52,471 nt of DNA from contig JANTGJ010000008.1 of NCBI GenBank assembly GCA_024762975.1, forward strand, positions 1-52,471, written 5' to 3'. Under the pieces are notes generated by a model. It ran no database searches. It was not told the origin of the DNA and saw nothing but the letters and a program-made list of their open reading frames with translations. The position numbers and the translations under genes are program-made. This document shows, in pieces, positions 1 to 52,471 of this stretch. The stretch comes from Candidatus Krumholzibacteriia bacterium. GTDB taxonomy: Bacteria; Krumholzibacteriota; Krumholzibacteriia; LZORAL124-64-63. How positions within the stretch are numbered: position 1 is the first letter of the stretch; each line of letters opens with the position of its first letter.

Positions 1-1412
1 CGCCAGTCGAAGAAACCGCGAAAAAGGGCTTCATCCCCCTGTCGAACATGAAAAAGAAACCCGCCACCCCACTCGCCGCCAAGCCCACACCGCCTTCCGA
101 AGCCGTATCGGCACCGGAGCCCAAATCGGCCGGGGCCGCGAAAGTGGCAAGCGGAAGCGCCAAGCCCGCTGGAGCGAAGCCGGCCGGCGGAAAGCCCGCT
201 GCGGCCAAGACATCGGCTTCCGCCAAGGCCGGTGGCAGCATTCGCGTGGATCTGAGCAAGCTGGATTCGCTGATGAACCTGGTCGGCGAGCTGGTCATCG
301 CCGAGGCGATGGTCACCCGCAACCCGGACCTGCTGGGCCACGAATTCGAGAATCTGGAAAAAGCATCGCATCATCTGCGCCGAATCACTTCCGATCTGCA
401 GGACGTGGCGATGTCGGTGCGAATGGTTCCATTGTCGGGCACCTTCAAGAAGATGATCCGTCTCGTGCACGACACGGCGTTGAAGGCCGGCAAGAAAGTC
501 AATCTGGAGCTCAGGGGCGAGGGAACGGAAGTGGACAAGACGGTGATCGAGCAGATCTCCGATCCGCTGGTCCACATCGTTCGAAACGCCATTGATCACG
601 GCCTGGAATCTCCCGACGAACGTCAGCACACCGACAAGGCCGACGAGGGTACGGTCACGATCGAGGCGCGGCACGAGAGCGGCGAGGTCTGGATCATCGT
701 CAGCGACGACGGCAAAGGCCTGAAACGTGAAGTGATCCTGAACAAGGCCATCGAGAAGGGTCTGGTCGATGGCGACGGGTCCGACCTGCGTGACGAGGAA
801 GTCTACCGACTGATTTTCGAGCCGGGCTTTTCGACGGCCGCAGCCGTAACCGAAATCTCCGGCCGTGGAGTCGGCATGGATGTCGTGAAGAAGAACATCG
901 AAAAGATCAATGGCCGCGTGGATATCAAGAGCACGCCGGGCGAAGGCTCGAGTTTCATCATGCGCATCCCACTGACCATGGCCATCATCGAAGGTATGCT
1001 CGTCAGTGTGGGGCGCTCGACCTACAACATCCCGCTGCTCTCGATCCGCGAGGCCGTACGGCCGCAGCCCGAGCAGGTCACGATCACGCCCGAGGGCACG
1101 GAAGTCGTGAAGTTGCGCGAGGCGATGATTCCCGTCGTGCGCGTCCACGACCTGTATGGGATTCAGCCGAAATTCAGCGAACTGAGCGAGGGAATCCTGA
1201 TCATCGTCGAGAACGACGGGACCACTGCCGCGCTGTTCGTGGACGATATCCTCGGCCAGCAGCAGACCGTCGTAAAGGGACTCTCCGGGTACATGGGCTC
1301 ACCTCATGGCGTCAGTGGCTGCACCATCCTGGGGGACGGCCGCATCAGCTTGATCCTGGACGTGGCGACGATACTGGCCGACGCGGCGACGACCGCTGTG
1401 GCGATGGCCTGA
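1..1412 (+). CDS. cheA: Chemotaxis histidine kinase CheA, 3' part (5' end outside window)
   Basis: Autophosphorylating kinase of the chemotaxis complex, which passes phosphate to CheY and CheB. The frame is open from base 3 with no stop before the Met at 48, so the gene enters from upstream and the HPt (P1) and P2 regions are outside. An Ala/Pro/Lys-rich linker (about 70-230) is followed by the P3 dimerisation helices (LDSLMNLVGELVIAEAMV), then the P4 ATPase with N box (HIVRNAIDHGLESPDER), G1 (SDDGKGL) and G2 (GRGVGMDVV). The C-terminal CheW-like P5 domain covers about 960-1400. It is the first visible gene of a seven-gene chemotaxis operon; cheW follows after 19 nt. The identification rests on the P3-P4-P5 order and is secure. 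Confidence 0.97.
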   Translation, partial: PVEETAKKGFIPLSNMKKKPATPLAAKPTPPSEAVSAPEPKSAGAAKVASGSAKPAGAKPAGGKPAAAKTSASAKAGGSIRVDLSKLDSLMNLVGELVIAEAMVTRNPDLLGHEFENLEKASHHLRRITSDLQDVAMSVRMVPLSGTFKKMIRLVHDTALKAGKKVNLELRGEGTEVDKTVIEQISDPLVHIVRNAIDHGLESPDERQHTDKADEGTVTIEARHESGEVWIIVSDDGKGLKREVILNKAIEKGLVDGDGSDLRDEEVYRLIFEPGFSTAAAVTEISGRGVGMDVVKKNIEKINGRVDIKSTPGEGSSFIMRIPLTMAIIEGMLVSVGRSTYNIPLLSIREAVRPQPEQVTITPEGTEVVKLREAMIPVVRVHDLYGIQPKFSELSEGILIIVENDGTTAALFVDDILGQQQTVVKGLSGYMGSPHGVSGCTILGDGRISLILDVATILADAATTAVAMA

Positions 1413-1431
1413 GAACCGACGGAGGTGGACC

Positions 1432-1971
1432 GTGCCCGATAACTCGAAACTCGACCCGCGCGCAGGCGCGCCCCGGAATGAGGATGAAATGAACGAGCAG
1501 GACCTCGATGAGCAGGAATTCGGCGACGACGCCAACAAGGACCGCTACATGACCTTCCGGATCGGTGACCAAAACTACGGAGTGGAAATTCTCCATGTGA
1601 CCGAGATCGTCGGCTTGCAGGATATCGCGGAGGTTCCCGACGTGCCTGATTATGTCAAGGGCATGATCAATCTTCGCGGCAATGTGATTCCGGTCATCGA
1701 CGTCCGCATGCGCTTCGGCATGGCGGAGCGGGAATACGACGATCGTACCTGTGTCGTCGTGGTAACCGTGGACTCGGCGACGGTTGGCATGATCGTCGAT
1801 CGCGTCAACGAGGTCGCGGTCTTCGACGATTCGCATATTTCCTCGCCGCCGCAACGCGCCGAGAGCCAGGCGGGCAGAGAGTACATCAATGGACTGGGCA
1901 AGAATGGGGAAGATGTGACAATCCTGCTCGATACGACGCGGCTCATCTACAGCGAAAGACTGCAGGTCTGA
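1432..1971 (+). CDS. cheW: Chemotaxis coupling protein CheW
   Basis: Adaptor linking chemoreceptors to CheA. The protein is 179 aa: an acidic, low-complexity N-terminal stretch of about 35 residues precedes a single CheW domain (YMTFRIGDQNYGVEILHVTEIVG, then VKGMINLRGNVIPVIDVR). The GTG start at 1432 is chosen because GGAGGTGG lies just upstream at 1421. cheB starts one base after the stop, so the two are probably translationally coupled. The acidic N-terminal tail is longer than in the E. coli protein; its role is unknown. Confidence 0.95.
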   Translation: MPDNSKLDPRAGAPRNEDEMNEQDLDEQEFGDDANKDRYMTFRIGDQNYGVEILHVTEIVGLQDIAEVPDVPDYVKGMINLRGNVIPVIDVRMRFGMAEREYDDRTCVVVVTVDSATVGMIVDRVNEVAVFDDSHISSPPQRAESQAGREYINGLGKNGEDVTILLDTTRLIYSERLQV

Positions 1972-1972
1972 T

Positions 1973-3037
1973 ATGGGCGCCAAACCGGTCAGGGTCTTGA
2001 TTGTCGATGATTCGGCCCTCGTGCGCGAGATCCTCGCCACAGGATTGAATTCCGATCCCGGGATCGAGGTCGTCGGTACGGCGACCGATCCGTTCAACGC
2101 CCGGGACAAGTTGCTGCGGTTGAAACCGGATGTCATGACGCTCGACGTGGAAATGCCGAAGATGGACGGCGTCGAGTTCCTGCATCAACTCATGCCGCAG
2201 TACCCGATTCCGGTGATCATGGTCAGCGCGCTCACCGAACGCGGCCGAAAAATCACCCTCGAAGCGCTGGAATTCGGCGCTGTCGATTTCGTGACGAAAC
2301 CCAAGAGCGATGTGGCGAACGGCCTGCAGAGGATGATGCAGGCGCTGGCGACGAAAGTGAAGATGGCCGCCACGGCGAATGTCTCGCACTGGAAACATCG
2401 CCAACGCCCGGCCGCTCCGGCCCCGCGTCAGGCACGTCCGCTGAGCGCGAGCACCAACCATGTCATTGTCATCGGCGCCTCCACGGGGGGAACCGAAGCC
2501 ATTCGCGAGGTCCTGACGCGTCTTCCCGTCAACTCGCCGGGCGTAGTGATCACCCAGCATATGCCGAGCGGCTTTACGCAGATGTTCGCCCAGCGCATGG
2601 ACGAAGTGTCGGCGATGCAGGTCAAGGAGGCGGCGGACGGCGACTCGGTCATTCCGGGCCGGGTCCTGATCGCTCCGGGGGGTATGCACATGAGTATCGT
2701 GCGCTCTGGTGGCAGCTACCTGGTGCGCTGCCAGGACGGACCGAAAGTCAACGGACACAAGCCCTCGGTCGAAGTTCTCATGCGGTCGGCGGCGACGGCG
2801 CTGGGTCCGCACGCGGTAGGAGCGATGCTGACCGGTATGGGGGGGGACGGGGCGAAGGGATTGCTGGCCATGCGCCAGGCCGGTGCCCGCACTCTGGCGC
2901 AGGATGAGGCCACCTGTGTGGTGTTCGGCATGCCGCGCGTAGCCTGGGAATGCGGAGCGGCCGAGCAGTTGGTGCCACTCCAGAAAATCGCGGACACGGT
3001 ATTGAGCTGGCTCAACAGGAAAGAGGAACTGGTTTGA
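1973..3037 (+). CDS. cheB: Protein-glutamate methylesterase/deamidase CheB
   Basis: Removes methyl groups from chemoreceptors and deamidates receptor glutamines, giving adaptation feedback when phosphorylated by CheA. 354 aa: N-terminal receiver domain with the phospho-acceptor Asp near residue 58 (MTLDVEMP) and the switch Lys in FVTKP, a linker of about 35 residues, then the methylesterase domain. The catalytic triad is visible: Ser near 170 (GASTGGTEAI), His near 196 (ITQHMPSG) and Asp in LTGMGGDGAKG. The ATG at 1973 follows the cheW stop by one base. No cheR methyltransferase partner is visible in this window. Confidence 0.96.
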   Translation: MGAKPVRVLIVDDSALVREILATGLNSDPGIEVVGTATDPFNARDKLLRLKPDVMTLDVEMPKMDGVEFLHQLMPQYPIPVIMVSALTERGRKITLEALEFGAVDFVTKPKSDVANGLQRMMQALATKVKMAATANVSHWKHRQRPAAPAPRQARPLSASTNHVIVIGASTGGTEAIREVLTRLPVNSPGVVITQHMPSGFTQMFAQRMDEVSAMQVKEAADGDSVIPGRVLIAPGGMHMSIVRSGGSYLVRCQDGPKVNGHKPSVEVLMRSAATALGPHAVGAMLTGMGGDGAKGLLAMRQAGARTLAQDEATCVVFGMPRVAWECGAAEQLVPLQKIADTVLSWLNRKEELV

Positions 3038-3522
3038 GCGTGGTCACCCTGGGAATTGGCGAATACGGGGTCGTGAAAAATCCGGGCGATGTGATCAAGA
3101 CCCACGCCCTGGGCTCTTGTGTCGCGATCATCATTCTGGATCCGACCACACGGTCGATCGGGATGGTCCATGTCGCGCTCCCTGAATCGAAGGTTCACCC
3201 GGCTCGAGCCGAGAAACTGCCCGGCTACTTCGCCGATACGGCGGTTCCGGTACTCCTGCAGATGATGAAGGGGATGGGAGCGGCCGGAAACCTGAAGAAG
3301 CTGGTTGTCAAACTGACCGGCGGAGCGAACGTGATGGACAAGAACAACACCTTCAATATCGGCAAGCGCAATGCGCTGGCGATCAAGAAGGCGTTGTGGC
3401 AACAGCGGATGGGCGCCGTGGCCGAAGAGGTCGGCGGTACCATCAGTCGGACCGTGACGGTGGCCGTCGATGACGGCAAGGTCGTGGTCACTTCACCCGG
3501 GCGTGAGCCCCTGAACATCTAG
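3034..3522 (+). CDS. cheD: Chemoreceptor glutamine deamidase CheD
   Basis: Deamidates glutamines on chemoreceptors and in some species is the partner of CheC-family phosphatases. About 162 aa. Catalytic residues of the family are visible: Cys in HALGSC and His in GMVHVALP. The frame is open further upstream, but I place the start at TTG 3034, which overlaps the cheB stop (TTGA) and has AAAGAGG 7-8 nt upstream; GTG 3040 is the alternative. Its presence together with the CheX-like protein at the operon end points to a Bacillus/Thermotoga-type adaptation system rather than the E. coli CheZ type. Confidence 0.93.
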   Translation: MSVVTLGIGEYGVVKNPGDVIKTHALGSCVAIIILDPTTRSIGMVHVALPESKVHPARAEKLPGYFADTAVPVLLQMMKGMGAAGNLKKLVVKLTGGANVMDKNNTFNIGKRNALAIKKALWQQRMGAVAEEVGGTISRTVTVAVDDGKVVVTSPGREPLNI

Positions 3523-3533
3523 GAGGTGGATCC

Positions 3534-4421
3534 ATGGCGGAGCTGAGGGTAGATACACGTGAAATTCTGGAATCGGTCAAGAACGTTCCTGCTCTTTCGC
3601 CAGGCGCAAGCCAACTCCTGAGCGTAATCGGGGGCGGCGACTACAAGGTGGCGGACATCGTCAGGGTGATCGAGAACGATTCGGCATTGACGGCGAACGT
3701 GCTGAAGGTGATCAACTCGGCGGCGATCGGATTGCGGCGCGAGGTGAACACCGTGCATGAGGCCGTGGCGTATCTGGGGGATACGAAGATCATCGGCATC
3801 GCGCTCGCTTCGTCATCGGGAGACACCTTCAACAAGGAACTTCCCGGTTACCATGGGAGTCGCGGTGACCTGGGGCGCCATTGCCTGTGGGTTGCGATCG
3901 CGGCCCGGGAACTGGCTCGCAATACCGACGGCAAGGTGGACCCGGGAATTGCCTTCACGGCCGGTCTGTTGCACGACATCGGCAAGGCCGTGATCTCCGA
4001 CTTCATGGTCGAATTGGTGCCGGAGATTCTCGATCGCGTCGGCAACGTGGAGGAATCAGACCATCTGGAGGCCGAGCGGTCGATGATGGGCACCGATCAT
4101 TGCGAGATCGGGGGCGCGTTGGCCGGCCGCTGGCAGATGCCGATGACTCTGATCGAGGGCATTCTTCACCATCATCGCCCCGCCGGGGCACCCGAGGAGG
4201 TGCGGGCGATGGCCTACGTCATCCACCTGGCCGACACACTGGCGATGATGCAAGGCTTCGACACGGGGGTCGATTCGCTGCAGTACACTTTCGATCCCGC
4301 CTACACCGATCACGTGAATTTGAAATCGCAGGGGCTGGAAGGTCTGGTCCTGGACGTTCAGATCGACTACAGGTCCACCGCCGAAGCTCTGTTTGGCGAT
4401 GAGCAGGAGAATGAAGAATGA
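3534..4421 (+). CDS. HDOD-domain signalling protein
   Basis: 295 aa, dominated by an HDOD domain (PALSPGASQLLSVIGGGDYKVADIVRVIE, then ALTANVLKVINSA, then HDIGKAVISDF). HDOD proteins are catalytically degenerate relatives of HD phosphohydrolases; several are regulatory outputs in chemotaxis or motility systems. Here an HD pair is visible in LLHDIGK, so residual metal binding cannot be excluded. The start at ATG 3534 has a strong AGGAGGTGG immediately upstream (3521-3529). It overlaps the next gene by ATGA. The position inside a che operon suggests it acts with the CheY-like regulator that follows. Confidence 0.9.
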   Translation: MAELRVDTREILESVKNVPALSPGASQLLSVIGGGDYKVADIVRVIENDSALTANVLKVINSAAIGLRREVNTVHEAVAYLGDTKIIGIALASSSGDTFNKELPGYHGSRGDLGRHCLWVAIAARELARNTDGKVDPGIAFTAGLLHDIGKAVISDFMVELVPEILDRVGNVEESDHLEAERSMMGTDHCEIGGALAGRWQMPMTLIEGILHHHRPAGAPEEVRAMAYVIHLADTLAMMQGFDTGVDSLQYTFDPAYTDHVNLKSQGLEGLVLDVQIDYRSTAEALFGDEQENEE

Positions 4422-4804
4422 ATATTCTGATCGCAGACGACTCCGCCACGGCGCGTATGTTCATCAAACAGTGCCTGGAGATCTCGGTCGACGAGGACAT
4501 CGAGTTTCTCGAGGCGCAGAACGGACAGGAAGCGCTGCAACTGCTCAAGAATGCCGGGGCCGATATCCTGGTAACGGATCTGAACATGCCGGTGCTGGAC
4601 GGTCGCGAACTCATCCGCCGGGTCAGTGCGAGCCCCAAACTACATGGCTTGCCGATCATGGTGATCACCAGTTCCGGCAACGAGGCCCGCAAGAAGGAAT
4701 TGCTGGAGATGGGTGCCTACGTGGTGCTCCGCAAACCCGTCAATCCGATGAAGATCGCCGAGGGTCTGGAGACCCTGATGGCAGTCAAGGGAGAGAACGA
4801 ATGA
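4418..4804 (+). CDS. cheY: CheY-like single-domain response regulator
   Basis: 128 aa stand-alone receiver domain. The acidic pocket is in MNILIADDSATARM, the phospho-acceptor Asp is near residue 54 (DILVTDLNMP), Thr/Ser switch residues are in VITSSG, and the conserved Lys is in LRKPVNP. Its ATG overlaps the HDOD stop and its own stop overlaps the next start (both ATGA), so three genes are translationally coupled. It probably receives phosphate from the CheA of this operon. The output target, flagellar or otherwise, cannot be told from the window because no motility genes are present. Confidence 0.92.
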   Translation: MNILIADDSATARMFIKQCLEISVDEDIEFLEAQNGQEALQLLKNAGADILVTDLNMPVLDGRELIRRVSASPKLHGLPIMVITSSGNEARKKELLEMGAYVVLRKPVNPMKIAEGLETLMAVKGENE

Positions 4805-5268
4805 CGATGAAGACCCTGGATATCACGGCGGCGATGAACGATTCCGTTGCCGAGGTTTTCGAAAATATGGCCTTTCTGGAGGCCATACCGGGCGAAGAGG
4901 AGAACGCACCCAAAAGCGATGAGCCGGTTTTCTACACGCGCCTGCCCATCTACAAGCCCTCGCCGGCACTGGTGGGCCTGATCATCCCGCAGGGTCTGGC
5001 CCTCGAATTGGCGGGCGCGATGATGATGCGCGAGTTCACCATGGAAGAGGACGAGTTCGAGGTCATGGACGTTCTGGGCGAAGTCACCAACACCCTGGCC
5101 GGCTCGATGCTGACGCACCTGCTTCCCGAACTGGACGCCTTCGAACTCGGACTGCCCGAGTGCCGCGTGATCTCCGACGTCGTGGCCGACAAGGAATGGG
5201 AGAACTCCCGGGAGTTCCTCTATGAAGTCGACGGCGTGGGGTTCTATACGACTTGGGAAGCGTCGTAG
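4801..5268 (+). CDS. CheX/CheC-family CheY-P phosphatase-like protein
   Basis: About 155 aa. Alternating alpha/beta pattern of the CheC/CheX/FliY family with one active-site-like helix, GEVTNTLAGSM, carrying the E-x2-N signature; a single motif fits CheX better than CheC, which usually has two. The family dephosphorylates CheY-P, and the preceding gene encodes a CheY. The frame is open upstream, but ATG 4801 overlaps the cheY stop and gives a family-sized protein. It is the last gene of the chemotaxis operon; a long palindrome begins directly after its TAG stop. Confidence 0.8.
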   Translation: MTMKTLDITAAMNDSVAEVFENMAFLEAIPGEEENAPKSDEPVFYTRLPIYKPSPALVGLIIPQGLALELAGAMMMREFTMEEDEFEVMDVLGEVTNTLAGSMLTHLLPELDAFELGLPECRVISDVVADKEWENSREFLYEVDGVGFYTTWEAS

Positions 5269-5373
5269 GGCACCGATACTGATCGGCATACAGCGGCCGT
5301 GTTGCGATGTCCTCGGGCTGACGCCCTGCGGATTACGCAACACGGCCGCTGTATGCCGATCAGTATCGGTGCC
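5269..5373. repeat. Long perfect inverted repeat, hairpin 1
   Basis: A 38-bp perfectly complementary stem (5269-5306 with 5336-5373) encloses a 29-nt loop (5307-5335). The loop can itself fold (GGGC-TGAC-GCCC flanked by TCC/GGA). It begins one base after the cheX stop and lies between convergent genes, so transcripts from either side would form a very stable hairpin. The loop is the reverse complement, minus one base, of the loop of hairpin 2 at 5451-5556, while the stems are unrelated. No T-tract follows, so it is not a classical intrinsic terminator. Confidence 0.93.
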
Positions 5374-5450
5374 TGCCACGCATCCAGACGTAGGAAGCGT
5401 AGCCCCGTCCCCATCGGGGGTATCCCGGGTGACGAGCCCATACCCCGTTA

Positions 5451-5556
5451 GAAGTAGGCAGATAGGAGCACATCCGCGAAAGTTCGCCGTAATCCGCAGG
5501 GCGCAGCCCGAGGACATCGGCGAACTTTCGTGTATGTGCTTCTATCTGCCTACTTC
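5451..5556. repeat. Long inverted repeat, hairpin 2 (same loop as hairpin 1, opposite orientation)
   Basis: A 39-nt arm at 5451-5489 pairs with 5518-5556; 36 positions are Watson-Crick, two would be G-U and one is mismatched. The 28-nt loop (5490-5517) equals the reverse complement of the hairpin 1 loop apart from one missing base. It ends inside the last codons of the convergent gatD (gatD stop at 5550), so the 3' end of gatD is built from the right arm. Together the two elements suggest a mobile or templated hairpin unit with a constant loop and locus-specific arms. Confidence 0.9.
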
Positions 5557-6956
5557 CAATGAGACGAGATGAACTCGTCCACCTCGGGAATCCCTCCCTG
5601 GAAAACCAGGTAGCCATTGTGCGGTTCCCGCTCGGTAATTTCTCCATTCACCGGCGAGAGCATGATGCGGCGGACTTCGTCCGGGTCATGAGTCTGCCCG
5701 AGCGCCCAACCGAGCTTCACGTAGGCGACCTCGGGCAGCATGTTCGCGGCCGGCACGACGCCCAGCTCCATGATTTCGCGGCCGGTCTCGTAGACATACA
5801 TCTGCACATAGCCCCACATCGTCTGCACCGTCATGTAGACGTGCACGCCGGCGGCGCGGGCGCGGTCCAGAGCGGGGTAGAGCGGCTTGTTCACGTGGCC
5901 AAGGCCCGTGCCGGCGATCACGATGCCCCGGTAGCCGTTGTCGATCAGCGAATCGATGACATCGGGTTTCATGGCCGGGTAGTAGTAGACCAGCGAGATG
6001 CGGTCGTCGAAGACGGCATTCAACTTGATGTCGTTGTCCTGGCGTCGCGGGTTGTAGTCGTTGCGGAAGGGTGTGACACCATTCTCGTCGATCTTGCCCA
6101 GGGGGATGTCGCTCAGCGTCCGGAACGTCGAACGGTAGGAAGAATGCATCTTGCGCACACGGGTGCCGCGATGCAGCAATCCATACTTGTCCGACGTGGG
6201 GCCGAACATGCAAACCATCACTTCGGCGATGTCGCTGGTTGCGGCCGTGCGGGTGGAGTTGATCAGGTTGATCGCCGCGTCGGAGCTGGGGCGATCGCTG
6301 CTGCGTTGGCTGCCGACCATGACGATCGGGACCGGGGAGTCCTGCAACATGAAACTGAGCGCGGCCGCCGTATGGTGCATCGTGTCGGTGCCATGCCCGA
6401 TGACGATGCCGGCGACCCCTTTGCGAATTTCGGCGGCGACGGCCTCGGCGGTTCCCATCCACTGCTCGGGGCCCATGTTCTCGCTGAACACACCGTACAG
6501 TTTCTCCGTCTCCATATTGCAGATATCAGCCAGTTCGGGAACCGATCCGTACAACTCGCCCGGACTGAAGGCGGGAATCACCGCTCCGGTGCGGTAGTCC
6601 AGCCGGCTGGCGATCGTACCGCCGGTTCCGAAGAGTTTGACCCGCGGTTTGACCGGGTCGAATGGAAATTCCTTCTCGGGGATCTGGTAGTTGGCGACCT
6701 TGCGGCCAAAAACCGTGATCTTCTGCACCGTATCGTGTCGCACCCCGATATTGTATCCCGTGGCCAGTTTCAGCACGATGTGATCCGCGTCGGCGGTCTC
6801 GCTGCGCGGCAGGATCAGCCCGGTGAAATCGCCCCGGTCGGTGTGCAACGTGACCTGGCTCCAGACCGGAGCCCCCTGCGCCTGAAGCAGCTCCAGTGTG
6901 GGGGAGCGGTAGCCCTTGAAGTCTTCGTGGGTGGTCGATTCCTGGGGCTGGCTCAT
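5550..6956 (-). CDS. gatD: Glutamyl-tRNA(Gln) amidotransferase subunit D (archaeal type)
   Basis: Glutaminase subunit of GatDE, the archaeal enzyme that converts Glu-tRNA(Gln) to Gln-tRNA(Gln); GatD frees ammonia from glutamine for GatE. 468 aa. An N-terminal small beta domain of about 90 residues (GDFTGLILPRSE...YNIGV) precedes an L-asparaginase-type domain with the catalytic Thr in GTGGTIAS (about residue 113), Thr-Asp in GHGTDTM and Lys in RGTRVRKMH. The N-terminal domain separates it from plain type I asparaginases. The ATG at 6956 overlaps the gatE stop (ATGA) and has AGGAGG upstream. The last codons lie in an arm of the adjacent long hairpin, so the C-terminal residues may be element-derived. 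Confidence 0.93.
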   Translation of the reverse strand: MSQPQESTTHEDFKGYRSPTLELLQAQGAPVWSQVTLHTDRGDFTGLILPRSETADADHIVLKLATGYNIGVRHDTVQKITVFGRKVANYQIPEKEFPFDPVKPRVKLFGTGGTIASRLDYRTGAVIPAFSPGELYGSVPELADICNMETEKLYGVFSENMGPEQWMGTAEAVAAEIRKGVAGIVIGHGTDTMHHTAAALSFMLQDSPVPIVMVGSQRSSDRPSSDAAINLINSTRTAATSDIAEVMVCMFGPTSDKYGLLHRGTRVRKMHSSYRSTFRTLSDIPLGKIDENGVTPFRNDYNPRRQDNDIKLNAVFDDRISLVYYYPAMKPDVIDSLIDNGYRGIVIAGTGLGHVNKPLYPALDRARAAGVHVYMTVQTMWGYVQMYVYETGREIMELGVVPAANMLPEVAYVKLGWALGQTHDPDEVRRIMLSPVNGEITEREPHNGYLVFQGGIPEVDEFISSHWK

Positions 6957-8884
6957 CGCCGCACCTCCTTTCGGTTCGAGTCGTCGGACCACTCGGAAAC
7001 CCAGTCCCGAACGGTGCGCCCGGGAACGCGGCCGCGCAGTTTCGGCATGACACGAGCCATCGCGAACGGAACGATCTGTTCGAGGTCGTCTGGGCGGTCG
7101 TCGCCCAGGAATTGCAGCTCCGCGGCGCAGATCCCGCGCGCCTCGTCTTCGTCCAGTCGCGTGGGAGGATCCTGCTCGCAGTGCCAGAGTCCTTCGGGCA
7201 CGATCTCTCCGGCGATCAGCCGCTGCAACGCGCTGCTCCACCAATCGCCTGCTGCGGCCAGGCTGGCGGGCCGGGCGCAGGAGCGGTCCAGGAGGATTGA
7301 AACCAACAGATTGTGATCGACGGCGGTGCCGGCCTGCTCGGCCAGGGCCTCATACAGATCCCAGGCGCGGTGGCGGCTCAGCCGCTCCGCCAGGTCCTCC
7401 CCGACGCCCCGTTCCTTCAGGAGCGCCTGACGTTCCCAGGTACGCAGGGGCAGCGAGGCGCGAATGCGCTCGATGCGTTCATCGTCCAGCGCGATCGGAG
7501 GCAGGTCGGTATCCGGATACATCCGATCCGCGCCCGGCAAAACCCTTTCGAACCCCGTCGTACCGTCGTCCAGCGCTTGCCGCGTTTCCTGGGGAACTCC
7601 CAACGTCGCTTCGCGCGCACGAATCGCGATCTCCCGGACCGCGGTTTCGGTATCGCGCTTGCGGCCCCAGACCACCAGTACGGGAACATCCTGCTCCACA
7701 TCGCAGGTCTTGGCGACACGGTCCCATTCCCCGCTGGAGAGTGTCGGCACGTCCTGCGTCGAAAGAGCCAGATTGGGCAGATCGTCGATGCAGGCGATCA
7801 CGCGCACACGGTCGCTGAATTCCTTCAGGAACGAAGTGCGGGGCTGGGTCTGGACCTGGAGCAGGCCCTGGAAGCCGGGCAGTGGAATGGCCATCACCGT
7901 CGCACCCTTGTCCACCGCCTTGCGGATGAACTTGCAGCCGGTACCACGCACGATCGGGGTCACGTCGTAGCCCTGCTCGCTGATGTCGTCGGCGGTGATG
8001 CCCCGGGCAATCAATTCGCCGCGGATGCCGACCAGGGTGCGCTGGCGCAGGGCCTCATTGTGGACCAGTCGCGGAATATCGCGCAGGCTGGGTACGCCCT
8101 TGATCTCGATCCGCGTGCCACCGGTGACCGAAACGTTCACATCCTGGCGACCGGCGCCCGAGCCGGTTCGAACCAGTCCACTGATGCGCACCAGGTGGCG
8201 CAGAATCTGACCGACCTGCATCGCCTCCTCGGGCGTTTTCATGTCGGGGTCGGTGACGGTCTCGATCAGGGGCATGCCCAATCGGTCGGTGCGGTAGGTG
8301 CGCACATGACCGATGTCACTGACCTCGCGGCAGCTGTCCTCTTCGAAGCTGATCTGTCGGATATGGATGTTCTTTTCGCCGAACGGGATGTCGCCATCGG
8401 TGCCGACGATGGCAGTCCGCTGAAATCCCGTGGGGATGCTTCCGTCCAGGTACTGCTTGCGCGTGATGTGGACCTCGCCCACGATGTTGCAGCCCAGCAG
8501 CATGGCTATGGCCAGACTGCGGTCGAGGGCCTCATCGTCGACCTCGAACGGGGGGGCGTCGTCCATGTCGTAGGTACAGACGGATTCGTTGTTCAAGAGA
8601 TAGATGATTTCCTTGCGGGTCTTGAACTCCATCAGCGCGGTGCCGTCGTACTCGCCCATCTCCGACAGGGTGGGACGCATGTGGCGCAGCACCTCGGCCT
8701 GGTGGTCGGTCTGGTAGCGGCCGGCCGGGCAACGGCAAAACAGCTTCCGCCGGGTCAGGAGTTGTTGATGCACCTCGAGGCCGACCATGAAGCCCAAGTC
8801 GTCATAGTCCCGGGGGGAGAGCTGTCCGTACAGGGGAAGCGGTTGCAGGAGCCAACGATCGGAAACGGGAACGTACTGTGCCAT
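6953..8884 (-). CDS. gatE: Glutamyl-tRNA(Gln) amidotransferase subunit E (archaeal type)
   Basis: tRNA-binding and transamidation subunit of GatDE. About 643 aa, matching archaeal GatE and much longer than bacterial GatB (about 480 aa). Family blocks seen: MVGLEVHQQL near the N terminus, Cys-rich FCRCPAG, EYDGTALMEFKTRKEI, GSIPTGFQRT, NIHIRQISFEEDSCR, SGAGRQDVNVSV, then an AspRS-type insertion region and a YqeY-like helical tail. ATG 8884 is preferred because GGTGAG sits 5 nt upstream; GTG 8890 is the alternative. It forms a two-gene operon with gatD. No gatCAB genes occur in the window. Confidence 0.93.
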   Translation of the reverse strand: MAQYVPVSDRWLLQPLPLYGQLSPRDYDDLGFMVGLEVHQQLLTRRKLFCRCPAGRYQTDHQAEVLRHMRPTLSEMGEYDGTALMEFKTRKEIIYLLNNESVCTYDMDDAPPFEVDDEALDRSLAIAMLLGCNIVGEVHITRKQYLDGSIPTGFQRTAIVGTDGDIPFGEKNIHIRQISFEEDSCREVSDIGHVRTYRTDRLGMPLIETVTDPDMKTPEEAMQVGQILRHLVRISGLVRTGSGAGRQDVNVSVTGGTRIEIKGVPSLRDIPRLVHNEALRQRTLVGIRGELIARGITADDISEQGYDVTPIVRGTGCKFIRKAVDKGATVMAIPLPGFQGLLQVQTQPRTSFLKEFSDRVRVIACIDDLPNLALSTQDVPTLSSGEWDRVAKTCDVEQDVPVLVVWGRKRDTETAVREIAIRAREATLGVPQETRQALDDGTTGFERVLPGADRMYPDTDLPPIALDDERIERIRASLPLRTWERQALLKERGVGEDLAERLSRHRAWDLYEALAEQAGTAVDHNLLVSILLDRSCARPASLAAAGDWWSSALQRLIAGEIVPEGLWHCEQDPPTRLDEDEARGICAAELQFLGDDRPDDLEQIVPFAMARVMPKLRGRVPGRTVRDWVSEWSDDSNRKEVRR

Positions 8885-9060
8885 ATCCACTCACCAGGGT
8901 TGTAGGCGTAGGTGATGGGTCGACGGGCCTGCGAATGTGGATCCGGCGGCCCAACCTGAGTGTTTCAAGAAGGCAAAAATAGGCGTAGGGAGCCGAAACC
9001 TCCAGCAATTGTTGGAATATCCGGAGTTTGCGAACTGATTGAATCGGCGGCTTTGACCCC

Positions 9061-9089
9061 TTGACGGATGGGGGAGGCCCAACTATCCT
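9061..9089 (+). promoter_or_regulatory. Candidate sigma70-type promoter of rex
   Basis: TTGACG (9061-9066), a 17-nt spacer, then TATCCT (9084-9089). It would give a leader of about 80 nt before the rex GTG. Hexamers and spacing fit; no other support. Confidence 0.45.
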
Positions 9090-9140
9090 GAATGCTAATC
9101 CGGTAACAGCATCTTCCCGTTTTGGGTCAATGGTGTTTAG

Positions 9141-9156
9141 TTGTTAACATTCGCAA
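9141..9156 (+). promoter_or_regulatory. Possible Rex operator in the rex leader
   Basis: TTGTTAACATTCGCAA begins with TTGTTAA, half of the TTGTTAA-N4-TTAACAA type operator known for some Rex proteins. The second half is degenerate. It lies between the candidate promoter and the rex start, where autoregulation would act. Weak evidence from one site only. Confidence 0.3.
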
Positions 9157-9175
9157 GTGCCTTGGAGGCTGGATT

Positions 9176-9844
9176 GTGCGCAAGAACCGCCGAACCTGCG
9201 ATGTGCCCGATGCGACGGTATTGCGCTTGCCGCTGTATCTCGAAAAACTGAAACTTCTGCAGGCGATCGGCGTCGAGGACGTCTCTTCACGCCAACTGGC
9301 CGAGTCGCTCGATATCAAGGCCAGCCAGCTGCGGCACGATTTCCACTACTTTGGTGGATTCAGTCGCCCCGGTCGGCCCTACCATGTGCAGAAACTGGTC
9401 GATGCCCTGGAACAGATTATCGGGATCGCCGAGCCCGTGCCGACAGCCATCGTCGGGGCCGGTCATCTGGGGCAGGCGCTGGCGAACTACCAGAATCTGG
9501 AAATCCAGGGTTTTCCCGTAAAAGGCATCTTCGATACGAATCCGAAATTGATCGGTGTCGAAATGCGGGGGCAGCCGGTACTGGATATGGACGAACTCGA
9601 AGAGGTGGTATCCCGCGAGAAGATCCGGATCGCGATTCTCACCGTTCCGGCGGCTCAGGCCCAGGGCGTATGTGACCGCCTCGTCGAGTCGGGAATTGTC
9701 GGGATCTTCAACTTCGCGCCCACCGATCTGAAGGTGCCGCCGACAGTCGCGGTGCGCAACGAGCGAATGGCTGTCGGAATCATGTCCCTCAGCTTCAAGG
9801 TCAAATGCATCCTGCAGAACATGGATCTGGAAGACCGGATCTGA
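9176..9844 (+). CDS. rex: Redox-sensing transcriptional repressor Rex
   Basis: NADH/NAD+-sensing repressor that leaves DNA when NADH is high, controlling fermentation and respiration genes. 222 aa: N-terminal winged helix (RLPLYLEKLKLLQAIG, VSSRQLAESLDIKASQLRHDF) and a C-terminal Rossmann fold with GAGHLGQAL. The DNA-binding helix reads SQLRHDFHYFGGFSRPGRPY, close to the canonical 'RKDLSYFGxFGxxGxGY' block but with His in place of the usual Ser/Ala. GTG 9176 is chosen for its GGAGG 9 nt upstream; the open frame extends to 9122. A bidirectional terminator separates it from convergent fabH. Confidence 0.93.
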   Translation: MRKNRRTCDVPDATVLRLPLYLEKLKLLQAIGVEDVSSRQLAESLDIKASQLRHDFHYFGGFSRPGRPYHVQKLVDALEQIIGIAEPVPTAIVGAGHLGQALANYQNLEIQGFPVKGIFDTNPKLIGVEMRGQPVLDMDELEEVVSREKIRIAILTVPAAQAQGVCDRLVESGIVGIFNFAPTDLKVPPTVAVRNERMAVGIMSLSFKVKCILQNMDLEDRI

Positions 9845-9865
9845 CCCTCTCCGGATCGGAACGCG

Positions 9866-9897
9866 AAAGCCCGCGGTGCTCCGGTGCCGCGGGCTTT
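9866..9897. terminator. Bidirectional terminator between rex and fabH
   Basis: AAAGCCCGCGG (9866-9876) and CCGCGGGCTTT (9887-9897) form an 11-bp stem with a 10-nt loop. The A-run on one side and T-run on the other suit both convergent transcripts. Confidence 0.8.
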
Positions 9898-9913
9898 GTT
9901 CAGGCCGGAATTC

Positions 9914-10924
9914 CTACCAGCGAATCAGATTGGCGCCCCAGGTAAAACCCGAACCGAAGGCGACGGTTACGACAATGTCGCCATCCCGAAGCCGCCCTTC
10001 GCGTTCGGCCTCGGCCAGGGCGATGGGGATCGTCGCTGCGGTGGTGTTGCCGTACTTGGCTATATTCGAAAACACACGCTCGGGTGATAGCCCCATGCGA
10101 GCGCCAACCGCGTCGGTGATCCGCTGATTGGCCTGATGGGGGACGAGCAGGTCGATGTCCCCGGTGGCCATACCGCCTTGGGCCAGCACTTCATTGATGG
10201 CTTCACAGAACCGCCGCGTAGCGTGCTTGAATACCAGCTTGCCGTCCATTCGCGGATAGTGCCGCTTCTGTTGCAGCATTTCGGGGGTGATCCGGTCGCT
10301 CCGATTCCCTACCGGAGCCTCGCAATACAGGTCGCGAGCATACCTCCCCTGGCTGTGCAGCGCGGAAGCGAGGATTCCACTTTCGGAGTCACTCTTCTGG
10401 ACAATGACCGCCCCGGCGCCATCACCGAACAGCACGGCCATGTCCCGGCCCTGGTCCGAGACATCCAGTGCCGTGGACTGGATTTCGCCGCCGATGACCA
10501 GCACGGTTTCGGCGATCCCGGCCTGGATGAATCCGTCGGCCGCGGCCAAGGCATAGACGAAACCGGTGCACTGGTTGCGGATGTCCATCGCCCCGGCCGT
10601 CTGCAGACCGAGCAGGTCTTCCACGAAAACGCCGTTGCCGGGGAAGAAGAGGTCCGGATTCAACGTGGCATAGAGTACCAGGTCGACAGCCTCGGGCTCG
10701 ATCCCGGCTGCGGCGAGGGCCTCGCGCGCTGCCTGGGCTCCCATTTCCGCTCCCGTCTGCAGGGTCCACCCCTCGGCATTGGTCTCAAGCCAGCGCCGTT
10801 CCCGGATTCCACTGCGTTCGGTGATCCACTCGTCCGAAGTATCGATGCGACGCGACAGATCGTCGTTGGTCACCACGAAAGGGGGTACATACATACCGGT
10901 ACCGATGATCCTGGATCGGGTCAT
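9914..10924 (-). CDS. fabH: Beta-ketoacyl-ACP synthase III (FabH)
   Basis: Starts fatty acid synthesis by condensing an acyl-CoA with malonyl-ACP. 336 aa, normal family length. The catalytic triad is present: Cys119 in RNQCTGFVYAL, His in VPHQANQRI and Asn in IAKYGNTTAATIP; the C-terminal GSGFTWGANLIRW is typical. Start ATG 10924 with CAGGAG 7 nt upstream. It is not next to plsX, fabD or acpP, so it may be a secondary KAS III or a dispersed housekeeping copy. The SPOR-domain gene lies upstream on the same strand 23 nt away, so they could be co-transcribed. Confidence 0.95.
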   Translation of the reverse strand: MTRSRIIGTGMYVPPFVVTNDDLSRRIDTSDEWITERSGIRERRWLETNAEGWTLQTGAEMGAQAAREALAAAGIEPEAVDLVLYATLNPDLFFPGNGVFVEDLLGLQTAGAMDIRNQCTGFVYALAAADGFIQAGIAETVLVIGGEIQSTALDVSDQGRDMAVLFGDGAGAVIVQKSDSESGILASALHSQGRYARDLYCEAPVGNRSDRITPEMLQQKRHYPRMDGKLVFKHATRRFCEAINEVLAQGGMATGDIDLLVPHQANQRITDAVGARMGLSPERVFSNIAKYGNTTAATIPIALAEAEREGRLRDGDIVVTVAFGSGFTWGANLIRW

Positions 10925-10947
10925 TGATAACTCCTGTCAGGTTGTTG

Positions 10948-11667
10948 CTAGCGGTGTACCGGGATCGCACCCGGTACCTGTTTCCGGTTCTGGTCGATGA
11001 ACTGTTGAGCCTGTTGCCGCGAAGGAAACCAGGTGATCCAAACGCGGAAGACCATCTCGCCGGAGGAGTTGTTCCCGGCCCGGACCAGCGGCTGCCAGCC
11101 GAGTGCCGTGAGTCGTTCGACCTCTTGGTCGGCATTGTTGGCATTCCCGAAAGAGCCGACCTGTACGGCATAGCCTCCGCTGGTGGTGGGCTTGATCTGC
11201 TCGATCGGCGGAGCGGCGGGTTGGGGCCGGGGCTTCGCGGCCGGCTTCTTCTCGACCGCCTTCTCCACTACGACCGCTGCTGCAGGAGAGTCCGTTTCCG
11301 GCGCCGTTGATTCAATCGTCGCATTCTTCCCGGTTGGCTCAGCGACCGCGCCCGTGTTTTCGGGGGTCTCCGGCGTCAGTTGCGGGGTCATCCGGTCGAT
11401 GTCCACATCGCCCGAGCTGGGGCCTGTGGCGCCGGTCGAACCCGCCAAAGCCGGCCCCCCCGAAACCACGGTGTGGCGCTCGCCCAGACCGGTGGGCGCG
11501 GAATCACCCGACGGCCAGTACAGCCACGCCGCGCCGGCGATGATCAGGACACCGGCCACGATCATGATTCGCGGTATCCCCTGGCCTCGACCATTGCGAC
11601 CGGCCCGCTTGCGTGTACTCTTGCCGTCCTTCATCAGGCCACGCTTCGAGTTCTTCGTGCTGTCCAT
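10948..11667 (-). CDS. SPOR-domain membrane protein
   Basis: 239 aa. A short, very basic cytoplasmic N terminus (about residues 1-28, many Lys/Arg) precedes one transmembrane helix (about 30-50, RIMIVAGVLIIAGAAWLYW), a long Pro/Thr/Ala-rich linker (about 55-155) and a C-terminal SPOR domain of about 75 residues (GGYAVQVGSFGNANNADQEVERLTALGW). SPOR domains bind denuded glycan strands of septal peptidoglycan; the layout resembles FtsN and similar division proteins. Start ATG 11667 follows GGAAGGAGCG. The link to division is by domain only. Confidence 0.85.
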   Translation of the reverse strand: MDSTKNSKRGLMKDGKSTRKRAGRNGRGQGIPRIMIVAGVLIIAGAAWLYWPSGDSAPTGLGERHTVVSGGPALAGSTGATGPSSGDVDIDRMTPQLTPETPENTGAVAEPTGKNATIESTAPETDSPAAAVVVEKAVEKKPAAKPRPQPAAPPIEQIKPTTSGGYAVQVGSFGNANNADQEVERLTALGWQPLVRAGNNSSGEMVFRVWITWFPSRQQAQQFIDQNRKQVPGAIPVHR

Positions 11668-11699
11668 GCTCTGGTCGCTCCTTCCGGGTGGATGTCCAA

Positions 11700-13187
11700 T
11701 CACCCGTTCGGTGTTTCTTCGGCCCGCCGCTCCTCGGTGCCGCGATCGGGGTCGATGTCGGGAAAAATCAAGCTGAAGGCCCACGTCGCCACCAGGGAGA
11801 CGAAATAGCCCGGAATCATCTCGTACAACAGGCCCTTCAGGAAGGGAATGTTGTACCATGCCACGACTACCACGGTTCCGGACAGGAAGCCGGCCAGGAT
11901 GCCCGCTCGACTGGTTCGGCGCCAGTGCAATGAAAGCATCAACGGCGGACCAAAGGCCGCGCCCAGTCCCGCCCAAGCATAGAGTACCATGTTGTAGACG
12001 AAATCGTCTGCCTTCCAGGCCAGCAGGAATCCGACCACGCCGACTCCCAGTGTCGCCCAGCGTCCCAGCGCCACCAACGTTTTCTGGGGCGCATCGGGCC
12101 GGATCAGACGCCGGTAGATATCCTCACTGATGGCGCTGGCCGAGGCCAGGAGCTGACTGTCGGCGGTGGACATCATCGCTGCGATCGCTCCGCAGATCAT
12201 CAGGACGGCCAGGCTCTCGGGGAGGAAGGTGCGGGCCATCAGGGGCATCAACTGCTCCTGGTCGGCAATCTGCTTGCCAACGCCCATGGCCTCGGGTCCA
12301 AACCAGGCCAGCCCCGTCACGCCGATCAGGATCGCGCCGAAAAACGCGATCAGCGCCCAGCCGACTGCGATGCGGCGCCCGGCTTTCACGTCGTCATCCG
12401 AACGCATGGCCATGAAACGCAGTACCAGATGCGGCTGCCCCATATAGCCCAGTCCAATGGCCAGGCTACCCAGGACTCCGCTGATCGCCGCCCACCGGGT
12501 TTCGCCCGGCGCCCAGTGCAGATACGATCCGCCCAAGGCGGCCAGCTTCGCCGTCAGGACTCCCGGACCCCCCATCTCCGTCAACACCGCCAGCGGCAAC
12601 ACCGCCAACGTGAACAACATGATGATACCCTGGATCAGATCCGTCCAGCAGACTGCCAGCAATCCGCCCGCCGCGGTGTAGAAGAGCACCAGCACCGCAC
12701 CGATCAACATCCCCTGGACCTGGGAGATCTCGAGGTAGAAGTTGAGCACTTTTCCGGCGGCCAGGAATTGCGCGGCGACATAGAACGTGAAGAAGAACAG
12801 GATGATCACGGTCGCGGTGATGCGCAGGGCATGTCCGTGATCCCCGTGCCGGGCTTCGAAGTAGTCGGCCAGCGTCAGTGCTTCGTGACGCAGGGTTTCG
12901 CGCCGCAGCGCCCGGGCAATCGTGAACCACGAGAATGCGATGCCGCTGCAGCAGCCGACGCCCACCCAGACCGATCCTGCGCCGGTGGCGAAGGCCAACC
13001 CCGGCAACCCGATCAACAACCAGGCCGATTCGCCGCTGGCGCGCTCGCTGAAGGCAGCCACCCAGGGGCCCAGTTTGCGGTCGGCCAGGAGGTAGTCATC
13101 CAGTGTACGGTTGCGGCGCGCGGCCAGAAGGCCCACGCCCAGAATGGCGACACTGTAGATGATCAGTCCGATGACCAGTGGATTCAA
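11700..13187 (-). CDS. Sodium/solute symporter, PutP-like (SSS family)
   Basis: Inner membrane Na+-coupled transporter, probably for proline by similarity to PutP; other substrates are possible. About 495 aa with about 13 hydrophobic segments. Family blocks: DDYLLADRKLGPWVAAFSERASGESAW-like stretch (with the Ser-Gly region of the Na+ site), TLADYFEARHG, and GAIAAMMSTADSQLLASASAISEDIYR. I choose TTG 13187, giving MNPLVIGLIIYSV, because GGAG lies 6 nt upstream and the length fits; the open frame runs further upstream without membrane character. Divergent from the HAD phosphatase gene. Confidence 0.88.
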   Translation of the reverse strand: MNPLVIGLIIYSVAILGVGLLAARRNRTLDDYLLADRKLGPWVAAFSERASGESAWLLIGLPGLAFATGAGSVWVGVGCCSGIAFSWFTIARALRRETLRHEALTLADYFEARHGDHGHALRITATVIILFFFTFYVAAQFLAAGKVLNFYLEISQVQGMLIGAVLVLFYTAAGGLLAVCWTDLIQGIIMLFTLAVLPLAVLTEMGGPGVLTAKLAALGGSYLHWAPGETRWAAISGVLGSLAIGLGYMGQPHLVLRFMAMRSDDDVKAGRRIAVGWALIAFFGAILIGVTGLAWFGPEAMGVGKQIADQEQLMPLMARTFLPESLAVLMICGAIAAMMSTADSQLLASASAISEDIYRRLIRPDAPQKTLVALGRWATLGVGVVGFLLAWKADDFVYNMVLYAWAGLGAAFGPPLMLSLHWRRTSRAGILAGFLSGTVVVVAWYNIPFLKGLLYEMIPGYFVSLVATWAFSLIFPDIDPDRGTEERRAEETPNG

Positions 13188-13356
13188 ACGTACTCCGTCC
13201 CGGGTGATCCGCCTCCGGCGGCCCCTCATATCAGTGATGGGCGATTGTATCGCATCGTCGTGCGCGGAACAACGGGCAACCCGTGACGGCTCCCGGCTTC
13301 TGCACCTTGTCAGTCCGGGGCGCGGCGCGTATTCTGGCCGTACCAACGGAGGTATC

Positions 13357-14073
13357 ATGGGAAACGCCAAGTACAAGGGCCGCCGGGTCGACGCCTTCAT
13401 CTTCGATCTCGACGGCACACTGGTCGACTCGGGCCGCGACATTGCCATCTCGGCCAATTTCGTGCGGGTCCATTTCGGGATGCCCGGGTTGCCGGAGGAA
13501 ACGATTCGCGGCTATGTGGGTGACGGAGTGGTCCATCTGCTGTCCCGAGCGCTGGGCCACGACGTGCACACCGGTCTGACCGGTCAGGCAGGACTGCCGG
13601 TGACGCCCGAACGGCTGGACGAGGGGCTGGGCGTTTTCGCGGATCATTATAGGCGCCACCTGTTGGACCATACGCGCCGCTATCCCGATACCCTGGAAGT
13701 GCTGCGGCGATTTCACCGATTTCCGCTGTTCGTGGCGACGAACAAGCCGCGTGCGTTTACCGACCTGATCCTGTCCGGACTGCATCTGGACGGAGCTTTC
13801 GCGCGGGTGGTGGCCGGCGACGAAGCACCGGTTCGCAAACCGGATCCTTCGCATCTGGCGGCCTGCCTGGAGGGCCGCTCGTTGGATCCGGCACGCGTCG
13901 CGGTGGTCGGCGACAGTCCGAACGATATTCGTGCCGCCCAGGCCTGGGGCGCGATCTCCGTGGGATGTACCTACGGGTTGGTGCCTCCCGGTGTCGTGCG
14001 TTCCGCCGAACCGGATCTCGTGATCGACACCATCGCCGAATTGGCCGATCTCTTTCCCTCCCGCTACGACTGA
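13357..14073 (+). CDS. gph: HAD hydrolase, phosphoglycolate phosphatase-like
   Basis: 238 aa haloacid dehalogenase-superfamily phosphatase. Motif I is FIFDLDGTLVDSG (nucleophile Asp), motif II FVATNKP, motif III Lys in RKPDPS, motif IV VVGDSPNDIRAA. The helical cap between motifs I and II fits Gph, which detoxifies 2-phosphoglycolate, but substrate assignment within this family is uncertain. ATG 13357 has CGGAGGT 7 nt upstream; the upstream open frame is ignored. The YgfK-like gene starts 14 nt after its stop, so the two are likely one operon. Confidence 0.88.
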   Translation: MGNAKYKGRRVDAFIFDLDGTLVDSGRDIAISANFVRVHFGMPGLPEETIRGYVGDGVVHLLSRALGHDVHTGLTGQAGLPVTPERLDEGLGVFADHYRRHLLDHTRRYPDTLEVLRRFHRFPLFVATNKPRAFTDLILSGLHLDGAFARVVAGDEAPVRKPDPSHLAACLEGRSLDPARVAVVGDSPNDIRAAQAWGAISVGCTYGLVPPGVVRSAEPDLVIDTIAELADLFPSRYD

Positions 14074-14087
14074 AGAAGGGACTCGTC

Positions 14088-15839
14088 ATGTCGCGTGTGC
14101 ATTCGCCCCTGGTACCGTGGACCCTGCCGCAATTGCTGTGCCGGATCGCCGGGGAGTGGGACCGACGTCGCGAAATCTTTTCGTTGCCCGAGCGCCGATT
14201 CTTCCGCAGCCCCGAAGGCGTCGATCTGTCCTGTGAAATCGGTGGAAGGCGCGCGGCCACACCGATCGGGCCGGCGGCGGGCCCGCACACCCAACTGGCG
14301 CAGAATATGGCCCTGGCCTGGTTGGCCGGTGCGCGCAGCTTCGAATTGAAAACGGTGCAGATCCTGGACGAGCTGGAGATCGCTCGTCCCTGCATCGATA
14401 TGGAGAATGTGGGATACAACGTCGAGTGGAGTCAGGAACTGCGCCTGGAGGAATCGCTCGAGGAGTATGCCAAGACGGCGTTGCTGCTGGCGATCCTGCG
14501 GCGATGGGAGCCACTACGGGACGCACTGGGCGGAGGCGAGGACTTCGGCGATCACGTGCTGGAGCTGTCCGTCGGCTACGACCTGAAGGGCGTGCAGTCC
14601 CAACGCATGCGCGAGTTCCTGTACGGGATCCGGCACGCGGACGAGGTACTCGACCGGTTGCGTCGCGATCTGCCGGCGCCGTTCACCGCGCTGGCTGATG
14701 CACCGGTCGATGCACAACTGGTCCGGATGACGAACCTGAGTACTTTCCATGGCTGCCCTCCCGAAGAGATCGAGGGCATCGTCCGGCATCTGATGACCGA
14801 GCACGAACTGGATGTGACGGTGAAGTTGAATCCGACCCTGCTGGGGCTGGAGACCGTACGCGGCATCCTGCACGACCGGCTCGGATACACGGAGGTGCGA
14901 TTGGTGCCCGAGGCTTTCGCGGCGGATCTGAAATTCGAACGCGCGCTGGAGATGATCGACCGTCTGGATTCCTTTGCACAGCTGAACGGACGCCGCTTTG
15001 GAATCAAGCTGACCAATACCCTGGTGGTGGCGAACGAACGCGGGATTCTTCCCGAGGTGCGGATGTATCTCTCCGGTGCGCCGCTGCATGTACTGGCCGT
15101 GACGCTCGCCGACCGTCTGCACGAAGCCCTGCCAGGGAAGCTGGCCCTGGGCGCCGGCGTAGGGCGCGTCCCGGTCGCCTTCAGCGCGGGGGTCGACAAG
15201 AACAATGTCGCCGACGCGGTGGCCCTGGGACTGGAGCCGGTCACCATCTGCAGCGACTTGTTGAAGCCGGGCGGTTACGGGCGGTTGACCGGCGCGCTGA
15301 AGCAGCTGGTCCGGGACATGGGCGCCCGGGGAGTCTCGGACCTTGCCGGGTTGCGACGGGCCGCGGGTGAGGCCTCGGTATCGGACTACGCCCGGCGCCT
15401 GGCCGGGGAAGCCGGGGCGCAGCCCTACACTCGTTCCGCCACGAAGAAGGCACTGCGCCGGGTGGACAACGACCTGCAGCGCTTCGATTGCGTGGCCTGC
15501 AATAATTGCGTCTCGGTCTGCCCGAACAATGCCTTCCTGGCAGTGCCGACTCCGGCCGGCTGGGGTCTGGAGGCTCGTGCCCAGTATGTGGTTCTGGCGG
15601 ATTGGTGCAACGACTGCGGGAACTGCACAACTTTCTGTCCCGAGCGTGGAGCTCCGCAGCGTACCAAGCCGCGGGTGCATCTGCAGCCCGAGGCGTGGCG
15701 CGCCGACCCGGCGGCCGAGTGGTTGTTGCTGCCCGATGAGATGAACGGCTGGGAAGTGCAGGCGGCCGCGGGAGTGGGGCCGCAGGATACGGAACTGGTT
15801 ACTCGAATCGTGGCCGAGGGTTGGCCCTGGCGGAACTAG
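14088..15839 (+). CDS. YgfK-like iron-sulfur oxidoreductase, short form without NAD(P)H module
   Basis: 583 aa. The N-terminal about 450 residues resemble the dihydroorotate dehydrogenase-type barrel of YgfK (the putative selenate reductase subunit): PIGPAAGPHTQLAQNMALAW, SFELKTVQ, MENVGYNVEWSQELRLEESLEEYAK, NLSTFHGCPPEEIEGI. The C terminus has two 4Fe-4S sets: CVACNNCVSVCP (about 468-479) and CNDCGNCTTFCP (about 506-517). Full-length YgfK is about 1,000 aa and continues into a GltD-like FAD/NAD(P)H domain, absent here, so an external electron donor is implied. E. coli YgfK lies among genes for selenium-dependent molybdenum hydroxylases; here no such enzymes are adjacent. ATG 14088 is chosen by conserved start; weak upstream GAAGAAGG supports it. 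Confidence 0.82.
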   Translation: MSRVHSPLVPWTLPQLLCRIAGEWDRRREIFSLPERRFFRSPEGVDLSCEIGGRRAATPIGPAAGPHTQLAQNMALAWLAGARSFELKTVQILDELEIARPCIDMENVGYNVEWSQELRLEESLEEYAKTALLLAILRRWEPLRDALGGGEDFGDHVLELSVGYDLKGVQSQRMREFLYGIRHADEVLDRLRRDLPAPFTALADAPVDAQLVRMTNLSTFHGCPPEEIEGIVRHLMTEHELDVTVKLNPTLLGLETVRGILHDRLGYTEVRLVPEAFAADLKFERALEMIDRLDSFAQLNGRRFGIKLTNTLVVANERGILPEVRMYLSGAPLHVLAVTLADRLHEALPGKLALGAGVGRVPVAFSAGVDKNNVADAVALGLEPVTICSDLLKPGGYGRLTGALKQLVRDMGARGVSDLAGLRRAAGEASVSDYARRLAGEAGAQPYTRSATKKALRRVDNDLQRFDCVACNNCVSVCPNNAFLAVPTPAGWGLEARAQYVVLADWCNDCGNCTTFCPERGAPQRTKPRVHLQPEAWRADPAAEWLLLPDEMNGWEVQAAAGVGPQDTELVTRIVAEGWPWRN

Positions 15840-15881
15840 CGGGCCGTTGACCTTACCACCGCGTCCGCGGGATCCCGGAAC

Positions 15882-16361
15882 CTATTCCCGGGATGCAAGC
15901 GACCTGGCCAGGGAACGGAGCCACCGGCGCACCTGGACCCGCTGGTAGGGGTCGTCCGGCTGGGCGGGCCCGTCATCGCTTTCGAAATAGGGCCGCTCCT
16001 GATATTCTCTACCCCAACGGGCATCGGTCTCGCGCACGAGCGACTCCAGAGCCGAGTCGGAGCCCAGGACGCGGGCCAGAAATTCGGCCAGGGCATCGAG
16101 CGGTTGGTCGTGGTGCCGGCCCAGCAGGGGGGCATTCTCCTTGAGCCGGGAGAGGATCGTTCGGTGCAGTGATCCTTCGGGGTCGTGCAGTCGCATTTCG
16201 AGATAGTGCTCGATTTCGGCCAGAACCTGGCGGGTTCGGGGAACCGGTGATCCGCCCCGAAGCGCACCGGCATTCTCGCGTCCCAGCGCCTCGCTGAGTT
16301 CGAAGGGGCGTCCGAGCAGGGCTGCATCGTCGGCCCGGGAATTTTTCTTGTCATCAGTCAT
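15882..16361 (-). CDS. Hypothetical protein, 159 aa
   Basis: Soluble, highly charged protein without signal peptide or membrane helix, predicted mostly helical (TRQVLAEIEHYLEMRLHDPEGSLHRTILSRLKENAPLLG, ending with QVRRWLRSLARSLASRE). I do not recognise a family. Start ATG 16361; the shine-dalgarno is weak and the frame stays open to 16589, so a longer form is possible, but that would overlap the divergent methyltransferase by about 200 nt. Coding character is supported by the acidic/basic periodicity rather than by any motif. Confidence 0.55.
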   Translation of the reverse strand: MTDDKKNSRADDAALLGRPFELSEALGRENAGALRGGSPVPRTRQVLAEIEHYLEMRLHDPEGSLHRTILSRLKENAPLLGRHHDQPLDALAEFLARVLGSDSALESLVRETDARWGREYQERPYFESDDGPAQPDDPYQRVQVRRWLRSLARSLASRE

Positions 16362-16391
16362 GCGGCCAGGATAACAGAGGCGGAGTCGGAA

Positions 16392-17147
16392 GTGAAATCC
16401 TCGCGCAATGCGGCAAGCGGCGAAGAACGAGCCCCGGCAGGAGGTGTTCCTGCCAGCGAAGGCCAGTTGATCCTGCAACGACGGTTGCGTCTGGTTCGTC
16501 GCTGGCTGCCGGAGGGCACGGGCCGATTGGTGGATTTCGGTTGCGGTAACGGAGCCCAGACCCTGTTGTTGGCTCCGCATTTCGCACATACGACGGGCCT
16601 GGATGTGCAGGAGGATTTCCTGACGCAGATGCGGCAGGCGGTCGCCGATCGCGGCTGGAGCGACCGGGTCGCCGTCGAGCGGATCGGCGCCCAGGGCGAT
16701 TCGCTGCCGGCCGGTTCAGCGGACGTGGTGACCAGTTTCACCGTGCTCGAGCACGTCCCGGACGAGCGTGCCGCCCTGGCTCGCATGTACGAATTGCTGC
16801 GTCCCGGTGGGCGTCTGCTGATCTCGGTGCCCAACAAGTGGTGGGTCTTTGAAACCCATGGCGCCGATCTACCGTTGTTGCCGTGGAATCGCGTACCGCT
16901 GGTCAGCTGGTGGCCCCGCGCGTTGCACTCCCGCTGGGCGCGGGCACGGATCTATACGAAGGGCGATATCACGCGGATGCTGCGAGAAAGCGGCTTCGAT
17001 GTCGATGAAGTGGTGCGAATGACCGCACCCATGGATATGATTTCCTGGCGACCGTTGCGCGAGCTGGTGCGGAGCACGGTGTTCCGGTCCGATCGCACGA
17101 CCATCCCTTTCCTGGCCACCGAGATCCTGGTGGCCGCCACGAGGTGA
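16392..17147 (+). CDS. Class I SAM-dependent methyltransferase
   Basis: 251 aa. Motif I (LVDFGCGNGAQTLLL), an acidic residue ending strand 2 (TTGLDVQEDF), motif IV region (GSADVVTSFTVLEHVPDERAAL) and RPGGRLLISVPNKWW place it in the Methyltransf_11/UbiG-like group that often acts on sugars, lipids or quinones. The late stretch (FETHGADLPLLPWNRVPLVSWWPRALHSRWAR) is common in methyltransferases near polysaccharide genes, but none is adjacent here. GTG start at 16392. The stop overlaps a possible GTG start of the peptidase gene. Substrate unknown. Confidence 0.85.
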   Translation: MKSSRNAASGEERAPAGGVPASEGQLILQRRLRLVRRWLPEGTGRLVDFGCGNGAQTLLLAPHFAHTTGLDVQEDFLTQMRQAVADRGWSDRVAVERIGAQGDSLPAGSADVVTSFTVLEHVPDERAALARMYELLRPGGRLLISVPNKWWVFETHGADLPLLPWNRVPLVSWWPRALHSRWARARIYTKGDITRMLRESGFDVDEVVRMTAPMDMISWRPLRELVRSTVFRSDRTTIPFLATEILVAATR

Positions 17148-17152
17148 ACCGA

Positions 17153-19264
17153 ATGTCCCACATTCAGAAAGCGATTCTGCTCATGGCGACGACCCTTCTG
17201 TTGGGCGGTTGCTCATCCGAGTTGCCCGATCCGCCGGTGGCCGATGTCCGGCCGCACGAGATGACCATCCACGGGGACACCCGCGTGGACAACTACTACT
17301 GGTTGAACCAACGCGAGGATCCCGAGGTCATCGCCTACCTCGAGGCGGAGAACGAGTACCTCGATGCCGCCATGAAGCCGCAACGGAAGCTGGAAAAGAA
17401 ACTCTTCGAAGAGATGAAGGGACGCATCAAGGAGGACGACTCGTCTGCTCCGTTCGAGATGCGCGGCTACTGGTACTATTCGCGCTATGTCGAGGGCGGC
17501 GAGTACGCACTCGAGTGTCGGCGCAAGGGGAGCCTGGATGCGCCGGAAGAGATCCTGTTCGATGGGAACGAGATGGCCACGGGCCTGGAATATTTCTCCC
17601 TGCGCGGTCCGAGTGTCAGCTTCGACAATCGCTATGCGATCTACGGTGTCGACGATCAGGGCCGGCGTTTCTACACCTTGCGGGTCAAGGACCTCGCGTC
17701 CGGCGAAATTCTCGGCGACGTCATTCCCGACGTGACCGGCAACGTGGTCTGGGCCAAGGACAACCGCACCTTCTTCTATACCCGACAGGATCCGGAAACT
17801 CTGCGTTCCTGGCAGGTGTGGCGTCATCTGCTGGGTAGCGATGCGCGGGACGATGTACTGATCTATCAGGAGGATGACGATACGTTCAGCTGCTACGTGG
17901 GGCGCACGAAATCCTACCGGTATCTGATGATCGACAGCAGCCAGACGCTCAGCAGCGAGGTGCGTTTGCTGGAGGCGGACCATCCGCAGGGCGAGTTCCG
18001 CGTCTTCCAGGCCCGTGAGAAGAACATGGAGTACTCGATCGATCATCAGGGCGATCGCTTCCTGATCCGGACCAATCTGCATGCCCCGAACTTCAGGCTC
18101 ATGGAGTGCGGGCTGCAAGAGACCGGACTGGCCTCCTGGAAAGAAGTGGTCCCCCACCGCCCGGACGTGCTGCTCAGCGGTTTCGAGGTGTTCGATGACT
18201 GGATGGTCCTGACCGAGCGTTTCGACGGGCTGAACCACCTGAAGATCGTGCCGATGGACGGTGGTGCGCCGCATTTCCTGGAGTTCAATGATCCGACCTG
18301 GTCGACGTGGGCCTCGGTCAATACGCGAATGGATACGAACGTTTTCCGCTATGGCTATTCCTCGCTGACCACGCCCCGTTCGACCTACGATTACGACATG
18401 CAGCGGCGAACGAGCACGCTGATCAAACAGCAGGAGATCCTGGGCGGTTTCGACAGCGACAACTATCAGGCGGAGTATGTGCATGTCGTTGCGCGGGATG
18501 GTACGAAGGTTCCGGTCTCACTGGTCTACCGCAAGGGATTCGTTGCGGACGGTTCGGCGCCGCTGTTGCTCTACGGGTACGGCTCCTATGGCGCGAGCAT
18601 GAACGCGGGTTTCCGCTCCTCGCTCATCAGTCTGCTGGATCGCGGATTCGTCTATGCGATCGCACACGTGCGCGGTGGCCAGGAGATGGGCCGGCAGTGG
18701 TACGAGGACGGTAAGCTGCTGAATAAGATGAATACGTTTACCGACTTCATCGACTGTGGCCATGGCCTGGTCGAGCGCAAGTACACGTCGAGGGACCGTC
18801 TGTTCGCGATGGGCGGCTCGGCCGGCGGGCTGCTGATGGGCGCGATCATCAACCTCGATCCCGATTTGTGGGCCGGAGTGGTGGCGGCCGTCCCGTTCGT
18901 GGATGTGGTTACGACCATGCTGGATGACAGCATCCCGCTGACGACGGGCGAGTACGACGAGTGGGGCAATCCGAACGAAAAGGTCTATTACGACTACATG
19001 CTCAGCTACTCGCCGTATGATCAGGTCGCGGCCCACGCCTATCCGCCGCTGCTGGTCACCACCGGACTGCACGACAGTCAGGTACAGTATTTCGAGCCGG
19101 CCAAGTGGGTGGCGAAGTTGCGGGCGGTGAAGACCGACGACAACCTGTTGTTGCTGAAGACGAATATGGGCGCGGGGCACGGAGGGGCTTCGGGTCGATT
19201 CCGGCGGCTGGAGGAGACGGCGCTGAGCTACGCCTTCCTGTGTGGGCTGGCCGGAATCCACTGA
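17153..19264 (+). CDS. S9A prolyl oligopeptidase family, oligopeptidase B-like lipoprotein
   Basis: Serine peptidase of the prolyl oligopeptidase family, nearest to oligopeptidase B, which cuts short peptides after Lys/Arg. About 703 aa. The N terminus is a lipoprotein signal (MSHIQKAILLMATTLLLGGC, lipobox Cys20), so it is probably anchored in the envelope, whereas E. coli PtrB is cytoplasmic. A seven-bladed propeller region (about 70-430) precedes the hydrolase domain with Ser556 in GGSAGG, Asp in GLHDSQVQY and His in GAGHGG. ATG 17153 has GAGGTG 7 nt upstream; GTG 17144 overlapping the previous stop is the alternative. Confidence 0.92.
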   Translation: MSHIQKAILLMATTLLLGGCSSELPDPPVADVRPHEMTIHGDTRVDNYYWLNQREDPEVIAYLEAENEYLDAAMKPQRKLEKKLFEEMKGRIKEDDSSAPFEMRGYWYYSRYVEGGEYALECRRKGSLDAPEEILFDGNEMATGLEYFSLRGPSVSFDNRYAIYGVDDQGRRFYTLRVKDLASGEILGDVIPDVTGNVVWAKDNRTFFYTRQDPETLRSWQVWRHLLGSDARDDVLIYQEDDDTFSCYVGRTKSYRYLMIDSSQTLSSEVRLLEADHPQGEFRVFQAREKNMEYSIDHQGDRFLIRTNLHAPNFRLMECGLQETGLASWKEVVPHRPDVLLSGFEVFDDWMVLTERFDGLNHLKIVPMDGGAPHFLEFNDPTWSTWASVNTRMDTNVFRYGYSSLTTPRSTYDYDMQRRTSTLIKQQEILGGFDSDNYQAEYVHVVARDGTKVPVSLVYRKGFVADGSAPLLLYGYGSYGASMNAGFRSSLISLLDRGFVYAIAHVRGGQEMGRQWYEDGKLLNKMNTFTDFIDCGHGLVERKYTSRDRLFAMGGSAGGLLMGAIINLDPDLWAGVVAAVPFVDVVTTMLDDSIPLTTGEYDEWGNPNEKVYYDYMLSYSPYDQVAAHAYPPLLVTTGLHDSQVQYFEPAKWVAKLRAVKTDDNLLLLKTNMGAGHGGASGRFRRLEETALSYAFLCGLAGIH

Positions 19265-19290
19265 ACGCAGTAGGCCCGCGGAGCGAAAAA

Positions 19291-19320
19291 ACGCCCCTCC
19301 CGGAAATCCGGGAGGGGCGT
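19291..19320 (-). terminator. Rho-independent terminator of the secreted-protein gene
   Basis: Perfect 13-bp stem (19291-19303 with 19308-19320), loop AAAT. Six A residues precede it on the + strand, giving a U-tract for the minus-strand transcript that ends at 19388. Confidence 0.88.
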
Positions 19321-19368
19321 TGGAGTCTCCGCTCTGTCTCCAAAAGACAGGATCAGCAGATCGTCTGA

Positions 19369-19396
19369 GCGATATCTTAGCGATATCTTAGCGATA
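19369..19396. repeat. 11-nt tandem repeat across the stop codon of the secreted-protein gene
   Basis: GCGATATCTTA occurs at 19369-19379 and 19380-19390, followed by a partial copy GCGATA. The TAA stop of the minus-strand gene (19388-19390) is inside the second copy, and each unit carries a TAA, consistent with slippage that duplicated the gene's end. Confidence 0.85.
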
Positions 19397-19984
19397 CAGT
19401 GCCTTGACGGCATCCATGCTGACCTCGTCGGTCGCAACAACGCCAGCGCCGTTGATGTAGGCACAGATCTGCGTGCTTCCGTCCTCGGCGAAGCCGGCGC
19501 TCAGACCGGTGGCCATGATCGCGTCGCCTTCCATCAGGACGGCCGGAGCCTTCGAACCGATGATCGAGTTGGGGACGGCACCCTTGAGCTCGAAGCTGAT
19601 CGGATCAGCGTTCAGGACGAAGATGTTCAGCGTGGCAATCAGGGTCGCCTCGGACGTGGCCATCGGGGAAGCCAGGCCGACGATGTGGTTGCCGGCTCCG
19701 CCACCGACGTCGATCGGACCGTTACCGGCCAGGACAGTGCCCGTCACCGTGAAAGCGCCCGCAGGCTGGATGTCGTAACCGAACTCATAGCCATACACGG
19801 CGCCGAAGTCCGGGTTCGTCAACATGACATAGGCCGGGTAGATCGCGTACGGAGCCGCAGCGAACTCATACGTGTCGGCGTTCATGTCGAAATAGATTCC
19901 CATGCTGTTGGTGCTGTCGTCCACGACGGCGAAAGCAGAGCTGGCAAGCAGGGTGAGCATCAGCAGAACGACTACCTTTTTCAT
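19388..19984 (-). CDS. Small secreted protein of unknown function
   Basis: 198 aa with a clear Sec signal peptide (MKKVVVLLMLTLLASSAFA, cleavage after AFA). The mature part is acidic, Gly/Ala/Thr-rich and beta-like (GIYFDMNADTYEFAAAPY, GYEFGYDI, SFELKGAVPN), with one Cys. It does not match a family I know; proteins beginning 'MGIYFD' after the signal are common small exported proteins in FCB candidate phyla, an impression rather than a search result. GAGGAGACATC precedes ATG 19984. It has its own long leader and a strong terminator, so it is a single-gene unit, perhaps highly expressed. Confidence 0.8.
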   Translation of the reverse strand: MKKVVVLLMLTLLASSAFAVVDDSTNSMGIYFDMNADTYEFAAAPYAIYPAYVMLTNPDFGAVYGYEFGYDIQPAGAFTVTGTVLAGNGPIDVGGGAGNHIVGLASPMATSEATLIATLNIFVLNADPISFELKGAVPNSIIGSKAPAVLMEGDAIMATGLSAGFAEDGSTQICAYINGAGVVATDEVSMDAVKALYR

Positions 19985-20397
19985 GATGTCTCCTCGAGGG
20001 GTGGCAGGACCAATTGGCTTCAGGTCTTCTGCTTTGCATCAAACAGGCGAGTTCAACGCACAGGTTCCGGTCCTGCAAACCGGACACTGTTCGGGCCGTG
20101 GGGGAAACACCAAATCATTCGGTCTTCGGCTGCCCAGGATCGGAATTGATCCGGAGCGAGATCCCCAGAGCCAGCAAAAGACTCTTGAATTACACATCAT
20201 TTCAGGAATCGCGTAAAGAAAAAAATGATGAATCACTTCTTTTTAACAAAACCTGGCTCGGAATATTGGCGATTCGTATTCCCCATTCGTGCCGAAATTT
20301 TGAATTTCGGACCCCATTTGGCTTTGTGATCTATTTCACATAAAAACTACAAAAAAGTGCAACCTCCACAACTGGTATGCTTTCCGGCGGGGCGCGT
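19985..20397. other. 413-nt intergenic region upstream of the secreted-protein gene
   Basis: No convincing gene on either strand. The part 20190-20370 is much richer in A+T than its surroundings. It holds a CRP-type palindrome (20325-20340) and a small hairpin CCGAAATT-TTG-AATTTCGG near 20293-20311. It is the 3' flank of the GH13 gene and the 5' flank of the secreted-protein gene (both minus strand). A 109-aa + strand open frame at 20014-20343 lacks a ribosome site and is not called. Confidence 0.7.
20325..20340. promoter_or_regulatory. CRP/FNR-family binding site candidate
   Basis: TGTGA-TCTATT-TCACA is an exact TGTGA-N6-TCACA palindrome. It sits 341 nt upstream of the minus-strand secreted-protein gene and 58 nt past the GH13 stop. 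A palindrome this exact is unlikely by chance, but no promoter was firmly placed next to it. Confidence 0.5.
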
Positions 20398-23300
20398 TTA
20401 CCCGTGGAGCGCGTTCCGCAAGCCGGCGAGGCGATAACCCGCATCCTCGGCTGCCTGGAGAATCAATGCCCGGGCATCCAGAATGGGCATCGGCGCGGCA
20501 CCGCAGAGCAGGCTGTCGGCAGCAACGATCATAAGCATTCGTTCGAGAGATTCGCTGCGTAGATACCACACCCCGTCGTGGAAATTGGCACCCAGCAGCC
20601 GAGTTGCATCGTCGCTGTCCAGCAGATCTTCCAGCCAGACCGTGCCGCCGGCGGTGAGATCCTTGCGTGCCGTATCGGAAGCCATCAGGTAGCGGGCCTC
20701 CGCCAGTACCGTTTTCGCCGGAACCGGATCTCCCGCAGCAGGAGCCAGGCAGGTCGCGATCTCCTCTTCGATGACCGCACGATCCGAGGCCTCCAGTTGC
20801 GGCGCTTCGGGGGGGCGGAGGCGAACATCGGCCACGGCCGGCAACTCGTCGAGGTCGGTGATCAGGTCACGCAAATGCAGAACCGTCAAGATACCGTGGG
20901 CCTCGATTGCGGAAAGCAACTCGCGCCATTCCTTCCTGCCCGTGGCGCTCAGCTTGGCCTGCTTCCCCAAAGCGGCGGTTTTCTCAGTCCAAGCCGCGGT
21001 AGCGGCCTTGCTTGTCCCGGCAGCCAGGTCGGCGCGCAATTGCTGCAACAACGGAGCCAGTTGGAGCCGTCGCAGGTCACGTTCCAGATCGTCGCTTCCA
21101 CCGCCCGCGAGCATTTCCGCCAGTTCGGACCACCTGCCGTGCGGGTCGTTCAGTCCGGTGAATTGCGTGAGCACGCGGTAGCCATAGCCGGGCAATTGCA
21201 GATGGAATCCCTCGTTGTGCAACTTCGCAGTCGGCAGGAGGTACTCGCGCCGGTCGATCAGGTCACGGAATCGGATCCAGGGACGCTGCTCCTGGGCCAG
21301 ACCGAGCGCCGAAGCGAGATCCATCCCCTGCAGGTCCGGGAGATCGGCGGGTCCGGCATTCGACGGCAGCGAGTGGTGGATGGTGCCGGACGTCGCGTCG
21401 TACGAATTGTTGTACACGACCAGCGCGCGGTCAGCACCGCTGCCATTGGAATAGGCGAAAACGTTTTCATTCACCTGTCCGCCGCCGAGGTGGAAATCGA
21501 AGAGGCGGAAGAGCTGCGATCCGCTGAACAGGTGCCGGCGCCGCAGCAGCGGGAAAATCTCGCGCTCATGCCGGGCCACCATCTCGTGATCGACCTGTTC
21601 GTCCCAGTAGGCGCGCCGGTACTCCATGCCGTACTTCTCGCTGAAGCCCTCGATCTGCCCGTGGCCCAACATGGGCAGGCCGGGCATCGTGGCCAGCAGT
21701 ACAGCGCAGCCGAAGTACTTGTCACCACGACCGAATTGCTCGACGGCCGTTTTCTCGTCGGGATTGTTCATGAAGTTCACGAAGCGGCCGAGAATGGCCG
21801 GGCTGTATTCCAGCACGTTGCGGATCGTTTGCCGGTACTTCTGGTTCTCTTCCATTTTCAACATGTTCATGAACGCGCTGTTGTAGACGCGGTGCATGCC
21901 CAGCGTGCGCACGAAGAAACCTTCCATCAGCCAGAAGGCTTCGGCCAGGAGCAGGGTGTCCGGCACCTCGGCTGCGACGCGGTCGACGACTTCCCGCCAG
22001 AACTCGACGGGGAAGACCTGCTCGAACTCGGGTTTGCTCATACCGTGCTCGGCACGCGAGGGAATGGCGCCGGCGTCGCCGGGAGCCGGGAACCACAGGC
22101 GCTGGTAGTGCTTGCGGGCCAGTGTCATCGCCGCATCGAAACGGATGATGGGAAATTTTCGCGCCACATCCAGGATGATTCCGATCACCGCTTCGCGCAC
22201 CTGGGGCAGCAGGAAGTTCAACTGCGCGGTATCGTTCCAGGGCATCGAGGTGCCGTCGTTGCCGTGATAGATGTAGCAGGTGTGGCCATTGTGCTGATCG
22301 ACGCGCTGGAAGACCACGGCCGCATCCGAATGGTTCCAGTATCCATCCTCGATGCGGATCGCGACATCGGGGTCTTCGCACAGGTCGCCTCCGGTGAACG
22401 AGTAGGCCGGATACGGCGGGTGCTCCGTCTGCAGGAAGTACTCGGGGTGATGGACCACCCAGTCGCTGTCCAGGCCCATGTGGTTGGGGACCATATCGCT
22501 GGCCAGCCGGATGCCGCGCGACCGGGCGCGCTCGGACAGATCGGCCCAGGCGTCTTCACCGCCCAGGTCGTCCGCGATGCGATACTGACGAAGTGCATAG
22601 GCACTGGCCGCTGCCTCGGCATTGCCCATGTACTGCTTGATCTTCCGCGAAGCGTCCGAACGCTCCCACAGTCCGATCAACCACAGGCCGTTGATGCCGG
22701 CACGAGCCAGCCGGTCCAGCTCCTCGTCCGGGACATCGCTCAGCAACCGAACCGGGCGCTGGTAGGTGCGCGCCAGCTGGTCCAGCCACACGTAGACGGA
22801 CTTGGCCATCAGGACGACGTTGCTCATCCAATCCGCGTCCGTACTGAAGGCTTCGATTTCGTACTGGTCGGCATCCCAGGCAGCGCTGCCGGGGCCGAAT
22901 TCCAGCACGGGAGCGGGACCGGCGCCGCCTGCGCGGGCGGTGTCGACTTCCTGTAGGACGTCCAGCGCACGCTGCAGCATCTCCAGCAGGTCTGGCGGCA
23001 GCAGATCCTGCCAGTTTTCCTGCATGAAACGAATTTGTCCCTGGAGCGAATGGGGCGAAGCCTGCATCGGTGCGCGCAACAGGGTGAACAGCGACCCTCC
23101 TGCGGGATCGGGGGGCTCTTCGTCCTCGAGGACATCTTCCAGACCGGTAACGAAGGGAACAAAGGAGGCGCGACGCCGCAATTCGGAATCTTCGAAGAGC
23201 TCTCCGGCTGTCCGGGCGGCGGGGTTGGCGCGGTTCAGGAACAGCAACAGCATTTCGATGGTTGCCCGGTCGACGCCACTGATCCCGTCCTGCTCCTGCG

Positions 23301-23727
23301 CCAGGAAGGCCCGGGGGCTGGTTCTGGCCATCTGTACGGCCAGCGGGGGGAAGAGTTCGACAAAGGTCTGATACAACAAGCCGACGGTTTCGCTGCCGAG
23401 ACGATTGCCGACCCGCTCCCGCGCCTGTTCCAAGCTGCCCGGATGCCGGTGAACGAGGTACCCGGTCGCGACCCATCGCAACGCGCGATTGACCGAGCGC
23501 AGCGCCAGCAACAGCTCGGCCGGCAGGGCGGGCTCGGTGCCGGACCTCCGTTGGGGAGCGGCATTCATGCGGGAGGCCAGTTCGCGCAACGGGCGGGCGC
23601 CGAGGGCCGGGATGCCGGCCGGATCGTCCGGCAGCACCGCGCGGACGGCATATCGGTGCCAGGCCTGCTCGGACAGGGGGAACTCGAAAACGAAGTAATC
23701 GCGTGTAAACCCGTTGGCCTTCGGCAT
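20398..23727 (-). CDS. Large GH13 (alpha-amylase family) enzyme
   Basis: About 1,109 aa, no signal peptide, so probably cytosolic. A roughly 300-residue N-terminal region without recognised family is followed by a GH13 barrel: region I SDMVPNH (about 412), region II IIRFDAA with the nucleophile Asp (about 529), region III LLAEAF with the acid Glu (about 594), region IV VNFMNNPDE (about 654). A C-terminal region of about 350 residues is largely helical. Glycogen- or trehalose-type alpha-glucans are possible substrates. ATG 23727 is preferred (GGAAGGGGTGG upstream, sequence becomes protein-like there); the frame is open to 23892. Divergent from the AtuA gene. Confidence 0.85.
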   Translation of the reverse strand: MPKANGFTRDYFVFEFPLSEQAWHRYAVRAVLPDDPAGIPALGARPLRELASRMNAAPQRRSGTEPALPAELLLALRSVNRALRWVATGYLVHRHPGSLEQARERVGNRLGSETVGLLYQTFVELFPPLAVQMARTSPRAFLAQEQDGISGVDRATIEMLLLFLNRANPAARTAGELFEDSELRRRASFVPFVTGLEDVLEDEEPPDPAGGSLFTLLRAPMQASPHSLQGQIRFMQENWQDLLPPDLLEMLQRALDVLQEVDTARAGGAGPAPVLEFGPGSAAWDADQYEIEAFSTDADWMSNVVLMAKSVYVWLDQLARTYQRPVRLLSDVPDEELDRLARAGINGLWLIGLWERSDASRKIKQYMGNAEAAASAYALRQYRIADDLGGEDAWADLSERARSRGIRLASDMVPNHMGLDSDWVVHHPEYFLQTEHPPYPAYSFTGGDLCEDPDVAIRIEDGYWNHSDAAVVFQRVDQHNGHTCYIYHGNDGTSMPWNDTAQLNFLLPQVREAVIGIILDVARKFPIIRFDAAMTLARKHYQRLWFPAPGDAGAIPSRAEHGMSKPEFEQVFPVEFWREVVDRVAAEVPDTLLLAEAFWLMEGFFVRTLGMHRVYNSAFMNMLKMEENQKYRQTIRNVLEYSPAILGRFVNFMNNPDEKTAVEQFGRGDKYFGCAVLLATMPGLPMLGHGQIEGFSEKYGMEYRRAYWDEQVDHEMVARHEREIFPLLRRRHLFSGSQLFRLFDFHLGGGQVNENVFAYSNGSGADRALVVYNNSYDATSGTIHHSLPSNAGPADLPDLQGMDLASALGLAQEQRPWIRFRDLIDRREYLLPTAKLHNEGFHLQLPGYGYRVLTQFTGLNDPHGRWSELAEMLAGGGSDDLERDLRRLQLAPLLQQLRADLAAGTSKAATAAWTEKTAALGKQAKLSATGRKEWRELLSAIEAHGILTVLHLRDLITDLDELPAVADVRLRPPEAPQLEASDRAVIEEEIATCLAPAAGDPVPAKTVLAEARYLMASDTARKDLTAGGTVWLEDLLDSDDATRLLGANFHDGVWYLRSESLERMLMIVAADSLLCGAAPMPILDARALILQAAEDAGYRLAGLRNALHG

Positions 23728-23906
23728 GATGCTTGGCCACCCCTTCCGCTTGCAGTACACTGGGCGAGATTTTCGAAGACCGATTTTCGAACCGACGGTT
23801 CGCATTCCGCTCCGCAAGGGAACACTCGTGGCCCCCATTATCAACCGGAATGGGGAAATGACAAGGGCCGGATGCGTCCACGATCCGTGCAAGAAGGAGA
23901 CCCGAC

Positions 23907-25703
23907 GTGAAGAAGAAGATCCGCATCGGCAATGCAGGCGGCTACTGGGGCGATGATCTGGATGCCATGCGGCGCCAGCTCGAAGGGGGGCCGCTGGACT
24001 ACCTGACGATGGATTTCCTGGCCGAAATCACGATGTCCATCCTCAAACGGCAGCAACTGAAAAATCCCAAGATGGGATATGCGCGCGACTTCCTGACCCA
24101 GTTGGAGACCTGTCTGCCGTTGATCGTGGAGAAGAACGTGCGGGTGATCACCAACGCCGGAGGCATCAACCCGCGCGAACTTGGCCGGAAGGTCATCGAG
24201 TTGGCCCGGGAAAAGGGCCTGGACCTGAAGGTCGGCGTGGTTGCGGGCGATGACATTGTCGGTCGGCTGGACGAACTGTCGGCCGGGGGCGAGAGCTTTG
24301 CGAACATGGAAACCGGCGAGGATTTCTCGGGCGTCCGCGACCGGGTCACGGCTGCCAACGTCTACCTCGGCAGCCAGCCGGTGGTTGCGGCCCTGGATGC
24401 CGGCTGCCAGATCGTCGTGACCGGGCGGGTGACCGATACCAGCATTACCATCGCCCCGATGATCCACGAATTCGAGTGGGCGGCCGACGACTGGGACCGT
24501 CTGGCCGCCGGACTGGTCGCCGGGCACATCATCGAGTGCGGGGCCCAGGCTTCCGGAGGCAATATCACCGACTGGCAGGACATTCCCAGCTTCCACAATA
24601 TGGGGTACCCGATTATCGAGATGGGCCCCGACGGCGAGTTCTTCGTCACCAAGCATCCGCGCACCGGCGGGCTGGTCTGCGAGAAGTCGGTCAAGGAGCA
24701 GTTGGTCTACGAAATGGGAGACCCGTCGCAGTACATCTCACCCGACGTGGTGGCCTTCTTCGATACCATCGAGGTGCAGGAGGTGCGCCCCAACCGGGTG
24801 AAGATTTCCGGTGTACGGGGAGGTCCGGCTCCCGATCTGCTGAAGATCTCGATGGCCTACGAGGATGGCTGGAAGGCCGAAGGCGAGGTGCTGATCAGCG
24901 GGCCCGAGGTGCTGGCCAAGGCAGCGGCCCTGGACCGGATTTTCTGGAAGAAACTGGGGCACAAGTATGAGAAAAAGCTGACGGCCCCGGTGGGCGCCGG
25001 CTCGATCTGGCCCGAATCGATCGGCGGCGGTGAATCGAACGAGGTGCTGCTGCGCTTCGGCGTCTGTGACCACGATCGCGCCAAGATCGAGGATTTCAGC
25101 AAGGCCCTGCCGGCGTTGATCCTTGCCGGCCCCTCCGGAATGGCGGCCAGCACGCGGGGGCGGCCGCGCGCCCAGTCGGTCGTTGCCTACTGGCCGGCGC
25201 TGATGCGCCGGGACGGTGTCCAGGGCGAGGTGGAAACGCTGGATACTAGGGGCAAACGTACGCGCCGAAAGATCCAGTTCCCCCTCGAAGGCGATCCGGT
25301 TCTGCCCGTGCACAGTGACGAGCCCCGTCCGCGCCACGAGAAGCGAACCTGGTCCGGCCCGCTCTCCGAGGTCCGTCTGCAGCGTCTGTGCTATGCCCGC
25401 TCGGGCGACAAGGGCGACACCTGCAATATCGGGGTGCTGGCCCGCTCGGAACCGGTCTACCACTGGATCGTCCAGAACCTGAAGCCGGCGCTGGTCAAAC
25501 GCTTTTTCCGCGGCAAGGTTCACGGCAAGGTCACCCGCTACGAGTTGCCGAACCTGCTGGGCCTGAATTTTCTGCTCGAACAATCGCTCGGGGGCGGAGG
25601 AACCACCAGTCTGCTCGTCGATCCCCAGGGCAAGACCATGTCCCAGGCCTTGTTGCAGTTGAAGGTCAAGGTACCTCGCTCACTGTTGCGGGGGCTGAAA
25701 TAG
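23907..25703 (+). CDS. AtuA-family (DUF1446) protein with C-terminal AtuA-like domain
   Basis: 598 aa. The first about 450 residues are the AtuA/DUF1446 domain (IRIGNAGGYWGDD, DYLTMDFLAEITM, NAGGINPREL, GRVTDTSITIAP, CGAQASGGNI); the end is the small AtuA-like domain (LCYARSGDKGDTCNIGVLAR). The family is named from acyclic terpene utilisation in Pseudomonas, where its reaction is not settled, and it often occurs with branched acyl-CoA carboxylase and enoyl-CoA hydratase genes. None is adjacent here, although a beta-oxidation operon lies at the other end of the window. GTG 23907 follows AAGGAGACCCGAC. Confidence 0.88.
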   Translation: MKKKIRIGNAGGYWGDDLDAMRRQLEGGPLDYLTMDFLAEITMSILKRQQLKNPKMGYARDFLTQLETCLPLIVEKNVRVITNAGGINPRELGRKVIELAREKGLDLKVGVVAGDDIVGRLDELSAGGESFANMETGEDFSGVRDRVTAANVYLGSQPVVAALDAGCQIVVTGRVTDTSITIAPMIHEFEWAADDWDRLAAGLVAGHIIECGAQASGGNITDWQDIPSFHNMGYPIIEMGPDGEFFVTKHPRTGGLVCEKSVKEQLVYEMGDPSQYISPDVVAFFDTIEVQEVRPNRVKISGVRGGPAPDLLKISMAYEDGWKAEGEVLISGPEVLAKAAALDRIFWKKLGHKYEKKLTAPVGAGSIWPESIGGGESNEVLLRFGVCDHDRAKIEDFSKALPALILAGPSGMAASTRGRPRAQSVVAYWPALMRRDGVQGEVETLDTRGKRTRRKIQFPLEGDPVLPVHSDEPRPRHEKRTWSGPLSEVRLQRLCYARSGDKGDTCNIGVLARSEPVYHWIVQNLKPALVKRFFRGKVHGKVTRYELPNLLGLNFLLEQSLGGGGTTSLLVDPQGKTMSQALLQLKVKVPRSLLRGLK

Positions 25704-25769
25704 AGCGAACAAAACCCCGTCAGCCCGGGTAGTTGCGCAGGAATCGCCAGCTGACGAAAGCGAGGGAAT

Positions 25770-26441
25770 TTGGCACCGGTCTTTGTCCTCCTGTCGATCG
25801 CGGCACTGGGTGTGCTGGGAGTTTTTCTGTGGCGCAAGGAGCAGGCGCGGCTCGCGGCCTTGCGGGAATGGGCCGCGGGGCGCGGCTGGAGTCTGGATCG
25901 TGACCGCAGCAAGGGTTGGGAGAAACGTTTCCCGGGATTGAAGGTCTTGGATCGGGGGCACTCGCGTTCGGGCGGCAACGTGATCGCCGGCCAGGCGGGT
26001 GGCCGGCCGACGACCCTGCTGGATTACCGGTACACCACCGGGCACGGCAAGAATCAGCACACCCATCGCATCGGGATGGTCATTCTGAATTGCGGTTTTC
26101 CGGTCATTCCGTTGCACATCCGGCGAGAGCATGCCTTCGACAAGGTGGGTGAGTTTCTGGGTGCGGACGACATCGATTTCGAATCGGCGGAGTTCAGCCG
26201 CCGCTTTTTCGTGAAGTCATCGGATCGCAAATGGGCCTATGACGTCATCCATGTGCAGACCATGGAATACCTGCTCGGGGCGCCCCGGGTGGAAATCGAA
26301 TTCGGTTTCGGGGAGATCGCGGTCTTTCGACAGGGATTCTGTGATGCGGATCGCTACGAGGAGCTACTGGAAGTCGCTTCCACCCTCTACCGCCTGATTC
26401 CCGACTACGTGGTGGAGCAAATGAAAGGCAAGCCGTCGTGA
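25770..26441 (+). CDS. Membrane-anchored hypothetical protein upstream of lemA
   Basis: 223 aa. One N-terminal transmembrane helix (APVFVLLSIAALGVLGVFLW) and a soluble domain with alternating strands (GNVIAGQAGGRPTTLLDYRYTTG, VEIEFGFGEIAVFR). The layout, anchor then a domain that starts with 'WAAGRGWSLDRD', resembles the DUF3137-like proteins often found beside lemA, but I cannot confirm the family. Start TTG 25770 with GCGAGGG nearby is the only early start. It overlaps lemA by GTGA, so the pair is translationally coupled and probably works at the membrane together. Confidence 0.7.
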   Translation: MAPVFVLLSIAALGVLGVFLWRKEQARLAALREWAAGRGWSLDRDRSKGWEKRFPGLKVLDRGHSRSGGNVIAGQAGGRPTTLLDYRYTTGHGKNQHTHRIGMVILNCGFPVIPLHIRREHAFDKVGEFLGADDIDFESAEFSRRFFVKSSDRKWAYDVIHVQTMEYLLGAPRVEIEFGFGEIAVFRQGFCDADRYEELLEVASTLYRLIPDYVVEQMKGKPS

Positions 26442-27019
26442 TCTATGCCGTGCTGGGCATCCCTGTTGCGCTCCTGCTGTGGATCGCATTGACCTACAAC
26501 GCGTTGGTGCGCACGCGGCAACAGGTTCGCGAGTCCTGGTCGGGCATCGACACGGAACTGAAGCGACGGTACGACTTGGTGCCCAACCTGGTCGAGACCG
26601 TACGCGGATACGCGGCGCACGAACGCAATCTACTGGAGTCGGTGACCGCGGCGCGAGCGCGGGCGCAGGCCTCGACCGGTTCGCCCGGGGCCCAGGCGGC
26701 CGACGAAAAAGTTCTCGTCGCGGGGATGCAGAAGCTGTTGGCCGTTGCCGAGGAGTACCCGGACCTGAAAGCGAGCCAGCATTTTCTGGGTCTACAGCAC
26801 GAGTTGACGAACACGGAAAACCGAATCCAGGCGGCTCGGCGCTTTTTCAATGCCAATGTGCGGGATCTGAATACGCGATTGCAGGTATTTCCCTCGAATC
26901 TGGTGGGATCCGCATTCAGCTTCCAGCCGGAAGAGTTCTTTGAAGTCGAGAGTTCGGTCATTCGCAAGGTCGTGGACGTAAACTTCACTCCAGACGACCT
27001 GCGGGATGCCGATATATAA
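26438..27019 (+). CDS. lemA: LemA family membrane protein
   Basis: 193 aa. N-terminal transmembrane anchor (AVLGIPVALLLWIALTYNAL) followed by the long coiled helices of LemA: VRESWSGIDTELKRRYDLVPNLVETVRGYAAHE, LKASQHFLGLQHELTNTENRIQAARRFFNANVRDLN fragments are all diagnostic. LemA proteins have a short outside N terminus and a cytoplasmic helical bundle; the function is not settled. GTG 26438 overlaps the stop of the preceding gene. The RiPP-like precursor follows with its own promoter. Confidence 0.93.
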   Translation: MIYAVLGIPVALLLWIALTYNALVRTRQQVRESWSGIDTELKRRYDLVPNLVETVRGYAAHERNLLESVTAARARAQASTGSPGAQAADEKVLVAGMQKLLAVAEEYPDLKASQHFLGLQHELTNTENRIQAARRFFNANVRDLNTRLQVFPSNLVGSAFSFQPEEFFEVESSVIRKVVDVNFTPDDLRDADI

Positions 27020-27034
27020 TCACAAAAATTTGAC

Positions 27035-27063
27035 TTGATAAAATGGGTCCAAGCTGTCATAAT
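27035..27063 (+). promoter_or_regulatory. Candidate sigma70-type promoter of the precursor peptide gene
   Basis: TTGATA (27035-27040), 17-nt spacer, CATAAT (27058-27063). It lies in an A+T-rich patch after lemA and would give a leader of about 75 nt before GTG 27145. Confidence 0.55.
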
Positions 27064-27144
27064 AGCGATAGATCAAATCTACGGGGGGAATGAAAAGCCC
27101 GAAATATCGCGGGGATTAGGCCTGTGTATCAAAGGAGAGCGATC

Positions 27145-27291
27145 GTGAAAGACAAGAAGATTTATCAAGCACCGCAGATCCGTACCGAGATCATCAAGGT
27201 CGGAGTCTTTGGTTGCTACGGAAACGACGGCGGCGGCGACTTCAGCCCGGTGGCGTTCCTGAATCCGTTCTTCCGTCTCTGCTGCAGCTAA
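27145..27291 (+). CDS. Putative RiPP precursor peptide, 48 aa
   Basis: A leader-like N terminus with many Lys/Ile/Arg residues (KKIYQAPQIRTEI, a Y-x-x-P-x-I signature like that of lasso and other RRE-dependent leaders) is followed by a Gly- and aromatic-rich C-terminal part (GVFGCYGNDGGGDFSPVAF, then a tail rich in Phe ending RLCCS). Cys occur at 24, 46 and 47. AAAGGAGAGCGATC precedes GTG 27145; a promoter lies upstream and a strong terminator directly after the stop. It faces a convergent operon for a radical SAM/SPASM enzyme, a PqqD-like protein and an HprK-like protein. Too short for most gene finders. Function as a maturase substrate is inferred from context. Confidence 0.72.
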   Translation: MKDKKIYQAPQIRTEIIKVGVFGCYGNDGGGDFSPVAFLNPFFRLCCS

Positions 27292-27313
27292 AGCTCAGGC
27301 GGAGCAGATGAAA

Positions 27314-27345
27314 GCGGCTGGCCCGATGGGCCAGCCGCTTTTTTT
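27314..27345. terminator. Terminator between precursor peptide and maturase operon
   Basis: 11-bp perfect stem (27314-27324 with 27328-27338), loop GAT, then seven T. AAA precedes the stem, so it can serve the convergent minus-strand operon too. Confidence 0.93.
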
Positions 27346-27361
27346 CGTCCGGAGACCGGAA

Positions 27362-28387
27362 TCAGGCAATCCGGCCGGAATTCCTGGCCAGGCCCTGGGC
27401 CACCATGCAGGCACTGCGCGACGGTTTTGTCGCGTCCCCGGTTTCCATATAGGCGATTCCGGGGCAACGCTGGCAGTGCGGGCGAATGGAGCAGTCTCGG
27501 CATTCGGGCACGTCATCCTCGGTCAAGCCGCGCAGCTGCAGCAATTCGGGGGACGGTTCGTCATGCAGGATGTCCTGCAGTGAGTTTTCGCGGATGTTGC
27601 CGACTACCATCGGGAACATCAGGCAGGGGGTGACGTCGCCGCGGGGATTGACCGCAATCACCGTACGGCCGGCCTGGCAGGTCAGCAGACCGCCGCCGGT
27701 AAAATCCTCGTCCGGGATCAGGCCTCCGCTGATGAGTGTCGGATCGATCTCGGCGAGTTGATCCTCGATCAGACCCAGCTGCTGCGGTTCGTCCGAACCG
27801 TCCTTGCGGGGCGCCACGGTCACATTGGCCTCGAATTTCGCCCCGACCTGGGCCGCCAATTCATGCATCGCCGGCAACTCGTGACGATTTTTCTGCATCA
27901 CCGTGGCCTTCAGACGCACGTCCAGTCCGGCCGCGACCATCAGACGCACGGCCCCCAGGGTGCGTTGCAGGGCGCCGGGCTTGCGCATGATCTCGTCATG
28001 CACCGCATCGGTGGCACCGAGCAGCGAGACCTCGACGCGTTGCACACCGGTGCGGCACATCAGGTCGATCTCTTCCTGGCCCACATTCACCGCGGTGGTC
28101 AGAACCGAAGTGAAGAACTTGTGGTGCAGGGTACGCTCGAGAATCTGCGGCATATCACGCCGGACGAACGGTTCGCCTCCGGTCAGGCCCAGATTGATCA
28201 CTCCCTGCTTTGCCAGCTGATCCAGCAGATCGAGGACCTCGTCGGTATTCATCTCTCCCCGTGGATCGCGCACCAGGAAGCAATGCTCGCAATCACAGGG
28301 GCAGGCGTAGGTCAACTCGACCATGGCGGCGTGCACATGAAAGCCGGCCTTGTACTTGGCAAAAATTTCTTCGCGCAGGCTAGCCAT
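27362..28387 (-). CDS. Radical SAM/SPASM peptide-maturase-like enzyme
   Basis: 341 aa. The SAM-cluster motif is C29-x3-C33-x2-C36 (CPCDCEHC), followed by the GGEP motif (LTGGEPFVRRD). The C-terminal SPASM region carries Cys for auxiliary clusters: CQAGRTVIAVNPRGDVTPC, CRDCSIRPHCQRCPG and a last Cys near SACMV. This architecture is that of RiPP maturases (PqqE, AnSME and relatives) that alter residues by radical chemistry. It is last in a three-gene minus-strand operon; its ATG overlaps the pqqD-like stop (TAATG). The facing 48-aa peptide is the likely substrate. The exact chemistry cannot be predicted. Confidence 0.9.
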   Translation of the reverse strand: MASLREEIFAKYKAGFHVHAAMVELTYACPCDCEHCFLVRDPRGEMNTDEVLDLLDQLAKQGVINLGLTGGEPFVRRDMPQILERTLHHKFFTSVLTTAVNVGQEEIDLMCRTGVQRVEVSLLGATDAVHDEIMRKPGALQRTLGAVRLMVAAGLDVRLKATVMQKNRHELPAMHELAAQVGAKFEANVTVAPRKDGSDEPQQLGLIEDQLAEIDPTLISGGLIPDEDFTGGGLLTCQAGRTVIAVNPRGDVTPCLMFPMVVGNIRENSLQDILHDEPSPELLQLRGLTEDDVPECRDCSIRPHCQRCPGIAYMETGDATKPSRSACMVAQGLARNSGRIA

Positions 28388-28665
28388 TATTCCTCCACGA
28401 TCAGCAGTTTGCGTTCGACGAGTTCGCGTACGAACTCGAGCAGATCCCGGCGGGCCTGTTCGCGCTCGACATCATATTCGTCGCAGAGGCAATCCAGGAC
28501 CATGGCCAGATCCAGTTGTCCATCCATCTGCTCGAAGATAAAGGTGCCGATCGGATCGAGGGAGTGGATCTCGTCGCCGGCCGGCGACAGGAAGATCGTC
28601 TCTTCGCCGAGCTGGCGTACGGTGTAGGCGTCGGACTTCGTCGGAACGGTTTTCAGATCGATCAT
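28387..28665 (-). CDS. PqqD-like peptide chaperone (RiPP recognition element)
   Basis: 92 aa. Fits the PqqD/RRE winged-helix fold: GEETIFLSPAGDEIHSLDPIGTFIFEQMDG, then a helical C terminus (LAMVLDCLCDEYDVEREQARRDLLEFVRELVERKLL). Such proteins bind leader peptides and present them to the radical SAM partner. ATG 28665 with AGGAG upstream overlaps the HprK-like stop (ATGA), and its stop overlaps the maturase start, so all three proteins are made together. Short and unfused, as in pqq clusters. Confidence 0.88.
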   Translation of the reverse strand: MIDLKTVPTKSDAYTVRQLGEETIFLSPAGDEIHSLDPIGTFIFEQMDGQLDLAMVLDCLCDEYDVEREQARRDLLEFVRELVERKLLIVEE

Positions 28666-29558
28666 GCTTGTTTCTCCTGAGCGAAGGATTCCGCGAGGAT
28701 GACGGGCCAGAAGCCCGGGTCGGGTGTGAACAGGAGGCGCCGGACCGGCGCCGCTTCGGCCAAACGGGCAGCCACATCCAGCATCGCTTGGCTGGTTGCC
28801 GGTGACAAGGCTTCTTCCAAGGGCAGGGGAGCGACGACCTGTCCGGTCAGCAAGGCGATCGCAAAGGCCGGGTTGATCGGTTCGATCCGATGATCCGGCC
28901 CGTGTTGGAGCAGGAAGACGGCGCGCAGGGGAGCGCTGCCGGATTCCTTGTCGCGAAAGAGTCCATTGAACGGTGTCGAATGCAGGATCGGGCCCTCGGC
29001 GCCGAACTGCACCAGACATATCTCGTCGTTCAGTACCTGGCCCGGCGTATCGCCACTCAACGCGGCAACCGTGCTCTTACCGGCGCCGGATTCACCTACG
29101 AAGAGGTAGCCTGCCCCGTTTCGAATCACGCCGCTGGCATGGATCAGCGCAGCCTCGTCCCCCCGCAGCCGGCGCGCGCTGTAGAAGGCCTGGTAGAGCA
29201 GCTGCTCGAATACGCGCGTCAAGGGTTCCTTGGTCAGGATCCCCTTGACCTTGATTTCTCCGCGTCGTTCGGCGGCGCGGAACGAGCCGGTGACCAGGCC
29301 GTTGTCGATGATGAACCGGTCGCCGTCCATCCGTTTCGTGCTGAACAGCGAATCGGGAATGGCCGGCTGGTCGTCGTGCGGGACGACTTCGAGTTCGATC
29401 TGCAGGTCCGGTTCGCGGTCGGGATCGCCGTCGACCACACCGGTCGCGAAGTACTCACGCAGGGAGGCGGCATATTCGGCCGATGGACACAGCAACGCGA
29501 TCGTCGCGTCACCGACGCCGATCCGGCACTCGCTGGGATTGACTGAGGACGGGGTCAA
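28662..29558 (-). CDS. HprK-like kinase/ATPase of the RiPP-like cassette
   Basis: 298 aa from TTG 29558, which has AGGAGGGA 6 nt upstream; a GTG at 29651 gives a 329-aa form without a better ribosome site. Walker A is GESGAGKST (about residue 156), preceded by AALIHASGVIRNGAGYLF, the HPr kinase-like arrangement. The N-terminal region (about 1-120) is variable, with beta segments. HprK-like proteins recur in lasso peptide and PqqD/SPASM clusters, where a few phosphorylate the peptide; most are uncharacterised. First gene of the maturase operon. Confidence 0.78.
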   Translation of the reverse strand: MTPSSVNPSECRIGVGDATIALLCPSAEYAASLREYFATGVVDGDPDREPDLQIELEVVPHDDQPAIPDSLFSTKRMDGDRFIIDNGLVTGSFRAAERRGEIKVKGILTKEPLTRVFEQLLYQAFYSARRLRGDEAALIHASGVIRNGAGYLFVGESGAGKSTVAALSGDTPGQVLNDEICLVQFGAEGPILHSTPFNGLFRDKESGSAPLRAVFLLQHGPDHRIEPINPAFAIALLTGQVVAPLPLEEALSPATSQAMLDVAARLAEAAPVRRLLFTPDPGFWPVILAESFAQEKQA

Positions 29559-29675
29559 GCTCTTCCCTCCTGTGCGGAAAACGATTCCACTGCGGCTTGA
29601 CAGGTACATCGGAACCGGCGGCGGAATCTGGAGAAAAATTCTCGTACTCACCGCCGGTCCGGTCGTGCGGGACCT

Positions 29676-30095
29676 CTAGGCGATGGCCACCAGGGTCAAT
29701 TCGAACGTCAGGTCCTCACCGGCCAGGGGATGGTTCGCATCGATCGTCATCGATTCCTCGTCCAGGTCGATGATGCGCACGGGCAGGTCGCCATCGGGCG
29801 TCTGCATGGTCAATACCAAACCGACCTCGGGCGTGATCTCTTCGGGCAGCGAGGCGCGCTCGACCTTGCCGACCATGTCGTCGCGCTTGTCGCCGTAGGC
29901 CTCGGCACTGGGGATGGTCACGGTGCGGGTCTCGTCGATCTCCATTTCGGCGACGGCGGCCTCGAAACCGGGGATCACCGAACCGGTGCCGATTTCGAAT
30001 TCGATCGGGTCGCGGCCCTCGGAGCTGTCGAAGACGGTACCGTCCGCGAGGGTTCCCTTGTAATGGACGCGCGCGGTCTTGCCGGGCTCGATCAT
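29676..30095 (-). CDS. FKBP-type peptidyl-prolyl isomerase, SlyD-like
   Basis: 139 aa. FKBP core KTARVHYKGTLADGTVFDSSEGRDPIEFEIGTG-type start with the insert-in-flap domain (AYGDKRDDMVGKVERASLPEEITPEVGLVL) and IDANHPLAGEDLTFELTLVAI typical of SlyD/FkpB-type folding helpers. The His-rich metal-binding tail of E. coli SlyD is missing. No signal peptide, so cytosolic. ATG 30095 has AGGAGGAAG upstream. Single-gene unit. Confidence 0.93.
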   Translation of the reverse strand: MIEPGKTARVHYKGTLADGTVFDSSEGRDPIEFEIGTGSVIPGFEAAVAEMEIDETRTVTIPSAEAYGDKRDDMVGKVERASLPEEITPEVGLVLTMQTPDGDLPVRIIDLDEESMTIDANHPLAGEDLTFELTLVAIA

Positions 30096-30346
30096 CTTTC
30101 TTCCTCCTGACGCTGCTGAATCTCGGGATCCGGTTCGGGCAGCGGGCCGGTCGGATCGATTGCGGCAGGAAGGCGACACTTCAACGTGCGACCGCCCGGC
30201 GGCTGGAATCGTCCAAAGTGTAGGACGACCGGGCGCGGGACAAGCAAAAGGTTGCCCTGCCAAAACACTCAAGTTGGGGTGATGTGGACCGATACCTATC
30301 GGAAGTACTCGAATCCACTCTACTCTTCCCGCCCAGGAGAGCACCC

Positions 30347-31435
30347 TTGCTGCACACCCGGATCGCCCATGCCGGCTGGACCGATACCCGTGACGAACTC
30401 CAGGCTGTTCACGAACTGCGAGAGCAGATCGACGGCAATGGTACGAGTCCGGGGCTCGTTTTCTGCTCGCCGGAGTTTGACCTCGATCGCCTCGGAGCCC
30501 TGTTGCGGGAGCATTTCGGCGATCGCCTGGTCGGTTGCACGACCGCGGGTGAAATAACGCCTGCCGGCTACCGGCGGGGAACCCTGACCGGTTTGACCTG
30601 GGCGGATCCGCAGGCCGCCATGGAAACGGAGTTGCTGGTCCCGACGAGCCGACGCCCCCACCGGCCGCGATCCCAGCCGCCGCGGTCCGATTGTTTCGGG
30701 ATCCTGCTGGTCGATGGATTGAGCACGGCTCCGGCGCGTCTGATCGACCGCGTGCCGGGCCCGGCTCGGATGCGTCGTTGCATCGGCGCTGCGGCCGGGG
30801 ACGGCCTGGCACTGCGGGAGTCGCATGTCTACCACGGGGGGCGTTTCCATCGCGACGCCGCCGTGTACGCCCAGATCCGGCCCGGTGTGCCGTTTCGAAT
30901 CTTCCGCACCCATCATTTCGAGGCGGGATACGACCAGGGAATCGTGACGCGAGTCGACCCGTTGCGAAATCTCGTGCTGGAGATCAATGGACGTCCTGCC
31001 GCCGACGAGTACCGAAGGCTCAGTGGTTGGGATCCCCGTCGAACCGATTCCGAGACCCTGGCCTGCCATCCGCTGATGGTATGGGCCGGCCGCGCACGCT
31101 TCGTGCGTACTCCGCGCGAGGTTACCTCCGACGGCGGTCTGGTTTTCTTCAGCCCTGTCCGTACCGGTTTGGTGGTCTCCGGCACCCGGCCGCTGGATCT
31201 GCTCCGCCAGACCCGCGGAGCCCTGGCCGACTTGTGGGACGGTTTCGAACCGGATTGTATCCTGGGCTTCGAAAGCGCGCAGCGGCGGGTGCTGGCGCGC
31301 CGGGCCGGGGTCGAGGACGCACTTGGAGATCTGTACGTCGAGAACCGGCTCATCGGCTTCAATGGCTACGGGGAGCGCGACGCCGATCTGCAACTGGACC
31401 ACTCCCTGGTCGGTGTCGCCCTGGGCACTCCCTGA
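30347..31435 (+). CDS. FIST-domain sensory protein
   Basis: About 362 aa: FIST_N (LVFCSPEFDLDRLGALLREHFGDRLVGCTTAGEITPAGYRRGTLTGL) and FIST_C (SCDCIL-like region GFEPDCILGFESAQRRVLARRAG, NRLIGFNGYGE). FIST proteins are thought to sense small ligands, perhaps amino acids, and are often fused to or beside histidine kinases or chemoreceptors; here no such partner is adjacent. I choose TTG 30347 because CAGGAGA lies 8 nt upstream and domain homology begins there; GTG 30284 in the same frame would add 21 residues. Two Cys (in VFCSPE and VGCTTAG) are typical of the family. Confidence 0.88.
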   Translation: MLHTRIAHAGWTDTRDELQAVHELREQIDGNGTSPGLVFCSPEFDLDRLGALLREHFGDRLVGCTTAGEITPAGYRRGTLTGLTWADPQAAMETELLVPTSRRPHRPRSQPPRSDCFGILLVDGLSTAPARLIDRVPGPARMRRCIGAAAGDGLALRESHVYHGGRFHRDAAVYAQIRPGVPFRIFRTHHFEAGYDQGIVTRVDPLRNLVLEINGRPAADEYRRLSGWDPRRTDSETLACHPLMVWAGRARFVRTPREVTSDGGLVFFSPVRTGLVVSGTRPLDLLRQTRGALADLWDGFEPDCILGFESAQRRVLARRAGVEDALGDLYVENRLIGFNGYGERDADLQLDHSLVGVALGTP

Positions 31436-31453
31436 GTCGCTATTCAGCCCTGC

Positions 31454-31481
31454 TTGCTTTTGTTCAGGGGTGACCTATACT
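31454..31481 (+). promoter_or_regulatory. Candidate promoter of the phosphohexomutase-like gene
   Basis: TTGCTT (31454-31459), 16-nt spacer, TATACT (31476-31481), about 75 nt before ATG 31557. Confidence 0.45.
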
Positions 31482-31556
31482 GCGCCGTAACGGCGGCCCG
31501 GTCGCGGGCTTTGCCGAATCGCCGACCCTGTGCACCCGTGCCCCGGAGAGATCGTC

Positions 31557-33512
31557 ATGAGCGAGGCCTCGCCGCTGTTTCATTCCTTCCTGGAGTCTCC
31601 TGAAACCGTTCGTATCGATCCCGCGCGAGCTCGCGATGACGGTCTGCTGCGTTGGGCCGAGGGATTTCAGCTCGGGACCGCCGGGTACCGCGACCTGCTG
31701 GATCCGGACGACCTGTTCAATCCGGAGGTGCCTTTCAACGGCTTGAATGTCCTGGTGATGCTCGAAGCGCGCGCCCGGTTGGCGGTCGAGGCGGGTCTGA
31801 AGAAGCTGCATGTCGGGGGCGAGGTCCGTCCGCACACCCAGGAAATGATCGACCTGGCGTCGCGTTTGTATGCGGCCCACGACATCGAGGTGCACCTGCG
31901 CCCGGCGGGCCAGCGTACGACCCCGATCTGGTTCTCTTCTTTCGGAGTATTCTACGACGAGCTGGACGGAGGCGAGAACTTCACCGCGTCGCACAGTCAA
32001 AGCTACAAGGGCGGCTGGAAGCCGATGGACGCCGCCGGCGGTCAATTGATGGAAATGGCCGGGCAGATCGCCGATCGGACTCGGGATCTGGCGCGCGAGG
32101 CGGCCGCATCGGGTTTGGAAATCCGCCTGGCGGCGGCGAATGATCCGCGCATCCTCCGCGATTTCGATCCCTGGGATGCTTACGTCGAGGTGCTGCGCCA
32201 GGTCGTGCCCGCGCCCCTGTTGGCCGAAATTCCGGCAGCGGCGAGCGAGGGCTTTCGCGCCGGGTTCTGTGTCGAGGGCGGCTCGATGGGACCGGCCGCG
32301 CATGCTGTTTTCGGGCGACTGGGCATTCCGGTCGGCGAAGGAGAGGCCGTCTACCTGACCCACGAAGAAGAAAGCTCGACCTACCACGGCCTGGGTATCG
32401 TGGAGGGAGTGAATCACGGTGTGGACCCGGGCAAGTGGCAGATCTACAAGCATGTCGGGGCCCAGGAACAGTTGCGGGACGGGCGTTGCCACGTGTTCTT
32501 CATCTGGGATCCGGACGGCGACCGGTTCAACATGGTGACGACGGCGCCGGCGAGAGTCGCCCGGGCGGCCGAGGATGCCGGCCTGGAAGTCGATTCGCTG
32601 GATGACGAGCGTTGCCTGGTCTTCTTCAAGCCGAACCAGATCTATTTCCTGCTGACCGCGCTGAAGATCGGGGCGCTCGCGGACGCCGGCGAGCTGGGGG
32701 ACTACGACTGGATCGTGGCGACCACTTTTCCGACCAGCATGAGTATCGGCGAGATCGCGCAGAATCGACCGGACGGTTCGTTGGCGACGTTCCGGGTGCC
32801 GGTCGGCTTCAAGTACTTTGCCGAACTGGTCGGCAGCCTGGAGGCGCAAACCGCTGCCGGCGACGACCCCGCGCGGGCAACCGACGTGACCGGTGTCGAA
32901 TCCACTTTCGGTGCGCGTCCGCGTTTGTTGATCATGGCCGAGGAAAGTGGTGGCGCGGCGATGGGCCCGGCGGAGCCGACGAAAAGCCGTAACGGGGTTC
33001 GCTCCAGCCTGGCGCCGAAGGAAAAGGATGCCATGCAGATCGGCGCCATGGCGCTGTGTCTGGCAGCCCGCCTGCATCGTGGCGGCTTGAGCTTCGCCGA
33101 GAACTATCTTGAGCTGCTGGAGGCCAACGACACGCGTTACCGATTCTACGAGCGACGGGATATCACCCTCTTCGACGAATCGCTCGCCGGAGACGAACGT
33201 GTGAACGCCCAGGCTGCCGGAAACCGCCGGAAGGAAGCCACCGTGGCGTACTTCGCCTCGCTCGAAGGCCGCGACCCGGTCGAGGTCGCCGAGGAGCTCG
33301 GTGCGCGGTTGCCTGCGGAGGTGCGAATTCCGCCGATCCAGCGCATCTTCCACGCCGGTGACGGAACTTTCATCGAATTCGAGGGACAGTGGTTCGAATT
33401 GCGTGCTTCGGGTACCGACGCGGTGTTGCGTTTCTACATGGAAGGACGCGACCGGCAGGTGGTGGCGTCCCTGAACGAGGCCTTGGCGCGGATGCCGATC
33501 CCGGGGGCATAG
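31557..33512 (+). CDS. Alpha-D-phosphohexomutase superfamily enzyme (PGM-like)
   Basis: 651 aa, longer than most family members (450-580). Sugar-phosphate mutase fold: early GTAGYRD (normally GTSGxR), active-site loop TASHSQSYKGGWK with Ser145 as the phosphoserine candidate, metal loop D318-P-D-G-D322-R in WDPDGDRFN, sugar loop EESGG region, and phosphate-binding residues near the end. The residue after the active His is Ser rather than the usual Asn. Eukaryote-like phosphoglucomutase/phosphopentomutase or phosphoglucosamine relatives are all possible; the substrate cannot be chosen. ATG 31557 follows CCGGAGAG. Confidence 0.82.
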   Translation: MSEASPLFHSFLESPETVRIDPARARDDGLLRWAEGFQLGTAGYRDLLDPDDLFNPEVPFNGLNVLVMLEARARLAVEAGLKKLHVGGEVRPHTQEMIDLASRLYAAHDIEVHLRPAGQRTTPIWFSSFGVFYDELDGGENFTASHSQSYKGGWKPMDAAGGQLMEMAGQIADRTRDLAREAAASGLEIRLAAANDPRILRDFDPWDAYVEVLRQVVPAPLLAEIPAAASEGFRAGFCVEGGSMGPAAHAVFGRLGIPVGEGEAVYLTHEEESSTYHGLGIVEGVNHGVDPGKWQIYKHVGAQEQLRDGRCHVFFIWDPDGDRFNMVTTAPARVARAAEDAGLEVDSLDDERCLVFFKPNQIYFLLTALKIGALADAGELGDYDWIVATTFPTSMSIGEIAQNRPDGSLATFRVPVGFKYFAELVGSLEAQTAAGDDPARATDVTGVESTFGARPRLLIMAEESGGAAMGPAEPTKSRNGVRSSLAPKEKDAMQIGAMALCLAARLHRGGLSFAENYLELLEANDTRYRFYERRDITLFDESLAGDERVNAQAAGNRRKEATVAYFASLEGRDPVEVAEELGARLPAEVRIPPIQRIFHAGDGTFIEFEGQWFELRASGTDAVLRFYMEGRDRQVVASLNEALARMPIPGA

Positions 33513-33525
33513 GCTCCCGGCGCGA

Positions 33526-34185
33526 TCAGCCCCGCCCGTGACGGATGATCTCGCCCTCGACCGTGTAGATCGTATCCTCGGCGATATTCGTCGCCAGATC
33601 CGCGACACGCTCGACGTGCTTGGCCACCATCATCCAACACAGCAGTTCGTCCACGCCGGCGCCGTCGACGGACAGGTCCGCTTTCACTCGCTGTACGAAT
33701 TCGTGGTAGAGATCGTCGACCTCGTCGTCCGAAGACAACACGCCGCGCGCTCCTTCAGCGTCCACGTACATCAGCGACTCCAACGCCTTGCGCAGCATCG
33801 CACGGGCTTTCTGTCCCAGGTCGGCCAGCTTTTCTCCGTAGACCGGGTAGCGGCTGTCACCGGCGAGGCAACTCTTGCCCGCGGCGATGTTCACCGCCAG
33901 ATCACCGATACGCTCCAGATCGTTGTTCATCTTCAGCACGGCGATGAGAAAACGCAGATCCGTCGCCACCGGCTGATGCAGGGCCAGCACCTTCAGACAC
34001 TCTTCCTCGACCTCGACCTCGAGACGGTCGATCTCCTGGTCTTTTCCCCGGACGCTCGCGGCCAGCTCGACGTTCCCCTCGTGGACGGCGCGGATGGATT
34101 CTTCGAGGATCTCCTCGACGAGTGAACTGAGGTGGAACAATCGCTTCTTGAGCCGATCCAGTTCCTTTTGCAGGTGAATTTTCAT
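33526..34185 (-). CDS. phoU: Phosphate-system regulatory protein PhoU
   Basis: 219 aa of tandem three-helix PhoU domains (FHLSSLVEEILEESIRAVHEGN, DQEIDRLEVEVEEECLKVLALHQPVATDLRFLIAVLKMNNDLERIGD, and the repeated VERVADLATNIAEDTIYTV). PhoU links the Pst transporter to PhoR and keeps the regulon off when phosphate is sufficient. ATG 34185 overlaps the phoR stop (ATGA). The order phoB-phoR-phoU with the divergent pst genes is a compact form of the regulon. Confidence 0.95.
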   Translation of the reverse strand: MKIHLQKELDRLKKRLFHLSSLVEEILEESIRAVHEGNVELAASVRGKDQEIDRLEVEVEEECLKVLALHQPVATDLRFLIAVLKMNNDLERIGDLAVNIAAGKSCLAGDSRYPVYGEKLADLGQKARAMLRKALESLMYVDAEGARGVLSSDDEVDDLYHEFVQRVKADLSVDGAGVDELLCWMMVAKHVERVADLATNIAEDTIYTVEGEIIRHGRG

Positions 34186-35969
34186 CGATCCGAAACCTTT
34201 CTCTGCAGGGTCAACGTGAAGGTTGAGCCTCGGCCCAGTTCGCTCGTGACGGTTGCTTTCCCCTCGTGGGCCTGCGCGATGTGCTTGACGATAGCGAGCC
34301 CCAGGCCGGTGCCGCCCATCTTGCGGCTGCGGGCCTTGTCCACCCGGTAGAATCTCTCGAACACGCGCGGCAGATGCTCGGTACCGATGCCCGGTCCGCG
34401 GTCGGTGACCATGATCCGGACCTGCGCGTCATCGGCCGAGACCGAGAGGTACACTTTTTCCTCGGCAGGACTGTACTTCAAGGCGTTGTGCAGCAAATTG
34501 CCCACCGCCTGCTCCAGTAGGGGCGGGTTGATCATCGCACGCACGTCCTCGGCACATTCCCATTCGATTCGCTCGGCGGCGCTCTTGTCGGCGAGGATCA
34601 GGTCTCCGATGGATCGTTCGATCGTCGGGCGCAGCAACTGCTCGTGCAGGTCGATTCCACCTCCCCCGGAGTCCTTTTCCAACCGTGAGAGAGCCAGGAG
34701 GTCCTCGATGATCGAGTCGAGGCGATCGGCCTGACGGCTGATGATCTCGAGAAACCGTTTTACATCGGCCTCGTTTTCGGGTGGCTCGTTCGCCAGGGTC
34801 TCGACGAATCCCTTGATCGAGGTGACGGGGGTCTTCAATTCATGCGAGACATTGGCCACGAAGTCACGCCGCATGGTCTGCAACCGGCGCAATCGCGTAA
34901 CATCATTCATCACCAGCAGGACGCCCATCCGGCCACCTTCCAGCCCTCTCAACGCGGTGGCCTGTACCTGCAACAACGTGTCACCCCGCTCGCTCAGGCG
35001 GACATCTCCCTGGTGAGGCATCTGGTCGGCAAGTGTCTCCTGGACCAGGCGGGTCAATTCGGGATTGCGGCCGACCTCCTGGATGCTGCGGCCCAGCGAA
35101 TCGGCATTCTGACGCCCGAGCAGACGGAGGGCGCATGCATTCATCCGGACCACGTTTTCGTCGGCATCCAGGGCCAGTACGCCCTCGGCCATGCCGCTGA
35201 GCACGGCCTCGAGCTCGTTTCTCTGACGTTCGGCGACACCGATCCGTTCCTCGAGCTGGGTGGCCATGCGATTCATGGAGTCGGCAACAGCGGCCATTTC
35301 GAACGAGTAGTCGATACGAAGTCGCTTGCGCAGATCGCCGGCGGCAAAGGCCTCGGCACCCTGTTGCAGGTTCTCCAGGGGACGGCTGATGCGCAATGCC
35401 AGGCGGTAGCTCGTCCAGCCCGCCAGCACGGCCATGACCAGACCGGCCAGGGCGATCTGGAAATACAGGCGCTTGAGCAGATCGGCCAGGGTTTCCATCG
35501 AAACCGAAGCACGCAGGACATAGGGAACCGACCCGGCTCGCGCGGGGCCCGGAACCGCCACATACAGGCGCTGGTGATCCAGGGTGCTGCTGTAGCGCAG
35601 GCTCTGGCCGCGCCGGCCGCCGAAGGCGGTCCTGATCTCGGGACGATCGGCATGATTGTTCATCAGTTCCGGATTTTCATGCGAATCCCCGACGACGAGG
35701 CCTCCGGGAAGGATGACTGTCAGCCGCAGATCCCCGACCGTCCGGGCTTCGACGCAGAGGTCCTGGATGGCGGAACGGTCATCGATCGAGGTGAGGTGAT
35801 CCAGGCGTGGCAACAGGATGCGAGCGACGGTCTCGAGTTCCTCCGCCGTGTTTTCCAGCACGAATTCGTGCATGGCACGGCCGGCGAATCCTGTGACCAG
35901 GATCAGGGTCACGGTCAGGATCGCCATCAGCGGCGGGAAGAACTTTCCGAGCAATCGCCCGTGTCGCAA
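34182..35969 (-). CDS. phoR: Phosphate-regulon sensor histidine kinase PhoR
   Basis: About 595 aa. Transmembrane helix near residues 10-30, a periplasmic sensor loop (about 35-165), a second helix (IALAGLVMAVLAGWTSYRLAL), HAMP, a PAS domain (LSGMAEGVLALDADENVVRMNACALRLLG), HisKA with the phospho-His in VSHELKTPVTSIKG, and HATPase_c (N box NLLHNALKYS, G1 TDRGPGIG, G2 GGTGLGLAIV). The large periplasmic loop sets it apart from E. coli PhoR. TTG 35969 is favoured, 4 nt after the phoB stop with GGGAGAG upstream. Autophosphorylates and signals to PhoB. Confidence 0.92.
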   Translation of the reverse strand: MRHGRLLGKFFPPLMAILTVTLILVTGFAGRAMHEFVLENTAEELETVARILLPRLDHLTSIDDRSAIQDLCVEARTVGDLRLTVILPGGLVVGDSHENPELMNNHADRPEIRTAFGGRRGQSLRYSSTLDHQRLYVAVPGPARAGSVPYVLRASVSMETLADLLKRLYFQIALAGLVMAVLAGWTSYRLALRISRPLENLQQGAEAFAAGDLRKRLRIDYSFEMAAVADSMNRMATQLEERIGVAERQRNELEAVLSGMAEGVLALDADENVVRMNACALRLLGRQNADSLGRSIQEVGRNPELTRLVQETLADQMPHQGDVRLSERGDTLLQVQATALRGLEGGRMGVLLVMNDVTRLRRLQTMRRDFVANVSHELKTPVTSIKGFVETLANEPPENEADVKRFLEIISRQADRLDSIIEDLLALSRLEKDSGGGGIDLHEQLLRPTIERSIGDLILADKSAAERIEWECAEDVRAMINPPLLEQAVGNLLHNALKYSPAEEKVYLSVSADDAQVRIMVTDRGPGIGTEHLPRVFERFYRVDKARSRKMGGTGLGLAIVKHIAQAHEGKATVTSELGRGSTFTLTLQRKVSDR

Positions 35970-35973
35970 GGGA

Positions 35974-36660
35974 TCACTCTCCCATCTTGTAGCCGACACC
36001 GCGCACGGTCTGGACCAGGGCACCGGCATCGCCCAGTTTCCTGCGCACCGCGGCGACCTGTACGTCCACCGATCGACCGGTCACGGGATAGTCGTCGCCG
36101 TGAACGGCACGGACGATCTGGCCGCGCGTGAAAACCCATCCGGGCCGCGAGGCGAGAAACTCCAGGATCCGGAATTCGGTGCGCGTCAGCTCGACCTTGT
36201 GACCTCCGGCGGTGACTTCGTGACGGCCGGCGTGGATCACCAGGTTCTCGAACTCGGTGACGCCGTCTTCCTGCGGCTTGCGCGCCGGTCCGCGTTGGAG
36301 CACCGCCTTGACGCGCGCGACCAGAATCCGTGGCTGAAAGGGCTTGGTGACATAGTCGTCGGCTCCGGCCTCGAATCCGGCGATGATATCTTCTTCCTCG
36401 CCCTTGGCTGTCAGCATGATGACCGGAATCCTGGATCGTTCGGGATCGGACTTCAGGGCACGACAGACCTCGAGTCCCGATAGTCCGGGCAGCATGAGAT
36501 CCAGAATCAGGAGATCCGGTTCCATTTGCCGGGTCAGTTCAAGACCCTCTTCACCGCTTCCGACGGCTTCGGCCTCGAATCCCTGCCGTTGCAGATTGTA
36601 CTCCAGGAGTTCGGCAATGTCCTCTTCGTCCTCGACGATCAGAATGCGCTCTTTGGCCAT
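35974..36660 (-). CDS. phoB: Phosphate-regulon response regulator PhoB
   Basis: 228 aa OmpR/PhoB-type regulator. Receiver domain with phospho-acceptor Asp54 (LLILDLMLPG), Thr in MLTAKG and Lys in YVTKPF; C-terminal winged helix (VELTRTEFRILEFLASRPGWVFTRGQIV, RSVDVQVAAVRRKLG, VRGVGYKM). ATG 36660 has GGAGGTG upstream; the longer open frame to 36750 lacks homology. Lead gene of the phoBRU operon, divergent from pstS, with the phased repeats between them as the probable binding site. Confidence 0.95.
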   Translation of the reverse strand: MAKERILIVEDEEDIAELLEYNLQRQGFEAEAVGSGEEGLELTRQMEPDLLILDLMLPGLSGLEVCRALKSDPERSRIPVIMLTAKGEEEDIIAGFEAGADDYVTKPFQPRILVARVKAVLQRGPARKPQEDGVTEFENLVIHAGRHEVTAGGHKVELTRTEFRILEFLASRPGWVFTRGQIVRAVHGDDYPVTGRSVDVQVAAVRRKLGDAGALVQTVRGVGYKMGE

Positions 36661-36705
36661 GCTCTTGCACCTCCGCCAGGTCGTCCGCCGGTTAGCAGTG
36701 AAACC

Positions 36706-36728
36706 GCTGTAGCCCGCTGTAGCCCGGT
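36706..36728. repeat. Short tandem repeat upstream of phoB
   Basis: GCTGTAGCCC is repeated at an 11-nt step (GCTGTAGCCC-G-CTGTAGCCCG). It lies in the phoB leader, close to the phoB start, and is GC-rich unlike the Pho-box-like array. Meaning unknown. Confidence 0.6.
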
Positions 36729-36834
36729 TGTTCAGTAACCGGCTAGACACTCGGTCCGATCCCGTGAATCCGCAAGTTAGATTTGTGTTAACGACTCTGC
36801 GGTTAAATGTGTTGTGTGGAAACGGGATTCTCGA

Positions 36835-36873
36835 TTAACGCGAAATTTACACAGGCTTTTCACCCTGTTAACA
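36835..36873 (+). promoter_or_regulatory. Pho-box-like array of four repeats at 11-nt spacing
   Basis: TTAACG (36835), TTTACA (36846), TTTTCA (36857) and TTAACA (36868) occur at exactly 11-nt steps. This is the layout and consensus, TT(A/T/C)ACA with about 5-nt spacers, of the Bacillus PhoP box; E. coli PhoB also binds direct repeats at 11 nt. Placed between divergent phoB and pstS, 100-140 nt upstream of pstS. Further TTAAC-like words occur at 36788 and 36803, off phase. Confidence 0.7.
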
Positions 36874-36973
36874 ACCGGTGTTTACCGTGTCGGAGTTCGT
36901 TGCACCGGAGCGTCTGTCGAATCGGGCGGTTCGGGGATACCTCGCACAGACTTTCCAAGTGAGGAAGTGTGAC

Positions 36974-37969
36974 ATGAAGTCCATGAAATCGATTCTCAGG
37001 CTGATGTCCTTCGTGGTCCTGCTGTCGATGGTAGGCAGTTCCGTCCTGGCCGCAGTCAGCGTCGATCCGACGCTGAAAAGCTACCAGGCACAGAAGAGCG
37101 TCTCCGGCAGCATCAAGAGCATCGGGTCCGATACGATGAACAACATGATGGCGCTCTGGAGCGAAGGTTTCCGGGCAGTCCATCCCGGTGTCAAGGTCGA
37201 GGTCGAGGGCAAGGGGTCGTCGACCGCGCCGCCGGCCCTGATCGCTGGTACCAGCAACTTTGGTCCGATGAGCCGGAAGATGAAAGCCAAGGAGATTGAC
37301 GCTTTCGAGAAGAAGTTCGGCTACAAGCCGGTCCAGTTGCGGACCAGTCTCGATATGCTGGCCGTCTACGTGCACAAAGACAATCCGATCCAGGGTCTGA
37401 CCCTGCAGCAGATCGACGCCATTTTCTCCAAGACGCGCAAGGGCGGCTACGCCTCGGATATCCGCACCTGGGGCGATGCCGGCCTGACCGGCGAATGGGC
37501 CGACAAGCCGATTCGCATGTACGGTCGCAATTCCGCTTCCGGCACCTACGGGTACTTCAAGAAGCACGCGCTGTTCAAGGGGGACTACAAGGACTCCGTG
37601 AACGAGCAGCCCGGTTCCAGCTCCGTGATCCAGGGTGTCGCCACCGACAAGTACGGCATCGGGTACTCCGGCATCGGGTACATCACGAGTGATGTTCGCG
37701 CCGTGCCTTTGTCCACCGAGACCGGCAAACACCCGGAGTTCATTCCCGCCGAGGCCGACTACGCCTACAGCGGCGACTATCCGCTGGCCCGGTTCCTGTA
37801 CCTGACGGTCAATTACAAGCCTGGTTCGAAGCTGGACGATCTGCGCGCCGAGTTCGTGCGATACGTCTTCAGCAGGAACGGCCAGGAAGATGTTTTGAAG
37901 GACGGTTACCTGCCGGTGCCTGCCTCGGTTACGGCCGAAGAGCTGGGTCGGGTCGGGATTTCGAAGTAG
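36974..37969 (+). CDS. pstS: Periplasmic phosphate-binding protein PstS
   Basis: 331 aa. Sec signal peptide (LRLMSFVVLLSMVGSSVLA), then a PstS domain: IKSIGSDTMNNMMALWSEGFRAVHPGVKVEVEGKGSSTAPPALIAGTSNFGPMSR holds the phosphate-contact Ser/Thr residues, followed by RNSASGTYGYF. Delivers phosphate to the PstCAB transporter. ATG 36974 has GAGGAAG 8 nt upstream; the longer frame from 36878 would spoil the signal peptide. First gene of the pst operon. Confidence 0.94.
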   Translation: MKSMKSILRLMSFVVLLSMVGSSVLAAVSVDPTLKSYQAQKSVSGSIKSIGSDTMNNMMALWSEGFRAVHPGVKVEVEGKGSSTAPPALIAGTSNFGPMSRKMKAKEIDAFEKKFGYKPVQLRTSLDMLAVYVHKDNPIQGLTLQQIDAIFSKTRKGGYASDIRTWGDAGLTGEWADKPIRMYGRNSASGTYGYFKKHALFKGDYKDSVNEQPGSSSVIQGVATDKYGIGYSGIGYITSDVRAVPLSTETGKHPEFIPAEADYAYSGDYPLARFLYLTVNYKPGSKLDDLRAEFVRYVFSRNGQEDVLKDGYLPVPASVTAEELGRVGISK

Positions 37970-37990
37970 ACGGAGCCGAGGGAAGGAACG

Positions 37991-40609
37991 ATGAACAGGA
38001 ACGCTCAACAATCCGGCACGGGTAGCTTCACAGGGCAGCGCTTCAGTCGCAAGCCCCGCAAGTCGGTACTGTTTACCGACACCCTGGCCCGACGGTTGAT
38101 CACCGCCAGCGGGATCGGCAGTATCATCGCCGTCTCGCTGGTGGGCCTGTTTCTGGTGTGGGTCGTCCTCCCGCTGTTCACCCCGACGGGTCTGGAGGAA
38201 GTGTCCGAGTCCGTTCAATCCACCGGGGCTGCAAGCGCGGACTCGGCGGTTCCCTCCATGGTTCATCAGGCGATGGACGACTACGGCTCCCTGGTCTGGA
38301 GCCTGCATGCCGATGGTACGATCCTGGTACACGAGGTTGACGGGGGTAAGCTGCTCGCACGGCGCATCGTTCGTCCAGGTGTGTCGGTTACGGCAGTGAA
38401 GGCCTCGGGTCACCAGGGCCGCGTCCTGTTGGGATACGCGGACGGAACGATGCAAACGGTGAAAGTCGGTTTCGACGTTTCCTATCACAACGACAGCGAT
38501 CTGCCCGATACCTTCGCTTCGTTGAGCGTCGGGGAGAGGGCCAGCCATGAGCAGGGGTTGGTGGAGCGCACGCCCGAACATCAGTTGCGTCTCAGTCGCC
38601 TGACGATTCAGGCGGATGAGCCGGTCTCCCTGGGAACGGATCCGATCGTACTGATCGACGGTTCGGAAACCTCGGGCGGACTGGTCGTCGCAGCGCTGGA
38701 TGCGGCGGGTGTGTTGTTCGATCGCCAGCTCCGCTGGCGCAAAAATCTGTTGACCGGAGAACTGCGGGTTCGCAGCACCGGTTCGGATCTGCGGCTGGAA
38801 GATCTGCGCGCGAGCCGGGGAACGCCCGTGGCGCTCGTCCTGAATGATGCAGGTGATCGCCTCCTGCTGGCGGAGATCGATGGTACCACCAGCGTTCTGA
38901 GGCGCGACGGAGAGGGCGAGTATGCCGCCGTTGCGGCGGTTGACCTGGTTCCGGACCCGAACGCGAAACTAACGGCGTTGGCCTTCATCGCCGGCCGGGT
39001 TTCCCTGGCTGTGGGCGATGATCAGGGAGGTCTTTCGGTCTGGTTCCCGGTGCGTGAGACCCCGACTTCGCAGCCCCGGCTGCAGCGTGTACACGAGTTG
39101 GACGAGCATCACGGTGTCGTCACGGCTTTGGCCTCTTCGGGGCGTTCACGGTTGTTGCTGGCCGGTTACCGGGATGGGAAAATCCGGCTTTATCATGTGA
39201 CGAGTCACCGCTTCCTGGGGGAAGCGGATCTGGAACAGGGGCCGATCGTGGCGGCCGCCATCTCGCCTCGCGAGGATCTGATCCTGGCCGCCAACCGGGA
39301 GCGCAACGCACTGTTTCACCTGGATGCACCGCACCCGGATATCTCCTTCAGCGCGCTGCTGCGCCCGGTCTGGTACGAGGGATACCCCGGCCCGGTCTAT
39401 GCCTGGCAGTCCTCGGCCGCCACGGACACCTTCGAGCCGAAGTTGAGTCTGGTCCCCCTGATCTACGGCACTCTGAAGGCCACGTTCTATTCCATGCTTT
39501 TCGGATTGCCGTTGGCGTTGTTGGCCGCGCTGTACACCAGCGAATTCCTGCATCGCAGGACACGGAGCCGCATCAAGCCGGTCATCGAGACGATGGCCAG
39601 CCTGCCCAGTGTGGTACTGGGATTCCTGGCCGCGTTGGTCATGGCCCCGTTTGTGGAGCGGGTACTGGTCCAGGTGCTGGCCGTACTCTTCTGTGCTCCC
39701 TTTTTCCTGCTGCTGGGAGCGCACCTGTGGCAGATGCTGCCGCGCCGGAGCCTGACCCGGCTCGAGCCCTGGCGTCCGCTGGCGGTACTCATCGCACTGG
39801 TCGCGGGCATGTGGTGTTCCTGGCAATGGGCCGGTCCTCTGGAGCAAATCGGATTTGCCGGTGATGTGAAACTCTGGTTGGACGGCCAGATCGGCAGCGG
39901 CATCACCGGCTGGTTCGTGCTGTTGTTGGCGCCCGCGGCCCTGTTGGTCGGCTGGTGGAATACGATCCAGGGCGAGGTGCTGATTCGGGGACGCGGTCCG
40001 GGCTGGATCCGGTGGCAGCTCGGAATGCTCGACCTGGGGCGTTTTCTGGCCTCCACCGCGGCGACGATCGTCCTGGCGCTGTTTGCAGCCTGGATGTTGT
40101 CGTCGTCGGGATGGGACCCCCGGGGTTCCATGATGGACACCTACGTGCAGCGCAATGCCCTCGTGGTCGGATTCGCCATGGGCTTCGCCGTGATCCCGAT
40201 CATCTACTCGATTGCCGAGGATGCCCTGAGCGCGGTTCCGGACCATCTGCGCGCGGCCTCGCTCGGAGCGGGAGCCACTCCCTGGCAAACGGCCTTCAAG
40301 GTGGTGGTGCCACCGGCCATGAGCGGCCTTTTCTCGGCGGGAATGATCGGCCTGGGGCGGGCCGTCGGCGAGACGATGATCGTACTGATGGCCGCCGGCA
40401 ATACGCCCATCATGGAGATGAACATCTTCAACGGATTTCGCACCCTGTCGGCGAACCTGGCTGTGGAACTGCCCGAGGCGGTGCAGAACAGTACCCACTA
40501 CCGCACGCTGTTCCTGGCTGCCCTGACTCTCTTCATCATGACCTTCCTGTTGAACACGATCGCGGAAGTGGTTCGTCAGCACTTCCGCAGGAAGTCGAGC
40601 CAGCTGTGA
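37991..40609 (+). CDS. pstC: Phosphate ABC transporter permease PstC, long form with propeller-like insert
   Basis: 872 aa against about 320 for E. coli PstC. After TM1 (about 30-58, ASGIGSIIAVSLVGLFLVWVVLPLF) comes a roughly 430-residue soluble part with WD40/beta-propeller-like repeats (VLLGYADGTMQTVKV, SLAVGDDQGGLSVWFPV, LLLAGYRDGKIRLYHV, LILAANRERNALFHL). The permease domain follows (about 500-865) with the EAA-type loop (AASLGAGATPWQTAFKVVVPPAMSGLFSAGMIGLGRAVGET). Long PstC proteins are known in gammaproteobacteria; the insert would lie in the periplasm. Ends overlapping pstA. Confidence 0.92.
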   Translation: MNRNAQQSGTGSFTGQRFSRKPRKSVLFTDTLARRLITASGIGSIIAVSLVGLFLVWVVLPLFTPTGLEEVSESVQSTGAASADSAVPSMVHQAMDDYGSLVWSLHADGTILVHEVDGGKLLARRIVRPGVSVTAVKASGHQGRVLLGYADGTMQTVKVGFDVSYHNDSDLPDTFASLSVGERASHEQGLVERTPEHQLRLSRLTIQADEPVSLGTDPIVLIDGSETSGGLVVAALDAAGVLFDRQLRWRKNLLTGELRVRSTGSDLRLEDLRASRGTPVALVLNDAGDRLLLAEIDGTTSVLRRDGEGEYAAVAAVDLVPDPNAKLTALAFIAGRVSLAVGDDQGGLSVWFPVRETPTSQPRLQRVHELDEHHGVVTALASSGRSRLLLAGYRDGKIRLYHVTSHRFLGEADLEQGPIVAAAISPREDLILAANRERNALFHLDAPHPDISFSALLRPVWYEGYPGPVYAWQSSAATDTFEPKLSLVPLIYGTLKATFYSMLFGLPLALLAALYTSEFLHRRTRSRIKPVIETMASLPSVVLGFLAALVMAPFVERVLVQVLAVLFCAPFFLLLGAHLWQMLPRRSLTRLEPWRPLAVLIALVAGMWCSWQWAGPLEQIGFAGDVKLWLDGQIGSGITGWFVLLLAPAALLVGWWNTIQGEVLIRGRGPGWIRWQLGMLDLGRFLASTAATIVLALFAAWMLSSSGWDPRGSMMDTYVQRNALVVGFAMGFAVIPIIYSIAEDALSAVPDHLRAASLGAGATPWQTAFKVVVPPAMSGLFSAGMIGLGRAVGETMIVLMAAGNTPIMEMNIFNGFRTLSANLAVELPEAVQNSTHYRTLFLAALTLFIMTFLLNTIAEVVRQHFRRKSSQL

Positions 40610-42111
40610 GTCGTATTCGCGCCAACACCGCGACGGCGTTGCTTGCCCGTGGCGAACCGATGGTCTGGCTCAGCGGCGGCGGGCTGGTGGTCGCACTGCT
40701 GATGGTGGCCGGGCTGGTGGGGTTCGTCTTCTGGCAGGGTTTGACCACCTTCTGGCCGGGACCCGTACTGCAGATCCAGACGCGGGACGGGAATGTTGTT
40801 CTGGGCGAGGTTACGCGCCAGGAGAGTTTCCGACCCGAGCCGGGAATGGCCGAGCTGCAGGAGAAATCGGCGGCGCGTGCCCTGAAGGAGGAACTCGCCG
40901 GCGGCGCGGGCCGGTTGGAACGCCGGTTGATCCGGACCGGCAACTACGAGCTGACGGGGGAGCATTTCCAGTGGGTCGAACAGTTCCGTATCCCGATGGG
41001 CGGTCAAACCACACCGCCCTGGGCGCTCGTTCTCGAACGCACGGCCTGGGGCCGATTCTACGGTGAGCTCGTGGCCTACGTTGTCGATGACAGCATTCTG
41101 TCGACCGACTCGGAGTCGGCCTGGGCCCTGTTCCGCAAGAACCATGACGGTGCCGAGGACCCTTTGCCCGAGGGGCACGCCTTGCGACTGCGAATCTCGA
41201 CCGGAGTGACGCACGATGTGCCTTTGCAGGATATAGTGAGGGCCTACGCGCCGAACCAACTGGGACTCGGAGGGAAGATCGGGGTCTACTTCGGGCGTTG
41301 GTTCGAGTTCCTGACCGCCGAGCCCCGGGAAGCCAACAGCGAGGGCGGAGTCTGGCCGGCCCTGTTCGGAACCGTGATCATGACGCTCGGCATGACGATC
41401 CTGGTGGTTCCCTTCGGGGTGATGGCCGCCTTGTATCTGCGCGAATACGCCCAGGGTGGACTGATGATCAGCATGGTTCGCATCGCGATCAACAACCTGG
41501 CCGGTGTGCCCAGCATCGTCTTCGGCGTTTTCGGCCTGGGTTTCTTCAGTTACATCATCGGAGGGTCGATCGACGCGATCTTCTTCGCCGACAAACTGCC
41601 GAATCCGACCTTCGGCACCGGCGGCATCATGTGGGCATCGCTCACGCTGGCCCTGATGACCTTGCCGGTCGTAATCGTGACGACCGAAGAGGCGTTGGCC
41701 GCGGTTCCCAATTCGATGCGGGAAGGTAGCTACGCCTGTGGTGCCTCGAAATGGCAGACGATCTGGCGGGTCGTCCTGCCCCGTTCGTTGCCCGGTATCA
41801 TGACCGGAGCCATCCTTGCCATGGCCCGTGGAGCGGGCGAAGTGGCTCCGCTGATGCTCGTCGGCGCGGTCAAGCTGGCTCCGGAGTTGCCGGTTGACGG
41901 TGTCTTCCCGTTCGTGCATCCGGAGCGCAGTTTCATGCACCTGGGATTCCACATTTTCGATCTCGGCTTCCAGAGCCAGAACTCGGAAGCCGCCAAGCCG
42001 ATGGTGTTCACGACCACGATGCTACTGATGGGAATCATACTGTTCCTGAATGGGGCGGCCATCTACTTCCGGTCGCATCTGACCCGCAAATTCACCGGTT
42101 CGAAGTTCTAG
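40606..42111 (+). CDS. pstA: Phosphate ABC transporter permease PstA, long form
   Basis: 501 aa, about 200 longer than E. coli PstA. TM1 (about 20-45) is followed by a soluble segment of about 170 residues (LQIQTRDGNVVLGEVTRQESF to the region before YFGRWFEFL), comparable to the DUF3333-type extension of proteobacterial long PstA. The permease core contains the loop EGSYACGASKWQTIWRVVLPRSLPGIMTGAILAMARGAGEVAPL. GTG 40606 overlaps the pstC stop (GTGA). The paired long PstC/PstA suggests the two extracytoplasmic parts co-evolved. Confidence 0.92.
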   Translation: MSRIRANTATALLARGEPMVWLSGGGLVVALLMVAGLVGFVFWQGLTTFWPGPVLQIQTRDGNVVLGEVTRQESFRPEPGMAELQEKSAARALKEELAGGAGRLERRLIRTGNYELTGEHFQWVEQFRIPMGGQTTPPWALVLERTAWGRFYGELVAYVVDDSILSTDSESAWALFRKNHDGAEDPLPEGHALRLRISTGVTHDVPLQDIVRAYAPNQLGLGGKIGVYFGRWFEFLTAEPREANSEGGVWPALFGTVIMTLGMTILVVPFGVMAALYLREYAQGGLMISMVRIAINNLAGVPSIVFGVFGLGFFSYIIGGSIDAIFFADKLPNPTFGTGGIMWASLTLALMTLPVVIVTTEEALAAVPNSMREGSYACGASKWQTIWRVVLPRSLPGIMTGAILAMARGAGEVAPLMLVGAVKLAPELPVDGVFPFVHPERSFMHLGFHIFDLGFQSQNSEAAKPMVFTTTMLLMGIILFLNGAAIYFRSHLTRKFTGSKF

Positions 42112-42120
42112 GATGATGTC

Positions 42121-42993
42121 ATGACGGCAAACGAAGCGAAGGAAACCCAGATGGCCGAAACGAAAACCATGGACCGCCTGGCCTCGATTGCCGCCGGTGA
42201 GATCGTTGAGACGAGGATCCACCCCGAATTGGCGGAGGAGGAGTCGATTCTCGATATTTCGGATTTCAATCTCTGGTACGGCGAGAAGCAGGCGCTCTTT
42301 GACGTGAGTATGACCCTGCCCCGGGGCAAGGTCACTGCCTTGATCGGCCCCTCCGGCTGTGGCAAGAGCACGCTGTTGCGTTCGGTCAACCGAATGAACG
42401 ACCTGATCGATACGGTCCGGATCGACGGGTCGATGAATCTGGGCGAGGGCAATATCTACGGCCCCGGCGTGGATGTGATCGAATTGCGGCGCCGTATGGG
42501 CATGGTCTTCCAGAAATCCAATCCGTTCCCGATGAGCATTTTCGACAATGTGACCTACCCGTTGCAGATCAACGGCGAGCGCAACAAATCAGTCCTGAGG
42601 GATGTCTGCGAAAAGGCCCTGCGCGGTGCCGCACTCTGGGACGAGGTCAGTGACCGCCTGCAGGAGAGTGCGTTGGGAATGAGCGGTGGGCAGCAGCAGC
42701 GTTTGTGCATCGCTCGCGCCATTGCCGCCGAGCCCGAAGTGCTGCTGATGGACGAGCCGTGTTCGGCGCTGGATCCGATCGCCACCACCCGTGTGGAAGA
42801 GCTGATCCTCAGCCTGCGCGGCGAGTACACCGTTCTGATCGTGACGCACAATATGCAGCAGGCTTCGCGCGTGAGTGATTACACCGCGTTCATGTACCTG
42901 GGGCAGGTACTCGAATATGGTCCGACGGCCAGGATGTTTACCAACCCGCTGCTGCAGGAGACCGAGGACTACATTACCGGGCGATTCGGTTGA
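42121..42993 (+). CDS. pstB: Phosphate ABC transporter ATP-binding protein PstB
   Basis: 290 aa. Walker [11 protein letters not shown]-loop region [13 protein letters not shown], signature MSGGQQQR, Walker [15 protein letters not shown]-loop VTHN. The 40-residue N-terminal extension before the ABC core ([17 protein letters not shown]...) is longer than usual, and an internal ATG at 42151 could be a shorter start. Energises PstCA. Final gene of the pst operon. Confidence 0.95.
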
Positions 42994-43123
42994 TCCGTCC
43001 GGTACCTTCCATCCTCCCCTCGTGATGCCTGTCGCTCGACCAACGCGAAATTGAGGTTCGTTTTTCCTTTCCTCATGATAAGCTGGTCGATGAAACAGAG
43101 ACTCCGGGCGCCGAGGAGGAAAG

Positions 43124-44017
43124 ATGACCAGCGACGGAACGCGAAAGATCGAGGCTTCGAGTGGCCTGATGGGGCGAACGGCGGCTCTCTTCGACCGGCT
43201 TGAGAACGGTTGGGAAAACCGGCGCACGGTGCGAAGTGTGGGCAACGTCCTGATTGTCGTGTTCCTGCTGGAGCTTTTGCTGATTTTTGCGCGACGCTAC
43301 GGTGTGCTGCCGGACTTTCTGCTTCCCTACGTCCCGACGGACAATCCCTTCCACGCGGTGAACCTGGCCTTCACGATGCTGCTCGTGTTCGAAGTGATCG
43401 AACTCGTTTTCTCAATGGCCCGGTCGGTGGCTGCCTCGGTGGGCAAGCAGTTCGAGATCCTCTCCCTGATCCTGTTGCGCGCCTCGTTCAAGGAATTCGC
43501 CTACTTCGATCTGCCGATCGATTGGCACCACATCAACCAACCCCTCTTTCACATTCTCAGCGACTCGGTGGCCGCCCTGCTGATCTTCCTGTTGTTGGTC
43601 CTGTATCGGCGCATGCTGATCCACAAACCCATCTCGCGCGATGTCGAGGACCAGGGTCGATTCGTGATGGCGAAAAAGATCCTGGCGTTGTCCATGCTGC
43701 TGTTCTATACGGCGACAGGATTGTATGTGTTGTATCGCTGGGTGGCCTCCGCCGATGCGCCGCCGTTCTTCGAAACATTCTACACGGTTCTGATTTTCGC
43801 CGATTTCCTCCTGATCTTCATCTCACTCCGGTACTCGGCGAGCTATGACATCCTGTTCAGAAACTCGGGATTCGCGCTTTCGACGGTCGTGATCCGGATT
43901 GCCCTGACGGCGCCTCCCTACTGGAGTGCCGGGCTGGGGGTCGGTGCGATGGTCTTTACGCTGGGGGTCACAGTGGCTTATCATCTGCATGTCGAAGCAC
44001 GGCCCCAGGAAGCCTAG
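43124..44017 (+). CDS. Polytopic membrane protein of unknown function
   Basis: 297 aa with about six predicted transmembrane segments (VLIVVFLLELLLIFA, LAFTMLLVFEVIELVF, VAALLIFLLLVLY, LALSMLLFYTATGLYVLY, TVLIFADFLLIFISL, GLGVGAMVFTLGVTVAY). The patterns RDVEDQGRFVMAKKIL and LILLRASFKEFAYFDLP face the cytoplasm on positive-inside grounds. I do not recognise a family. GAGGAGGAAAG precedes ATG 43124. Its TAG stop overlaps the stop of convergent pyrC in the shared palindrome CTAG. It follows pstB after 130 nt and could be a phosphate-linked gene, but nothing proves it. Confidence 0.75.
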   Translation: MTSDGTRKIEASSGLMGRTAALFDRLENGWENRRTVRSVGNVLIVVFLLELLLIFARRYGVLPDFLLPYVPTDNPFHAVNLAFTMLLVFEVIELVFSMARSVAASVGKQFEILSLILLRASFKEFAYFDLPIDWHHINQPLFHILSDSVAALLIFLLLVLYRRMLIHKPISRDVEDQGRFVMAKKILALSMLLFYTATGLYVLYRWVASADAPPFFETFYTVLIFADFLLIFISLRYSASYDILFRNSGFALSTVVIRIALTAPPYWSAGLGVGAMVFTLGVTVAYHLHVEARPQEA

Positions 44018-45060
44018 ATCGCAGTTCCGGTGCTGTCCACGCTCCACCGCAGGACCTTCCCCGCTTCGAGCGGTACCACCGTGGAGTTCCCATACTCGTA
44101 ACCTTGGGGGATCTCCCAGTCCCGTTGAACCAGGGTCGTGGTCGTCGTATTTCGCGGCAGTCCATAGAAGTCCGGCCCGAAATGGGACGCGAAGGCCTCG
44201 AGCCGGTCCAGAGAACCGGCCTGCTCGAAGGCCGTGGCGTACAATTCCAATGCCGCATGCGCCGTGTAGATCCCCGCGCAACCGCATCCGCTCTCCTTGC
44301 GATCCTTCCCGTGAGGTGCGCTGTCCGTCCCGAGAAAGAACGAAGGATCGCCACGGGTGGCCGCCTCGACCAGCGCCCGCCGGTGCTCCTCGCGCTTCAG
44401 TACCGGCAGACAATAGAGGTGCGGATTCAGACCCCCACGAAAGATCTCATTGCGATTGTACAGCAGGTGATGCGCGGTCAGGGTTCCTCCCACACGGGGC
44501 CCGGCGGCGCGTACGAAATCGACCCCGTGCCGGGTCGTGACATGCTCCAGGACGATCTTCAATTTCGGGTGCCGCTCGACGATCGGTTGCAAGGTCCGTT
44601 CGATGAATACGGCCTCGCGATCGAACACGTCGACTTCCGGATCCGTGACTTCACCATGGACCAGCAGCGCCAGGCCGGCCTGGGTCATGGTCTCGAAAAC
44701 GGCATCGAGTCGTTCCGGATCCGTGATCCCGGCCTCCGAGTTCGTCGTCGCTCCGGCGGGATACAGCTTGCAGGCGAACACGGCGCCGCTATCGGCGGCA
44801 CGGTACAGCTCTTCGGGGGTCGTTCGATCCGTCAGGTAGAGCGTCATCAGGGGAGAGAATCGCCGGCCCGGCTCCAGAGCGGCCAGGATGCGATCGCGGT
44901 AGGCCAGCGCCAGTTCGGTAGTTGCGATCGGCAACGATAGATTGGGCATGATGATTGCCCGGGCGAACCGGTTGGCTGCGTGATTCACCGTGAGCGGCAG
45001 CACCTCGTCGTCGCGCAGGTGCAGGTGCCAGTCATCGGGAGTGGTCAATGTCAACTCCAT
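44014..45060 (-). CDS. pyrC: Dihydroorotase, class II (PyrC)
   Basis: Cyclises carbamoyl-aspartate to dihydroorotate in pyrimidine synthesis. 348 aa, the same length as E. coli PyrC. Metal ligands are seen in DDWHLHLRDD, carbamylated Lys in FACKLYPAGAT, His in LVHGEV and LEHVTT, catalytic Asp in LGTDSAPH. ATG 45060 has GGGAGC upstream. The convergent partner ends in the same CTAG, so the two stop codons share three bases. Confidence 0.96.
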   Translation of the reverse strand: MELTLTTPDDWHLHLRDDEVLPLTVNHAANRFARAIIMPNLSLPIATTELALAYRDRILAALEPGRRFSPLMTLYLTDRTTPEELYRAADSGAVFACKLYPAGATTNSEAGITDPERLDAVFETMTQAGLALLVHGEVTDPEVDVFDREAVFIERTLQPIVERHPKLKIVLEHVTTRHGVDFVRAAGPRVGGTLTAHHLLYNRNEIFRGGLNPHLYCLPVLKREEHRRALVEAATRGDPSFFLGTDSAPHGKDRKESGCGCAGIYTAHAALELYATAFEQAGSLDRLEAFASHFGPDFYGLPRNTTTTTLVQRDWEIPQGYEYGNSTVVPLEAGKVLRWSVDSTGTAI

Positions 45061-45280
45061 GAGAGCTCCCGCGAAAAGTGGATATTCATGCCAGCATAGC
45101 ACTGGTTGCCGGAGAAAGAAAACCCGCGAGAGTTCACGAAAACTCCACAGATGCAGTGTACTTTATATCCCTGCCGGATTCCCATTTATGATATAGTCAT
45201 GAGTCGAATGGAAATTGCACTCGCGGGCAACCGGAACGGCCGCCCGCGCTTTCATCCGTCAGACGAGCCGGGGGAGCGAG

Positions 45281-46945
45281 ATGTACAGAACGTTGCTGTG
45301 GATGTTGACGATTGTAGTCCTGTCGGGCGGCGGGATTGCCGCAGCCGAAACCACGCTGGTCTGGTCCGACCTGTTGGACGGGGGAGGGTCAGCGACGGAC
45401 AATGGCCGACTGGCGGTTTTTGCTCCGGACGGCGACCTGATCGTGGGTGGCGAAACGACGGAGCGACTCGGCGGTTCCGCGTTTTTCATCCGCAAGGTCG
45501 ATCACACCGACGGCGGTCAGATCTGGTCGCAACGCATGCCGGCGCCCGACGGCTCGGATATGTTTGTCACCGGCCTGGAACTCGATGGCGACGGTGACGT
45601 GATCGTCGGCGGCTACGTCGGCGGTTGCGGCGGCACCTGAGGCCACGGAGACGATATCGTCGTCGTGAAGCTCGACGGCGTGACCGGGGAGGTTCTCTGG
45701 TCTTCGGGTTACGAAAGCGTGGAAGGTGTTTCCGAGTCGGTATACGATATGGTTCTGGACGCGGCGGGCAACGCCTATATCACCGGCCGCGCATTGATCG
45801 CGCCGAACGGTTTCCAGTTCATCACCATCAAGTTCTCCGCGGCCAGTGGCGCCATCCTGTGGATGGATACCCGCGGCGGTACGGATCTGCGCGACGATGT
45901 CGCCTGGAGCATCGTACTGGATAGCGACGGCCACCCGGTGGTCACCGGTATGTACGGATTGGCCGATGGAAGCGCCGACTACTATACCGCCAAATTGAAC
46001 GCGTCGAACGGCGATCTGATCTGGGACCGTCAGGAACCCGGAGCGGTGAACAATCAAGCCGAAGCCGGTTGGCTGGTCGCTTTGCCCGGCGGGGATGTTG
46101 TGATGTGCAATCGCACCTGGACGGCGACCACGAGCTACGATGTGGTGTTGCGCCGCTACGCAGCGTCCGACGGTGCCACCGTGTGGCAACGGCAGTGGGG
46201 CTCGGGCGGCTCGACGGCGGACGATCCGCGCGGCATGGCGCTGGCCGCCGACGGCAGTCCGCTGGTCTGTGGCGTCACCGCGGGCGACTATCTCGTCCTC
46301 AAGCTGGACCCCGCCGACGGAACGACCGACTGGTGGACGTCCTACGACGGCCCTCCGGGCTGGTACGACGTGGCCAATGTCGTGGGTCCCGGACCCGGCG
46401 GCAGTGTTCTCGTCTCGGGCTACAGCAGCGGCCAGACTACGGGTTGGGATGTGGCGACCTGCGCTCTGGATCCGGACACCGGCGATGAATTGTGGGTGCA
46501 GCGATTCGATGCCGGTCTGGGCTACACCGACGAGGCCTACGGATTGGCGTACAGCACCACGGGGGAGGTGGCGGTCGTCGGCTACGGCTATGGCGCAAGT
46601 ACGAACAACGATCTGCTGACGTTGCTGTACCAGGTGGATCTGGCCACACCGGTGGGCGATCTGCCCGCCAGGGCCCTGGACCTGAGCGCTTACCCGAATC
46701 CCTTCAACCCGAGTGTCGAGTTCCGCTTCGAGGTGCAACACGGCGCCGCCCTGCAGCTGTCGATCTATGATGGACGGGGGCACCTGGTATCCGTCCTGCA
46801 TGACGGATACGCTGCAGCCGGACCGCTGATCGCCCGCTGGGATGGACGCGATGCCGCAGGCCGCGGCGTACCTTCGGGTGTCTACCTGGCCCGACTGACC
46901 GGGCGCGACGTACACGCGTTGCGCAAGGTGGTGCTGGCCAAGTAG
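45281..46945 (+). CDS. Secreted beta-propeller protein, candidate selenoprotein (in-frame TGA at codon 120)
   Basis: 554 codons if TGA 45638-45640 is read as selenocysteine. Signal peptide (MYRTLLWMLTIVVLSGGGIAAAE), then propeller blades of the type 'D...GNAYITGRA...FITIKFSAASGAILW', each ending in a hydrophobic strand and W; a 'YPNPFNPSVEF' FlgD/Por-type C-terminal domain (about 478-554) marks it as exported. TGA lies in frame between ...GGYVGGCGGT and GHGDDIVVVKLDG; the upstream and downstream frames are the same, and the first blade would be broken if translation stopped there. Cys116 precedes Sec120 (CxxxU); Cys276 in VMCNRT is also conserved. GGGGGAGCGAG precedes ATG 45281. A paralogue follows with TGA at the same place. 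Confidence 0.85.
45644..45667 (+). promoter_or_regulatory. Hairpin A immediately after the TGA of propeller gene 1
   Basis: CACG-GA-GACG-AUAU-CGUC-GU-CGUG: about nine pairs with one internal mismatch, starting 4 nt after TGA. A bacterial SECIS sits at this sort of distance, but the loop lacks the GGU of E. coli elements. Confidence 0.5.
45682..45702 (+). promoter_or_regulatory. Hairpin B with GGU loop, candidate SECIS of gene 1
   Basis: GACC-GGGGA-GGU-UCUCU-GGUC: nine consecutive pairs closing on a GGU loop, the loop word of E. coli SECIS. The loop is 50 nt past TGA, further than the usual 16-37 nt. In gene 2 the loop-closing pair A-U becomes C-G. Confidence 0.45.
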
Positions 46946-46967
46946 GGCCGGCCGCGCGATTGGATCT

Positions 46968-46992
46968 GGGCCGCCTCCGGAGGGGGCGGCCC
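46968..46992 (+). terminator. Terminator-like hairpin between the propeller genes
   Basis: GGGCCGCC (46968-46975) pairs with GGCGGCCC (46985-46992), then GCTTTT. Likely partial terminator; the short T-run could allow read-through to the second gene. Confidence 0.7.
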
Positions 46993-47014
46993 GCTTTTCG
47001 AAAAGAGATACGAC

Positions 47015-48682
47015 TTGAGACTCCGCGCCCTGCCGTACTTCCTCGTGTTTTGTGCTGTCTTGTTTTCCGCTGTCGGCGGTTTCGCGGCGATCGAGTTCGC
47101 CTGGTCCGATCGCCTGGATGGCGGGGGATCGCTTGCCGACCACGGTCGTGTGGTGATTCTGGATCCGTCCGGAAATCCGATTGTCGGTGGAGAAACGACC
47201 GAGCGGATCGGCGGAGCCGCCATCTTCGTGCGCAAGATGGACCGCCTGAGCGGCGAGCAGATCTGGGCCCACCGCATCCCCGCCTATGATGGCTCGGACA
47301 TGTCCGTGCGGAGAATGGAGCTGGATCCTTCCGGCAATGTGATGGTCAGCGGCTACATCGCCGGTTGCGGCACCTGAGGCCACGGGGATGACGTCGTCGT
47401 GTTGAAACTCGACGGCGCGACCGGGGCGGTGCTCTGGTCTTCGGGCTACGCGAATCCTTTTGGCCTGGACGAGTCGGCGCACGCGCTGGCGGTGGACGAT
47501 CTAGGCAATGCCTTCATTACCGGTCGTGGTCATGTGCTGATGCATCGTATGCAGATTCTGACGGCGAAATTCGCCGCCGAGGACGGCCGCATGATGTGGA
47601 TGGTTACGCGCGGAGACGAGCAGTTCTGGGATGATACGTCCTGGGATATCGTGCTGCCTGCCGACGGTCATCCGGTCATCACCGGCACCTACGCCACCAG
47701 CGATACCACGGCGGATTTCTACACCGCCCAGTTGGATTCGGCCGACGGGTCGACCCGGTGGGAACAGCGGGTTCCCGGAGCCGTGATCGAAGAGGCGGAG
47801 GCCGGATGGCTCAGGATCCTGCCCGGTGGAGATCTGGTCATGTGCAATCGCACCCACGATGGATCGGACGGAATCGATATCGTGCTGCATCGATACCGCG
47901 CGTCCGATGGAGCCGTCGTCTGGTCGACCACGTGGGGCTCGGCCCCGGGAGTGGACGATGATCCGCGAGGATTGATTTTGAGCTCCGCAGGGGAACCGGT
48001 CGTGTTCGGCCGAAGGGCCCAGGATGCACTGGCGCTGAAATTTGATCCGGCCACCGGACAGTTGCTGTGGCAGGCCGATTTCGACGGACCGGCCCAGGGC
48101 GAGGATGAATTCAGCTGTGCGATGACCGACCCGGAGGGCCGCCTCCTGCTGGCCGGAGTCACAGCGCACGAGACCACACGCCTCGATGCCCTGCTGACGG
48201 AATTGGATCCCGTATCGGGCGAGGTCGTTTGGTTCACGAATTGGGACGGTGGGAATGCACTGGACGACGAAGCACGCGATCTGACGGCCAATGTCCAGGG
48301 ACAGGTGTTCCTGACCGGCACCGGATTTGCGCCGGACACGGCCGCGGATCTGTTGACGATCGCCTTCCAGGATATAGGGACTACGTCCACTCCGGCCGCA
48401 CCGGCAAGCCAGCTGCAGCTGAGCGCCTATCCCAATCCGTTCAATCCGCGGGTACGACTGAGTTTCGAGATGCCTGCGGGAGGGGACGCCGTCCTGTCGA
48501 TTCTCGACGCGCGTGGCCGCCGAGTGGCCCTGTTGCACTCCGGTCCGGTACCGTCCGGGAACTTCGTCGGATACTGGAATGGCCGGGACGAGGCAGGCCG
48601 CCCTCTCGGTGCGGGACGGTATCTCGCGCATCTGCAATACGCGGGTACCTCGGTTTCGAGAAAACTGCTGCTCTTGAAATGA
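47015..48682 (+). CDS. Second secreted beta-propeller protein, candidate selenoprotein (in-frame TGA at codon 121)
   Basis: 555 codons with TGA 47375-47377 read through. Signal peptide (LRALPYFLVFCAVLFSAVGGFA), blades as in the preceding gene, and a terminal 'YPNPFNPRVRLSF' domain. Sequence is clearly homologous along the whole length, so it is a tandem duplicate. TGA lies between ...SGYIAGCGT and GHGDDVVVLKLDG: Cys118-Gly-Thr-Sec121 is a CxxU motif, as in thioredoxin-like selenoproteins. Cys277 in VMCNRT aligns with Cys276 of gene 1. Start TTG 47015 (weak ribosome site AAAAGAGAT) is the only start that includes the signal peptide. It has its own terminator. Confidence 0.83.
47381..47401 (+). 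promoter_or_regulatory. Hairpin A immediately after the TGA of propeller gene 2
   Basis: CACG-GG-GAU-GAC-GUC-GU-CGUG: a hairpin of about the same shape and position as in gene 1, shifted by one codon on its 3' side. Partly a result of the GUC repeats. Confidence 0.42.
47419..47439 (+). promoter_or_regulatory. Hairpin B with GGU loop, candidate SECIS of gene 2
   Basis: GACC-GGGGC-GGU-GCUCU-GGUC: same fold and same offset from TGA as gene 1, with C-G replacing A-U next to the GGU loop. The coding sequence is under protein constraint too, so the covariation is suggestive only. Confidence 0.45.
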
Positions 48683-48701
48683 TCCTCCCGGCGGAAAGTC
48701 G

Positions 48702-48729
48702 GAACCCGGACGCCGAGGCGCCCGGGTTC
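48702..48729. terminator. Terminator-like hairpin between propeller gene 2 and the convergent fad operon
   Basis: GAACCCGG (48702-48709) pairs with CCGGGTTC (48722-48729), loop of 12 nt that can pair further (CGCC/GGCG). No long T-run; placed between convergent stops at 48682 and 48752. Confidence 0.6.
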
Positions 48730-48751
48730 TGTTCCGGCTCTTGATGGAGGA

Positions 48752-50545
48752 TCAGGCCTGGACGGAATACTCCTCCGCTGTGATCTGTCGCTCCGCGATC
48801 CGGTCATGCAGCTTCGATCGCGGCACACCATCCTGCTTGGACAATCGACGGAGCGCCGCCTGGTAGGTGCGCAGCTCGTCGCCATCGACCGTGTCGGCCA
48901 GGACGTTGCGCGCCAGGACGGCCACCCGATCGAGTGCGTCGTGAACGTACAGCCGGGTCATGTCTGCCATCCCGGCCGCGGCTTCCTCACCCTCGGCGGC
49001 CGCGCGCTTGAGCGTGCGCAGCAGGGCACTTTCCGAGGCGTACGTCTCCATGATGATGTCCGCGCAGTCGGCGAGTACGCCCTGCTGTTCCTTCAGGCCC
49101 GCGCCGAACTTCTGGGCCGCCAGCCCCAGCACAGCCAGCACGACCTTTTTCATGTTGGCGACGGTATCGCCTTCCGCCTCCAGGTAGCCGGGCTCGCCGG
49201 GCTCGGTGAACGAGGGAAGGCCCGTCATCTCTTCGGCGACCTGCATGGCGGCCTGCAGGAGGGGCAGCTCGCCCTTCAATGCCTTCTTCATGATCATGCC
49301 GGGCACCAGCATACGGTTGATCTCGTTCGTGCCCTCGAAGATGCGGTTGATCCGCTCGTCGCGGTAGATGCGCTCGAGCGGATACTCCTGACAGTAACCG
49401 TATCCGCCCAGCATCTGCAGGCACTCCTCGGCTGCCAGTGCGCAGGCTTCGCTGGCGAAGACCTTGATCATCGAGCACTCGATGCCGAACTCCTCGACCT
49501 GCCCAATGCTCTTGCGATCGTAGGTCGGGTCGTTCTTGTCCAGCGTCGCGATCGCCACATCCAGCAAACCGGCGGTGCGATAGACCATCGATTCGGCGGC
49601 AAAGGTGGTGGCCGCCACCTGGGCGATCTTGCGGCGAATCAAGCCGAACTCGCACAGCGGCTGACCGAACTGTTTGCGCTGTTTCGTGTAGGGGAGGGCC
49701 GAAACCATGGCCAACTTGGCGCCACCGACGGTCGATGCCCCCAGCTTGAAACGGCCCACATTCAGGATGTTGAAGGCGATGTGGTGTCCCTTGCCGATCT
49801 CCCCCAGCAGATTGCCGACAGGAACCTTCACGTCCTCGAGGATGATGGGGCAGGTCGACGATCCCTTGATGCCCATCTTCTTCTCTTCGGGGCCGATCGT
49901 CACGCCGTCGCTGGTCAGGTCGACAATGAACCCGGTGAACTTCTCGCCGTCGATCTTGGCAAAGAGGATCACGATATCGGCGTAGCCCGCGTTGGTGATA
50001 TACTGTTTTGCACCGTTCAGGATGTAGTGCTTTCCGTCCTTGGTCAGTACGGCGGTCGTGGCGGCAGCCAGTGCATCCGATCCGCTTCCCGGTTCGGTCA
50101 ACGCATAGCAGGAGATCAATTCACCGGTGGCCAGCCGGGGCAGGTACTCCTGCTTCTGTTCGTCGGTTCCGAAGTAGACGATCGGCAGGGTTCCGATTCC
50201 GGATTGAGCGCCGTGGGTGACGGCGAAACTGCCGGCGGCCGAGATCTTCTCGCTGATGAGCATGATCGTGGCCTTGTCGCTGCCCATGCCGCCATAGGGT
50301 TCGGGAATGTCCGCCATCAGCAGACCCATCGGGCCGGCTTCCTTCAGCAGGTCTTTCCCCAGCTTGGTATTGCCCTGGTATTCGATCTCTTCCATCAGGG
50401 GCTGGTAGTATTTCTCCACGAATCCGTCCACCGTCGTGGCGAACATGCGTTGGGTCTCGTTGAAATCCTCGGGCGTGAATACATCGGCAGGCGCAGTTTC
50501 GCTCAGCAGGAACTCACCGCCGGTCGGGTACTTCTTGTCGGACAT
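48752..50545 (-). CDS. fadE: Acyl-CoA dehydrogenase, FadE-like long form
   Basis: 597 aa, the length of Bacillus FadE. First oxidation step of fatty acid beta-oxidation with FAD, passing electrons to ETF. FAD/substrate blocks: CYALTEPGSGSDA, GAKQYITNAGYAD, GIKGSSTCPIILEDVKVP, then the catalytic Glu in IFEGTNEINR. A C-terminal extension of about 150 residues follows, as in FadE/AcdA-like enzymes. ATG 50545 with AGAAGAAAG upstream; the frame is open to 50728. Third in a fadN-fadA-fadE-like operon. Confidence 0.93.
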   Translation of the reverse strand: MSDKKYPTGGEFLLSETAPADVFTPEDFNETQRMFATTVDGFVEKYYQPLMEEIEYQGNTKLGKDLLKEAGPMGLLMADIPEPYGGMGSDKATIMLISEKISAAGSFAVTHGAQSGIGTLPIVYFGTDEQKQEYLPRLATGELISCYALTEPGSGSDALAAATTAVLTKDGKHYILNGAKQYITNAGYADIVILFAKIDGEKFTGFIVDLTSDGVTIGPEEKKMGIKGSSTCPIILEDVKVPVGNLLGEIGKGHHIAFNILNVGRFKLGASTVGGAKLAMVSALPYTKQRKQFGQPLCEFGLIRRKIAQVAATTFAAESMVYRTAGLLDVAIATLDKNDPTYDRKSIGQVEEFGIECSMIKVFASEACALAAEECLQMLGGYGYCQEYPLERIYRDERINRIFEGTNEINRMLVPGMIMKKALKGELPLLQAAMQVAEEMTGLPSFTEPGEPGYLEAEGDTVANMKKVVLAVLGLAAQKFGAGLKEQQGVLADCADIIMETYASESALLRTLKRAAAEGEEAAAGMADMTRLYVHDALDRVAVLARNVLADTVDGDELRTYQAALRRLSKQDGVPRSKLHDRIAERQITAEEYSVQA

Positions 50546-50601
50546 CTTTCTTCTCCTTGTACGCCGATTGTTTCGGCTTCGCGGGACGTGAGCCCCGCGG
50601 A

Positions 50602-51786
50602 TCAGATCGCTTCGAACACACCAGCTGCGCCCATTCCCGTCCCGATGCACATCGTAACGAGAGCGTACTTGCCGCTGCGGCGTTTCAATTCGTGCAACGC
50701 GGTGGCGGTCAGCTTGGCGCCGGTGCAACCGAGGGGGTGCCCCAGGGCGATGGCTCCGCCGTTGGCGTTGATCCGTTCGTCGGTCGGGTCCAGTTCCAGG
50801 CCCTGCAGTACGGCCAGGCTCTGAGCGGCGAACGCCTCGTTCAGTTCGATGACGTCCATCTGTTCCAGCTTCAGACCCAGCCGGTTCAGCAGTTGTGGTA
50901 CCGCCGCCAACGGGCCGATGCCCATGATCTCGGGCGCGACACCGGCGACCTGATAGCCGACAAATCGCGCCAACGGTTCAGCGCCGATCTCGGCGGCGAA
51001 CTCGGGCGTGCATAGGAGCGCGGCGGCCGCCCCATCACTCATCTGGCTGCTGTTGCCGGCGGTGACGGTTCCCCCCTGCTTGAAGGCCGGGCGCAGTTTG
51101 GCCAGGGCCTCTGCCGTGGTGTCGGCACGGGGGCCCTCATCGGTAGCGAATTCAACCTCCCGCAGCTTGGGCCGGCCGTCTTCGGCCTGGGCCGGCAGTG
51201 CGGCATGCACGGGCACGATCTCGTCGGCGAAGCGGCCGCCCTGGATCGCCGCGATTGCCTTGCGATGGCTGTGGTAGGCGAACTCGTCCTGCGCCTCGCG
51301 GGTGAGCGAATGCTGGACGACCAGATTTTCCGCCGTCAGTCCCATGTTGGTCAGAGTCTGCGGCGCTTCACTGGCAACCCGTGGGTTGGGCAGATAGCGC
51401 AGGCCGCCCATCGGGATCATGGACATGCTCTCGACGCCGCCGGCGATGGCCGCGTCGACCTGGCCGGTCATGATCTTCAGTGCAGCGTAGTTGATCGTTT
51501 CCAACCCCGAGGAGCAGAAGCGATTGACGGTCATCCCGGGCACGGTGTCGGGCAAACCGGACATCAATGCGATATTGCGGCCCACGTTCATGCCCTGCTC
51601 ACCTTCGGGCATGGCACAGCCGATGATCATGTCCCCGATGCGAGCCGGGTCCAGATTCGGCAGCGAGGCCAGGATACTGCGCACGACTTCGGCACCCAGA
51701 TCATCCGGACGGGTATGGCGCAGGCTGCCCCGGGGGGCTTTGCCGACCGCGGAGCGGCGGGCGGTGGCTACGACGACTTCTCTCAT
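50602..51786 (-). CDS. fadA: Acetyl-CoA C-acyltransferase (thiolase) FadA
   Basis: 394 aa. Thiolytic cleavage of 3-ketoacyl-CoA. Nucleophile Cys91 in NRFCSSGLETIN, His in GGAIALGHPLGCTGA with the second Cys in GCTGA, and the C-terminal CIGTGMGAAGVFEAI. Start ATG 51786 with AGGAGAACGAG upstream. Middle gene of the operon; spacing of 16 nt from the fadN stop and about 57 nt to fadE. Confidence 0.96.
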   Translation of the reverse strand: MREVVVATARRSAVGKAPRGSLRHTRPDDLGAEVVRSILASLPNLDPARIGDMIIGCAMPEGEQGMNVGRNIALMSGLPDTVPGMTVNRFCSSGLETINYAALKIMTGQVDAAIAGGVESMSMIPMGGLRYLPNPRVASEAPQTLTNMGLTAENLVVQHSLTREAQDEFAYHSHRKAIAAIQGGRFADEIVPVHAALPAQAEDGRPKLREVEFATDEGPRADTTAEALAKLRPAFKQGGTVTAGNSSQMSDGAAAALLCTPEFAAEIGAEPLARFVGYQVAGVAPEIMGIGPLAAVPQLLNRLGLKLEQMDVIELNEAFAAQSLAVLQGLELDPTDERINANGGAIALGHPLGCTGAKLTATALHELKRRSGKYALVTMCIGTGMGAAGVFEAI

Positions 51787-51802
51787 CTCGTTCTCCTTCC
51801 CG

Positions 51803-52471
51803 CTAGTTCCGCAGCGGCTTACCGGTTTTCAGGATGTGCTCCATGCGCTCGAGGGTCGGCCGCTGGCTGACCAATCGCAGGAAACTCTCGCGCTCATAGT
51901 CCAGCATGTCTTTCTCGGTCACCGTCGTGCCCGGTGGGACCTTGCCGCCGGCCAGGGTGGTAGCCAGCTCCATGCCGATCTTCATGTCGTATTCGGAGAT
52001 GTAGCCGCCTTCGCGCATGTTGTAGAGCACCGACTCGGCCAGCCCGATGCCGGCCGTACCCATCACCGGGATCGCGGTGTCGGGGCTGGGTGAGGCGTAG
52101 TTGCCACGGGCCAGCGCCAGCGCCAGGTCCTTGGCGTCCGCGGCCAGGTGGTCGCGGTTCATCGACCAGCGATCGCCCGGCCGCAGGAAGGAAAGCTCCC
52201 GGGCCTCGGCGCAGCTGGTTGCGACCTTGGCCATACCGATCGTCTCGAAGGTTTTCCGGAATGCGGGCTGCAGATCCTTCCGGTCCATCAGTTGGGCCAC
52301 GTTGCGCTGGTACAGACGCAGACAGCCTCCGCCTGCAGGAATCACGCCCGCGCCGAATTCGACCAGCCCGATGTAGGTTTCGGCTGCGCAACGCACCGCA
52401 TTGCCGGCCATGGTGAACTCGCAACCGCCACCCAGGGCCATGCCCGCGGGGGCGACGACGACCGGGACGCC
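51803..52471 (-). CDS. fadN: 3-hydroxyacyl-CoA dehydrogenase/enoyl-CoA hydratase FadN-like, C-terminal part (5' end outside window)
   Basis: About 222 residues are visible and the frame continues beyond the window. The visible part is the enoyl-CoA hydratase-like domain of FadN-type fusions: AGMALGGGCEFTMAG, YIGLVEFGAGVIPAGGG, then RELSFLRPGDRWSMNRDHL and the helical end (TVTEKDMLDYERESFLRLVSQ, RMEHILKTGKPLRN). Full-length relatives (about 790 aa) begin with a hydroxyacyl-CoA dehydrogenase module. The order fadN-fadA-fadE is that of Bacillus subtilis. First gene seen of the operon. Confidence 0.87.
   Translation of the reverse strand, partial: GVPVVVAPAGMALGGGCEFTMAGNAVRCAAETYIGLVEFGAGVIPAGGGCLRLYQRNVAQLMDRKDLQPAFRKTFETIGMAKVATSCAEARELSFLRPGDRWSMNRDHLAADAKDLALALARGNYASPSPDTAIPVMGTAGIGLAESVLYNMREGGYISEYDMKIGMELATTLAGGKVPPGTTVTEKDMLDYERESFLRLVSQRPTLERMEHILKTGKPLRN

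Follow-up and report, generated by a model that had tools for sequence, protein, structure and literature searches.

The published model of the bacterial SECIS element (bSECISearch) is a hairpin within the coding sequence downstream of UGA, with an apical loop of 3–9 nt that has G in its first two positions, an upper stem of 4–16 bp, an MFE at or below −7.5 kcal/mol, and 16–37 nt between UGA and the apical loop; some elements depart from this model (PMC13188914). Nearly all selenoproteins have Cys-containing homologues, and the methods that detect Cys/Sec pairs need such homologues (described in PMC13188914). Among catalogued selenoproteins, the TonB-dependent receptor of the FCYXU motif-type (NF049945) and other outer-membrane or cytochrome selenoproteins (PMC13188914, Table 1) resemble the family described here in being proteins of the cell envelope or outer membrane, and the TonB-dependent receptor is, like this family, listed with CxxU. 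Unlike the family, however, the outer-membrane selenoproteins of that table are beta-barrels or multihaem cytochromes, and we found no sequence match between them and the family. By profile, the family belongs with the PQQ_2/BamB-like and SBBP propellers (PF13360, PF06739; LipL53 family, NF047494). The non-Sec propellers of this kind that we checked, all weaker matches, lack the C-x-x-U loop of the family and carry neither Cys nor Sec in the corresponding loop, save for one weak CEGC (L139). In fold, the best PDB matches to our predicted model are CylK, a Friedel-Crafts alkylating enzyme (PDB 7RON), and quinoprotein (PQQ-dependent) dehydrogenases (e.g., 1KV9), but with TM-scores of about 0.5, 15–24% identity and no Sec, the likeness is one of fold only. 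With respect to the PQQ-dependent dehydrogenases, only the generic repeat PF13360 scores above cut-off, and the family-level NCBIfam models fall far below it.

Here, we analyse two tandem genes in a 52,471-nt stretch of DNA from a Krumholzibacteriota genome (the window). Translated with TGA read as U (Sec), they comprise the following features.

45281..46945, + strand: gene 1, probably secreted beta-propeller selenoprotein, 554 aa; Sec is residue 120
45638..45640, + strand: Sec-TGA of gene 1, codon 120; the same column is TGA in 29/29 homologues
47015..48682, + strand: gene 2, paralogous beta-propeller selenoprotein, 555 aa; Sec is residue 121
47375..47377, + strand: Sec-TGA of gene 2, codon 121

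Each gene has one internal stop, the Sec-TGA, which lies in the common context GGC ACC TGA GGC CAC GG and is followed by about 434 open codons. A Cys precedes the TGA; the spacing is CxxxU in gene 1, where the residues are CGGTU, and CxxU in gene 2, where they are CGTU. These points had been made in an earlier, sequence-only reading of the locus, which put the open frame at more than 430 codons, and both sequence and translation agree with it. Gene 2 starts with TTG and terminates at a TGA that is a true stop (48680–48682); thus, UGA serves as both Sec and stop within one gene, in line with the claim that UGA is also a normal stop here. The ORFs listed downstream of the two TGAs start with GTG (45665 and 47399), and on inspection of the sequence neither is preceded by a ribosome-binding site, again as had been noted. 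It had further been argued that two independent errors at the same codon are unlikely. The TGA is indeed shared, but the supposed independence does not hold: the genes are tandem paralogues, 48% identical, so the common TGA is one inherited feature rather than two independent events. The real test therefore lies outside the window, in 27 homologues that without exception have the same TGA. Assembly error as the source of the TGA is answered, indirectly, by its presence in 28 separately assembled genomes. Two tandem copies are seen only in the window's own genome, and one copy in all other searched genomes.

In total, the family counts 29 genes from 28 genomes in three phyla; of the homologues outside the window, 24 are from Krumholzibacteriota and the remaining 3 from two other phyla. 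The initial set (f1) held 22 full-length or near-full-length genes, including the two of the window; a phylum-wide search added four (f3), a search of 387 relatives added two genes in other phyla (G177 and G144), and G391 was found subsequently (its locus also occurs as L052 in a public genome set). G144 is the sole carrier in its phylum, among 5 genomes searched. Every one of the 29 genes has exactly one in-frame TGA; it occupies a single shared codon position, G-C-x-x(x)-U-x-x-G-D-D surrounds it, and the frame is open on both sides over ~550 codons. C116 and U120, within G-C-x-G-U-G-x-G-D-D, are the sole Cys or Sec columns that never vary among the 22 aligned sequences; L094 and L129 show the variant CxxxU-D-H-G-D-D, and the CxxxU spacing recurs in gene 1. 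Downstream of the TGA, dN/dS for close pairs is 0.158 (L023/L024), 0.113 (L025/L026), 0.115 (L030/L031) and 0.282 (L036/L040), distant members having been left out because their pairwise values are saturated. Values of 0.11–0.28 after the TGA imply purifying selection on a translated protein.

The sequence-only reading had proposed to see whether this column holds TGA or Cys in homologues. It holds TGA throughout, with no Trp or random residue, but the Cys-containing homologues that would be expected did not turn up; searches covering part of the bacteria returned no full-length homologue with Cys or any sense codon in the Sec column. A Cys form may exist outside the genomes searched. One propeller from an unrelated phylum (L139:1-999, G103:C37) contains GCEGCEDYDLD and is a possible Cys analogue. 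As a Cys homologue it was rejected, at 54.6 bits and with no relatives in its phylum. Also rejected as a family member was L072, a weaker, generic propeller of 28% identity whose loop, GGGNGDDVVVVKLD, has no C-x-x-U and neither Cys nor Sec at the site.

It had also been proposed to look for the Sec machinery, and all of it is encoded in the host genome (G000; 3.8 Mb, 96% complete, with the window as contig C8). Matches to selA (454.7 bits) and selB (318 bits) are above cut-off, selD scores 358.7 bits, and a tRNA-Sec with anticodon UCA scores 68.4 bits. The selD gene has one in-frame TGA of its own (L010:1528-1530, contig C59) in the context KSAGU-AAK, the known Sec site of SelD; the hairpin after this TGA, examined once, showed no clear SECIS. 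Across the phylum, selA is present in 78 of 80 Krumholzibacteriota genomes, the exceptions being G013 and G035. The latter has a family selenoprotein gene despite the lack of a selA match, and since this genome is 92% complete, the assembly may simply lack the gene.

In the family genes, the region after the TGA is under constraint at the RNA level. Excess synonymous conservation, scored in 9-codon windows over the codon alignment, is highest gene-wide at U+10 to U+23 (0.39 versus a mean of 0.056, sd 0.071). RNAalifold, run with 27 and then 29 sequences, predicts two abutting hairpins, located in the window as follows.

45657..45681, + strand: SECIS region hairpin 1 of gene 1, about 9 bp with a 7-nt loop; covariation; MFE −12.1 kcal/mol
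45682..45702, + strand: SECIS region hairpin 2 of gene 1, 9 bp with apical loop GGU; covariation; MFE −11.5 kcal/mol
47394..47418, + strand: SECIS region hairpin 1 of gene 2, weaker; MFE −7.8 kcal/mol
47419..47439, + strand: SECIS region hairpin 2 of gene 2, loop GGU; MFE −13.0 kcal/mol, with C-G in place of the loop-closing A-U pair

Across the 29 genes, 89.3% of cells are paired for the 18 proposed pairs. Seven pairs are changed on both sides, versus 3.4 ± 1.1 in shuffles that keep shared ancestry, and the counts are thus not of independent events; the covariation score is 0.246, versus 0.139 ± 0.010 in shuffles, with shared ancestry likewise not removed. When the pairing is slid by 1–3 columns, every measure falls. 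A compensatory G-C to C-G swap is seen in six genes, and in L095 all 9 bp of hairpin 1 are rebuilt. Synonymous-codon resampling, which preserves the protein sequences, yields 342.7 ± 8.2 formed pairs (maximum 367), compared to 467 of 522 in the actual genes. Predicted MFE is only modestly lower than that of the resamples (mean z of −1.6) and weak in some genes. Single-sequence folding of the TGA region gives z of about −0.3 to −0.7, the element being visible only in the multi-species alignment. Rfam contains no relevant match for it. In an RNA-model search of 80 genomes, the family genes score at least 67.8 bits and the remaining matches at most 27 bits; no further selenoprotein gene with the element turned up among these genomes, and the four weak matches inspected do not start with TGA.

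The two hairpins differ in their degree of constraint. Hairpin 2 is paired in 96.0% of cells versus 82.5% for hairpin 1, its G[G/U]U loop is kept in 29/29 genes, and the published loop rule describes it in every gene but describes hairpin 1 in only 13/29. With an MFE of −11.1 to −13.0 kcal/mol in the four genes folded, hairpin 2 resembles the bSECIS consensus in loop and in lying below −7.5 kcal/mol. It departs from the consensus in position, as its loop lies 50 nt from UGA in 25 genes and 53 nt in the other 4 (which have one extra codon ahead of hairpin 1), as opposed to 16–37 nt, and a second covarying hairpin stands between. Hairpin 1 begins 16 nt past UGA and spans 25 nt; if this helix is left uncounted, the distance from UGA to loop 2 becomes ~25 nt. 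From these data we infer that SelB binds hairpin 2, with hairpin 1 acting as a spacer helix, a bipartite SECIS model to which we give somewhat better than even odds.

In the gene 1 protein, Pfam models identify PQQ_2 repeats and, at the C-terminus, a FlgD_ig domain. No NCBIfam model reaches cut-off, the sub-cut-off matches being to LipL53-type SBBP propellers and type-IX tails only, and a PDB sequence search returns resemblance to WD40 repeats only. The AlphaFold2 model of this protein (mean pLDDT 83.9, pTM 0.74) has about 32 propeller strands, a count that would correspond to 8 blades, with an N-terminal strand predicted to close the propeller. In the model, U120 falls in loop 115–125, between strands 107–114 and 126–131 of blade 2, and this would be the B-C loop by the usual A–D strand naming. 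In propeller enzymes, B-C loops are usually on the active-site face. An N-terminal hydrophobic stretch, which resembles a signal peptide, and the C-terminal tail suggest that the protein is probably exported, and either retained at the cell surface or released from it.

We estimate a probability of roughly 0.93 that the UGA of both genes encodes Sec. The best explanation of the locus is a pair of full-length selenoproteins with a proposed tandem-hairpin SECIS and a probable secreted redox role. The protein would consist of a signal-peptide-like stretch, a predicted 8-bladed propeller of the PQQ_2/SBBP type and a FlgD-Ig or type-IX-like tail. UGA 120/121 would be decoded as Sec by SelB and Sec-tRNA(UCA), with SelB probably binding the G[G/U]U loop of hairpin 2 and the abutting hairpin 1 shortening the path from UGA to that loop from 50 nt to about 25 nt. 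Selenium would then sit in the inter-strand loop of blade 2, beside the invariant Cys (CxxU or CxxxU). Such a Cys-Sec pair, in an exposed loop, most likely forms a reversible selenenylsulfide, and the likeliest function of the protein would be that of a secreted redox enzyme or an electron carrier. Because gene neighbours are not conserved, a redox role can be read only from the CxxU motif and the usual function of Sec, and we consider it fairly likely. That the family combines this bipartite SECIS (G[G/U]U loop 50–53 nt off, spacer hairpin) with the lack of any known Cys form, Sec apparently having been gained in a new CxxU loop and not in place of a Cys, seems to us only a little more probable than not.

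The proposal of a candidate selenoprotein family is strongly supported by the Sec machinery, the uniform TGA, downstream purifying selection, covarying RNA and occurrence in other phyla. Could the TGA nevertheless be a real stop, with the 3′ parts as gene remnants, or with regulated termination that yields chiefly an exported fragment of 119 residues? UGA does act as a normal stop here, and the downstream parts could be remnants or unexpressed. Moreover, because termination and Sec insertion compete, a share of truncated product is to be expected in any case. Yet a single TGA and no other internal stop over ~550 codons in 29/29 genes, together with purifying selection that continues past the TGA, are hard to reconcile with this scenario. 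The product would also end within blade 2 of the model, short of about six blades and the tail, in line with the earlier contention that stopping at this codon would destroy a blade and remove the export domain. We therefore regard a real stop as very improbable. Scarcely credible is a reassigned or suppressor tRNA that would read UGA as Trp, as Cys or as some other amino acid. The frame would likewise stay open, but TGA occurs once per gene, in one column, invariant Trp columns are TGG (table 11), and gene 2 stops at TGA. In addition, tRNA-Sec(UCA) and a TGA-containing selD are present, and covarying hairpins would not be needed.

If Sec is correct, which hairpin SelB binds is a separate matter. 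Hairpin 1 could itself be the SelB-bound SECIS, with hairpin 2 acting in stalling, enhancement or the like: its loop, about 25–28 nt from UGA, falls inside the published spacing, and the hairpin covaries, L095 being the clearest case. On the other hand, it is weak in several genes, its loop agrees with the 3–9 nt and G rule in fewer than half of them, and hairpin 2 is far more constrained and follows the rule without exception. This makes SelB binding at hairpin 1 unlikely, and SelB binding at hairpin 2 the assignment we prefer. As for the chemistry, redox is the commonest role of CxxU, and no consistent metal-handling neighbours are seen, both of which speak against metal or metalloid binding (of Hg, As or Cu, say) at the site in place of thiol redox chemistry. 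Such binding, which we deem unlikely, would accord with the acidic GDD after Sec and with the several catalogued CxxU/UxxC selenoproteins that are tied to metals or metalloids (PMC13188914).

This is a real selenoprotein family, with an unusual SECIS, that is absent from the lists checked. No beta-propeller selenoprotein appears in the catalogues of 2022 (PMC9312934), 2025 (deep-Sep additions; PMC12013277) or 2026 (119 families; PMC13188914), and the terms 'propeller', 'PQQ' and 'quinoprotein' have 0 occurrences in the last, which agrees with the initial impression that secreted propellers with Sec were not a known family. A literature search on selenocysteine or selenoproteins in Krumholzibacteria, with preprints (bioRxiv) and most subscription papers outside its scope, returned nothing relevant; it is possible that the family has been reported elsewhere. 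With this family, the known prokaryotic selenoproteins gain a propeller scaffold that is probably exported. Its SECIS would be missed by the published spacing rule, and methods built on Cys/Sec pairs need Cys homologues, which were not found, so that genes of this kind may escape notice. Standard gene calling would also cut each gene in two at the TGA. Finally, the family offers a testable case for the reach of SelB, and for whether helices between UGA and SECIS count as distance.

No gene neighbour is conserved family-wide, cytochromes and M14 carboxypeptidases being found at some loci only. A c554/c7-type cytochrome lies divergently just upstream at several loci, of which four were scanned (L058:4115-4648, L060:143-673, L061:262-804 and L063:1547-2080, all on the − strand). 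A secreted M14 zinc carboxypeptidase with a FlgD_ig tail is upstream at three others (L052:1148-3406, L065:3074-4924 and L070:1919-4357), one of them in another phylum. In the window, the neighbours are a divergent amidohydrolase and a convergent acyl-CoA dehydrogenase. A 697-codon ORF (45389–47482, − strand) runs antisense to both genes, and antisense ORFs recur at homologous loci; these look like a by-product of codon composition.
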